Origin: an uncultured Anaerobiospirillum sp.
GTDB taxonomy: Bacteria > Pseudomonadota > Gammaproteobacteria > Enterobacterales > Succinivibrionaceae
NCBI GenBank assembly: GCA_944390115.1
Contig: CALXOW010000023.1
Location: 1-46,128 of the forward strand
Direction of reading: 5' to 3'
Length of the DNA stretch: 46,128 nucleotides
Below the pieces are notes generated by a model. It searched no databases. It was given only the letters and a program-made list of their open reading frames with translations, and was not told the DNA's origin. Numbering within the stretch: position 1 is the first letter of the stretch; each line of letters begins with the position of its first letter. Below, in pieces: positions 1-46,128 of this stretch. The position numbers and the translations under genes are program-made.

Positions 1-63
1 CCTAATTTTCAGCTATTGTAGCTAAACACGGTTGTTGTGTCAGTTGCTTTTGTGAAAACTAGG

Positions 64-378
64 TTAACATCTAACGCTGCCACCTAGGGCAATGAGGTAG
101 TAGCAGATCACTAAAACCATCAATAAGCGGCGCTTATAACGCAAGACCTCCCCGAGGTTGATGCCAATAAAGCGCAATTGCACCGCATTTAAACCGGCGG
201 CATCTAAGGGCAGCTGCGAGCTTTTACGCCAAGCGCGCTGCAAGAAGGCCAAGACAATGAGGGGCATCGCAGGCGGCGCAATTAAGGTCACCGGCACCGC
301 AAGTAAAAACCACACGGGGCACAGGCACCACCACGGCACCTTAGGATGGTAGCCAGTGAGGCCACTTATCAGGCACAT
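64..378 (-). CDS. Small hypothetical membrane protein
   Basis: I do not recognise this 104-residue protein. The ATG at 378 is preferred over in-frame upstream starts because those would place a transcription terminator (523-557) inside the gene. The product has a hydrophobic stretch at about residues 13-45 (rich in W, L, V, P), a basic middle segment, and a second hydrophobic helix near the C-terminus (YKRRLLMVLVICYYLIALGG), so it would be a two-helix inner-membrane protein. It follows the yidE-like gene on the same strand but beyond that gene's terminator. No clear Shine-Dalgarno sequence is visible. It may be a diverged small gene or a chance ORF. Confidence 0.4.
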   Translation of the reverse strand: MCLISGLTGYHPKVPWWCLCPVWFLLAVPVTLIAPPAMPLIVLAFLQRAWRKSSQLPLDAAGLNAVQLRFIGINLGEVLRYKRRLLMVLVICYYLIALGGSVRC

Positions 379-522
379 CAGCGGTCCGCCAATGCCGGTT
401 GAGCTCAAAGGCTCCCGCCCACTTGAGCTCAAAGGTTCACGATCTGCTGGCACGAATATTCCCCCACTCTCGGACTTTTGGCCGTGATAACTTTGGCCGC
501 TATGATAGCACGCAAAAACACA

Positions 523-557
523 CAGGCCGCACCCCCTAAAAAAGGAGGTACGGCCTG
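523..557 (-). terminator. Terminator of the yidE-like gene
   Basis: A near-perfect 15-bp stem (CAGGCCG.ACC.CCT with its complement) around an A/T loop is followed on the minus strand by a TGTGTTTTTG tract. It lies about 70 bp beyond the yidE-like stop codon, as expected for an intrinsic terminator. Confidence 0.75.
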
Positions 558-627
558 TCAGCTCCGCCGTTAGAGGGCGGCGGATCAAGGGCGCGCGCCG
601 ACCATCGAGTCTAGCGCACACCCGCTC

Positions 628-2367
628 TTACATCGCGAGCACGGCGATGATGATCATGACTTGCGGCGACAGAATGCGCAGGAACATCGTTACTGGGTAA
701 ACCGTAGCGTAACCTAAGGACGAAGCCTCTGGGTTGGAGTGCAAGCCGTTGGCAAAGGCTAAGGCTGGCGGATCAGTCATCGAGCCTGCGATCATACCGC
801 ACAGTACCAGGTAGTTGATCTTGGAGATCTTATAGGCTAAGAAGCCAACTACGAACAGTGGGATAAAGGTGATTAAGACACCACCTAACATCCACTGGAT
901 GCCTGGGCCTTCCGTTAAGGTGTACCAGAAGCCGTTAGCACCAGCGCATATACCGACGATCGATAAGAACAGGGTGATACCGATTTCACGCAGAGCCGAG
1001 AGGCCTGCAGCTGGCATATACCAGCGAATGCGGTTGCCCGTCCAGGTGCTGCCAAAGCGGGCTAATAAAATGGCCATAACCAGAGGGCCACCGGCAATAC
1101 CTAACTTCATAGGTGCTGGTACGCCCGAAACTGGGATCGGGATCGAGCCTAAGAGGATACCTAAGATTAAGCCAATGAAGATTGGCAACATAGCAACCTT
1201 GTGCAGCTCGGTGTCGGAGTTACCTAAGGTCTTAGCGGCAGCCTGAATGTTCTCTTCGGTACCTAAGACATTTAAGTAATCACCAAATTGCAGGCGCATA
1301 TCGTGGGTTGGCACGAACTGAACACCAGCACGGATGAGACGCGAGGCGACGATATCAAAGCGCTCTTCTAAGTGCAGATCGCCTAAGTGCTTACCAATCA
1401 CGTTGTTGTTGGTAACCACAATGCGCTTGACCACCTTGTTGGTACCACGAGTGGTGGTGGTGAAGACGTTCTCAGCCTTAACACCCATACGCTCAATCGC
1501 GCGCTCAAGCTGTGGCTCAGCACCGACTAAGTGCAGGACGTCGCCTTCTGCGATCACGGTATCATGATGCGGCACGATAAGGTCGTTGCCACGCTTGATA
1601 CGGGAGATCACATAGCTCTCATCCTTGATACCCTGTAATTGAGCTAAGGTCTTGCCGAAGTACTCTGGGTGGGTGACAACTACGTTGACCGTCTTGATGG
1701 CTGGCTTACCACCGGACTTGGCATCTTGGTACTCTTGACCTGCCTTGGCGATATCAACGCGGAAGATGATACGCAGCAGAATCATAGTTAAGAGAATACC
1801 GCACACGCCAAATGGGTAGGCCATAGCGTAAGCCGATGGAACGACGAACTGGTCAAAGCCCTGGTTCTTAGCATCAATACCGTCAGCACTTAAGACCTGC
1901 TGCATATCCAAAATCATCTGGTTTGCAGCACCTAAGGCTGGGGTATTGGTGATAGCACCGGAGTACATACCGACCATGGCGTCGATATTGACATAGCCTA
2001 CGAAGTGCAGAATCAGTGCAATCGAGCAGCCCATTAAGATAATAATGAGGACCCAGCCGACCAGCTTAGCGCCCATCGAACGCAGTGACGAGAAGAAGCT
2101 TGGACCAACCTGGACACCGATGGCGTAAACGAACAGGATTAAACCAAACTCTTGGACGTAGCTTAAAATCTCGCCTGCGGCGGTAGCACCCTCAGGGGTA
2201 CGAATGGTTAAGTCAAACCACTCATGGGCAAAATGTCCGACGAAGATACCTGAGAATAGAACGCCACCGATACCAAGGCCGATACCACGATAGCGCACTT
2301 CGCCGAGCAAAATTCCCAGGACCGCAGCAATCGAAATTGCTAAGGTTAAGAAAGGAATTGTAGCCAT
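628..2367 (-). CDS. yidE: YidE/AspT-family transporter with two RCK_C domains
   Basis: This 579-residue inner-membrane transporter belongs to the aspartate:alanine exchanger (AspT) superfamily and resembles E. coli YidE along its length. An N-terminal membrane half contains GIGLGIGGVLFSGIFVGH, FGLILFVYAIGVQVGP and SGAITNTPALGA. Two central TrkA-C/RCK_C regulatory domains follow (about residues 215-300 and 305-385, each with ISR or ASRL and GD.L..LG motifs). A C-terminal membrane half ends with AGSMTDPPALAFAN and an ATVYP motif. The family exchanges dicarboxylates or amino acids; YidE itself has no firmly established substrate. In a succinate-producing anaerobe a dicarboxylate role is possible but is inference. 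The gene is monocistronic, with a terminator downstream and an 820-bp upstream gap. Its Shine-Dalgarno is weak. Confidence 0.9.
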   Translation of the reverse strand: MATIPFLTLAISIAAVLGILLGEVRYRGIGLGIGGVLFSGIFVGHFAHEWFDLTIRTPEGATAAGEILSYVQEFGLILFVYAIGVQVGPSFFSSLRSMGAKLVGWVLIIILMGCSIALILHFVGYVNIDAMVGMYSGAITNTPALGAANQMILDMQQVLSADGIDAKNQGFDQFVVPSAYAMAYPFGVCGILLTMILLRIIFRVDIAKAGQEYQDAKSGGKPAIKTVNVVVTHPEYFGKTLAQLQGIKDESYVISRIKRGNDLIVPHHDTVIAEGDVLHLVGAEPQLERAIERMGVKAENVFTTTTRGTNKVVKRIVVTNNNVIGKHLGDLHLEERFDIVASRLIRAGVQFVPTHDMRLQFGDYLNVLGTEENIQAAAKTLGNSDTELHKVAMLPIFIGLILGILLGSIPIPVSGVPAPMKLGIAGGPLVMAILLARFGSTWTGNRIRWYMPAAGLSALREIGITLFLSIVGICAGANGFWYTLTEGPGIQWMLGGVLITFIPLFVVGFLAYKISKINYLVLCGMIAGSMTDPPALAFANGLHSNPEASSLGYATVYPVTMFLRILSPQVMIIIAVLAM

Positions 2368-3186
2368 AATTATCTACCAAATACGGACGCTCACCACCTG
2401 CATCCTAGGCCCGGCTAGGCAGCACCTGCACGCAACTGCTGCCTAGTCGCGCCCACGAGCGCAACCACTAATGGAGAGCATCCAACATCACCACGATCAC
2501 CTAAAGCCAAGGAGCCACATCAACACGATGTTACTAACCAAGGTTTAGCCTAAGTCCATCACCGTAGAGGGTGAGCCTCTAACCACTCTAAGCTTTAACC
2601 TTGCCTTAGCTGGTAATCTTCTGAGTACGGAGCAAAGCCCCAGCACTGCCAACCGCTCAAGAGCAAAATCTAGCCCACCAACGACCACAAGAAAGCCTAA
2701 GGCGCTGCCTTTTAGGGCAGCACTCAGCTTGAGCACTTGCGACCACCTGCGCCAAGATGATGCAACGCAGTTGCAAAAAATTGGCGTTATTTTCGGCAAA
2801 AGCCCTGACAAATGCAAGGCAAAAGCATGGAAAAAAACGCATTTTGTCAGCAATATGACAGCGCCCGCCCCCATAAAGAAAAAGGCACGCGTGCCCTATT
2901 CCGTGCACTATTTTGCAACACAAAAAAGGCACGGCAAGAACTAGCATAACCCGCTTATGCTTGCGTTTTGTTGCCGAATTTGACCAAACGTGCGCTGTGT
3001 CGCAAAGACACAAAAGTATTGCGATTTCTTGCCCCGCGCGCGCTCAAGCATTGAGCTAGAAGCGATCCTGTCCCACGCCCTCATGCCCCAAAAGAAAGCC
3101 TGAGCTCACCACGTCAGCTCAGGCCTTCCCTTCGTACCAATTAAAATCTCAGCTCAATCAAGCCAGCACAACCAAGCCGCGCTCAA
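2368..3186. other. Intergenic region upstream of yidE-like gene
   Basis: I see no convincing gene here. The short ORFs have no ribosome-binding site and no recognisable motif. The stretch contains several symmetrical sequences that could be operators or leader structure: the 12-bp palindrome GGCACGCGTGCC at 2884-2895, a nested hairpin at 2932-2976 (outer CGGCAA/TTGCCG, inner GCATAA/TTATGC), and the inverted repeat TGTGTC-N5-GACACA at 2996-3012. The yidE promoter presumably lies within it, but I cannot place it. Confidence 0.5.
3091..3124 (-). terminator. Terminator of the DUF1349 gene
   Basis: Perfect 9-bp stem GCCTGAGCT/AGCTCAGGC with a 9-nt loop, followed on the minus strand by TTTCTTT. 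It lies 63 bp beyond the stop of the DUF1349 gene. Confidence 0.75.
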
Positions 3187-3798
3187 TCAAACCTCGTCCG
3201 GCTGTTGGCCATCATGGGCCTGCCAAGCGCAAGGCAACAAAGCCATGTTGGTGAAGACCGCCGTAAACGAGGAATCTTCCGGGCTGCAGGCATAGACGCC
3301 AAAAGATACCGGGCCTTGCGCCGCATGCAGGTGGCACACGCGCATTTGCTTGAAGGTTACGCCGTCCTCCGAGCACTCGATGCGAAAATCGTCGGCGCGG
3401 CGGCTTAGGCGATACCACATCGATTTGATGGTGGCCGGAATTTCGGTGGTGGCCCAGTCCGAATAGCCTTGATTGGTCACCACGCTACCCAAGTGAGCAA
3501 AGCGCTCGTTCTCGTACTCAATCGACCCTTTAAGCCAATTCTCGCTGTCCAAGTAAAGTACGATGCCGCACTGGTCAAAGCGATGATGGCTCGCGGCAAA
3601 GTCCGTCTTAACCACAAAGGAGAAATACTGCGAATCCGTGGTCATCTGGAGCACCGGCGCATTGTCGTTGCGAAAATGGTAATAAGTGCGCTGCCACAAA
3701 TCGGTGTGCGGCACGGTCTCAATCTCAATGCGCTCAGGCGAAATCACAAAGTGCTGCGGAGCACGGGTCCACACCAGCTTACTGACGTCAAAATCCAT
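3187..3798 (-). CDS. DUF1349 protein (concanavalin A-like beta-sandwich)
   Basis: This 203-residue protein matches the DUF1349 pattern: a tryptophan-rich beta-sandwich with conserved segments DQCGIVLYLDSENWLKGSIE, VVTNQGYSDWATTE and FGVYACSP. The family is related to concanavalin A/laminin-G folds and often accompanies, or is fused to, glycoside hydrolases. It is expected to bind or trim carbohydrate, but no activity is established. There is no signal peptide, so it should be cytoplasmic. A strong AGGAGG lies 6 nt before the ATG. It is the third gene of a same-strand set after GH5 and GH43, separated from GH43 by a 160-bp gap with a hairpin, so it may be transcribed partly on its own. Confidence 0.8.
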   Translation of the reverse strand: MDFDVSKLVWTRAPQHFVISPERIEIETVPHTDLWQRTYYHFRNDNAPVLQMTTDSQYFSFVVKTDFAASHHRFDQCGIVLYLDSENWLKGSIEYENERFAHLGSVVTNQGYSDWATTEIPATIKSMWYRLSRRADDFRIECSEDGVTFKQMRVCHLHAAQGPVSFGVYACSPEDSSFTAVFTNMALLPCAWQAHDGQQPDEV

Positions 3799-3836
3799 AG
3801 AAGCCTCCTAATAAAAGCCAGCCCATGATAACAGCT

Positions 3837-3863
3837 GCCCCAGCACAGTAACTGCACTGGGGC
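3837..3863 (-). terminator. Hairpin between GH43 and DUF1349 genes
   Basis: GCCCCAG and CTGGGGC pair as the base of a 13-bp imperfect stem containing CAGT/ACTG. It lacks a strong T tract, so it may be an attenuator or mRNA-stabilising hairpin rather than a full terminator. Confidence 0.45.
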
Positions 3864-3958
3864 TACTTAGTTATGACCAATTTTGACCCAGGAACCAGTT
3901 TGTCCCTACTTGGCCGAGGCTACCTACAGACCAAGGCTATCGCCCTAGCCCCATCGGC

Positions 3959-5629
3959 CTAAGCTACTGGCTTGGTCTCATCGGCGTCGTAGTCGAAGAA
4001 GTCAAAGTCAGCGCAGTGGCGATGCAGGACGCGGTCAGCACAGGTCAGGCCAACAAAGGTACCAGTGAACTCACCGTACTTGCAGTACTCATCCGAGAAC
4101 TTAGTGGTATCGAAGTCAGGGCCGATGCGCTGCAGCGAGGTCTCATCAACCTTGCCCTTACCTACGCCGTCCTTTGCGTAACCCCACTCAAAGTGGAAGG
4201 TCTTGCCGGTGATGACCAGGCGGAAGATCAACTCACGGCTGTCATCCACAGCGGTGCGGGTATCGAGCATCTCGTTCTTGGTACCATTTTCCAAGTGGGT
4301 GATGCCAATGGCGCTGCCGCCTAAGGTCTGCGAGTAGTACTTGCGCAGATTGACGTAGTTCATATTATCGTAATAGATAATAAGACCGGCGCTGTGCTGA
4401 TAAACCTCAGGATGGTAGTCCATGCAGGTGGTGATGGTGGCGTAAACCGAGGTGAGCTTGCGCGCTAAGATCGAGACCTTATTGAGCGAAGTGCGCGACT
4501 CTTGACCGCGTAATGTGACATAGCCTGGGCGGGCGCTGGTCGTAGCAAAGCTCTTAGGCAGAATGCGTGGAGCGTAGTACCAATTACCCAGCTTGCCATC
4601 AAAGTCATCAAAGCTTGGGACCTCAGGCATTGGAACGGCTGGCAGTTTTGGCTCTGGGACCTCAACCTTTGCTAAGCTCGAGCCATCGGCCATGCGCAGC
4701 CAGCCATCTTCGGACCACTTCATCTTTTGAATTGCAGTCTCACGGCCTAAGGTGCAGCGCAGCTCTGGGACAAATGGGCGCGAGGTTAAGTGTACTAAGT
4801 AGGTCTCACCATTAGGCAGATCGACGTAGGAACCGTGACCGGACTTTTGCAGGACCGAATCAGGATTGAAGTAGCGTGGCTTTAAGTGATCGTCGTCAGC
4901 ACGCTCATTGGAGTCGTTGATGACTGAGGTAACAATGGCACCGGCGGGATCAGGCTCATATGGGCCCCAAACATTGGTGCTACGACCTACGGCGACGCAG
5001 TGGTTATAGCCGGTGCCGCCTTCAGCGCACATCAGATAGTAGTAGCCATTACGCTTGGTTAAGTGTGGGGCCTCGATGCAGCCACGGTTGGTAGCACCGC
5101 GCCAGACACGCTTTGGATAGCCCACAATGGCCTTGGCCTGAGGGTCGTACTCGCACAGGCAGATCACACCTGGCTTCTCGTAACCGGCTCTCGTTTCCCA
5201 CTCCAGCGAGACCACATACTTACGGCCATCATCGTCGTGGAGCATCGAGGCATCAAAGCCGGCGGAGTGCAGATAAACCGGCTCCGACCATGGGCCACAA
5301 ATATCCGAGGCCGAGATGACGTAATTGTCGACATCGAAGTAACGGGCGTTCATCGAGTTCATCACGCCATAGACGACGTAGAACTTGTCTTCAGGCTCGC
5401 AATAAGTCAGGCATGGAGCCCAAATGCCCTTGGCGCTGGGCAGACGCTGTAAGTTAACTTGGTCGGTTAAGACGTGGGTCAAGAGCTCCCAGTGAACCAA
5501 GTCCTTGGAGTGATAAACCGGAATACCAGGCATCCACTCAAAGCTCGACACTGCGCAGTAATAGTCATCGCCCTTGCGGCAGATGCATGGATCAGGATTG
5601 AAGCCCTTAAAGATAGGATTGATAATCAC
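3959..5629 (-). CDS. GH43 beta-xylosidase/arabinosidase-like glycosidase, cytoplasmic
   Basis: A 556-residue glycoside hydrolase of family 43. The GTG start at 5629 is chosen because GGAGTG lies 6-7 nt upstream and family similarity starts there (INPIFKGFNPDPC). The three expected catalytic acids can be seen: Asp in GFNPDP (general base), Asp in SAGFDASML (pKa modulator) and Glu in RGCIEAPHL (general acid). After the five-bladed propeller (to about residue 320) a C-terminal beta-sandwich begins near PSFDDFDGKLGNWYY, as in xylan 1,4-beta-xylosidase-type GH43 enzymes. Without a signal peptide it should act in the cytoplasm on imported oligosaccharides. It starts only 10 nt after the GH5 stop, so the two form an operon. 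Beta-xylosidase is the best guess; alpha-L-arabinofuranosidase or galactosidase activity is possible. Confidence 0.85.
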   Translation of the reverse strand: MIINPIFKGFNPDPCICRKGDDYYCAVSSFEWMPGIPVYHSKDLVHWELLTHVLTDQVNLQRLPSAKGIWAPCLTYCEPEDKFYVVYGVMNSMNARYFDVDNYVISASDICGPWSEPVYLHSAGFDASMLHDDDGRKYVVSLEWETRAGYEKPGVICLCEYDPQAKAIVGYPKRVWRGATNRGCIEAPHLTKRNGYYYLMCAEGGTGYNHCVAVGRSTNVWGPYEPDPAGAIVTSVINDSNERADDDHLKPRYFNPDSVLQKSGHGSYVDLPNGETYLVHLTSRPFVPELRCTLGRETAIQKMKWSEDGWLRMADGSSLAKVEVPEPKLPAVPMPEVPSFDDFDGKLGNWYYAPRILPKSFATTSARPGYVTLRGQESRTSLNKVSILARKLTSVYATITTCMDYHPEVYQHSAGLIIYYDNMNYVNLRKYYSQTLGGSAIGITHLENGTKNEMLDTRTAVDDSRELIFRLVITGKTFHFEWGYAKDGVGKGKVDETSLQRIGPDFDTTKFSDEYCKYGEFTGTFVGLTCADRVLHRHCADFDFFDYDADETKPVA

Positions 5630-5639
5630 AAAACACTCC

Positions 5640-6818
5640 TTACATCGGCTTGAACCAATTGAAGGCATAGCTGCGCCCGGCGTCCCAAGCATCCCAGCCG
5701 CGCCAATTGCTCGAATTGACCGTATCAAACAGAATCTTATAGTTCCAGTAGTATTGGCCCACACCTAAGTGCCAGACCTTCATCTGGGCGCGGTTGAGCT
5801 CTTGGTAAATTGCGGTGCGCTCAGCCAAAGATAGGCCCTCAGTCTCAGCCCCGGCGGTTACGCCATTGAGCACGCTCTGGCCGCCCTTGGTGTCGTAGCC
5901 GCACGCGAGCGAATTAAAGAGGCACCACTCACCGCAGATTACATCGTGCACTGCGGCCGCCTCTTGGTATTGCGGCATGAGCTGATGCTCTAAGTAATCA
6001 AGATAGCTTTCAAGCTTTTGCTCACAACCGCCGATCTCAGCCATCATCAGGTATTGGTGGGTGTCGAGTACCACGTTCGGGTACTTAGCACGGTCGACCA
6101 TGAAGTCTTGCCAGGCTAAGAGCTCAAAGCCGTCATGGAATACCACCTTCTTGCCTGCTCCCAAGTGTGGCGCGATGCGCGCATAGGCTTCGGTGTAGAA
6201 GTCCCGTAAGAAGGACATGCTATTAGGAGCCGAACCCCGTGCTAATTCCGGATCGCGTGGCGGATAGCGTCCCGGCACATTCATGGTCTGCCACAGGCGC
6301 TCGGTGATCGGCTCATTTAAGATCTGAATGCCATACAGTGCCGGATGCGAGCCATAACGCTGAGCTAAACGCTCTAAGACGGTCAAGACGTACTCGACTT
6401 CGTTCGGCAGCTGGCTAAAGCGGCAGACACCCTGAATACCACCATTATCAAAGCCGTTTTGGCTCATCGGGGCGGTATGCAAGTCAATCAGCACCGAGAT
6501 GCCGTAATGGGCGCCCCAAGCCAGGGCATTATCTAAATCGGCAATACAGCCAATAAAAGGCTCACGATCGCCAAAGATAAAGTACGGCACTGGGATGCGC
6601 ACGCTGTTGATGCCCATACCCTTAAGCAGCACAAAATCGCGCTCAGAGATGTACTCAGCACGGTGCTGGGCGATACGCGCAGCATAAGTTGCGGTATCGA
6701 GCGTCCGTGGTAAATAGTACTCGTCGTCAGCATCGGAACCGGCAAAAGTCTGCGGACTCATCCACTTTTCCAAGACCAGCCAGTTGCCTAAATTAACACC
6801 TTGAATGAAATCTGCCAT
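5640..6818 (-). CDS. GH5 family glucanase (exo-beta-1,3-glucanase-like), cytoplasmic
   Basis: A 392-residue GH5 enzyme. The ATG at 6818 is preceded by AGGAAAGGGAG and begins MADFIQGVNLGNWLVLEKWM, the opening seen in exo-1,3-glucanase-like GH5 proteins (subfamily 9 type). Supporting motifs are SVRIPVPYF, VLIDLHTAPMSQNG, the acid/base Glu in ILNEP and the likely nucleophile Glu in ICGEWCLF. There is no signal peptide, so the protein should hydrolyse imported oligosaccharides inside the cell, together with the GH43 encoded 10 nt downstream. It is divergent from a LacI-family regulator, with a CRP-like site and promoter between them. Family is confident; specificity (beta-1,3- or beta-1,6-glucan, or another hexan) is not. 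Confidence 0.82.
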   Translation of the reverse strand: MADFIQGVNLGNWLVLEKWMSPQTFAGSDADDEYYLPRTLDTATYAARIAQHRAEYISERDFVLLKGMGINSVRIPVPYFIFGDREPFIGCIADLDNALAWGAHYGISVLIDLHTAPMSQNGFDNGGIQGVCRFSQLPNEVEYVLTVLERLAQRYGSHPALYGIQILNEPITERLWQTMNVPGRYPPRDPELARGSAPNSMSFLRDFYTEAYARIAPHLGAGKKVVFHDGFELLAWQDFMVDRAKYPNVVLDTHQYLMMAEIGGCEQKLESYLDYLEHQLMPQYQEAAAVHDVICGEWCLFNSLACGYDTKGGQSVLNGVTAGAETEGLSLAERTAIYQELNRAQMKVWHLGVGQYYWNYKILFDTVNSSNWRGWDAWDAGRSYAFNWFKPM

Positions 6819-6897
6819 GAAACTCCCTTTCCTCCCAACAATCGTCTCACGTGCTCGCGCACGCAAGAGACAGACCCCAATGAGCTAGGGCGCAAGA

Positions 6898-6968
6898 ATA
6901 TCATGCGATTGTAGCGCATACAATCAAGCTTTGCCGCACCTTAACCCATTTTTGTGAAGCCTATCGCA
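6898..6968 (-). promoter_or_regulatory. Candidate CRP-activated promoter of GH5-GH43
   Basis: On the minus strand a CRP-like site TGCGA-N6-TCACA (6953-6968) is followed by TTGATT (6922-6927) and TGATAT (6898-6903) with an 18-nt spacer. The predicted start near 6890 puts the site centre at about -70, a class I arrangement. Based on pattern only. Confidence 0.4.
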
Positions 6969-7105
6969 CCACTACTTCAATTTACGTGCACGTGCCCGCA
7001 AATAAAAAAGAACTTAACCTTAGAACCAAGTAAGCCCGCTTGGCTGTAACCACCGTCAAAACTTGCTAAGATGATAGAACCACCGCAGCGCGGGGCAATG
7101 GCAGA

Positions 7106-7238
7106 AGCAAGCTAAGGCGGCTCAGCAAGCTAAGGCGGCTCAGCAAGCTAAGGCGGCTCAGCAAGTTCAAGCGGCTCAAGCCTGATCAGCAGACTCAAGC
7201 TGCTCAGCAAGCTCAGACCTGATCAGCAGACTCAAGCT
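7106..7238 (+). repeat. Short tandem repeats upstream of LacI-family gene
   Basis: Four tandem 18-bp units (AGCAAGCTAAGGCGGCTC) occupy 7106-7177; the first three are identical and the fourth has drifted. Two copies of a 21-bp unit (CCTGATCAGCAGACTCAAGCT) follow at 7181-7201 and 7218-7238. One frame reads as repeated QAKAAQ and ends at TGA (7182-7184), but it has no start codon: TAG lies in frame at 7075. The tract is in the leader between GH5 and the regulator gene. Confidence 0.8.
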
Positions 7239-7277
7239 CTGCGAGCTTAGGCTTGCTCAAATGAAGGAGAGAAGGTA

Positions 7278-8285
7278 GTGAATCTGGCGCAATTGGCAGC
7301 AAAGCTCAACTTATCGACCGCTGCGGTCTCCAAGGCGCTCAACGATAAACCCGATATCTCGGAGGAAACGCGCCAGTTAGTCAAGGAAGCTGCCAAGCGC
7401 TACGGCTACTCGCCCAATATCGCCGCACGCCAATTAAAGCGCGGCAAGACTGGCGTAGTGGCGCTCATTATGCCGCCTGATGGGGTCAACGCCTATCACA
7501 CCTCCTACTTCTTCTACAAAATCAACGTCGGCCTGCACAAGCTGTTAGCCGCGCATGACTATCTCCCCTTTATCTACGCTCCGACCAGTGCTGAGGATGA
7601 GCTTAAGCAAATTGAGCGCTTCTTAAGTGAGAAGGTGGTCGACTGCGTCATCTTGACCGACACCCACAATAACGATGAGCGCATCAAGCTCTTGCACAGC
7701 AAGGGGCTGCCTTTTGCAGCGATGGGACGCACCGACGACGAGCGCCACCTCCACTGCGTCGACATGGACTATGAGCAAATGACCTATGATGCGGTGCACT
7801 ATGCCCTCGAACAAGGTTATCAGCGTCTGGCCGTTGTCACCTTTGGCGATGACTGCTCCTTTGGTTGGCGCATCAAGGAGGGCTTTGAACAGGCCATCAG
7901 CGCCCACGGCTTAGCTCCTGATGAGCACAGCATCCACGTTATGCCCAAGCATGATGGGGTGGGCGCCCTAGCTCTATCCCAGCTGATAGCCCAACCTACA
8001 CCCCCTGATTTCGTGCTCTTAGTCAACGACGATGTCCTGTACAGTGCTTTAAGTTATGGCCGTCGCCACAACCTCAAGCTCCCCCAGATGATGTGTCTTA
8101 ACTCATCCTCGGAGTTCTTTGACTTTGTCAATCCGTGCGACCACGGCTTTGAGGTCCCATTTGATGAACTCGGCGCAGCCTTAGGGGAGGCAGTCTTAAG
8201 CGCAATTAAGGATCCCAAGGGCACCAAGCCTTATCACAAGCTAGTCCCCGTCCCGCTCACTCCATTAAAACGCCGCACCCTCTAA
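7278..8285 (+). CDS. LacI-family transcriptional regulator
   Basis: A 335-residue LacI/GalR-type repressor. The N-terminal helix-turn-helix reads LAQLAAKLNLSTAAVSKALN, followed by the hinge region and a periplasmic-binding-protein-like sensor domain (VVALIMPP, AAMGRTDD, DFVLLVNDDVLYSAL). The GTG start at 7278 is selected by AAGGAGA at 7264-7270. It is divergent from the GH5-GH43-DUF1349 genes, so the likely role is sugar-responsive control of that cluster. The recognition helix (TA..K) differs from LacI's YQ..R and is closer to CcpA/GalR types that read operators centred on ACGT or ACGNT, so it is also a candidate for the TTCCGTAAACG-type operators further right. Inducer unknown. Confidence 0.88.
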   Translation: MNLAQLAAKLNLSTAAVSKALNDKPDISEETRQLVKEAAKRYGYSPNIAARQLKRGKTGVVALIMPPDGVNAYHTSYFFYKINVGLHKLLAAHDYLPFIYAPTSAEDELKQIERFLSEKVVDCVILTDTHNNDERIKLLHSKGLPFAAMGRTDDERHLHCVDMDYEQMTYDAVHYALEQGYQRLAVVTFGDDCSFGWRIKEGFEQAISAHGLAPDEHSIHVMPKHDGVGALALSQLIAQPTPPDFVLLVNDDVLYSALSYGRRHNLKLPQMMCLNSSSEFFDFVNPCDHGFEVPFDELGAALGEAVLSAIKDPKGTKPYHKLVPVPLTPLKRRTL

Positions 8286-8499
8286 GCACCAGCAAACCGA
8301 CCCCAATACCAGCAGGCGCTCCTTAAGCAAGCGCCCGCCCTTGCTGACGGTCCCAAGTCACACTGGCGACCACCCACGCTCCAGCCGACCGGGGCCGCTG
8401 CCCCAAAGTAAAGCCAAGCATGCGCCAATGCTTACGCGAACGCACCAAAATGATCTAAGATTGGGGCCACTAAATACAGCTCAACTGGTGGAGGCCGGA

Positions 8500-9897
8500 A
8501 TGCGCAAGCACCTCAAATTGCTCATCGCCCTGTGTATGACGTCGTTTTTGACCTCATTCATGGGCTCTTCGCTTAATATCGCCATGCCGTTCATCGCCCA
8601 GGACTATGATTGCTCCCCTGAGAACGTCACCTGGATGATCAACGCTTTTACCGCCAGCTCTGCCGCCTTCTTACTGGCCTCCAGCGCCCTCGCCAATCGC
8701 TTTGGCTACCTCAATATCTTCCTCACGGGCGCATTAAGCTCCGGCCTCTTGAGTATTGCTGTGACCTTAGCCCCTGAGCTCATCTCAAGCTCCGTAATAC
8801 GCGGTCTGCAAGGTGTGGCCCTGTCCTTGGTATTCTGTACCGCGATGGCGCTTATCTCCCAGCGCGTCGAGTGCGAATATCGCTCCTTTGCCATTGCCTA
8901 CAACGTTGCCTCGGTGTATGCAGGCCTGACCCTATCCCCGCTTATCTCAGGACTGATCGTCGATACCTTAGGCTGGCGCACTATGTTCTATATCACCGCC
9001 GTCGGCCTCATCATTTCCTTCTACCTGACTTACCGTGAGCCTAAGGATAAGCCTCTTGCCACCAAGCTACCCCTAGGACGCATGTGCGCCTCTTTTGCTA
9101 TAGGACTCACCATCTTAATTGCGCTCTCAGGCTACACCAGCTACGACTTTTTGGTCTACCTCCTGATAGTTGGCATCGTGGCCTTAGGCGTGTATTTAGG
9201 TGTGGAGTACCGCTCCAAGGAGCCCCTGCTCCCGCTCAAATTCATCTGGGGCAATAACGTCCTCAAATACGCCCTCTTTGCCTCGACCTTCCACTACCTG
9301 GCAAGCTTCGTCTTTACCCTGCTCATTGCGATGCACTTGCAGCTGATCCTAGGTTATGCTGCGGCAACCACCGGCCTTATCCTCATGGTGCAGCCTTTCT
9401 TGATGGTGCTCTTTTCCTCGCTCTCGGGCAAGTTAAGCCACTCCATCGGTCCGCAATACCTCACCATCACCGGCATGACCCTTTGCCTGACCGGTGTCGT
9501 CGTGCTCTTTTGGCTCACCCCAGAAAGCAGCTTAGCCCTGATCTTCACCGCCCAAGTGCTCCTAGGCATTGGCTTTGGTCTGTTCTCAGCGCCGAACACG
9601 GTAATTGTGATGAGCTCAGTGGCACCTCAACAATATGCCATGGCATCTGCAGTCCAATCAATTTCAAGAACAGTGGGCCAAGCCACCTCGATGGCAATCC
9701 TCACGGCCCTCTTGCACTACACCATTACGGCCACCACTGGCACCAGCGCCTACATCAGTGAGCTCAGCGGCGCCATTCACCTCTCCCTGACGATTTCTTC
9801 GCTCTCCTACGGCGTCGGCCTGGTCTTCTGCTTACTCTGCCTTAAAAACCGCATTGCCGTGGTTCGCGCCCGCCGCGCCGCTGAAGCTACCGACTAA
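8500..9897 (+). CDS. MFS exporter, DHA2 (EmrB/QacA) type, 14 TM
   Basis: A 465-residue inner-membrane permease. The ATG at 8500 is preferred over earlier in-frame TTG or ATG codons because GGTGGAGG ends about 5 nt upstream and the first membrane helix starts at once (MRKHLKLLIALCMTSF). About 14 hydrophobic segments can be counted, and the family motifs are present: SSLNIAMPFI after helix 1, WMINAF in helix 2, RGLQGVALSLVF in helix 4 and GIGFGLFSAPN late in the protein. DHA2 proteins export drugs or metabolites by proton antiport. Nothing here shows the substrate. It follows the regulator by 214 bp and precedes a GNAT protein by 47 bp, so the three could be co-transcribed. Confidence 0.85.
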   Translation: MRKHLKLLIALCMTSFLTSFMGSSLNIAMPFIAQDYDCSPENVTWMINAFTASSAAFLLASSALANRFGYLNIFLTGALSSGLLSIAVTLAPELISSSVIRGLQGVALSLVFCTAMALISQRVECEYRSFAIAYNVASVYAGLTLSPLISGLIVDTLGWRTMFYITAVGLIISFYLTYREPKDKPLATKLPLGRMCASFAIGLTILIALSGYTSYDFLVYLLIVGIVALGVYLGVEYRSKEPLLPLKFIWGNNVLKYALFASTFHYLASFVFTLLIAMHLQLILGYAAATTGLILMVQPFLMVLFSSLSGKLSHSIGPQYLTITGMTLCLTGVVVLFWLTPESSLALIFTAQVLLGIGFGLFSAPNTVIVMSSVAPQQYAMASAVQSISRTVGQATSMAILTALLHYTITATTGTSAYISELSGAIHLSLTISSLSYGVGLVFCLLCLKNRIAVVRARRAAEATD

Positions 9898-9944
9898 CCC
9901 ACCGATTCACCAACAACAACCAGCGCTCACGTTGAGGTTAAACC

Positions 9945-10958
9945 GTGCTTATTCGCAAAACGCTCCCTGAAGATCTTCCCCTGCTTGACGCCATTTTTGA
10001 TCAATGCCGCGCTTATATGGCCAAGGAAGGCAACCCAACTCAATGGGATGAGAAGTACCCGACCAGCATCGTGGTCGCAGACGACATCAAGCAAGGTCAC
10101 GGCTACGTTTGTCTCAATGATGAGGGCCAGGTAGTCGCAAGCTTTGCGCTAGGCGACTACGAGCCCGAGTACGACCGCTTGCGTGACGGCGCTTGGCACA
10201 GCGCTAAGCCCTACATCGTAGTCCACCGCATGGGGGCGCTGCCCAATCACGGTGCCGGGCAGTTTATCTTTGCCTGGCTCATGGCACGCTATCCACATAT
10301 TCGCATCGACACCCACGAAGCAAATAAGACCATGCGCCACATCTTAGACAAGCTCGGTTTCCAATACACTGGCGTGGTCAGCTACGAGGGCTATGGCGAC
10401 CGCATCTGCTTTGATTACATTGCCCCCGCACGCAAGCACGCCCCAGCGCTACTCAACATCCGAAAAGCTCAAGCATCAGACTTAGAGCGCTTAGATGAGA
10501 TCTTTGAAGGCGCCCGGCAGTTCATGTACGCCCACCACAACTTCAATCAGTGGATGAACGGCTTCCCGAACCAAAACGACGTCAAGCCCGCCTTAGACGC
10601 CGGAGAGCTCTACGTCGTGATCGACGAAGACCACCACGATGAAATCGTGGGCACCTTTGTCCTATCGGACTACGAGCCGGTCTATGATGAGCTCCAAGAT
10701 GGTCAATGGCAAAGCGACCAGCCGTACAAGGTCATTCATCGCATGGCCACGATCCAAGGCCGAGGCGTGGGCACCTTTATCTTCAAAATGCTAATGGCTC
10801 AATACCCATACCTACGCATCGACACCCACGCCGACAACCAGCCGATGCATGAGCTTGCGACCAAGCTGGGCTTCAAGCGTGTGGGCAAGGTCTTCTACAA
10901 CAGCCGCAACGCCGGTTGGCGCGAGTGCTACGACTACCTGCGGCCGAGCACCAAGTAA
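9945..10958 (+). CDS. Tandem-GNAT N-acetyltransferase (two fused domains)
   Basis: A 337-residue protein made of two homologous GNAT domains, residues about 1-160 and 168-337. Both halves carry the same landmarks in order: an IRK..P/A..DL..LD.IF opening, a W in NPTQW or NFNQW, a LGDYEPEYD or LSDYEPVYD strand, VHRMG or IHRMA before the acetyl-CoA loop (GAGQFIF or GVGTFIF), then YPHIRIDTHEANK or YPYLRIDTHADNQ and KLGF. The repeat therefore arose by internal duplication. Single-domain relatives of about 160 residues are common in Firmicutes and gut bacteria. The start is GTG at 9945 with GAGG 8 nt upstream. Substrate unknown. It follows the exporter closely and may act on a molecule that the exporter handles, which is only inference. 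Confidence 0.85.
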   Translation: MLIRKTLPEDLPLLDAIFDQCRAYMAKEGNPTQWDEKYPTSIVVADDIKQGHGYVCLNDEGQVVASFALGDYEPEYDRLRDGAWHSAKPYIVVHRMGALPNHGAGQFIFAWLMARYPHIRIDTHEANKTMRHILDKLGFQYTGVVSYEGYGDRICFDYIAPARKHAPALLNIRKAQASDLERLDEIFEGARQFMYAHHNFNQWMNGFPNQNDVKPALDAGELYVVIDEDHHDEIVGTFVLSDYEPVYDELQDGQWQSDQPYKVIHRMATIQGRGVGTFIFKMLMAQYPYLRIDTHADNQPMHELATKLGFKRVGKVFYNSRNAGWRECYDYLRPSTK

Positions 10959-11275
10959 AGCCATCAAGTAAAACCATGGGGCGCTTCAGCAAGCATTGAG
11001 CACCAGCACAGAAATCGATCAACAGCGCCCGCTCTCCGAGACCAGCCATAACTCCAGCCTCAACATTCTGAGAGTGCGCAATGCCTTGGATAGGCTGGGA
11101 CTTAATGCTCCGCCTAAAGCGCGGAACTTTGAGCGCCTTCAAAAGCGCAATATTGGGGGCTGCCATAAGCTTTAGCCTTGAAGTGGCGCGAGAGCCTTGC
11201 CCAGGCAGCGCGCCCTAAAGCTCAGGCGGTTAGTGCGACCAAAAGATTAGGCCGTGGGGCACTTTCAGAGCTCGA
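10959..11275. other. Non-coding stretch before the inverted-repeat element
   Basis: I see no gene or strong hairpin followed by a T tract here. It separates the tandem-GNAT gene from the mobile-like element. Confidence 0.4.
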
Positions 11276-11317
11276 GTCGTGACCGCGACTGGGCAGCAAT
11301 TTTTCCTGAATTATCGT

Positions 11318-11344
11318 CCCCTTAAAAATGGCGTTTTTAAGGGG
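11318..11344. repeat. Left internal hairpin of the element
   Basis: CCCCTTAAAAA-TGGCG-TTTTTAAGGGG, a perfect 11-bp stem with a 5-nt loop, overlapping the inner edge of the left terminal repeat. It could also act as a terminator in either direction. Confidence 0.75.
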
Positions 11345-11582
11345 ATTAACAAGCAATATGGTTGTGCGGAGTAAGAAGATTAAGCCACATCAGTCCATAT
11401 GAATCACGCGCGCAATTAGATCATTGGTAACATCTGTTCACTTGCGTCTGATTTTACCTTATGATTGAAGTCAATTCTGGCGTCAGCAGTAGGGATCGCG
11501 TGAAAAATGCCAATTTAATCGATGATCGCAGCTAAAGACAGGCTGCTTGCAGGCATAGGAATCAGGATGTAGTCCGCATTAT

Positions 11583-11631
11583 CCCCTTATTGTTAGTTAG
11601 CATATGCTAACTAACGTCAAATAATGAGGGG
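11583..11631. repeat. Right internal palindrome of the element
   Basis: A perfect 24-bp palindrome at 11592-11615 (half-site GTTAGTTAGCAT) is nested within a CCCCTTATT / AATAATGAGGGG outer pairing, directly inside the right terminal repeat. It mirrors the left hairpin in position. Confidence 0.75.
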
Positions 11632-11709
11632 ACGCTAATTCAGAAAAAATTGCTGCCCAGTCACGGTCGTGAGGCGCGCCGTCAAAATCTTGCGGTTTTC
11701 ATAAATGAC

Positions 11710-11757
11710 AAAAGCCAGCACGCCGCGCCGGATTTCCGGTTCAACGTGCTGGCTTTT
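11710..11757. terminator. Bidirectional terminator downstream of porin gene
   Basis: Perfect 13-bp stem AAAAGCCAGCACG/CGTGCTGGCTTTT with an internal CCGG-ATTT-CCGG mini-stem in the loop and T runs on both strands. It lies about 140 bp beyond the lamB-like stop codon and can serve minus-strand transcription; it would also block readthrough from the inverted-repeat element. Confidence 0.8.
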
Positions 11758-11895
11758 CTATAACCAAAAAGGCCTGCACTGGGCGCTGCTCGAGGCAACG
11801 CCCAATGTAGACCTTGGGGGCGACCGCTCGTGCCCTAGGGCACTAATCGCGATCGCCTAATCGTCTAACTGAATCGTTAAACTAGTGGTTGACTA

Positions 11896-13482
11896 TTACC
11901 ACCAGGCCTCAGCCTGAACACCGAAGTTCCACTCGGAGTCATCAGAGCTTTTACCGTAAGCGCCGTTTAAGGCAGCATTATTGGTGTTCCAACCTAAGTC
12001 ATCGCCATTGATGTCAATGTAGGAAGCATAAACACGCAGCTCAGGACGTGCCATTAAGCCCTTGCCTGCCGCAATAGCGTAGGCTAAGGTGTACTTCTGA
12101 CCATCCTGCGAGCGATCTGGGCCATCAACGTAATCAACATCTTCCCAGTACGAACCAACTTCAGCTAACAAACGGGTGTAAGTGGTGAGTTGGTAACCGG
12201 CACGGGCGACTGCGCGGATAATGGAGTGATTATCCTCAGAGCCCATATCCGTGGCATAGCCGTAGTGCAGAACGTGAGCTAACGAGAAGTTATCAGTGAT
12301 GTTGAGCTCACCGGTATTGATGATACCAAAGCCCTTAGCATCTTCATTATCATTCCAAGCATCGTACCAACCGCCACCGATATCGATAACGTTGTGAGCT
12401 AAAGCCTTGTTAGCGTACTGCAGCACAGTCTTGTTATAACCTAAGCTGAAGTTTTGGCTAAATTCAATGGTGCCCATGAAGCTGGTATCTTGGTTGCTGT
12501 CACCATCTACATCAGAAACAGAACCGTTTACATCACCCCAAGATTGATTCGTTGCATCCCAGTACTTGGTGTTACCACCATCCACATCAGATGGGATAGC
12601 TACAGTTGCAGTGAACTGAGTCCAAGCACCCTGCCAAGGCGCCCAACCGGCATAACGTAAATCTAAGTAGTTAACGTTAACTGGAGAGAAATACGACTTA
12701 TCATAGCCGTTGGCATCCTTGTACATGTACTCGACGTCTTCACGATCGGTACGAATCCATGCAAAGGAGAAGGTGCCTGGGCCAGCCTGTAAGTACTCAA
12801 TACCAGCACCCGAGCCCGAGATGTTGAGATACTTGGAGTCAATGATGTGGATATCAGCACGTTGGTAGTAGCGCTTACCAGCCCAAATTACGGCATTTGG
12901 CTGATTAGGGATTAAGCCCTTAACTTGGAGGTTGAACTGACGTAAAGCGACGTTGAAATCATCATCGGATAAGCCTTCACCGTCCTCAGAACCATCCGAG
13001 CTTAACTGCAACATCGAGTCGATGTAGAAGCTTACGTCGTTGACGCGGTAAACCTCAGTACCAAACTCGAGCTCAGAATAGGTATCGGACTCGTTGCCTA
13101 AACGGCCAACCTTGTTAACGTTCCAACCACCGTTAGCGCCCTGGCTCGACTTACCAACACCGGCACGGAAGTAGCCGTGGAAGTCAAAGGATGGCTTCCA
13201 ACCTACATCAACCTTGGCAGCCTTACCATCTGCAACTTGATCAACGATAGCCTTAGCACGGGCGCTCTCGGCCTCAGCCTTAGCTTGGGCAGCCTCAGCA
13301 GCACGCTTGGCCTCAACAGCGGCAGCCTCAGCGCGCTGAGCGGCAGCAACTGCCTCACGAGCAGCGGCTAATGCAGCATCGATATCGGCCTGACCTGCAG
13401 CAGCAGCGTTGGTGCTGTACAGAGTCATGCTTGCAGCTAAAACGGCGGCGGCAAGGGTTGAAAACTTAATTGCCCCTTTCAT
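11896..13482 (-). CDS. lamB: LamB/ScrY-type sugar porin with periplasmic coiled coil
   Basis: A 528-residue outer-membrane porin. A signal peptide (to about residue 29, ANA/AAA cleavage region) is followed by an Ala/Glu/Lys heptad segment (about 35-85) like the coiled coil of sucrose porin ScrY, then the 18-stranded maltoporin barrel. Family signatures are FDFHGYFRAGVG, GRLGNESDTYSELEFG, WAGKRYYQRADIHIIDSKY and a C-terminal WNFGVQAEAWW ending in an aromatic residue. Next to the ganSPQ transporter and its ATPase, it most likely admits galacto-oligosaccharides, though the barrel itself does not show the substrate. It is on the same strand as the upstream ATPase gene but separated by 650 bp, with its own candidate CRP-dependent promoter and a long leader. 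The ATG is preceded by a weak TAGGT. Confidence 0.92.
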   Translation of the reverse strand: MKGAIKFSTLAAAVLAASMTLYSTNAAAAGQADIDAALAAAREAVAAAQRAEAAAVEAKRAAEAAQAKAEAESARAKAIVDQVADGKAAKVDVGWKPSFDFHGYFRAGVGKSSQGANGGWNVNKVGRLGNESDTYSELEFGTEVYRVNDVSFYIDSMLQLSSDGSEDGEGLSDDDFNVALRQFNLQVKGLIPNQPNAVIWAGKRYYQRADIHIIDSKYLNISGSGAGIEYLQAGPGTFSFAWIRTDREDVEYMYKDANGYDKSYFSPVNVNYLDLRYAGWAPWQGAWTQFTATVAIPSDVDGGNTKYWDATNQSWGDVNGSVSDVDGDSNQDTSFMGTIEFSQNFSLGYNKTVLQYANKALAHNVIDIGGGWYDAWNDNEDAKGFGIINTGELNITDNFSLAHVLHYGYATDMGSEDNHSIIRAVARAGYQLTTYTRLLAEVGSYWEDVDYVDGPDRSQDGQKYTLAYAIAAGKGLMARPELRVYASYIDINGDDLGWNTNNAALNGAYGKSSDDSEWNFGVQAEAWW

Positions 13483-13887
13483 AAATATTACCTATACGAC
13501 TTGCAAAAGACACATCGAGTTTGCTCAAGCTACGTTGGGATAGCAGTATCAGCGCAAGCTCGGGCTTTGTCCCCACAACAAAGCCTTTTGCTTGATGGTA
13601 CTAAGTAAGGAGGAGCAAACCACCTTGGGATAGAACTTTAAGCTTCAACTACCGTCTAACGCTCAAACCAGCCCCCAAAGACCGAGGCTAAACCTGTTAC
13701 AGGTTTGGCCCTGCCCCGCGCTGATTTGAGCACCAAGCCTTGCTGCATCTAATTACTTTTGCGCTCAATGGGATAGAAATAGAGAAAAAGCAACTAGGTG
13801 CTGGCTGACTTGTCTTAGTTAGACCGTATTTGAAACCTCACTTTTGGGGATAAAGGAACCTTTGGGCTTAAGCCCTTTTCTTGCTTG

Positions 13888-13949
13888 ATTGTAGGCTAGA
13901 TACAAGCTTGGTTACACAATTGCAACACAATCTTGTGATTTTGCCCACA
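13888..13949 (-). promoter_or_regulatory. Candidate CRP-dependent promoter for the porin gene
   Basis: A CRP-like sequence spans 13934-13949 (TGTGA-N6-CCACA on the plus strand, TGTGG-N6-TCACA on the minus strand). A TACAAT -10 element lies at 13888-13893 on the minus strand. The predicted start near 13881 places the CRP centre at about -60, a standard class I position. The -35 (TGTAAC) is poor, as is common for CRP-dependent promoters. It implies a leader of about 400 nt before the porin ATG. Confidence 0.45.
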
Positions 13950-14085
13950 ATCTTGAGCGATGGCGCATCTTACAGCCGCGCCCGAGCCTTTTCTAACAAC
14001 TTGCTGGCAAACGTATGTAAACGTTTTTCACCAGCGTGCTTTGTGCACCACAAAGGTGCCACTTACTTGAACCTGCATCTTTGGG

Positions 14086-14106
14086 GGCAGCTCCGTGGGA
14101 GCTGCC
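14086..14106 (-). terminator. Hairpin after msmX-like gene
   Basis: GGCAGCTCC-GTG-GGAGCTGCC, a perfect 9-bp stem, 28 bp beyond the ATPase stop codon. There is no T tract on the minus strand, so termination may be partial. Confidence 0.5.
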
Positions 14107-14134
14107 GTGTTGCAACCTACAACGCTTGAACTGC

Positions 14135-15310
14135 TTAGGCGGCTACATCCTCGTCACGCTTGGTCTTGGTCTCAGGCCAAGGCAGCTTGTCCTCTTCACG
14201 GGCGTAGATGCGCTCACCAGCCTCGTTGAATAAGAGGCAGTTCTTGGCTAAGCAGTTGAGCTCGACCTCACGGCCGGTGTGGACTTGGACATCGCCTGGG
14301 ATGATGATCTTGAAGTTGTCCTGACCGCAGCTGGTGCCATAGAGGTAGGTGTTGTTGCCTAAACGCTCAACCACGTCCGACTTGAACTTGAGGCTTACCG
14401 CCTTGTCACCACCAAAGCGCTCTAAGGCAGCTTGGGCGTTACCGATCGAGAGGTACTCAGGGCGAATACCGACCGTGACCTTATCGCCGACCTTTAAGCC
14501 CTGGGTTAAAGCCGGAACCTGTTCCATGTTGCCGCCTAAGTCGACCGTGACTTCGTTGTCACCGATCGCCTTGATCTCGGTTGGTAAGAAGTTCATCTTT
14601 GGCGAACCAATGAAGCCTGCGACGAACTTGTTGCAAGGGTTGTAATAGAGCTCCAGAGGCTTGCCCACCTGCTCAATCTTGCCGAAGTTCATAACCACAA
14701 TCTTGTCAGCTAAGGTCATAGCCTCAACCTGATCGTGGGTTACGTAAACCATGGTGGTGCCCATCTCTTGGTGCATACGGGCAATGTGCAGACGCATCTC
14801 GACACGCAGCTCGGCGTCCAAGTTCGATAAAGGCTCGTCGAAGGTGAAGACCTTAGGGTTGCGCACAATGGCACGGCCGATGGCCACACGCTGACGTTGA
14901 CCACCTGACAACTGCTTTGGCTTGCGATCTAAGAGGTGATCAAGCTGTAAGGCCTTGGCCACCTCGGTAACCTGACGGCGAATCTCGTCCTTAGGTACCT
15001 TGTTGATCTTAAGGCTGTAGCCCATGTTCTCGGCCACCGACATATGTGGGTACAAGGCATAGGACTGGAACACCATGGCCACGCCACGATCGGCAGGAGA
15101 GACGTCGTTCACTACTTCATCATCAATTAACAGCTCACCTGCGCTAATGCTCTCAAGACCTGCAATCATACGCAGCATGGTCGACTTACCACAGCCTGAA
15201 GGGCCTACGAAGACGCACAGCTGGCCATCCTCGATTCTCAGGTTGATGTTAGACAAGGTGACGACCTTGCCATAGGCTTTGACGACGTTCTTGAACTCAA
15301 TGCTTGCCAT
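14135..15310 (-). CDS. msmX: MsmX/MalK-type ABC transporter ATPase
   Basis: A 391-residue carbohydrate-import ATPase of the MalK/UgpC/MsmX group. It shows Walker [10 protein letters not shown], the Q loop in [14 protein letters not shown], the ABC signature LSGGQRQR, Walker [13 protein letters not shown], the H loop in [10 protein letters not shown], and the C-terminal OB-fold/TOBE regulatory domain ([10 protein letters not shown]). It is encoded divergently from ganS, which along with ganP and ganQ lacks its own ATPase, so it is the natural energy-coupling subunit of that importer. In Bacillus, MsmX is shared among several such importers; the same could hold here. The start ATG at 15310 leads directly into [14 protein letters not shown], typical of the family. 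Confidence 0.93.
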
Positions 15311-15890
15311 GAATGACTCCCACTATGCTCCTACCACACATGAATCCTCGGAATGGAGCTGTCTGGACTTTGGCTGCAACCTTCCTTTTGCAGCGGCTTA
15401 GCTCAAGCTCCCTTAGGCGCATCGCATGTTTTAATTTTAACACAATTGTATGAGTTTAAACACAACCAATGCGCTTTCACTTGGTCAAACTATACAAAAC
15501 GAGAGTCGTTTTGACAAAACAAAAGCCAAAATTTGTTTGCCAGATCACGCTTTTTTGCGCCAAAACATCGATGCTGTCACAGTTGGAGCACTGACCAAAC
15601 GCAGCGCTGGAGCCTAGTTTTACGGCCTTGGGCACGAGCACGCACTTGATAACTTTTAGACAAAAGACATCAAAGCCGTATTTGTAAGGACTTGGCGCCA
15701 TTTTCGTGCTTTAACCCGCAAAGTTCATGTTATCCGTTCACAATTTTGTGAGGTAAATCATATCCTGAGCGATTCACCTTTGCGCTCACCACGGCAATTG
15801 ATTAAGGTAAGCATGTTCACAGCGCCGCCATCATTACGCTATGCGTTTTTGGCCGGAGCGCTGCTATTTTGTCTTGAGTGAGGGGAAGCG
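15311..15890. promoter_or_regulatory. Divergent msmX-ganS control region
   Basis: This 580-bp gap should hold both divergent promoters. A good CRP-like site, TGTGA-N6-TCATA, lies at 15747-15762, upstream of ganS; a poorer one (TGTGT-N6-TCATA on the minus strand, 15449-15464) lies upstream of msmX. TACAAT and TAAAAT elements follow the latter on the minus strand. The ganS ATG is preceded by GAGGGGA. I do not see a clear -35/-10 pair for ganS or a convincing LacI-type operator. A 74-codon minus-strand ORF here looks fortuitous. Confidence 0.45.
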
Positions 15891-17129
15891 ATGAAAGCTC
15901 TGAATCGTCTGACTGTTGCTGTTTGTGCCGCCGCTGCTGCTCTGGCTGCTGTGCCAGCTGCCTACGCTGCTGACTGCGAACTGTTAGTTTGGGAAGATAT
16001 CCAAAAGTCCAAGGGCATCACTGATGCGATTGCCGCCTTCGAGCAAGAGACCAAGTGCAAGGTCTCGCTCCAAGAGATGCCTTACATCCAGCAGATCGAG
16101 AAGTTACGTCTTGATGGCCCGGCCGGTATCGGTCCTGATGTCCTGTTAATCCCATCTGACCAATTAGGTGCTTCGGTGGTCCAAGGCTTAATTGCTCCGC
16201 TGGCCTCGACCCCAGAGCAATTATCTGACTACACCGAGTCAGCTTTAGCCGCCTTTACCACTGACGGCCAAGTCTATGGTCTGCCTAAGGTGGTTGAGAC
16301 CTTGGTCATGTACTACAACAAGGACCTGCTCCCAACCCCATTTGACACCTTAGATGAGTACAAAAAGTTCTCGCAAGAGCGTCACGCTGCCAATGCCTCT
16401 GAGTACGGCTTAATCGCTAAGTTCGACCAAATCTACTACGCTTATGGTGCCGTCGCCCCATACGGAGGCTACATCTTTGCCCGTGATGACAAGGGCAATT
16501 TCGATGTCACCGATATTGGCCTGAGCAACGCCGGTGCCGTTGAAGCTGCTACCTACCTGCGCTCCTTCTACGAGGATGGTACCTTCCCAGCTGGTATCTT
16601 AGGTGAGAATGGCTTAAACGCGATCGACTCCCTCTTCACCGAGAAGAAGGCTGCTGCTGTAATCAATGGCCCATGGGCTTACGAGCCATACACCAAGGCC
16701 GGGGTCAACTTCGGTGTCACCCCTCTGCCTAAGTTACCAAATGGCAAGGACATGAGCTCCTTATTAGGTGTTAAGGGCTACGCTGTTTCCTCTTGGAGTA
16801 AAGATCCAGAGATGGCTGAGAAGTTCATCCAGTTCATCAATAAGCCAGAGTGGGCTAAGAAGCGCTTTGAGATCACCAATGAGATCCCTGCTTCTAAGAC
16901 CGTCATGAACGATCCAGTCATCAGCGACAACGAGTTTGCTAAGGCGGTTGCGATCCAGTCGACCCGTGCTGAAGCTATGCCATCGATCCCTGAGATGAGC
17001 CAAGTATGGACCCCAATTGATTCGGCCCTGCAATTAGTCGTTTCGGGCAAGCAAGACCCAGCTGAAGCCTTAAAGGGCGCTACCGATCAGATCAACAATC
17101 AGATCGAAGCCTTCCGCTCCGGCTTCTAA
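15891..17129 (+). CDS. ganS: Galacto-oligosaccharide ABC transporter binding protein
   Basis: A 412-residue periplasmic solute-binding protein of the MalE/CycB/GanS type. A signal peptide with cleavage after AYA (residue 26) precedes the mature start ADCELLVWED. Family features are IQQIEKLRLDGPAGIGPDVLLIPSDQ, the hinge segment VYGLPKVVETLVMYYNKD, AAVINGPWAYEPY and SSLLGVKGYAVSSWSKDPE. It is the first gene of ganS-ganP-ganQ-ganB, so the ligand is probably beta-1,4-galacto-oligosaccharides released by GanB; maltodextrin binding would be the alternative from sequence alone. Two hairpins in the next intergenic region probably stabilise its mRNA, giving the usual excess of binding protein over permease. 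Confidence 0.88.
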   Translation: MKALNRLTVAVCAAAAALAAVPAAYAADCELLVWEDIQKSKGITDAIAAFEQETKCKVSLQEMPYIQQIEKLRLDGPAGIGPDVLLIPSDQLGASVVQGLIAPLASTPEQLSDYTESALAAFTTDGQVYGLPKVVETLVMYYNKDLLPTPFDTLDEYKKFSQERHAANASEYGLIAKFDQIYYAYGAVAPYGGYIFARDDKGNFDVTDIGLSNAGAVEAATYLRSFYEDGTFPAGILGENGLNAIDSLFTEKKAAAVINGPWAYEPYTKAGVNFGVTPLPKLPNGKDMSSLLGVKGYAVSSWSKDPEMAEKFIQFINKPEWAKKRFEITNEIPASKTVMNDPVISDNEFAKAVAIQSTRAEAMPSIPEMSQVWTPIDSALQLVVSGKQDPAEALKGATDQINNQIEAFRSGF

Positions 17130-17166
17130 GCCCTGCCCCTTTAGGGTTTAAATCTCTTTCTTTTAC

Positions 17167-17195
17167 GAGCACACCGCGCACGACGCGGTGCGCTC
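17167..17195 (+). terminator. Hairpin 1 in the ganS-ganP gap
   Basis: GAGC.CACCGCG-N5-CGCGGTG.GCTC, an 11-bp stem with one mismatch followed by TT. It probably protects or attenuates the transcript between the binding-protein and permease genes, like the malE-malF intergenic repeats. Confidence 0.6.
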
Positions 17196-17216
17196 TTAAC
17201 CCATTTATCGCGAGTT

Positions 17217-17265
17217 CACAGGCTCGAAGTCACGCTCAAGTCACAAGCTGTGACGGGAGCCTGTG
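17217..17265 (+). terminator. Hairpin 2 in the ganS-ganP gap
   Basis: A CACAGGCTC/GAGCCTGTG stem encloses a smaller GTCACAAGCTGTGAC hairpin. It sits 50 bp before the ganP ATG and is more likely an mRNA-stability or attenuation element than a full terminator. Confidence 0.5.
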
Positions 17266-17314
17266 GGCTTGCTTTATGGCACGTATCTGATAGGCGTTTT
17301 CAGAAGAGGTTTCC

Positions 17315-18601
17315 ATGAGCGAAACTACTAAGCCCCAAACCCACCACGGTTTGACCGCCTTAGTCTTAGGCATCTTCCCTGGTGGTGGCCAGTACTATAA
17401 CGGCCAATGGCAAAAAGGCCTGATTTTCACCATCATCTTACTGAGCTTCTTCTTCTGCGGCAAAGACATGATCTCCCACGGTCTGTGGGGCCTTGTCACC
17501 TTAGGTGAGACCGTGCGTAAAGACAACTCGGTCTTCTTGCTCGCTGAAGGTATCATCACGGTCCTCATCTTAGCTTTTGCTTTCACCCTGTGGTATGTCG
17601 CCATCCGCGATGGCTATAAGAATGGCTGCCGCCGCGATCAAGGTCTGCCGGTCAACTCGATTGTTAAGCAGTACCACAACCTGTTAGATGCGGGCTTCCC
17701 ATACCTCATGATCACCCCAGGCTTTATCATCCTGGTCTTCGTGGTGATCTTCCCGATTATCTTCGGCTTCTCCATTGCCTTCACCAACTACAACCTCTAC
17801 AACGCCCCACCAGCCAAATTAGTTGATTGGGTTGGTCTTAAGACCTTCACCAACATCTTCAGCCTCAAGCTGTGGCGTGACACCTTTATGGAGGTCTTGC
17901 AATGGACCGTCGTTTGGACCGTAGTCGCCACCACCTTGCAGTGCACCGTGGGCGTGCTTTTGGCCATCTTGGTTAACCAAAAGGACCTCTACGGCAAGGC
18001 CATTGTCCGCACCATCTTCATTTTGCCATGGGCTGTTCCTGGTTTCGTTACCATCCTCGTGTTCTCAGGCATGTTCAACGATTCCTTTGGTGTCATCAAC
18101 AACACGATTCTGCCCTTCTTTGGTATCGAGCCTAAGGCTTGGCTCACCGATCCATTCTGGACCAAGACCGCCCTCATCATGATTCAGATCTGGTGCGGCT
18201 TCCCATTCGTGTTTGCTATGACCACGGGCGTGCTGCAAGCTATTCCAGACGACCTCTACGAGGCTGCCACCATGGATGGTGCAAGCTCCTTTACCAAGCT
18301 TAAGACCATTACCTTACCACTGGTCTTAACCTCGATTGCCCCAATCATCATCACCCAGTACACCTTCAACTTCAACAACTTCAACATCATTTACCTGTTC
18401 AACAATGGTGGCCCAGCTGTTCCAGGTTCGAACGCCGGTGGTACTGACATCTTGGTATCGTGGATTTATAAGTTGACCATGTCCGCTTCGCAATACTCGA
18501 TCGCCGCTGCCATTACCATTCTGCTGTCGATCTTCGTGGTTGGCGTTGCTCTGTGGCAATTCCGCTCCTCCAAGTCCTTTAAGAACGACGAAATGGCCTA
18601 A
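17315..18601 (+). CDS. ganP: Galacto-oligosaccharide ABC permease, MalF type
   Basis: A 428-residue inner-membrane permease. The N-terminal segment FPGGGQYYNGQWQKGLIF and a first pair of helices precede the binding-protein-dependent transport core of six helices, as in GanP/MalF. The EAA loop that docks on the ATPase is present (YEAATMDGASSFTKLKTITLP). It follows ganS in the same operon and pairs with GanQ. GAGG lies about 7 nt before the ATG. Together with MsmX it would energise import of galacto-oligosaccharides. Confidence 0.92.
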   Translation: MSETTKPQTHHGLTALVLGIFPGGGQYYNGQWQKGLIFTIILLSFFFCGKDMISHGLWGLVTLGETVRKDNSVFLLAEGIITVLILAFAFTLWYVAIRDGYKNGCRRDQGLPVNSIVKQYHNLLDAGFPYLMITPGFIILVFVVIFPIIFGFSIAFTNYNLYNAPPAKLVDWVGLKTFTNIFSLKLWRDTFMEVLQWTVVWTVVATTLQCTVGVLLAILVNQKDLYGKAIVRTIFILPWAVPGFVTILVFSGMFNDSFGVINNTILPFFGIEPKAWLTDPFWTKTALIMIQIWCGFPFVFAMTTGVLQAIPDDLYEAATMDGASSFTKLKTITLPLVLTSIAPIIITQYTFNFNNFNIIYLFNNGGPAVPGSNAGGTDILVSWIYKLTMSASQYSIAAAITILLSIFVVGVALWQFRSSKSFKNDEMA

Positions 18602-18711
18602 GGTCTTTAAGGCCTCACCCCGTCCGCTGCGCCCAGCGCAGAGCGCATAGTGTAAAACGTACAACGTAAAGCGCACAGTGCAGCGGTCGCAAGCTTTAGC
18701 AGGTACTGAAT

Positions 18712-19569
18712 ATGAGTCAAACTCACAAAAAGAGTATCAAGCAGCAGCGCGCTATCCGCCTGACCTTGAGCTATCTGGTGATCGGTATCGTCACCGTCTT
18801 AATTATCTACCCTCTGATTTGGACCGTTGGTGCTTCGCTCAACCCAGGTAACTCCCTGATGAGCTCGTCGATGATCCCAGAGAATGTGTCCTTTGAGCAC
18901 TATCAAGATCTGTTCAACGGCACCACCGACTACGTAGCTTGGTACTGGAACTCGATCAAGATCTCGGTGGCCACTATGGTCTTAACCTTGATCTTCGTTT
19001 CCTTTACCGCCTACTCGTTCTCGCGTTTCCGCTTCGTCGGCCGTAAGAATGGCTTAATGCTCTTCTTACTCCTGCAGATGATTCCACAGTTCTCGGCCTT
19101 AATCGCGATCTTCGTCTTAGCTCAGATGTTAGGCATGGTTAACAGCCACTTAGCCCTGATCTTAATCTACGTTGGTGGCATGATCCCGATGAACACCTAC
19201 CTCATGAAGGGCTACCTCGACAACATCCCACGCGACTTAGATGAGTCGGCCCGTATGGATGGCGCCGGTCACTTCCGCATCTTCATTGAGATCATCATGC
19301 CGCTCAGTAAGCCAATCATTGCGGTTATCGCATTGTTTGCCTTCACTGGCCCATTAGGCGACTTCATTCTGTCCTCGACCATCTTAAGAACCCCAGACCA
19401 ATACACTCTGCCAATTGGTCTTTACAACCTGGTCGCACAGAAGATGGGCGCCAGCTATACCACCTATGCCGCAGGTGCTGTGCTCATTGCCGTTCCAGTT
19501 GCGCTCTTATTCTTCTCCTTACAGCGCTTCTTCGTTTCCGGCTTAACCGCTGGCGGCACCAAGGGTTAA
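18712..19569 (+). CDS. ganQ: Galacto-oligosaccharide ABC permease, MalG type
   Basis: A 285-residue inner-membrane permease with six predicted helices. The EAA loop reads LDESARMDGAGHFRIFIEIIMPLSKP, and the C-terminus ends in FFVSGLTAGGTKG, a tail common to MalG/GanQ proteins. It forms the second half of the membrane channel with GanP. It is 110 bp after ganP and 219 bp before ganB. AGGT precedes the ATG by 7 nt. Confidence 0.92.
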   Translation: MSQTHKKSIKQQRAIRLTLSYLVIGIVTVLIIYPLIWTVGASLNPGNSLMSSSMIPENVSFEHYQDLFNGTTDYVAWYWNSIKISVATMVLTLIFVSFTAYSFSRFRFVGRKNGLMLFLLLQMIPQFSALIAIFVLAQMLGMVNSHLALILIYVGGMIPMNTYLMKGYLDNIPRDLDESARMDGAGHFRIFIEIIMPLSKPIIAVIALFAFTGPLGDFILSSTILRTPDQYTLPIGLYNLVAQKMGASYTTYAAGAVLIAVPVALLFFSLQRFFVSGLTAGGTKG

Positions 19570-19635
19570 TCACAAGGCAAGGGCGCGCAATCAGGCATGG
19601 CTTAGTCCAAAGACCAAGATTACTCTTTAGACCAA

Positions 19636-19706
19636 GCTTAGGTCCTGGACTAAGGTTAGGACCTCTAACCTCAAGATTGCTACTCAGGCCCGCTTTGCAG
19701 GGCCTG
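19636..19706 (+). other. Alternative hairpins in the ganQ-ganB leader
   Basis: AGGTCC (19640-19645) can pair with GGACCT (19659-19664), or GGTTAG (19654-19659) can pair with CTAACC (19665-19670); these two compete. A separate CAGGCCC/GGGCCTG hairpin follows at 19685-19706. No leader peptide or known riboswitch is recognised. Confidence 0.4.
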
Positions 19707-19717
19707 CCCCCGATTTC

Positions 19718-19746
19718 TTGACACTACACGTAACCAAAACTGCTAA
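19718..19746 (+). promoter_or_regulatory. Candidate internal promoter for ganB
   Basis: A perfect -35 TTGACA at 19718-19723, a 17-nt spacer and a weak -10 TGCTAA at 19741-19746. A start near 19753 would fall inside the terminator stem below. Confidence 0.4.
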
Positions 19747-19776
19747 AGGGTGCCCCTTGGGCACCCTTTTTAGCAG
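19740..19776 (+). terminator. Terminator between ganQ and ganB
   Basis: CTGCTAAAGGGTGCCC pairs with GGGCACCCTTTTTAGCAG around a 3-nt loop; the stem contains a T run in its 3' arm. It ends 1 nt before the GGAG that serves ganB, so it separates the transporter genes from the secreted enzyme. Confidence 0.75.
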
Positions 19777-19788
19777 CGGAGAATGATT

Positions 19789-21000
19789 ATGAAAGGATGC
19801 AAAAAGCTATTTTTAGCTGTACTGATGGCCAGCGCAGGTGTGGTCGCCGGTTGCTCGAGCACCGAGGAGGCTGTTAACGCTACCCCTGATGCTTTTGCTA
19901 AGGCTCAAGTCAAGCCAGGCTTTATCAAGGGTGCTGACGTCTCCACCTTAAAGGAGATGGAAGATGCCGGTTACGTGTTTAAGGGCTTAGACGGTCAGCC
20001 CGGTGATGCTATGGCTCTGCTCCATGAGCAAGGCTTTAACTACATCCGTCTGCGCATCTGGGTTGATCCATATGATGCCAATGGCAACACCTATGGTGGT
20101 GGTACCAACGATCTGCCTACTACCTTGTACTTAGCGCAAAAGGCCAAGGACAATGGTATGAAGTTCCTCTTGGACTTCCACTACTCCGACTTCTGGACCG
20201 ATCCAGGCAAGCAGTTCAAGCCTAAGGCTTGGGCCGACCTGAGCTTTGAGGACTTAAAGAAGGCCGTCTATGAGTACTCGCGCGACACCATCAAGGCCTT
20301 TGGCGATAAAGGCTTAATGCCTGATATGGTGCAGATTGGCAACGAGTTAAACGGCGGTATGCTCTGGCCTGATGGCAAGAGCTGGGGCCAAGACGGCAAG
20401 GAATTTGACCGCTTAGCCGAGCTGTTAAAGGCTGGTATCCAAGGCGTACGTGATGGCGGCGGCACCGATTGCCAGATCATGCTCCACTTAGCCGAGGGCC
20501 CAAAGAAGGACACCTTCAAGTGGTGGTTTGATGAGATCACCAAGCGCGATGTACCTTTTGACATCATCGGTATGTCGATGTACACCTGGTGGCACGGCAC
20601 GATCCCACAGCTCAAGGAGAGCATGCAGTTCTGCGCTGATACCTACAATAAGGACATCATCGTTGTCGAGACGGCTTACGCCTACACCTTAGAGAACTTA
20701 GATGGCGTTGAGAACACCTTCACCGCCAACGAAGAGAAGGTCTCGGGCTATCCTGCTACCCCAGAGGGCCAAGCCGCCTACTTACGCGACACTATGGAAG
20801 CTACCTCGCAGGTCGATCGTGGTATCGGCGTCTTCTATTGGGAGCCTGCTTGGAAGAGCGCACCTGGCATTACCTGGTCGACCAAGGCCGGTATGGATTA
20901 CACCGATGACCACTGGAAGGAAGGCAACTCCCGTGAGAACCAGGCCTTGTTTGACGACAATGGTCAGCTCTTACCATCGGTTAAGGTCTTCAACGATTAA
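19789..21000 (+). CDS. ganB: GH53 arabinogalactan endo-beta-1,4-galactanase, lipoprotein
   Basis: A 403-residue enzyme that cuts the beta-1,4-galactan backbone of type I arabinogalactan. GGAG at 19778-19781 is 7 nt before the ATG at 19789 but only 1 nt before an upstream ATG, so the later one is chosen. A lipoprotein signal ends in lipobox VAGC with Cys22. GH53 motifs are FIKGADVSTLKEME, FNYIRLRIWVDP, LLDFHYSDFWTDPGKQ, the acid/base Glu in QIGNELNGGMLWP and the nucleophile Glu in IIVVETAYAYT. Lipid anchoring keeps it at the envelope, where its products would feed GanS and the porin. It is the last gene of the gan cluster, followed by a clear terminator. No carbohydrate-binding module is visible. 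Confidence 0.95.
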   Translation: MKGCKKLFLAVLMASAGVVAGCSSTEEAVNATPDAFAKAQVKPGFIKGADVSTLKEMEDAGYVFKGLDGQPGDAMALLHEQGFNYIRLRIWVDPYDANGNTYGGGTNDLPTTLYLAQKAKDNGMKFLLDFHYSDFWTDPGKQFKPKAWADLSFEDLKKAVYEYSRDTIKAFGDKGLMPDMVQIGNELNGGMLWPDGKSWGQDGKEFDRLAELLKAGIQGVRDGGGTDCQIMLHLAEGPKKDTFKWWFDEITKRDVPFDIIGMSMYTWWHGTIPQLKESMQFCADTYNKDIIVVETAYAYTLENLDGVENTFTANEEKVSGYPATPEGQAAYLRDTMEATSQVDRGIGVFYWEPAWKSAPGITWSTKAGMDYTDDHWKEGNSRENQALFDDNGQLLPSVKVFND

Positions 21001-21047
21001 CCAACAGCAAGCCTAACGGCTTGTCACATCCGTACTACTCTCTAACT

Positions 21048-21082
21048 AAGGCCGCGCACCGCAAGGTGTTCGGCCTTTTTTC
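21048..21082 (+). terminator. Terminator of the gan operon
   Basis: AAGGCCG..CACC-GCAA-GGTG..CGGCCTT followed by TTTTCT, 47 bp beyond the ganB stop codon. A textbook intrinsic terminator. Confidence 0.9.
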
Positions 21083-21142
21083 TCAGCGCCCGCCCCTAAA
21101 CAGAGCCCGACATGCCCTGACGGTGTATTCACGAGGCCTCAA

Positions 21143-23164
21143 CTAACCGCGCAGCAAATCATCAGCCGTTGGGCCCACATTGTCAGCTGCAACCACCCGG
21201 GGTGGGTTATTAAGGTTGATCGGCTCAGCTGCACCACTGCCCAGATCTTGGTTGGTCGTGAAGTGGCGCCAGTAGCAAACTTGACGATCTGCCTCAGAGA
21301 TGATCAATACCACCCCATAGCACTTTTCAACGATTCTGGAGAAAGAGCCTGAGCCATAGCGTCTGCCAATCATTTGCTCTAAGGCCTTTGCGGAAAGGCT
21401 AATTTGGCGGGCAAGACTTACCGGATTGTTCTCTATAAGAGTGTTTGTGCTCTTAGTATCTGGTGTGTTGGTCGCGCCCTGAGCTGAGTTTTGTGCGGGC
21501 TCAGTTGGGGCTGGCTCGGCGTTAGCTGCTACGTTTGCTGCTGCGTTAGCTGCTACGTCAGCAGCTTCGTTAGCGGCAGCTTGTTCCTGTTTTTTGGTGC
21601 GGGGCTTATTGTGAAGCAACTTTAGCTCAAAAACAAACAAATCATTGCCTAACAAAGCTTCGATATCGCTGCGACCGACATTATTAGGCACCTCTTGTCG
21701 GATCAAGCGAGGATTCGCCTCAATTTGCAGGAAAAAGGCAATAAGCAAGCGATAGAGCGCTTCGCGATCCTTGCCTTGCCACAACTCATAGTGAATCATG
21801 CTGAGCATGGTGTTGATGGCATTAACCGCAGTCGGCATGTCATGGGCTCTCAGAGCTGAGACCAACATAGCTGCATAGTCTTTGACCGACTCGTCGACTA
21901 GAGCGCCCTTGCTGCCGGTTAAATAAGATAGAATGACTTCGGCATATAATTCCTCCACTTCGATATTGGTGAAGTTGCACCGGTAGCTGCGGAAATTCGG
22001 CTTATCCTGGTTAGGCGGCAACTTCTCTTTGATGGTCAAATAGCCCGTATTGATCATCAAGCGTAAAAAAGGCATGTCATCGAAGGTGTTAGTCGCCTTA
22101 ATGAATGACTCTGAAAGCTTGATTCCAGTCGACTTAACTTGTTCGAGGAAGGTGAGATTAGGCTGATGCAATTTGAGATAAGTGCGGATCGCGCTGGGAG
22201 CATTAGCATTATCCATCCAAAAGCTATCAAAGCTCGGGATGCAATCGGGATATAGTTCCACTTGGCTAAAGAAGCAGTTGATCGACCAAGGGCTGTAAAC
22301 CTTGACTAATCCATCTCGGTCAAAGCAAAAGCCATCATAGTAGAGCTTGATTTGCTCTAGCATCTCCTCTTGACTAATGTGTTTGAGCCAAGCGCAGCGG
22401 ACAATATAGGGCGCAAAATATCGCTCCAGCTCTTCTTGGGTGTACCCTACTAAAGCGGCAAAGTAGGGTTCCATGCTGATGTCAGTGATAAACTCCCCGG
22501 TAAAGAAGGAGGTGTTTTGGTAGCGGCCAATCCCGGTAACCAAAACGAACCAAAATGCATTTGACTCTCGGATCCACGTATAGAAATGGCGCAATAAGAC
22601 TGTGATTTTTTCGAAATTATCACGCTGGTTAAGATTGGACGAAAGCGGATCATCCCACTCATCGATCAACAAAACGACTTGCTGTCCTTTGAGCACTTGG
22701 CGCACCAAGCGTCCGGATAGCACCTTGAAATTGTTGCACTCTGGGATAAAGTCATAGACCTCGTGAAAGCCTGCTTCGTAGAAGGCATCACGTAAAGCAG
22801 TGCACAAGTCCGCCTCAAAGGTATCGGGATTGTTCTTGTCCAAGAAGGACAGAGTGAGCACAGGATAGGTCTTTTCGCACCAAAGGTCGTGAATATCTAA
22901 GCCTTCGAAGTTCTTGGTGCCATGCTCAAACAATTCCTTAAGCATGGAAATGAGCAGGCTTTTGCCAAAACGGCGGGGCCGGGATAAAAAGACAAACTTT
23001 TGGTCCACCAGCTTTTGGAGCAAAGCCGTCTTGTCCACAAACAAAGCATGGTTGGCCGCAAAGTCGGTAAATTTTGAGAGCCACTTGACGATATGAGGTA
23101 ACTGCTCAGGCTTTGGTACCACAAGCTGCAGCTCAGATCCTGGCTGTGAATTTGTTTCAGACAT
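21143..23164 (-). CDS. AAA-ATPase-like / PD-(D/E)XK nuclease-like protein (1)
   Basis: A 673-residue protein of the AAA-ATPase-like (PF09820-type) plus C-terminal PD-(D/E)XK (DUF1703-type) family. The ATG at 23164 follows AAGGAG at 7 nt. The ATPase part has an N-terminal Walker-A-like RPRRFGKS (about 62-69) and a Walker-B-like VVLLIDEWDDP. Motif VTGIGRYQNTSFFTGEFITDISM and YYDGFCFDRDG.VKVYSPWSINCF are family hallmarks. The C-terminus has GRSDIEALL...FVFELKL, where D and E.K are the nuclease-like residues. An Ala/Asn/Pro-rich insertion of about 60 residues separates this core from a final IGRRYGSGSFSRIVEKCYGVVLII segment. The function of the family is not established; copies are numerous in anaerobes. 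It stands alone, convergent with ganB. Confidence 0.88.
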   Translation of the reverse strand: MSETNSQPGSELQLVVPKPEQLPHIVKWLSKFTDFAANHALFVDKTALLQKLVDQKFVFLSRPRRFGKSLLISMLKELFEHGTKNFEGLDIHDLWCEKTYPVLTLSFLDKNNPDTFEADLCTALRDAFYEAGFHEVYDFIPECNNFKVLSGRLVRQVLKGQQVVLLIDEWDDPLSSNLNQRDNFEKITVLLRHFYTWIRESNAFWFVLVTGIGRYQNTSFFTGEFITDISMEPYFAALVGYTQEELERYFAPYIVRCAWLKHISQEEMLEQIKLYYDGFCFDRDGLVKVYSPWSINCFFSQVELYPDCIPSFDSFWMDNANAPSAIRTYLKLHQPNLTFLEQVKSTGIKLSESFIKATNTFDDMPFLRLMINTGYLTIKEKLPPNQDKPNFRSYRCNFTNIEVEELYAEVILSYLTGSKGALVDESVKDYAAMLVSALRAHDMPTAVNAINTMLSMIHYELWQGKDREALYRLLIAFFLQIEANPRLIRQEVPNNVGRSDIEALLGNDLFVFELKLLHNKPRTKKQEQAAANEAADVAANAAANVAANAEPAPTEPAQNSAQGATNTPDTKSTNTLIENNPVSLARQISLSAKALEQMIGRRYGSGSFSRIVEKCYGVVLIISEADRQVCYWRHFTTNQDLGSGAAEPINLNNPPRVVAADNVGPTADDLLRG

Positions 23165-23277
23165 GGACAACTCCTTAAGCAAATAAGGCTGCTCTCAGTA
23201 TAGCACTGAGGTGTTAGGTCGCTATCGTGGAACTAAACCGCATTTGCGCTCGAAGCGTCCTAAAAGTACCTATACAT

Positions 23278-23406
23278 GATTCCTGTCCTGCGGTGAGTGA
23301 GCAACGCTCTTATGATTTTAGGCTGCCTGTTTATGCTGATTCACGAGCATAAAAGCCTGACTTTGCATAGCAGCAAACCAGCACCGCCGTGTCAAGGACA
23401 GGAATC
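23278..23406. ncRNA. Cloverleaf-like inverted-repeat element (candidate structured RNA)
   Basis: GATTCCTGTCCT at the left end pairs perfectly with AGGACAGGAATC at the right end (12 bp), then GCGGTG pairs with CACCGC. Inside are three local hairpins: GAGC-AAC-GCTC; a long arm built from TTAGGCT/AGCCTGA and TTTATGCT/AGCATAAA around an 8-nt loop; and TTTGC-N6-GCAAA. The fold is thus a closing stem with three arms. No RNA family is recognised. It lies between two minus-strand genes and could be an RNA, a 5' leader of the AAA-ATPase gene, or a small transposable element. Confidence 0.5.
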
Positions 23407-23417
23407 CTTGATAGTTA

Positions 23418-23432
23418 CGCCTAAAACAGGCG
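23418..23432 (-). terminator. Small hairpin after LacI-like gene
   Basis: CGCCT-AAAAC-AGGCG, a 5-bp stem about 145 bp beyond the stop of the LacI-like gene. Too short to be confident as a terminator. Confidence 0.25.
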
Positions 23433-23578
23433 CGTTAAGGCACAGCTGATGGGGCCTTGATTTTGGGCTCACGCGCAAGTGGAGCCCAATCAAGCGCTGT
23501 CATTACCTAACCGGCAATGTTCAAGGTTGTAGCCGCACCATGCGCTCTGAGCGGACTTATCTACTGAGTTACGCGGGC

Positions 23579-24661
23579 CTAACGGCTTGGGATATGTTCG
23601 AGCTTGCGCGCAATTTCATGAAGCGATGCGGCCATATCGCTCAAGCTGTACTGATCATGGGTGACCCGCGCGCAGGAATGGCGCGTGATTAAGGCCGTGG
23701 GCAACACCGACGAAACACTATCAGCTTGGCCACTGATTAACTTTTCGACCGCAACCCGGCATTGCAAATCACGATTGAGGTCAACTGTGGTTAAGGGCGG
23801 GTTGAAATAGGCACTGTCCTTGGTGTTGTCGTAGCCCACCACTGAAATATCTTGAGGCACCTTCAGGCCACACACGTTTAACGCGCTCATGGCGCCAAGG
23901 GCCATTTGATCATTTCCGACCAAAACCGCGCTAAACTCGCGCGTTTGGTGGAGGATCTTCATCATCGCGTCATAGCCGCTCTTGGCGGTCCAATCACCGT
24001 GCACGCACGCCACTGCGCTCATGCCGTGGCTCTTTAAGCCATCAAGCCAAGAGTTGCGCCTGAGCTCTGAGGACACAATATTCTCAGGTCCTGGAATCAA
24101 GGCGACCTTGCTGTGACCTAAATCGGAGAGATGGGCAATGGAGGCAATGGTGCCATCATAGGGATTAAAACAGACGTTGAGCACCGGGCAAAAGGGGTCG
24201 ACGTCCAAGAAGACCAAGGTGCAATCGGGATTATCACGCACAAGCTTAGAAGCTACATCATTGTTCAAGGGCACATTGATGAGGAGCTTGTCGACCATCT
24301 GGGCTTTAAGGCGCGTAACCGCATGCTCCATTTGCTCGAGGGTATTTTCCTCAATCAGCGTGATTAACAGCTCGTAATTGTGGCGCAGAGCATAATCACG
24401 CACCAGATTGACCACATCACCAGGGGCACTTAAGTTGTAGGTGACATTAACCAGGCCAATGAGCATGCGCTCGTGCTTACTCAACTGTTGGGCGAGCAAA
24501 TTGGGCACATATTTGAGGTCAGCAATCGCCTTCTCAATCTTCTCGCGCGTTGCCTGCGAGACGTTGCATGAATTATTGAGCACGCGCGAGACCGTCTGAT
24601 AGGAGACGCCCGCGCGCTCGGCCACATCATGCATCGTAATTTTTTTTAACTTGGTAGGCAT
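23579..24661 (-). CDS. LacI-type transcriptional repressor, close to E. coli LacI
   Basis: A 360-residue repressor unusually similar to E. coli LacI itself. The DNA-binding start MHDVAERAGVSYQTVSRVLNN keeps LacI's recognition residues Y, Q and R. In the core, LAQQLSKHERMLIG, GDWTAKSGYDAMM, VLVGNDQMALGAM and ISVVGYDNTKDSAYFNPPLTTV align with LacI. The C-terminus has a leucine-bearing helical tail (LHEIARKLEHI) that fits LacI's tetramerisation helix. It therefore probably binds lac-type operators (TGTGAGC-like) and senses a galactoside. No lacZ or lacY is in the window and I find no full lac-type operator, so its targets may be elsewhere or may include the galactan or galactose genes. Its own upstream region has no obvious autoregulatory site. 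Confidence 0.88.
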   Translation of the reverse strand: MPTKLKKITMHDVAERAGVSYQTVSRVLNNSCNVSQATREKIEKAIADLKYVPNLLAQQLSKHERMLIGLVNVTYNLSAPGDVVNLVRDYALRHNYELLITLIEENTLEQMEHAVTRLKAQMVDKLLINVPLNNDVASKLVRDNPDCTLVFLDVDPFCPVLNVCFNPYDGTIASIAHLSDLGHSKVALIPGPENIVSSELRRNSWLDGLKSHGMSAVACVHGDWTAKSGYDAMMKILHQTREFSAVLVGNDQMALGAMSALNVCGLKVPQDISVVGYDNTKDSAYFNPPLTTVDLNRDLQCRVAVEKLISGQADSVSSVLPTALITRHSCARVTHDQYSLSDMAASLHEIARKLEHIPSR

Positions 24662-25304
24662 TACAGCTCCAACTGAGGCAGGCTCGATTTCCTAAAGCCT
24701 TTCCTACTTAACACACCTCAATGTCCCTTAGCTCAAGCGCGATAAAGCTACTATCCGCACCGCTACCACCACTATAGCGGGCACGCACACGTAACGAAAG
24801 GGCGCAAGTAAATAGACACCAAACGCCCCAGCACGCTCTCACAAGAATGAGCGCGTTGCTAATAACACATCATTGAAACGTATGCCTCAACACCACTCTA
24901 ACTTGCTGCTATCAGCTCAATGCAAGGCACCGAGGGAAAAATAAAGTTAAACTTAAACGATTTCTCTAGCTTGCGCCATTTTAGCGCATAGCGCAAGCAA
25001 TGGAGCCGCAATCTGTGGCGCATTCCGCATAAAATCAGGTATTTGGGGCACTAAGCCTAGTCACAACCCAAATTAGGTGCATTAATGCCCACAATTGTAG
25101 CTAGCAAAGGCTGAAGTCCTGTCACCTGTGAGCAGTAACGATTCAGCTGCGGGCGCGCCACGCATAGCTTCGATTTGGCACTGAGCCTAATCATTAAGAG
25201 CTTGGTCAGAGACCTACTCCCCATGCAACAAGGTGCTCTTGCAACCTGCAAGAGCGTCATGCAAGAGCGTCCTGCAAACACTGTTGACGTCTTACAAACA
25301 ACAA

Positions 25305-25322
25305 GGGCGTCATACGACGCCC
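25305..25322 (-). terminator. Hairpin downstream of mglB-like gene
   Basis: GGGCGTC-N4-GACGCCC, a 7-bp GC-rich stem followed on the minus strand by TTGTTGTTTG. A plausible intrinsic terminator about 105 bp after the stop codon. Confidence 0.5.
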
Positions 25323-25391
25323 CGGCTGTTGGTAAGTTAGACTTAGCTCAAAGCTTGGCTTGGCTAAGATGAGCTCACCACGATTATCTGG

Positions 25392-25423
25392 CAATTGGAG
25401 CTGTGATCAACAGCTTCCAATTG
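25392..25423 (-). terminator. Hairpin adjoining mglB-like stop codon
   Basis: CAATTGG.GCTGT pairs with ACAGC.CCAATTG around GATCA, directly after the stop codon. No T tract follows, so it more likely protects the mRNA 3' end. Confidence 0.5.
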
Positions 25424-25426
25424 AGC

Positions 25427-26491
25427 TTAGCGCACCTCGGAGAGATTCTCGTTGGTGACCTTGACGTAAGGTACATCAATGACATGGCCATTGGTGGTAT
25501 AGCCTAAGATGTCATCGGTGATTTGCTCGCCGTTTAAGTAAGCCTCGGTGATGCGCATCATGACATCAGCTACCGCGCCATAATCATTGAAGACAGTACC
25601 GATCATGGTGCCACGCTCTACTGCATCTAAAGCTTGAGGCAGAGCGTCAATACCAACTACTGGGATGTACTTGCTGTGGTCCCCAGCAGGAGTATTAGGG
25701 ATATTGTAGCCCTCAGCTTGCAGCGCGTTGATTGCGCCTAAGGCCATTGCGTCATTGTTGCAGACAATAAGCTCAATCTGAGCTAATTGACCGCGATCAG
25801 CTAAGGTCGAAACCTCGTTTTGGGCGCGGTTTTGCGACCAGTTGGCGTTAATCGAAGCAATTGGCTTTAACTTGACGCCATCCTCCAGCAGAGTGCGCAC
25901 AAAGGTGTTGGAGCGCAGAGCGGTGTCTTGGTGGCTTGGCTCGCCCTTTAACATGACATAGCTGATCACGCCATCCTTATTGCGATCAGCCTCTGGGTGG
26001 GCCTTGAAGTAATCACGGACAATCTCGGCTTGGTAGAAGCCCGAGTTGGATGGATTGCTGCCCACGTACCAAGCATCCTCATAGGAGGCTAAGGCCTCGT
26101 CTGAAGGCTTGCGGTTAAAGAAGATAATCGGCACCTTGTTTTGGCGAGCAGAGCGTAAGGCGGCGATACCGTTTTGGGTGTCAACTGGGTTGACTAAGAT
26201 TGGGGCGCCGTCCTTGTTGATCACTAAGGCCGACTGAATCTGCGAGATCTGACGCATTAAGTCGTCACTGGCATCGTATTGGCGCAGCTTGATGCCGTTA
26301 GCCAAGGCCCGATCTTGCAGGGCAGCGCTGAGCTGATTGATAAAGAGATCGTTCAGCGAGTAGTAGAACACACTAATCGAGTTGCTGTTAGCGTCAGTAG
26401 CTGCTGGAGCAGCCTGAGATGGAACTACTGCAGCACAAGCTAAAGTTGCGGCAGCAGCGACTGCCGTAAAGAGCTTGGAGACACGCGACAT
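25427..26491 (-). CDS. MglB-like galactose/glucose periplasmic binding protein
   Basis: A 354-residue periplasmic sugar-binding protein (ribose/galactose pentose-hexose class). The ATG at 26491 is chosen because GAGG lies 7 nt upstream and a signal peptide starts there (MSRVSKLFTAVAAAATLACA, cleaved near SQA/A). MglB-type landmarks are SISVFYYSLNDLFI, ILVNPVDT, VPIIFFNRKP, AWYVGSNPSNSGFYQAE, the EF-hand-like DRNKDGVISYV loop, IVCNNDAMALGAI and VGIDALPQALDAVERG. It should bind galactose or glucose. No mglA or mglC is present nearby, so it must use another membrane complex or serve as a receptor. An operator and promoter lie upstream. Confidence 0.88.
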   Translation of the reverse strand: MSRVSKLFTAVAAAATLACAAVVPSQAAPAATDANSNSISVFYYSLNDLFINQLSAALQDRALANGIKLRQYDASDDLMRQISQIQSALVINKDGAPILVNPVDTQNGIAALRSARQNKVPIIFFNRKPSDEALASYEDAWYVGSNPSNSGFYQAEIVRDYFKAHPEADRNKDGVISYVMLKGEPSHQDTALRSNTFVRTLLEDGVKLKPIASINANWSQNRAQNEVSTLADRGQLAQIELIVCNNDAMALGAINALQAEGYNIPNTPAGDHSKYIPVVGIDALPQALDAVERGTMIGTVFNDYGAVADVMMRITEAYLNGEQITDDILGYTTNGHVIDVPYVKVTNENLSEVR

Positions 26492-26659
26492 AAAATACCT
26501 CAACTCTGAGACCAAATAGTCTCGTAAAAGGCCCAAGGCCTCACACACAACTTGCAAAGTTTGGTGCAAACGAGCCCAACGCCCATTTCTCACCACTGCC
26601 ATTCTAGCACCGGTGCTGGGCAAATTAAACGCAATTGCGATTAAGACGCAGCAAGAAAA

Positions 26660-26712
26660 CTGATATTTGCGCCGCTGCGCTATGCCAAATCATTCCGTAA
26701 ACGCTTACGGAA
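26660..26712 (-). promoter_or_regulatory. Promoter and LacI-family operator of mglB-like gene
   Basis: The operator TTCCGTAAACGCTTACGGAA (26693-26712) is a 20-bp palindrome with one mismatched pair. Immediately downstream on the minus strand are TTGGCA (26683-26688) and TATCAG (26660-26665) with a 17-nt spacer. The operator centre would be about -50, abutting the -35 element. The same operator type recurs at the ytf and anmK genes. Confidence 0.6.
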
Positions 26713-26996
26713 AGCCCATACCCATAGCTGGTGCAGGCAAAGGAGCCAAGGCGCGACAAAGGGCTGGAGGCGACTCTATCGTATTTAGGGTGCACCGTAC
26801 ATATTTAAGGCGCGCCGCTCTGCAAGCTGCGGCATCCTGGCGGCGCAAGCATGCGCCCCTGCATTGTGGCGGCACTGCAATATAAGTGGCGGCTCTGCAA
26901 TATGACGTCCCTGCAATCTTGCGGCGCTATTGCGGTGCTGAGCTCCGATACGATGCTGGGCGAGCTTGCGGTGGAACACGCTGATGTGCGCCTCAA
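26713..26996. other. Spacer with degenerate GCAAT repeats
   Basis: No gene seen. Around 26865-26935 there are three degenerate copies of a GGCGGC-CTGCAAT unit of about 22-25 bp. Together with the operator region it separates the mglB-like gene from the kinase gene, both on the minus strand. Confidence 0.4.
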
Positions 26997-27025
26997 GGAT
27001 GCTGTCCCCGTCCGGGACAGCATCC
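26997..27025 (-). terminator. Strong hairpin after kinase gene
   Basis: GGATGCTGTCCC-N5-GGGACAGCATCC, a perfect 12-bp stem 33 bp beyond the kinase stop codon. There is no T tract, so it may be a transcript-end protector or a Rho-assisted terminator. Confidence 0.6.
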
Positions 27026-27057
27026 TGTTGCGCCCGCTTGCGCCCCAAAGGTTGGTT

Positions 27058-28647
27058 TTAGGCCTCGTCGGCGATAGCAGCGACGGCAGCCTTTTCGGCG
27101 GCTAAACCAGCCTTGTAGCGCGCGATGAACTTCTCATAACCGGCGACATTAGCTGAGATTGGCTCTAAGGTCGAACTCTGCGCCCCGGCAAAGACCTTGT
27201 TAGATAAGAAATCAGAGAGCGACTCATTAGCTTCTTTGTCCACTAAGTAGGCAGCTAACACGGCCTGACCCCATGGGCCGCCTTCGCCTGCGGTGGCCAT
27301 AACCGAGACTGGGACATCGATGGCATCGGCCATGAACTGCTGGCCGACCCCAGCGGTCTTGAAGAGACCACCGTGACCTAACAGACTGTCGATCTTGACC
27401 TTTTCGTCCTTGACCAAGATGTCCATGCCGATCTTTAAGGCACCTAAGGAAGCAAAGAGGTGGGTGCGCATGAAGTTAGCCAGGGTGAACTTGCTGTGTG
27501 GGGTGCGCACAAACATTGGACGGCCTTCGTCTAAGCCGGTGATGAACTCGCCGGAGAGATAGCCGTAGCTGGTGAGCCCACCGCAGTCAGCGTCGCCCTC
27601 TAAGGCATGACGATAGAGCAGGCCATAGAGATCATTGCCGCTTAACTTGTGGCCGGAGAGCTCTGCAAACTCACCAAAGAGGTTAACCCAAGCATTTAAG
27701 TCCGAGGTGCAGTTGTTGGCGTGAACCATGGCGACCGGCATACCATCTGGGGTGGTAACCATATCGATCTCACGGTGCAGCTGCTTTAAGGATTGCTCTA
27801 AAACGATCATGCCGAAGATCGAGGTGCCAGCCGAAACGTTACCGGTGCGTACCTTAACGGCATTGGTGGCGACCATACCGGTGCCCGCATCGCCCTCAGG
27901 TGGGCACAATGGAATACCAGCCTGTAAGGTGCCGCTTGGGTCTAAGAGCTTGGCGCCTTCAGCGGTTAACTTACCGGCGTCTTGACCTGCCAAGAGCACC
28001 TTAGGCAGCAGCTCACGGATATGCCAAGGGAAGCCCTTAGGCGCGACCAAGGCCTCAAACTTATCGAGCATGGCCTGATCGTAGTCCATCTTGGTCGAGT
28101 CAATTGGGAACATACCGGCAGCATCGCCAATACCCAGCACCTTCTCACCAGTCAGCGCGGTGTGGATATAGCCTGCTAAGGTGGTGAAGAAAGCGACATC
28201 CTTGACGTGAGGCTCGTCATTTAAGATGCACTGATAGAGATGCGAAATCGACCAGCGCTCTGGGATATTGAACTGTAAGTACTCGGTGAGCTTCTCGGAA
28301 GCATCATGGGTATTGGAGTTACGCCAAGTACGGAATGGCACTAAGAGCTTGCCCTCACGGTCAAAGGCGAGGTAGCCGTGCATCATAGCCGAGAAGCCAA
28401 TTGCCTTTAAGGTCGTGATGGCCAGGCCATACTTTTCCTTGACGTCACGCTGCAAGTCAGCATAGCAGTCATGCAGGCCGTTCCAGATATCGTCCTGAGA
28501 GTAAGTCCACAGGCCGTTCTCTAAGCGATTTTCCCACTCATGGGCACCGGTGGCGACCACCGCGAAGTGCTCGTCGATGAGCACAGCCTTGATGCGGGTC
28601 GAGCCAAATTCAATACCCAAGGAACACTTAGCTAAATCAATGGACAT
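27058..28647 (-). CDS. FGGY-family sugar kinase, probable L-ribulokinase
   Basis: A 529-residue carbohydrate kinase. AAGGTG 7 nt upstream selects the ATG at 28647 over the GTG at 28656. FGGY features are the N-terminal phosphate loop ([16 protein letters not shown]), the substrate-contact segment [13 protein letters not shown] and PFRTWRN, and the C-terminal ATP site ([10 protein letters not shown] and [16 protein letters not shown]). Length and the [18 protein letters not shown] pattern match the L-ribulokinase group known from Bacteroides rather than E. coli AraB. It lies between an MglB-like binding protein and the ytf furanose transporter, both minus strand, which fits arabinose catabolism. 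No araA or araD is in the window. A xylulose- or other ketose-kinase role remains possible. Confidence 0.82.
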
Positions 28648-28756
28648 TTTGTACACCTTATGAAGGGGTCACCGAGCGCTCCAGCGGCGCGCAACTACGG
28701 CACGCAATGCGGAGTGCAAATGCGCACGCCCGCCTTGGTGCATGCTGCTATGTACC

Positions 28757-28774
28757 CACGCTAAAGTTAGCGTG
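28757..28774. promoter_or_regulatory. Inverted repeat upstream of kinase gene
   Basis: CACGCTAA-AG-TTAGCGTG, an 18-bp inverted repeat about 110 bp upstream of the kinase start. Operator-like, but different from the TTCCGTAAACG sites. Function unknown. Confidence 0.4.
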
Positions 28775-28949
28775 TGCCGCAACTGCGCACGCAGTGCATG
28801 CCATATGCGCACGCTTCCACTATGGGGCGCTGGGCTGTACCCACACCAACACTTAATGCCCTCAATTAAGCTAACTTAACTTCAGGCGTTTACCTGAGTT
28901 CTCACTCATGGTTGAGCTTTCACTCATGGCTGCGATCTCAAAGATCATT

Positions 28950-28981
28950 GGGGCAAGGCAACTTGCAAATGGCCTTGCCCC
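28950..28981 (-). terminator. Hairpin downstream of ytf operon (distal)
   Basis: GGGGCAAGGC-N12-GCCTTGCCCC, a perfect 10-bp stem 155 bp after yjfF. Another small hairpin (GGGGC-TTAA-GGCCCC) lies near 29010. Confidence 0.5.
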
Positions 28982-29053
28982 AAGGGTCTTCATGTCCCTA
29001 CCCTACTTAGTGGGGCTTAAGGCCCCAACTCACAAGGTGGCACCATGTTCGTT

Positions 29054-29105
29054 GGGGACCTGAGCCCCGGCTGGGCTTAAAGTAAAACCCAGCTGGGGTG
29101 TCCCC
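29054..29105 (-). terminator. Long imperfect hairpin after yjfF
   Basis: GGGGAC...CCCGGCTGGGCTT pairs with AACCCAGCTGGGG...GTCCCC in a stem of about 20 bp with bulges, 30 bp beyond yjfF. No T tract, so it probably protects the operon mRNA end or terminates with help. Confidence 0.5.
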
Positions 29106-29135
29106 AGAGGACTGGGGACTTATGGGCAAAGGGGC

Positions 29136-30173
29136 TTACTTAGCGGCCTTTTGCTTATTCTTCTTGTTGAGGGACTCAGCACTCAAGCTCATCAAGCGCT
29201 CCTTGTGGGCGTTGACTAAGGCCTGCATCACGATGAAGAGGCAGAGCAGAATGCCGACCACAATCTTGGTCCACCAAGCCGAGAGCGTACCTTGGAAGTT
29301 GATGATGGTGAGGATGGTGCCTTGAATCATCACACCGATTAAGGTGCCAGGGATAAAGCCCACACCACCCATCAGCTGGGTACCGCCGATAACCGACGAG
29401 GCGATGGCGTCCATCTCCATACCCATACCGTGGAAGGTATTGCCCGAGAGCATAATCCAGGAGAAGACGATACCACCTAAGGAAGCGCAGAAGCCCGAGA
29501 TCACGTAGACCTTAACGCGGATGAGGTCAACCTTTAAGCCCATTAAGCGCGCCGATTGCTCATTACCACCAACCGCATAGACGCTGCGGCCAAAGGCGGT
29601 GTAGCGTAACACGAAGGTTGCAATGATTACTACGATGATCGCCAAGATGGCGCCAATCGAAATGAAGCAATCGCCGATCTCTAAGGACCAGAAGGAGAGC
29701 TCACCGTACCACTCGTTGTTGATAGCAACCGACTCACGCGAAATGGCAGCGGTTAAACCACGGCATAAGAACATGGTACCTAAGGTGACGATGAACGGCT
29801 GTAACTTGAAGAAGGTGATAAAGAAGCCGTTGATGAGACCAATGACCACGCCAATGCACAAGCCAATTAACATGCACAGTACTGGGTGAATCGAAGTATC
29901 GCGCATGAGATAGGCTAAGGTCATGCAGGTTAACGATAAGACGGCACCAACCGACAGATCGATACCACCGCCGCCGGACAAGATCGCGAAGGTAATACCT
30001 ACCGTGATAATGATCAGGTGAGCATTATCGATAAAGAGGTTTAAGAACACCTGCCAGCTGAAGAAATTGTCAAACCAGATTGAGCCTAAGCCAAAGAGGA
30101 TGACAAAGAGCAGCGAGGTGACATAGAACGAGAAGCGGGGCGAAGCGATCAGATCACTAAAGAACTTAGCCAT
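29136..30173 (-). CDS. yjfF: Galactofuranose-type ABC permease YjfF
   Basis: A 345-residue inner-membrane permease of the RbsC/AraH class, matching YjfF. AAGGAGGT just upstream selects the ATG at 30173 (MAKFFSDLIASPRFSFYV). Typical segments are FAILSGGGGIDLSVGAVLSL, PFIVTLGTMFLCRGLTAAIS, YAVGGNEQSARLMGLKVD and DAIASSVIGGTQLMGGVG. Its start overlaps the end of ytfT by 8 bp, so the two are translationally coupled. It forms the membrane channel with YtfT for furanose-form sugars; a gcvP-like GGVG motif is simply the family's EAA-equivalent region. Confidence 0.92.
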   Translation of the reverse strand: MAKFFSDLIASPRFSFYVTSLLFVILFGLGSIWFDNFFSWQVFLNLFIDNAHLIIITVGITFAILSGGGGIDLSVGAVLSLTCMTLAYLMRDTSIHPVLCMLIGLCIGVVIGLINGFFITFFKLQPFIVTLGTMFLCRGLTAAISRESVAINNEWYGELSFWSLEIGDCFISIGAILAIIVVIIATFVLRYTAFGRSVYAVGGNEQSARLMGLKVDLIRVKVYVISGFCASLGGIVFSWIMLSGNTFHGMGMEMDAIASSVIGGTQLMGGVGFIPGTLIGVMIQGTILTIINFQGTLSAWWTKIVVGILLCLFIVMQALVNAHKERLMSLSAESLNKKNKQKAAK

Positions 30174-31221
30174 TTGCGACCTCCTTCTTATTAGAAGCTG
30201 CATCGAGCTTCTTTAGACGCCAGTTGCGATACATCTGACGGAAGGTTTCGGACTGGATGGTAATAATGAGTAAGATGACCACGGCCTTAATGGCTGGCAG
30301 AATGTCCGAAGGCACGCCCACAGCGTACATGGTGGTGGTCAGGGTCTGGATGGTGATTGCACCAATGATGGTGCCGCCGATGTAGTAGCGACCACCCACC
30401 ATCAAGGTACCACCTAAGGTTACCGCCAAGATGGCGTCCATCTCCATATTGAGACCAGCGTTGTTAGCGTCAGCAGCACGAATCAGGGACGACTCGATTA
30501 AGCCGGCGGTACCAGCGCAGAAGCCCGAAAAGATGTACACGGCAAAGAGCACAGCCGTAACTTTAACACCAGCGTAGCGCGAAGCGGTTGGGTTGATACC
30601 AACCGATTGGATCATAAGACCTAGCGAGGTCTTGCGATCTAAGACCAGCACGATGACGACCATGAGGAAGGCGATCAGCATCGCAGTTGGCAGCATGAAG
30701 CCTGGGATAACACCACCGATGTAGCTAAATGGGCGATAGTACACGGTGATAATCTGGCCGTCAGTTAACAGCTGGGCAATACCACGACCGGAGGTCATTA
30801 AGATTAAGGTCGCAACCATCGCCTGGATCTTAAACTTCGCAACCAGCGTACCGTTCCAGATACCTGCAAGCACACCGGCAAAGAGCGAAGCGATAATCGC
30901 AATCGCAAATGGATAGTGCGGCACACCGCTGATATCGCCACCTAAGAGCAAGCAGCAGGTGGCAGCGGAAATGGCCACTACCGCGCCGACCGAAATATCA
31001 ACACCGCCGGTGGCAATAACGAAGGTCATGCCTAAAGACAGGATGATTAAGGACGAAGCACGATAGAGAATATCGATTGGACGACCGTAGAGGTTGCCGT
31101 TATCCATCATCTGAATCGAGAAGAAGTCATCGACGAAGATGGCATTAAAGAGCAACAGCAGAGCTAGAGCGGCCAAAGGCAGCGCCAGCGAGCTTGAGGT
31201 GAACTTCTTAATTGCGTCCAT
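30166..31221 (-). CDS. ytfT: Galactofuranose-type ABC permease YtfT
   Basis: A 351-residue inner-membrane permease of the same class. AGGAGA 6 nt upstream fixes the ATG at 31221 (MDAIKKFTSSSLALPLAALA). Segments include SLGMTFVIATGGVDISVGAVVA, GTLVAKFKIQAMVATLILMTSGRGIAQLL, GINPTASRYAGVKV and DAILAVTLGGTLMVGGR. The start lies inside the last codons of ytfR (14-bp overlap), and its end overlaps yjfF, so ytfR-ytfT-yjfF is a tight operon. Partner of YjfF and YtfR in furanose-sugar import. Confidence 0.93.
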   Translation of the reverse strand: MDAIKKFTSSSLALPLAALALLLLFNAIFVDDFFSIQMMDNGNLYGRPIDILYRASSLIILSLGMTFVIATGGVDISVGAVVAISAATCCLLLGGDISGVPHYPFAIAIIASLFAGVLAGIWNGTLVAKFKIQAMVATLILMTSGRGIAQLLTDGQIITVYYRPFSYIGGVIPGFMLPTAMLIAFLMVVIVLVLDRKTSLGLMIQSVGINPTASRYAGVKVTAVLFAVYIFSGFCAGTAGLIESSLIRAADANNAGLNMEMDAILAVTLGGTLMVGGRYYIGGTIIGAITIQTLTTTMYAVGVPSDILPAIKAVVILLIITIQSETFRQMYRNWRLKKLDAASNKKEVANG

Positions 31222-32737
31222 GGTAATCTCCTGCAATAGCCTGCATGATATGGGCGGTGGAGATTTCATCGCCGTTTAACTCAGTGATCTTTTCGTGGTC
31301 ACGAATGACCATGACGCGCGAGCAGGTACGCACCATTTCGCCCATCTCACCGGAGATAAAGACCACTGACATGCCCTCTTCCTTGGCTAAGCGTACCGCC
31401 AAGGCCTCGATTTCACTCTTGGTACCAACGTCGATACCACGGGTTGGCTCGTCTAAGATCAAGAGGTTAGGCTTGGTCGCCAGCCAGCGGGCGATAATCA
31501 CCTTTTGCTGGTTACCACCAGAGAGATTCTTAATGAGCTGCTCACGGTCAGAAACCTTGATGCGCAAGAGTTCAATGTACTTGTCGGCCAGCTCGCGTTG
31601 CTTGGACATTGGCATGTGCTTGAACATACCGTCCTTAGCTTGCATCGCTAAGATAATGTTCTCACGTACCGACAGGTCACCGATAATGCCTGCAACCTTA
31701 CGATCCTCAGGGCAGAAGGCGATGCGGTTCATCATCTGGTCCATTGGGGCCTTGACCTTAACCGTGACGCCATCGACCTTGATCTCACCGCTATTAGGTG
31801 GGGTGATACCAAAGAGCATCTCGGCAATTTCGGTGCGGCCCGAGCCTAACAGGCCTGCAAAGCCCACGACCTCGCCCTTCTTGATATTCATGGAGAGGTC
31901 CTTGACCTTACCATCAACTACCGCGTGCGTAGTCTCAACGATATTCTCATCCTTAGGGATGGACTTATCGACATTGCTCTCGATCTGGTTTTCGTTGACT
32001 TCCTTACCCATCATCTTGGAGATGAGTTGGATACGCTCGAGCTGTGGAATGTCGTACTCACCCACATACTCACCATCACGCAGCACGGTGATGCGATCGC
32101 AGATGGTGTAAATCTGCTCTAAGAAGTGGGAAATGAAGATAATGGCGATGCCCTGAGCCTTGAGCTTGCGCATAATCGCAAACAGGCGCTCAGTTTCACG
32201 ATCAGACAGCGACGAGGTTGGCTCATCTAAGATCAGAATCTTGCACTTGGTGTCGATGGCACGCGCAATCGCAATCATCTGCTGGATGGCGACCGGGTAG
32301 AAGTTGAGGACGCGGTTGACGTCCAGGTCAAGGCCTAACTCTTCGTGTAAGAGCTTCTTGGCGTTGGCATTCATGGTGGCCCAATCGATTTGGCCCCACT
32401 TGCCACGTGGCTCACGGCCGATGTAGATATTCTCGGCGACGGTTAAGTTAGCGCAGAGGTTAACCTCTTGGTACACCGTCGAGATGCCGATTTGCTGGCT
32501 GCGCAGTGGCGACTCAGGCTCGATCTGTTGACCGTCGAAGATCACCGTGCCGTTCGTCTTGTGATAAACGCCGGTCAGAACCTTAACCAAGGTCGACTTA
32601 CCGGCGCCGTTTTCACCCATGAGCGAGTGAATTTCACCGCGCTTTAAATTGAATTTCGCATGTTTTAAGGCTTTGACCCCAGGGAAAAACATGTCTATAT
32701 CCCTCATTTGAAGGATATAGTCTCCATTTTGTTCCAT
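31208..32737 (-). CDS. ytfR: Galactofuranose-type ABC ATPase YtfR (two nucleotide-binding domains)
   Basis: A 509-residue duplicated ATPase of the RbsA/MglA/AraG class. The first domain has Walker A GENGAGKST, a Q loop ISTVYQEVN and Walker B ILILDEPTSSL. The second has a variant Walker A GLLGSGRTE, the signature NLSGGNQQKV and Walker B LLILDEPTRGID. The ATG at 32737 (MEQNGDYILQMRDIDMFFPGVKALKHA) is preceded by GAGGGGGT. The length matches YtfR (about 500). It powers YtfT-YjfF. Two operator sites lie 305-390 bp upstream, in an 875-bp gap that separates it from ytfQ, so the ATPase-permease operon can be transcribed separately from the binding protein. Confidence 0.95.
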   Translation of the reverse strand: MEQNGDYILQMRDIDMFFPGVKALKHAKFNLKRGEIHSLMGENGAGKSTLVKVLTGVYHKTNGTVIFDGQQIEPESPLRSQQIGISTVYQEVNLCANLTVAENIYIGREPRGKWGQIDWATMNANAKKLLHEELGLDLDVNRVLNFYPVAIQQMIAIARAIDTKCKILILDEPTSSLSDRETERLFAIMRKLKAQGIAIIFISHFLEQIYTICDRITVLRDGEYVGEYDIPQLERIQLISKMMGKEVNENQIESNVDKSIPKDENIVETTHAVVDGKVKDLSMNIKKGEVVGFAGLLGSGRTEIAEMLFGITPPNSGEIKVDGVTVKVKAPMDQMMNRIAFCPEDRKVAGIIGDLSVRENIILAMQAKDGMFKHMPMSKQRELADKYIELLRIKVSDREQLIKNLSGGNQQKVIIARWLATKPNLLILDEPTRGIDVGTKSEIEALAVRLAKEEGMSVVFISGEMGEMVRTCSRVMVIRDHEKITELNGDEISTAHIMQAIAGDYHGRN

Positions 32738-33041
32738 GAGCACCCCCTCTTGACACCGACCAAGCAAGGCCGCCCGCGCGGCGTTCCTACTTCAAGCGCG
32801 CGGTGTTCTTACTTAAATCGCAAAACCATCAAAGTGTGACTAATGCTAAGGTCAGCTTGCTAGTAGTTAAGCGCTTAGGCTCCTGCTGCCAAGAGCTTAA
32901 CGGCTAACAGTGGCGCTTGGTTCTCTCCTCAGATGTATAGGCACACGCCCCCTTAGCCCTGATCACCATATATCCCATCTTAATGGGCGTGAACGTAATT
33001 TTGGGGTAAAAATCCCAAAGATATGCACTACGTCACAATTT

Positions 33042-33061
33042 TTCCGTAAACGGTTACGAAA
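33042..33061. promoter_or_regulatory. LacI-family operator O1 upstream of ytfR
   Basis: TTCCGTAAACGGTTACGAAA, closely related to the site upstream of the mglB-like gene. On the minus strand AATTGTGACG follows, a possible CRP half-site. Part of a two-operator array. Confidence 0.65.
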
Positions 33062-33107
33062 AATTTGCGCTCTATCCCACTAGGAAAAATCAAGGCTTCA
33101 GCGTAGT

Positions 33108-33127
33108 GCACGTAAGCGCTTACGGAA
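33108..33127. promoter_or_regulatory. LacI-family operator O2 upstream of ytfR
   Basis: GCACGTAAGCGCTTACGGAA, with a perfectly symmetrical core CGTAAGCGCTTACG. Its centre is 66 bp from that of O1. A 9-bp inverted pair TGCACTACG (33024-33032) and CGTAGTGCA (33102-33110) brackets O1. Confidence 0.65.
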
Positions 33128-33507
33128 ATTGGTTGCAAGACCAACGCAAGCTATCCGCACCAGCCCCTCACGCTTACCAATCAGCAGTTACGAAAGTAGA
33201 GCCATAGGTAGTTCTGCCAGGCACTCTGCCAGCATTTCCGCTCCGCTCACTTGGTTGCAGCGCCCTGTTGCAGGCACACGCCTAGTCGCATGCTTAGTGA
33301 ACGCCCTGGGGCAGCACCCTGAGTTAAGTGCCACTGATGTTGAGCGGGCACGACGCAACTTAGGAGACACCATTAAGCAGGCACGAAGCAATGTAAGCTG
33401 CACTATCAGCATAAACTGCGCATCAGCACGTGAACGGCCGTCGCTGACGGCACGCAGGAGGGATCCTATTTTTTCTTGTTGCCTGGGATGGAGCAATCAA
33501 CTGAGAC
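33128..33507. other. Intergenic stretch upstream of ytfR operators
   Basis: No convincing gene. ORFs on both strands here lack ribosome-binding sites and known motifs. The stretch separates ytfQ's terminator from the operator array. Confidence 0.45.
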
Positions 33508-33548
33508 AAAAAGAGCCCACATTCTACGATGGGGTAGAAGGTGAGCTC
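33508..33548 (-). terminator. Terminator of ytfQ
   Basis: GAGC.CAC.TTCTAC pairs with GTAGAA.GTG.GCTC, followed on the minus strand by CTTTTTG. Two further hairpins precede it after the ytfQ stop: GCCCAG/CTGGGC (33567-33588) and CAGGTC/GACCTG (33591-33606). The series likely raises ytfQ transcript stability and ends it before ytfR. Confidence 0.8.
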
Positions 33549-33612
33549 CTTTTAATGCTATGCAAGGCCCAGCACTTGCGCACTGGGCATCAGGTCATGC
33601 GACCTGAACAAA

Positions 33613-34596
33613 TTAGTACTTGCGGGTTGGGAATACCTCAGCAGCGTTGGAAGCGTCGTAAACACCTTCCTCAACATAAACGCTCTTCGGTACCTCTTCA
33701 CCGGCTAAGATCTTCTTGCAGGTCTCGAAGAAGAGATCACCTTGCAGAGGGTTGCACTCGATAGTAGCGTTAGCCTTGCCGTCGATCATGGCTTGGAACA
33801 TGCCCTTAACAGCATCAGCACCTACGATGATGATGTCCTGAGCTGGCTTTAAGCCGGCAGCCTCGATCGCCTGAATTGCACCTAAGGCCATGTCGTCGTT
33901 CTGAGCGAACAGAATATCGATGTCATCGCGATAGGACTTTAAGAAGGACTCCATAACCTCTTGGCCCTTTTGACGGGTGAAGTCACCGGTCTGGGAAGCT
34001 AAGATGTTGTACTTGCCCTTGTTAGGCGAGGCATTGAAGGCCTCGTTGAAGCCCTTGGAACGGCCAACAGCAGCCGATGCACCAACGGTACCCTCTAAGA
34101 TAACGATGTTGAGCTTGTCGCCACCGTTACGTGGGGTGCGCTCGGTCTTGGTAACGTACTCATCGATCCAACGGAAAGCGCGGCGGCCTTCTTCAACCGA
34201 GTCAGTACCAATCTTGGCAGTGTATAAGCTAGGGTCGGTCTTTAAGTCACGATCCATGATAACTACAGGGATCTTGGCACGCTTTGCTTCACGTAATACG
34301 TTGTCCCAGCCAGTCTCGACGATAGGTACAAAGCCAATGATGTCAACTTTCTGCGAAATAAAGGAGCGAATGGCCTTAATTTGGTTCTCTTGCTTTTGTT
34401 GAGCGTCAGAGAACTTGAGCTCAACGCCAGCACGCTCAGCGGCGGCCATGACGTCATTGGTGTTAGCAGTACGCCACTCAGACTCAGCGCCGATCTGAGA
34501 GAAACCAACTACGATCTTGTCTTCAGCTTGAGCATAGGAAGTAGCAGCAATGGCAGCACCGACAGCTAAAGCAATCAAAGACTTAGAAAACTTCAT
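33613..34596 (-). CDS. ytfQ: Galactofuranose-type periplasmic binding protein YtfQ
   Basis: A 327-residue periplasmic binding protein. A signal peptide (MKFSKSLIALAVGAAIAATSYA, cleaved near AQA/E) precedes IVVGFSQIGAESEWRTANT, which matches E. coli YtfQ, as do AQQKQENQIKAIRSFISQKVD, VPIVETGWDNVLREAK, VILEGTVGASAAVGRSKGF, SQTGDFTRQKGQEVMESF and AQNDDMALGAIQAIEAAGLKP. E. coli YtfQ prefers the furanose form of galactose; related proteins bind arabinofuranose. GAGGAG lies about 10 nt before the ATG. It is separated from ytfR by 875 bp and followed by a strong terminator, which would let the binding protein be made in excess. Confidence 0.94.
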   Translation of the reverse strand: MKFSKSLIALAVGAAIAATSYAQAEDKIVVGFSQIGAESEWRTANTNDVMAAAERAGVELKFSDAQQKQENQIKAIRSFISQKVDIIGFVPIVETGWDNVLREAKRAKIPVVIMDRDLKTDPSLYTAKIGTDSVEEGRRAFRWIDEYVTKTERTPRNGGDKLNIVILEGTVGASAAVGRSKGFNEAFNASPNKGKYNILASQTGDFTRQKGQEVMESFLKSYRDDIDILFAQNDDMALGAIQAIEAAGLKPAQDIIIVGADAVKGMFQAMIDGKANATIECNPLQGDLFFETCKKILAGEEVPKSVYVEEGVYDASNAAEVFPTRKY

Positions 34597-34869
34597 CCGT
34601 GTAACTCCTCATAGTTAAACTCCTGTCCACAGCACACCTAATCTCAGGCCCCTTGACGGTTTCCTCATCGGCCGCCAAGTCATCAAGCGATTAGGTACCA
34701 AGAAAGTCAGAGCAAGTGGCTTTCCTAGCCTGCACTGGGGCAGTTGCAGTGCTTTAGTTAAGGACTGCCAAGCAAATCGGAGGGCAAGCAAGGCTCAAAT
34801 AAGCACAGCTCAAACAAGCCAACTCGACCCCGCCGTGGGACCGGCACGCGTAGTGTGGTTTACGCAACC

Positions 34870-34889
34870 TTACTAAAACGCTTACGTTG
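34870..34889. promoter_or_regulatory. Weak operator-like half-site upstream of ytfQ
   Basis: TTACTAAAACGCTTACGTTG preserves one half (AACGCTTACG) of the operator found at ytfR and the mglB-like gene. It lies about 280 bp upstream of the ytfQ ATG. Low confidence on its own. Confidence 0.3.
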
Positions 34890-35149
34890 GTTTTACTGTA
34901 CCGCGTGAACGCCAAAGCACAAACTGATAAAAGGTGATTTTGTGACATCGTGCAACTATTTTGCGCGCACGCCCGCAAAAATAAGATGCAGCTCAAACTT
35001 TCGCTACTTTCACGCCCCATGCCCCTTGCGCACCATCACTTAAGCTTACAGAGCGATCAGATAACAGCGGGCAGCGCTTGCCCCATTTGCATAATAATGT
35101 CCTCACAAGCTTAGGACGAACCGACCTTTTACCTCATGGTCAGCACAAA

Positions 35150-35169
35150 TTCCGCAAACGTTTACGGAA
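35150..35169. promoter_or_regulatory. LacI-family operator between ytfQ and anmK
   Basis: TTCCGCAAACGTTTACGGAA, a palindrome with one mismatched pair that continues as AAA/TTT outside the core. It is 554 bp upstream of the ytfQ start and 243 bp upstream of the anmK start, so either or both could be controlled. The rest of this 815-bp gap shows no gene. Confidence 0.6.
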
Positions 35170-35376
35170 TTTACAGCCCGCTTTTGCTCCGCTCACTTCA
35201 CCCCCAGTTTTTTCCCGCTAACCGCGCACAGGAAACTCGCGATCTCAGACTTATCTTGCCCCTCACCTGGCCCCAGCTCAGATAGCTCCTACCCCCAAAC
35301 TCCTGTAACTATGCGATACCACAATTAGCTTGATGCGCCCGCACCATCCTTTAGCGCTTACGCTCACACAACACCT

Positions 35377-35382
35377 TATAAT
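35377..35382 (+). promoter_or_regulatory. -10 element of anmK promoter
   Basis: A consensus TATAAT 35 bp before the anmK ATG, implying a leader of about 23 nt. The -35 region is poor (GCGCTT). A GCTCACA sequence identical to a lac operator half-site lies just upstream. Confidence 0.5.
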
Positions 35383-35411
35383 ATAGATCTAGGATTGGAG
35401 ATGGAGGAGTC

Positions 35412-37148
35412 ATGGAAGAAGAGTTGAGGGAATATCAGGTTGCGCTCCTAGGTATCCCGGCACTGACAGTACGCTACACCAGCTTAAACGGCGGGAACAA
35501 ACGCTACTTTGTCTTTGAGACCAAAGAAACTTCTGGGGTTAAATTAGAGAATCTGATCACCAACTCTAATCGCAGTGTCGCGGTTATCGCGGGCAACAGC
35601 GAATTTGGCCCTTTAATCTTCAGAAAGCCTTTCCTCGAGCGCTACCCGCTCTTGCGTGATGTCACGGTACTGCGCAAGCCCAATAAGAAGTTTGTCTTCA
35701 TCAAGCAGCCCTACGAGCACCAGGGCGCAGCCCCGATAACCCCCGTACCCACTCCAACGCTACACGCCTTAACTGAGGACACTACCATCAATACCGCCCC
35801 TACTAAACCAACGCCCCCAAGCCCTACTCCTTGCGAGTACTATATTGGCCTCATGTCTGGTACTAGCATCGATAGCCTCGATGGCGTCTTAGTCAGCATC
35901 ACCCCGGAGGTTCAAGGGGTGCACCTCAAGACACTCGCGACCACCACCCTTGATTGGAAACCTGAGGCCAAACAGCTCCTCAATAGCCTGTGTAATAAGG
36001 AGGGCAAGGTCATCGATTTAGCCTTAGGGCGCCAACTCTTAGCCGCTCAAGCCAGCATCGTGGTACAACACCTGCTCAATAAGGCCCAGCTCAAAGCCAA
36101 GAACGTCACCGCGATTGGCTCTCACGGCCAAACCATTTGGCACGCCCCCGAGCAAGTGAGCCCCCTGACTGAGCGTTTAAAGCAATGCCTGCCCCCAGTG
36201 CCCGAGGTTAACGCGCTGCACCTGGGCTTGAGCCTGCAAATCGACAATGGCCCTCTCATTGCCAATAGCACCGAGATCGATACTGTCAGCGATTTTCGCT
36301 CAGCCGATTTAGCCCAAGGCGGCCAAGGTGCACCTCTGACTCAGGCCTTCCACCAAATGATCTTTGGCCAGCAAGGCAAGATGCGCTTGGTCCTAAACTT
36401 AGGCGGCATCGCCAACCTCACGGTCTTAGGGCACGACGGTCAGCTCATCACGGCTTATGACACGGGACCTGCCAACACCTTAATTGACCTGTACTGCCGT
36501 CACGTCGTGGGCTGCCCTTACGATCAAAGCGGCGACTTTGCCCGCGCCGGTAAGGTCGATAACGCGCGCTTAAAAGCGCTCTTAGACTGTGAGTACTTTG
36601 CCCGCCCTGCCCCTAAGTCCACGGGACGCGAGCTCTTTAACGCGCTCTACCTGCAAGAGAAGTTGGGCCTGACCTTGCCGCCGGTTAAGAGCTTAAAACT
36701 GCCCTCCAAATGCACCCCGACCCAAGAGCAGTGCGATCTGATTGCCACCCTCACCGAATTTACCGCGCGCACGATTCGCACTCAGATCTGCCAGCAAACC
36801 ATCAAGGCCCAGCGCGTGGCCGCTGATGAGCATGTCGATCTCATTGTCTGTGGCGGCGGCGCCTTCAACAGCTACCTCTTGCTGCGCATCAAGCAATTGT
36901 GCGCTAAGCAAGGTCTGAGCTTAGATCTGCACCACAGCGCTGACTTTGGAGTTGATCCCAAGTTTATCGAGGCCCAAGCCTTTGCCTACTTTGCTTATTG
37001 CGCGGTGCACGCCCTGCCCCTCAATCTTGGCAACTCCACCGGCGCGATGGCCCCTAGCATCCTAGGCAGCTTAAGCCCCGCCCCGCACGGCCACTACCAG
37101 CATAATGTCAGGCGCTTAGTGCGGATTATTAATCGCTCGAGCAACTGA
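35412..37148 (+). CDS. anmK: Anhydro-N-acetylmuramic acid kinase with extra N-terminal domain
   Basis: A 578-residue protein whose residues from about 142 are AnmK, the kinase that recycles 1,6-anhydro-MurNAc from cell-wall turnover to MurNAc-6-phosphate. Motifs are YIGLMSGTSIDSLDGVL, IGSHGQTIWH, DFRSADLAQGGQGAPL, LNLGGIANLT, YDTGPAN, STGRELFN and CGGGAFN. Stand-alone AnmK is about 370 residues. Here about 100 N-terminal residues that I do not recognise (containing LREYQVALLGIPALTVRYTS, SVAVIAGNSEFGPLIFRK and NKKFVFIKQP) precede a Pro/Thr linker (101-140). The kinase also has a slightly enlarged loop before LQIDNGPLIA. The start follows GGAG 6 nt upstream. A LacI-family operator lies 243 bp upstream. 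Confidence 0.9.
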   Translation: MEEELREYQVALLGIPALTVRYTSLNGGNKRYFVFETKETSGVKLENLITNSNRSVAVIAGNSEFGPLIFRKPFLERYPLLRDVTVLRKPNKKFVFIKQPYEHQGAAPITPVPTPTLHALTEDTTINTAPTKPTPPSPTPCEYYIGLMSGTSIDSLDGVLVSITPEVQGVHLKTLATTTLDWKPEAKQLLNSLCNKEGKVIDLALGRQLLAAQASIVVQHLLNKAQLKAKNVTAIGSHGQTIWHAPEQVSPLTERLKQCLPPVPEVNALHLGLSLQIDNGPLIANSTEIDTVSDFRSADLAQGGQGAPLTQAFHQMIFGQQGKMRLVLNLGGIANLTVLGHDGQLITAYDTGPANTLIDLYCRHVVGCPYDQSGDFARAGKVDNARLKALLDCEYFARPAPKSTGRELFNALYLQEKLGLTLPPVKSLKLPSKCTPTQEQCDLIATLTEFTARTIRTQICQQTIKAQRVAADEHVDLIVCGGGAFNSYLLLRIKQLCAKQGLSLDLHHSADFGVDPKFIEAQAFAYFAYCAVHALPLNLGNSTGAMAPSILGSLSPAPHGHYQHNVRRLVRIINRSSN

Positions 37149-37475
37149 CAACCAGCAAGGATCTGTCAAAGACCGCCATAAGGGCCGTGCTATACTGGCG
37201 CCTTGTGCCTAATCAGTGCCCCCGCACTGATGGGAGCACCGAAGCTGAGCCGCACTTAGTTTAGGCCCAGTACCCGCGTACAGCGAGCACGGTCCAGTGC
37301 CCCGGCACGGCCTTAATTTTGCTCACAATATTCTGCCCTCACGGGCCTTAACTGGACATCAGGCGCCAACCAAAGTTTAAAGGACGACCTAACCACAAAT
37401 TAAGCAGAGCGCTGAGCCGCAGCAGCAGGATTTTGCTGCGTTTCAGCAGTCATTTTCGGATTGGATAGGCTTAAG
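37149..37475 (+). promoter_or_regulatory. Leader and promoter region of metallophosphoesterase gene
   Basis: An extended -10 element (TGC-TATACT, 37188-37196) suggests transcription starting near 37203. The predicted leader of about 270 nt contains ATCAGTGC-CCCC-GCACTGAT (37212-37231) and GTGCC-CC-GGCAC (37297-37308). I recognise no riboswitch class. No gene is seen. Confidence 0.4.
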
Positions 37476-39764
37476 ATGAGCACATTATCCCTTACCACCA
37501 TGGTGGTCATTGCCATTGTCTTGGTTTTCTTCGTCCTGCCGCTACGGATGTCGTGGCGCTCCAAGAGCCTCATTGCGCTCATCACGATCGTGGCGCCGTG
37601 CAAAAGCTATTTGCACCTCTTAGTCGGCGGCGATGCCTTTGATCCAAATATCCCCTACAACCTCTCCTTTGTTTTTGACATCGCCCGCACCACGGTTATC
37701 TTCTTGGCACTCTTGACCTTAGTGCGCTTGGTCATCAATGTGCTCTATCGCATCGTCCACCTCAAGTGGAGCCTCGACTTACTGCCGACCAGCTCGATCT
37801 TCCACGCACAGCTTATGATGCTGTTGTCCTTTGCCCTGGCCTGCTACGGCACCTCCTGCGCCTACGGTACCCCCGAGCTCAAGCGCTATGACTTCACCCT
37901 CGAGCGCTTAGATCCGCGCCTTGAGGGGATGAAGATCGTGATGCTCTCGGATATCCACATCTCAGCTCCGACCGATGCCAATGTCATCTACCAGCTGGTC
38001 AACGACGTCAATGCCCTAAAGCCAGACCTCATCTTGCTTCCCGGCGACTTGATGGATGGCTCACTCAATAAGCGCCGTCCGATTTCCAATCTGTTATTTG
38101 ACCTTAAGGCCAAATTTGGCGTTTTTATCAGCACCGGCAACCACGAGTACTATTCGGGCTATGAGGAATGGCGGCACTACTTTGAGCAAGGCGGCTTTAT
38201 CAGCCTCGATAACAAGGTCGTAGCCTTAAAAGACGATCAAGGCAAGACTCTGCTCAATTTAGGCGGTATCACCGACCCGCGCGCCGAGCGCTATAACCTG
38301 CCTACCCCTGATGTCAGGGGCGTCACCACCGCTTTAGATGACAGCGCGCCGAGCATCATTTTGTCCCATCGCCCGCAATATGCGCTCGACTTTGCCCTGG
38401 CAGCAAGTCAAATCAATGCTGAGCGCGTCGCGCAGAGCAAGGAGCAAAAAACCGATTTTGTGCCTAAGCAGGTGGACTTAGTGCTCTCAGGTCACACCCA
38501 TGGCGGCTTAGCCTATGGCCTGCGCAAGCTGGTCGCCAACGCCAACGGCGGCTTTGTCTCGGGCCACTACCGAGTCGATAAAACCGATCTCGTGGTTGGC
38601 AATGGCACCATGGTCTGGATGGGCTTTCCCCTGCGCTTAGGCGTGCCGGGCCAAATTGTTGAGCTCACCTTACACAGCAAGCTGCCTCAAGGCCAAGTGG
38701 CGCTGCCGCTCGCGCAGCGCTTAACCGCCGCCGCCGAAGTTCGGCGCAGTGCCGCGCTCAAGGAGCAAGCCCAAAAGGAGCAAGAGCTGCTCAAGCAGCG
38801 TATCGCCACCCATGGCGTCGCCGCCTCCGTGCCGACTACTCCGGCGCCTGTTCCTGAGTTTGATACCAGCAGTGATCACACGGTTAACAGCTACAGTCTC
38901 GCCCCAAGCGATGACGTCAAGCCAAGCGGCAGTGTCACGCACGTGCCGCGTGAGCTCTCCAACTTAGAGTTAATCCTGCCGATGGTCGATGCCGAGACCG
39001 GTGCCGTCTCCAGCGCTGTGACTAAGCTGGCGCTGCTGCCTGAGCGCATCACGCACGACCAATTGCGGCGCATCAACGAGATCTTGGCCGAGCGCCCAGT
39101 CAGCGCCGCTGAGCAAAAAGAGCAAGCAGCAGCTGAAGCGCACCAAGAGCAAGGCTTAAGCTCCGATCCTAAGAGCGGCGTCACCGTCGTCTTGCTCAAG
39201 GACGCCCCGATCACCAAGCCGCAAGCTCAGCCTGCCAGCAAAGAAGCTGCAAATAAGGAAGCTGCAAGCAACGAGGCGGCAAGCAACACTGACTCAAGCG
39301 CGACAGCACCGCAAAGTAAGCAGGATGGCAACCAAGCGGCTCAAGGTGAGAAAACTCCCGACACAAGCGCACAGAGCCCAGCTGACGAGCGAGCCAGCAC
39401 CTCAGCCCTATCAGCTGATGACACAGCCAACCCGCCACGCGGTCAGCTCCATTTGACGGCTACGCCGACTGCGGCCACGCCCTCTGAGCCCGCACCAGAT
39501 GCCGCTGCTGAGGAAACAGCTCTGAGTGCTGAGGAGCATGCCGATCAAATGACGGCCGCTGAGGACAATGCACTGCTCAATTTGGGTCCAGTCTCAGAGG
39601 CCACTTCCTACACTCTCGAGCTGCAAACGGAGTACGCGATCTCGCTTGATCCTAACAACCAAGACCGCCCTGATAGCACGGTCTCAGACCTGCTGAATAC
39701 GCCTGATGGCGCCGCTGAGGCCAAGCCGGAAGCCGCAGCTGAGGCCACTTCGGCTCAGCCTTAG
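37476..39764 (+). CDS. Membrane metallophosphoesterase with long disordered C-terminal tail
   Basis: A 762-residue protein. Three hydrophobic helices in the first 130 residues are followed by a calcineurin-like phosphoesterase domain of the YkuE/YaeI type with all metal-binding motifs: MLSDIHIS, LLPGDLMDG, STGNHEYYSG and LSGHTHGG. From about residue 425 the sequence turns into an Ala/Ser/Pro/Thr/Glu-rich, probably unstructured tail of more than 300 residues (including repeated EAANKEAASNEAAS). Relatives act on phospholipid or nucleotide phosphodiesters and are usually 270-400 residues, so the tail is unusual. The ATG at 37476 is chosen because GGATAGG precedes it and the first helix follows directly. 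The tail topology, periplasmic or cytoplasmic, is not evident. Confidence 0.85.
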   Translation: MSTLSLTTMVVIAIVLVFFVLPLRMSWRSKSLIALITIVAPCKSYLHLLVGGDAFDPNIPYNLSFVFDIARTTVIFLALLTLVRLVINVLYRIVHLKWSLDLLPTSSIFHAQLMMLLSFALACYGTSCAYGTPELKRYDFTLERLDPRLEGMKIVMLSDIHISAPTDANVIYQLVNDVNALKPDLILLPGDLMDGSLNKRRPISNLLFDLKAKFGVFISTGNHEYYSGYEEWRHYFEQGGFISLDNKVVALKDDQGKTLLNLGGITDPRAERYNLPTPDVRGVTTALDDSAPSIILSHRPQYALDFALAASQINAERVAQSKEQKTDFVPKQVDLVLSGHTHGGLAYGLRKLVANANGGFVSGHYRVDKTDLVVGNGTMVWMGFPLRLGVPGQIVELTLHSKLPQGQVALPLAQRLTAAAEVRRSAALKEQAQKEQELLKQRIATHGVAASVPTTPAPVPEFDTSSDHTVNSYSLAPSDDVKPSGSVTHVPRELSNLELILPMVDAETGAVSSAVTKLALLPERITHDQLRRINEILAERPVSAAEQKEQAAAEAHQEQGLSSDPKSGVTVVLLKDAPITKPQAQPASKEAANKEAASNEAASNTDSSATAPQSKQDGNQAAQGEKTPDTSAQSPADERASTSALSADDTANPPRGQLHLTATPTAATPSEPAPDAAAEETALSAEEHADQMTAAEDNALLNLGPVSEATSYTLELQTEYAISLDPNNQDRPDSTVSDLLNTPDGAAEAKPEAAAEATSAQP

Positions 39765-39786
39765 TACTTAACGCACCATCTTTCAT

Positions 39787-39815
39787 GGTAACGGCCCCAG
39801 CTTGGGGCCGTTACC
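39787..39815 (+). terminator. Terminator of metallophosphoesterase gene
   Basis: GGTAACGGCCCCA-GCT-TGGGGCCGTTACC, a perfect 13-bp stem 22 bp after the stop codon. No T tract follows on the plus strand, so it may need Rho or act bidirectionally. Confidence 0.65.
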
Positions 39816-39850
39816 ACTACGGCTTTGAAGTTAGAGGACAAAGAGCAGTC

Positions 39851-40197
39851 TTACATCGGGCTGATAGTCGAGGTGATCTCTTCACACTCTTCAGGCGTAA
39901 GACCGTATTTAGCAAAGAGCTGCTGATCGAGCTTATCTACCGGCAGTGTCCAGCAAGGTCTGAGTTCGCGCTAAAGTCTTGCATTGGCACAAAGACGAAG
40001 CGGTTGCGAGTGATATGGATTGAGCTCAATGCTTGTAGGAGCAGATAACGCACAAAAGACGTGCTCAGATAGCGTGCTCAGATAGGTATGGAGGGCCTTG
40101 CCTCGCTCTTATGCTCAAAGCAACCAATCACAAGGTAAGAATCAGTGCACACCTCATAATGCTCCAATACCTTGATACTGGAGGGAGCTGTTACAAA
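39851..40197 (-). pseudogene. Decayed 3' end of a restriction-modification enzyme
   Basis: The minus strand encodes, in shifted frames, the tail typical of large adenine-methylase/restriction enzymes (Eco57I-like). Upstream block: LEHYEVCTDSYLVIGCF. Then a frame change to ALHTYLST, then SFVRYLLLQ and NRFVFVPMQDFSANSD, another frame change, and WTLPVDKLDQQLFAKYGLTP ending in SPM-stop (39851). One frame change coincides with an exact tandem 13-bp duplication (CGTGCTCAGATAG, 40060-40072 and 40073-40085). At least three disruptions remove the reading frame and no 5' part is present: the intact AAA-ATPase/nuclease gene begins 39 bp away in its place. The assignment rests on remembered family tails, so the exact enzyme class is uncertain. 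Confidence 0.6.
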
Positions 40198-40235
40198 TTT
40201 TCATTAGCAACGACCTTTGTCACGCCGAGATTAAC

Positions 40236-41978
40236 CTAAACGCTTACGCGCCCCGAGCTACTATCTGGACTCGGTCTCGTGATGATATCAGCTAACTCCA
40301 CGCGCGCAAGACGGCGTTGCGATTTCTCACCACAAAACACAAGGGCAAAGCGAGCTAGCTTAGGTTCACTATGCGCGTTATGGGCATAGTCACGGTCTTT
40401 AACCTGTTTGAGCGCCTCATTAAGCTTGGTATCTAAGGCCTCAGATGAGGCACTTTGCTCATATTTATACTCAAAAACGATTGTCAGCTTATGCTGCTTA
40501 AGATCAATGAGCGCATCAGAACGGCCTCTACTTTCGCTTTGCTCACAGCAAGTCATTAAGCCTGCGCCCATCAGAAAAGAGTGGATCACTGCCGCCACCA
40601 TGCTTTCACTGCGGACAGGGTAATTTTGATAAGGGAAAGCTGCAAAGAGCTCGTTGAAATGAGCTTGGATACGCTGTGGATCAAGGCTTGCTAAAACATC
40701 GACTGTCCTTAAGGCATAGTCAGCCGTGTAAAGAAAGTTCTTACGGAACAGGCGAGTGGCGACTAAATTGGCCAGAGCAATACTGATTTCTCTGTTGGGA
40801 GGGGCGAGATGCATCACACCATTGCTCAAAAAAGCACGGTTTAGGGTCAGATAGCCTGCTTGGTAAAGTAAAGCATAGGGATTGGCTTCTGGATTAGTCA
40901 CAGCAGATTGAAGAAAGCGCAAATGCTCCGTTTGAATATTCCCCTTTGAGATATCGTTGAGCAGCTTGCTCAGATCCATGCGCTCCATGGTTTTCTTCAA
41001 AAGCTGGGGCAAACCAAGCCCTTCTTCTGTTGCCCAGTATGGCGTTAAGGTAGCATCTGCGTCACTAAAAAACCTCAGAACAGACCAAGTGGAGAAAACC
41101 TTAGACCTATCGTGTTGATCAAAGCAGAAACCGTCATACCATTCCGCCATCTCGTCGAGCAGCGCATCGATCTGAGACTCAGTAATCTCCTCAGCACGAC
41201 AACCTAATCTTACTGCAGCGGCATAGCGCAAATGCTCAGCAAAGGTCTCACGGATTTCTTCACGCGTATAGCCGCAGCACGCACCAAAGGACGACTGGAG
41301 GGAAATGTCGGTAAAACTGTTGCCTGCTGTTCCTAACCCTAAATCCTGAAAGCGGGTAATTCCGGTGAAGAAGACGCAACGAAATTTTTCCGTATAGTCT
41401 TTTACCAGACCAAACAGAGCCTCCAGCAATTCTTGATAAGCTTTTAGCTCCGCTTCATCATTGAGATGGCGCACCAATGGCGCGTCATATTCATCGACCA
41501 GAAGCACTAAGGAACCATAGCTAAGCTGCTCAAGCAGTGCCTCTAGATACATGCTAAAATCCAGCAATTTCTCAGGAAGCACAAACTGTTGCTTCTGGCA
41601 AAAATCAGAAATACGCAAAATCAGTTTCTGTTCAAACTGTGCCGCAGTCTTACATTGACGGTTGATATTCTGGAAATTCAAGCGCAACACCAGATACTGG
41701 TTTTGGTCGTGCCACTTGTCCTCAATGGCCAGTCCCTTAAAGTAAGAGTCATGCCCATCATAAGGCTCCACGCCATGTAGGAACAGCTCCTCTAAGGTAG
41801 AGAGCAATGTGCTCTTACCAAAGCGACGGGGACGGGTCAAAATGAGCGGCTGATTATCTAGGGCCAGTTGGTAAATATACTCTGTTTTGTCGACATAACA
41901 CTTCCCATTTTTGCGCAGGAACCCGAAGTCGGAATTAGCAAGCGGCAGTTTCTGTTTGAGTTCAAAAAAATTAAGCAT
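40236..41978 (-). CDS. AAA-ATPase-like / PD-(D/E)XK nuclease-like protein (2)
   Basis: A 580-residue member of the same family as the protein at 21143-23164. GGAGGT 9 nt upstream selects the ATG at 41978. It carries the family opening LRKNGKCYVDKTEYIYQLA, RPRRFGKSTLLSTLEELF (about 49-66), Walker-B-like LVLLVDEYDAPLV, FFTGITRFQDLGLGTAGNSF, WYDGFCFDQHDRSKVFSTW and the nuclease-like GRSDALIDLKQHKLTIVFEYKYE. Unlike the first copy it has no low-complexity insertion. The two share only motif-level similarity, so they are separate lineages rather than a recent duplication. Its 3' end adjoins the restriction-enzyme relic on the same strand. Function of the family unknown; nucleic-acid cleavage is predicted only. 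Confidence 0.88.
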   Translation of the reverse strand: MLNFFELKQKLPLANSDFGFLRKNGKCYVDKTEYIYQLALDNQPLILTRPRRFGKSTLLSTLEELFLHGVEPYDGHDSYFKGLAIEDKWHDQNQYLVLRLNFQNINRQCKTAAQFEQKLILRISDFCQKQQFVLPEKLLDFSMYLEALLEQLSYGSLVLLVDEYDAPLVRHLNDEAELKAYQELLEALFGLVKDYTEKFRCVFFTGITRFQDLGLGTAGNSFTDISLQSSFGACCGYTREEIRETFAEHLRYAAAVRLGCRAEEITESQIDALLDEMAEWYDGFCFDQHDRSKVFSTWSVLRFFSDADATLTPYWATEEGLGLPQLLKKTMERMDLSKLLNDISKGNIQTEHLRFLQSAVTNPEANPYALLYQAGYLTLNRAFLSNGVMHLAPPNREISIALANLVATRLFRKNFLYTADYALRTVDVLASLDPQRIQAHFNELFAAFPYQNYPVRSESMVAAVIHSFLMGAGLMTCCEQSESRGRSDALIDLKQHKLTIVFEYKYEQSASSEALDTKLNEALKQVKDRDYAHNAHSEPKLARFALVFCGEKSQRRLARVELADIITRPSPDSSSGRVSV

Positions 41979-42116
41979 TACGATCGACCTCCACTGCGTC
42001 AAAAGGACATAGCTTGATTGGCAGCAGTGTCCTAAAATTACGCACTAGCTTAGCAAATTTGGCGCAAATTGCTTAGAACATGTCCACAAAGCGGACAATT
42101 TTGCCTAATTCCACGC

Positions 42117-45100
42117 TTAGCGTTTGATGCCGTAGGCATTGCGCGCTTGATAGTTGGCGTAATGCTGGCGCTGAGGCTCCGGGGCCGCCAAGCCCGCTTG
42201 GAGCTGATTTAAGGTATCAAGCTGCTCTTGGGTCAGCGGGGCCACCGAGTTTAAGCCATTGTTGACCACTTCGTTGAGCACAGCGGTAGGGTCATCGTCC
42301 TCATAGCCCATGCCCCCAGTAAAAGGCCCGTCAATGGTGCCCATACCCAGCGGCGCGCCGAGCATATCGGCCATGCCAGGGTTCATCGCGGTACCAGCCG
42401 AGAAGTTAAGGCCCGGATTCATGCTGGCACGTGCCAAATCCTTAGCCTTAAAGCCCCCAGCAGCACCGCGCCCTGCCACCTGACCCATTTGCGCCAAGGC
42501 CTGCGAGAGCTTGCTATCTACCGGTGCGCCCATCGGGTCTGCGCCCATATTAGGGTTAGGGCTCAGCATGGCATTAAGACCACGCCCTGAGCTCTGCGGA
42601 CCACGCGCGAGCAAGGCCGCCGCACTTGGGGCCGCGCCGTAATATTCAGGCTCGGCCATCCCCATAGCTGTTCCTGACGGAGCGGCCATGCCTGGTGCCG
42701 CCATGCCTGGTGCCGCCATACCAGGAGCGGCCATGCCGGGAGCAGCCATGCCAGGAGCGGCCATAGCTGGTGCCCCTGCCGCGTTAGCCGATGGCCGCAC
42801 CGCCGGACCGCCCAGCGGACGCATTGGCGCCGTTGGCACCGCCCCAAAGCCCTCGGGCACATCCGGCACCGGCGCGATGCTCTCAGCGCCGTAAGAACCT
42901 ACGGCCTCAACCCCGCCGATCGGGGCTGGGTTCAGGGCCGCTTGCGCCGCCTGACGCCGCGCGCCGCGACGACGCAGTGGCATCATCGGTGCCCGAGGCG
43001 CCCCACTTGGCGTCGTATTCTGGGCAATAGCTTGGGTTGGACTGGAGTAAGCTGGGGTCGCGACCGCCTCAGTTTGCAGCGAGCGCAAGTCAACTTGGTC
43101 ATCTTGCGTTTGCTCGGCTAAGGCCGCCGCAATATCGCGTGCTAAGTCTTGCTGGTAGGCAGAGTCGTTCTTAAGCTGCTCCTTCTCCTCCGCACTTAAA
43201 GCCGAGACAATGGCTTGCGCCACAGAGGCGACATTAGCCTTATTGTCCGCTAAAGGCACGGCGGCCACGCGCTCCGTTTCCGCAATCAAAGCAGCGCTCA
43301 GGGCATCAAGCTCTGCGTCCCCTGTGGACGGCTGCTTCGGTTCCTGCGCCTTAGCGCGACGTCCGGCGATAATGCTGCTGGCAAGGCGCGCGGCCTCAGA
43401 GTCGTCAGCATTAGGCTGAGACTCCACAGTAGTTTGAGTGCTAAGCTCGGCAGGAGCCTGCGAGCTTGGCTCAACTTGTGGCTCGGTGCGTTGCGGCTTT
43501 TCACTGTTACGCTGCGCCCGACCAGCTTTGAGCTTGCGTACGAGCGCGCTGCGCTCATCTTCTTCGTCCGCGTTTGATTCCGCACTTGGTGCTGATGCTG
43601 AGGCTTGGGCCTTGCGCTTGCGCAGCTCTGCCTTGTTTTGCTCCAGCTTTTGCACCAAGGCTTCCTTCTCATCAAGCTCGTCGCTCTCATCACTGGCCGC
43701 ACTCGGCACAGCCTCAGGTGCGGCCTCAGGCGCCGTGACATGAGCAAACGGATCAGGTTGATCGGCCATCATGGTCTCAATGGTGGAGCGCTCAGCTTGG
43801 TCCAGGGCTTCCTCAGGGGTGCGGGGCGCGCTGGCTTTTGGTTGATCACCACTTACGCTGTGCTCGGACAAGGCCAAGGAACCGGCCGCATCTTGGGCCT
43901 GCACCGCATCAAGGCTCGCCCCTGACGGCTCACCTAAGCTTTCCCGCCATGAGACGACCTCAGGCTCAGCAAACGACAGCTGAGCCTTTTTACTGTGGGC
44001 ACTTAATTCCTCGTCGCTTAAACCGGCGGCACCTTCCACATCTAAGCCACCGTTTTGGGTGAAGTCGACTGACTCCTTGATCTTGCCGTCAGGCGCCACG
44101 TCATAGAGCAGACGCAGCTCTTCTTCACTCAAGCCGGTCTTAGCTGAGAGCTCGCTTAAGGAAATGCCTGCGGCGATATATTCGTGGGCTTTATTTAAGG
44201 TCTCGACATTGATGCCATAAGGCTTCTCGGCCTGACGTTTGCGCACGTAGTCCGGGTCATAAATCATATCGACGACCGGGGCAGTACCCTCACGGCTCTG
44301 AGCAGGCTTACGCTGGGCGCGCTGCCCTGAGACCGTGATCTTAAGATCGGCACCGGAGTCATCAGCGCCCGCACCAAAATCGATGGTCAAAGCCGGGGCA
44401 GCAGGCTGCGCACCCGACTGCGACTTAGGCTGCGCTTGCTTATCTGATTGCTGCTCGGCTTGCTTCATGGCATAGCGCGCAGTTAAGGTCGAGAGCGCAT
44501 CAAAGCGCAGCTCGTCGCTGGCTTCCTCAAACTCTTCGCCAGTTGGGGCTTGCGCTTGAGCCTCACGCGTAAACTCTTCGAGATCGCTGCCATCAGGCAT
44601 GTAGATGCCGCTATCGGGCACGTCGGCCGAGAGCGCACCTAAATCTAGGTCACTGGTAAAGTCAGCGTCGTCGGCCAGCTTAGCCGTAGCCTCAGGCTGA
44701 TCAAAGCTCGAAGCCAAGGCGGCATCGCTAAACGGATTGCTAAACTCAACCCCCAGCTCGTAGTCGTGCATTGGCCCGCTGTGCTCTTCCGTGAGCGGCA
44801 CTAAATCGTCATCAGAGAGCTCATCGGATAACACCTCAGAGCCGACCTCGTTGACGGCTTGTGCTACCGCTGCATCGGCGGCCTCTGTTGCGACCGCATC
44901 GGCGATTTGCTCGGCGGCATCGTCACCTAAATCGACGAGCTCAGCCAGATCAGACAGGTCTTCAGGAGCAGCAAGGTCCGCTGGGGCCGCAAGCGCATCA
45001 GGCTCGAGCAGGTCAGTCTCGCCCGCTACGAGCGGGTCTGCTTCTAGCGTGGCCGATTGTGAAACTGCTGATACGGCGACACCGGTTGGGTCCGAATCGT

Positions 45101-45905
45101 AGGACGCTGGGGCTGACGCTTGCGCTGATTGAGCGGCGCTGGACGCCCCGGACGCACCTGCTGCTTCGGGCGATTGCTCGGCCCTAGCGGATTGCTCTGA
45201 CCCAGCGGATTGTTCATCGTCCGGCCTGGGAAAGCTCCGAGCTGCGGCGGCACTTTCAGGTGCCCCCATACCCAACGGATTCATCGGGTCACGGCCCATG
45301 GCCACCGGTTCAGGCGCAGGGGCGCTTTGCGCGGCCAGCGAGCGCGTGAGCGAAGAGAGCCCCGAGCTGATGTCATCGTGCGATAAGGTGACCGGCGTAT
45401 CTTCGTCGATGTAATCGACCCCAGAGTCGTTCTGGTATTGTGGGGCGGCGCTGTGCTTTTTCTGCGGGGCGGCGCCGTTACCTAACATCTCTTTGATTTG
45501 GGTCAGCGACTCTTGCAGGTTTTGCTGCTCGGCAATGATGCTGGCGTAAGCCTTTTCTTGCTCTTCTGAGCTCTCGCCTACTTTGTAGTAAAGCTCGGAG
45601 ATCGCGTCCCCTAAGGTCGTGGTGGTGCCGTCGGCCTTTTTGATTTCGGTGGCGAGCGTCTCTTCCTCACCTTGAGGCAAGTTGAGTTCACCGCGCTTAC
45701 GGCGGCCGTAGAGATCGTCTAAGGACTTGGCGGTATCGTCTAATTGGGCATTGGCGCGCGTGAGCTGGGCTTGGAGCTCATCTAAGGTGTTCTCAAGGCG
45801 GGAGGCTCGACGGGCATTGAGCACAAAGGACACTAAGAGCAAGACGAGGACGGCAACCAGGCCCCCGATAAAATAGATTAAACGCAGATCGAGACCGCTA
45901 TCCAC
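42117..45905 (-). CDS. Giant single-pass membrane protein, Ala/Glu/Ser-rich, function unknown
   Basis: About 1262 residues. The GTG at 45905 has GGGGA 6 nt upstream; an in-frame TTG lies 24 nt earlier. An N-terminal membrane helix (DLRLIYFIGGLVAVLVLLLVSFVL) recalls ZipA's first helix. A coiled coil follows (about 33-140; RLENTLDELQAQLTRANAQL). Most of the rest is acidic, Ala/Ser/Glu-rich and probably disordered. One short ordered island at about residues 560-605 (NKAHEYIAAGISLSELSAKT, GLSEEELRLLYDV) looks like the helix-turn-helix end of DUF2802-type proteins. Near the C-terminus are MAAPG repeats. No ZipA FtsZ-binding domain is present. It may be a cell-envelope organiser, which is a guess. 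It is at the head of a minus-strand run with a 138-bp gap to the AAA-ATPase gene. Confidence 0.75.
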   Translation of the reverse strand: MDSGLDLRLIYFIGGLVAVLVLLLVSFVLNARRASRLENTLDELQAQLTRANAQLDDTAKSLDDLYGRRKRGELNLPQGEEETLATEIKKADGTTTTLGDAISELYYKVGESSEEQEKAYASIIAEQQNLQESLTQIKEMLGNGAAPQKKHSAAPQYQNDSGVDYIDEDTPVTLSHDDISSGLSSLTRSLAAQSAPAPEPVAMGRDPMNPLGMGAPESAAAARSFPRPDDEQSAGSEQSARAEQSPEAAGASGASSAAQSAQASAPASYDSDPTGVAVSAVSQSATLEADPLVAGETDLLEPDALAAPADLAAPEDLSDLAELVDLGDDAAEQIADAVATEAADAAVAQAVNEVGSEVLSDELSDDDLVPLTEEHSGPMHDYELGVEFSNPFSDAALASSFDQPEATAKLADDADFTSDLDLGALSADVPDSGIYMPDGSDLEEFTREAQAQAPTGEEFEEASDELRFDALSTLTARYAMKQAEQQSDKQAQPKSQSGAQPAAPALTIDFGAGADDSGADLKITVSGQRAQRKPAQSREGTAPVVDMIYDPDYVRKRQAEKPYGINVETLNKAHEYIAAGISLSELSAKTGLSEEELRLLYDVAPDGKIKESVDFTQNGGLDVEGAAGLSDEELSAHSKKAQLSFAEPEVVSWRESLGEPSGASLDAVQAQDAAGSLALSEHSVSGDQPKASAPRTPEEALDQAERSTIETMMADQPDPFAHVTAPEAAPEAVPSAASDESDELDEKEALVQKLEQNKAELRKRKAQASASAPSAESNADEEDERSALVRKLKAGRAQRNSEKPQRTEPQVEPSSQAPAELSTQTTVESQPNADDSEAARLASSIIAGRRAKAQEPKQPSTGDAELDALSAALIAETERVAAVPLADNKANVASVAQAIVSALSAEEKEQLKNDSAYQQDLARDIAAALAEQTQDDQVDLRSLQTEAVATPAYSSPTQAIAQNTTPSGAPRAPMMPLRRRGARRQAAQAALNPAPIGGVEAVGSYGAESIAPVPDVPEGFGAVPTAPMRPLGGPAVRPSANAAGAPAMAAPGMAAPGMAAPGMAAPGMAAPGMAAPSGTAMGMAEPEYYGAAPSAAALLARGPQSSGRGLNAMLSPNPNMGADPMGAPVDSKLSQALAQMGQVAGRGAAGGFKAKDLARASMNPGLNFSAGTAMNPGMADMLGAPLGMGTIDGPFTGGMGYEDDDPTAVLNEVVNNGLNSVAPLTQEQLDTLNQLQAGLAAPEPQRQHYANYQARNAYGIKR
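42681..42770 (-). repeat. 15-bp tandem repeat coding for MAAPG
   Basis: Six units of 15 bp encode MAAPG five times and a sixth MAAPS within the giant protein (about residues 1045-1075). Units differ at synonymous positions (CCTGGTGCC, CCAGGAGCG, CCGGGAGCA), so the array is not brand new. In-frame length variation between strains would be expected. Confidence 0.85.
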
Positions 45906-46128
45906 AGCTATTCCCCACACCAGAGCCAAGGTCCGTGGGGCTCCAGCACATTAAGTGAAAAAACCTGTTATCAGTCTGTCCTTACGGACAATTAGCCTGA
46001 CACTAAAGGCATTCAGTATAGCACGAACGCCATTTTCTCAGGCGGGCCCCTCCAGGTTTGTCTCATCTTAATTAGCGTCGCTAATGCCGTACAATACTTG
46101 TGACAGGAGTTCCTTGCTTTTAACGACC
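45906..46128. other. Window end: upstream region and possible start of a rightward gene
   Basis: TGTCC-TTAC-GGACA (a small inverted repeat) lies near 45977. TACAAT at 46090-46095 followed by AGGAG at 46105-46109 suggests that a rightward gene begins at or beyond the window edge, possibly with TTG at 46114. Too little sequence to identify it. Confidence 0.3.

Follow-up and report, generated by a model that had tools for sequence, protein, structure and literature searches.

The stretch of DNA analysed here (the window; 46,128 nt of contig CALXOW010000023.1 from an uncultured Anaerobiospirillum sp.) carries a short palindromic element between two convergent genes. To its left lies a GNAT acetyltransferase gene (9945-10958, + strand) and to its right a LamB-type porin gene (11896-13482, - strand), beyond which a MalK-like ABC transporter gene is located. 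A separate hairpin (11710-11757), whose tails are T-rich on either strand, also stands between the GNAT and LamB genes and is likely to be a bidirectional terminator of the host. The element comprises the following features, its + strand running in the same 5'-to-3' direction as the parent IS:

11283-11666, + strand: whole element of 384 bp, assigned with high confidence as a MITE of the IS1634 family from its terminal inverted repeats (TIRs), duplication, relatives and parent IS
11277-11282, no strand: left copy of the target-site duplication TCGTGA (matching 6-bp flanks)
11667-11672, no strand: right copy of the target-site duplication TCGTGA (matching 6-bp flanks)
11283-11322, + strand: left TIR, counterpart of the IS end on the transposase-5' side (5' end of the G009 IS: 84.6% identity over 39 bp)
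11627-11666, - strand: right TIR, counterpart of the IS end on the transposase-3' side (3' end of the G009 IS: 81.4% over 43 bp)
11317-11345, + strand: left subterminal hairpin, whose 5' arm starts in the inner TIR end (GTCCCC); z -3.9 (60-nt window), -1.7 (100-nt end)
about 11583-11631, - strand: right subterminal hairpin, enclosing a perfect 24-bp palindrome; z -5.0 (60-nt window), -3.5 (100-nt end)
11346-11582, no strand: non-coding core; compared in 48-bp blocks with the core of the G003 MITE, it is about 63-78% identical

The TIRs are 40 bp in length with three mismatches, begin on their outer side with CCGYGACTGGGCAGC and end on the inner side in CGTCCCC. With up to three mismatches allowed, the 46-kb window contains their terminal motif twice, compared with 0.00 expected from 100 shuffles. 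A preliminary description of the region had correctly recognised the inverted ends, sizing them at 44 bp with about four mismatches, and had bracketed them with a 7-bp direct repeat, GTCGTGA. This repeat does flank the element, at 11276-11282 and 11666-11672; in its right copy, however, the initial G is the last base of the element itself. The duplication is therefore taken to be the 6-bp TCGTGA, because the same borders applied elsewhere give CCATAA around a MITE in the congener G003 and exactly six bases, CCATCA, around a full-length IS in the congener G009. The left hairpin has a perfect 12-bp stem with a 5-nt spacer, one pair longer than first described, and the perfect 24-bp palindrome reported on the right was found at 11592-11615, nested in a larger CCCC...GGGG hairpin. 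In agreement with the earlier statement that no transposase is present, 11283-11666 contains no ORF of 60 or more amino acids. A tblastn comparison of the IS transposase with the element returned a single chance-level match (E 3.1), and nothing in the core credibly resembles either the transposase or the body of the G009 IS. A transposase remnant was thus rejected as the source of the core, which is not derived from any IS seen.

The full-length partner lies in G009 (contig C35, 136-2067; locus L065) and is a 1932-bp IS with matching ends, flanked on both sides by CCATCA and encoding a single 561-aa transposase. This protein matches NF033559 (IS1634) at 3.4e-53, scoring 181 bits against a cut-off of 100, together with Pfam DDE_Tnp_1 (PF01609; 7.4e-12) and DUF4277. 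Among 30 loci (L061-L090) taken from a larger number matched by the IS1634 profile, this was the only one to possess these ends at two or fewer mismatches; a match to the end pattern in L084 was rejected, the rest of the motif being missing. The family is described in Table 1 of PMC2266710 as comprising elements of 1500-2000 bp with ends of the form C-----YT and direct repeats of 5-6 bp, and the parts of that account drawn on here note arginine in only 5 of 32 members at the position occupied by Q in the G009 transposase, which, read by eye, has the motif Y-(2)-Q-(3)-E-(6)-K. The ends of the G009 IS, CCGCGACT/CCGTGACT (CCGYGACT), fit the family pattern. In its length, end bases, 6-bp duplication, NF033559 match and lack of arginine in the motif, the parent IS therefore resembles the family as described there. 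IS1634 and IS1549 themselves are distinguished in the same source by long, variable duplications, as opposed to the 6 bp observed here. Target duplications of the family are also characterised there as AT-rich tracts; over 11 duplications in the present data, A and T make up 40 of 66 bases (61%), a mild excess over the 47% of the window.

Copies of the element are confined to the genus in the genomes searched. A DNA search with the element gave matches in four of 59 genomes (the window's own and three of 58 relatives), all of the same genus. A whole MITE of 386 bp, flanked by CCATAA, is present in G003 in the opposite orientation (contig C77; L010 1502-1887) and matches the window MITE in 296 of 390 aligned columns. 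Repeats are often broken off at contig ends, and in the congener G010 MITE ends occur on four contigs (C44, C56, C166 and C216), each broken at a contig end. C56 and C44 share TCAGGA and the flanks of C166 and C216 differ, indicating at least three MITE insertions. At up to three mismatches, the end pattern was detected in 5 of the 11 genomes of the genus, including the window's own, and in none of 46 other genomes of the family. An exact form of the pattern, sought among the contigs of 84,980 species (genome_contigs, from which the window's own genome is possibly absent), was found on nine contigs, eight from Candidatus Anaerobiospirillum stercoravium and one from an uncultured Anaerobiospirillum sp. 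A phage or plasmid origin was also considered and rejected, there being no match in plasmid and phage collections and none to the exact end pattern in IMG/VR.

The two G010 pieces compared (L011 and L013) are identical to the G003 MITE at 130 of 131 and 128 of 128 positions (258 of 259 overall), whereas the GNAT genes of these two genomes are only 80% identical over the 659 bp compared. This disparity suggests recent movement of the MITE between the G003 and G010 species, by what would be transfer between species, and points to recent spread within the genus. The window MITE, in turn, may be an old and inactive insertion, since it is the only MITE copy found in its own genome bin (G000) and has diverged from the G003 copy.

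The locus itself provides a further comparison. Both flanks lie close together in 3 of 10 congeners (G003, G009 and G010), and in all three the element is missing; the remaining seven yield partial matches (four genomes) or nothing (three). The preliminary description had proposed looking for multiple copies with the same ends, for a full-length IS with matching ends and for unoccupied sites retaining a single copy of the direct repeat. The first two are borne out by the copies in G003 and G010 and by the G009 IS, which names IS1634 as the parent family; the third is borne out as far as absence of the element is concerned, the intergenic sequences of the three congeners having diverged too far for the single-copy target to be read base by base. 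The ends, the duplications, the copies, the full-length IS from this family and the lack of the element at three orthologous loci were all observed directly, and they make it almost certain that this Anaerobiospirillum-like genome carries an IS1634-family MITE at 11283-11666, that is, a non-autonomous transposon as had first been suggested. It combines TIRs common to an autonomous IS with small size, lack of a transposase, a target-site duplication and dispersed copies in the genus, and an unannotated palindromic region is now settled as a mobile element with a named parent family.

Ends of the parent family are also present in the genome of the window. Twelve contigs of G000 (C5, C13, C15, C18, C52, C65, C76, C79, C91, C110, C116 and C119) end in an IS1634-family IS, six in a left end and six in a right end. 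When the window MITE is added to these six ISs, each of the seven left ends has exactly one partner among the seven right ends with which it shares a 6-bp duplication free of mismatches; in the remaining 42 of 49 pairings at least two bases disagree. The count excludes the arrays in G001:C162 and G000:C60/C31, because the outer CCGYGAC terminus is missing from them. The duplications thereby indicate which of the twelve contigs are likely neighbours. Over the 75 bases seen, the left end of the IS is identical in G000 and G009, and the G009 right end differs from that of G000 by a 3-base T insertion; the GNAT genes of the two genomes are 78% identical. A transposase gene of this IS was not found in the G000 bin, presumably as a consequence of the repeat having collapsed or not having been binned. 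G010 contains two matching left-right pairs, C56-C44 (the MITE) and C111-C158 (a second, IS-like pair), in addition to one left and three right ends that are unpaired. No transposase gene is linked to the end-bearing contigs of either G000 or G010, and the direct parent has accordingly not been seen.

By analogy with the family, the MITE would have depended for its movement on a DDE transposase supplied in trans by a related IS of full length. It would retain both ends of the autonomous element, each a TIR of about 40 bp with a hairpin just inside, without the transposase, and so would contribute ends only. An IS1634-type transposase would bind the two ends and excise the element, probably by cut and paste, after which its insertion at a target whose strands are cut 6 bp apart would generate the 6-bp target duplication.

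The paired hairpins are the unusual point of the element and are seen in ISs and MITEs of the genus; in the G009 IS they are located as in the window MITE. The layout of arm, hairpin, core, hairpin and arm, described at the outset as more elaborate than that of a typical MITE, is therefore real, but the full-length IS has it too. Folded in 60-nt windows, all eight ends taken from the genus (two MITEs, two ISs) form a hairpin starting from the TIR-borne CCCC, with differing stems. Relative to shuffles, the z-scores of these ends range from -1.5 to -6.4 (60-nt windows) and from -0.8 to -5.0 (100-nt ends). The 5' ends of the ISs are weak (z -1.5 and -1.9 over 60 nt, -1.6 and -0.8 over 100 nt), and that of the G009 IS has a different longest helix in its 100-nt fold. 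For wider comparison, four distant relatives from two other genera, with transposases 36-39% identical and end positions that are approximate, were folded in the same way. The CCCC-type hairpin is present at none of their eight ends, one of which (in L120) nonetheless reaches z -2.0 in its 60-nt window. The view that distant relatives have no end hairpin was rejected, as 100-nt folds reveal another form at three of the eight ends, where GCAG, the core of the terminal repeat, is base-paired with a second copy further in; L122 has it at its two ends (z -3.1 and -5.6) and L120 at one (z -1.9). End hairpins thus recur across the wider IS group, in more than one form; five of the eight distant ends show no clear end hairpin of any form. 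In L122 (G031:C6) the two hairpins lie at about 1038-1140 and 3165-3268, each with the core GCAC.GCAG paired with its inner copy.

Within the genus, the stems vary in a manner that is suggestive of, although not proof of, selection on hairpin pairing. Among seven 5'-type stems, four of which come from one tandem array, pair 6 is T-A, C-G, G-C or T-G and pair 5 is T-A or G-C, and among four 3'-type stems pair 7 is A-T or G-C. Pairing is incomplete at other positions, with pair 7 formed in three of seven and pair 11 in two of seven 5' stems, and pair 7 in two of four 3' stems. The 3' hairpins of the IS and MITE have the motif GTTAG in common, in most cases as part of GTTAGTT or TAGTTAG, which fits the orientation assigned to the window MITE.

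These structural properties allow for readings other than, or in addition to, a simple MITE. Changes on both sides of some stem pairs between relatives, and hairpin windows that fold better than shuffles, are what might also be displayed by a fixed element belonging to the host locus, either cis-regulatory or a structured RNA, such as one in the 3'-UTR of the acetyltransferase or porin gene. Such an element is barely conceivable here given its absence from the syntenic locus in three congeners and its copies at other sites with different target duplications; the single conserved copy at this position in all relatives that the preliminary description associated with such a role is not what is found, and a lax Rfam scan produced only two sub-threshold matches, both outside the element. 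Very improbable, too, is the earlier suggestion of a mobile transcription terminator or insulator, in which the hairpins would stop transcription from both sides and the element be kept for this reason. A position between convergent genes would suit this role, as would the TTTT that lies inward of the 5' hairpin in the full-length IS, yet neither MITE hairpin has a T-run behind it, whichever strand is read, and a terminator scan of 10900-12000 gave no match within 11283-11666. The two matches that the scan did return, a number barely above the mean of 1.6 (sd 1.3) in shuffles, both fall in the separate 11710-11757 hairpin, which is the better candidate for a terminator and has a similar counterpart in G003, where the locus is without the element.

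A third proposal concerns the hairpins alone, namely that they form part of the transposition machinery, being recognised as cruciform or single-stranded DNA or by a host factor, and that the element is in this respect structurally unlike the usual IS1634 MITE. The presence of the CCCC hairpin at 8 of 8 genus ends despite differing stem sequences, and of the other end hairpin at 3 of 8 distant ends (both of L122 and one of L120), is in keeping with this idea, which is nevertheless rather doubtful: the CCCC type is absent from 8 of 8 distant ends, five of which have no clear hairpin, the IS 5' ends are weak, the longest helix of the G009 IS 5' end changes in the 100-nt fold, and the z-score of -2.0 is attained by an L120 end without a CCCC hairpin. 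A related and equally tentative proposal is that, in the Anaerobiospirillum branch of IS1634 elements, selection maintains TIR-begun end hairpins because they serve transposition, through recognition of the ends or control of the transposase, also in MITEs, with the stems turning over and the GCAG-type hairpins of distant relatives being other solutions. The TTTT following the 5' hairpin of the G009 IS, in the inward direction, favours a shielding role in the IS; this hairpin could possibly protect the transposase gene from outside transcription, and the hairpins, which have no T-run in the MITE, would then have been carried over into it. Judged from sequence, the hairpins may shield the IS gene, serve in end recognition or be mere passengers. 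The available IS and MITE ends with differing stems offer a natural starting point for examining the role of subterminal hairpins for an IS1634-type transposase.

MITEs of the IS1634 family are already known from Methanosarcina, where PMC3852290, in the part drawn on here, links MITEs of 247 and 249 bp to ISMba11 and ISMac10, respectively, and finds that the new MITEs mostly resemble an IS only at their borders. The window MITE is similar in being non-coding, a few hundred bp long and endowed with inverted repeats common to an IS1634-family partner, and it shares a 6-bp duplication with the ISMba11-linked MITE. It differs from the Methanosarcina elements described in that part in its length of 384 bp, its 40-bp rather than 18-20-bp repeats, its bacterial host and its few copies per genome. 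Of the features of the element, only the hairpin pair is potentially novel. Paired CCCC...GGGG hairpins inside the TIRs set the parent IS apart from the family account in PMC2266710, which does not mention them in the portion used here. Among the papers retrieved on IS1634 and MITEs, on subterminal palindromes in bacterial MITEs and on Anaerobiospirillum transposases, none describes the element in its title or the opening of its abstract, which at that level is not proof of absence. Stem-loops of the IS200 type are reported, in the relevant part of PMC3196728, to block impinging transcripts. The present IS resembles IS200 as treated there in having stem-loops near an IS end that may shield the transposase gene, and differs in belonging to another transposase class; moreover, the MITE carries no gene to shield.

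End motifs of this type are also encountered in tandem arrays. In G001, the third relative with matches to the element, these matches fall in an array (contig C162; L060 6158-6498) of about four tandem 87-bp units, each containing the inner portion of the terminal repeat and a CCCC...GGGG-type hairpin without the outer CCGYGAC; the array is satellite-like and has seemingly arisen from a single transposon end. In G000, the end of contig C60 (L142 8041-8404) is composed of tandem repeats of about 183 bp containing the inner terminal-repeat motif. A repeat related to that of C60, also with this motif, is found at the start of contig C31 (L005 1-300), and the two may be parts of a single array.
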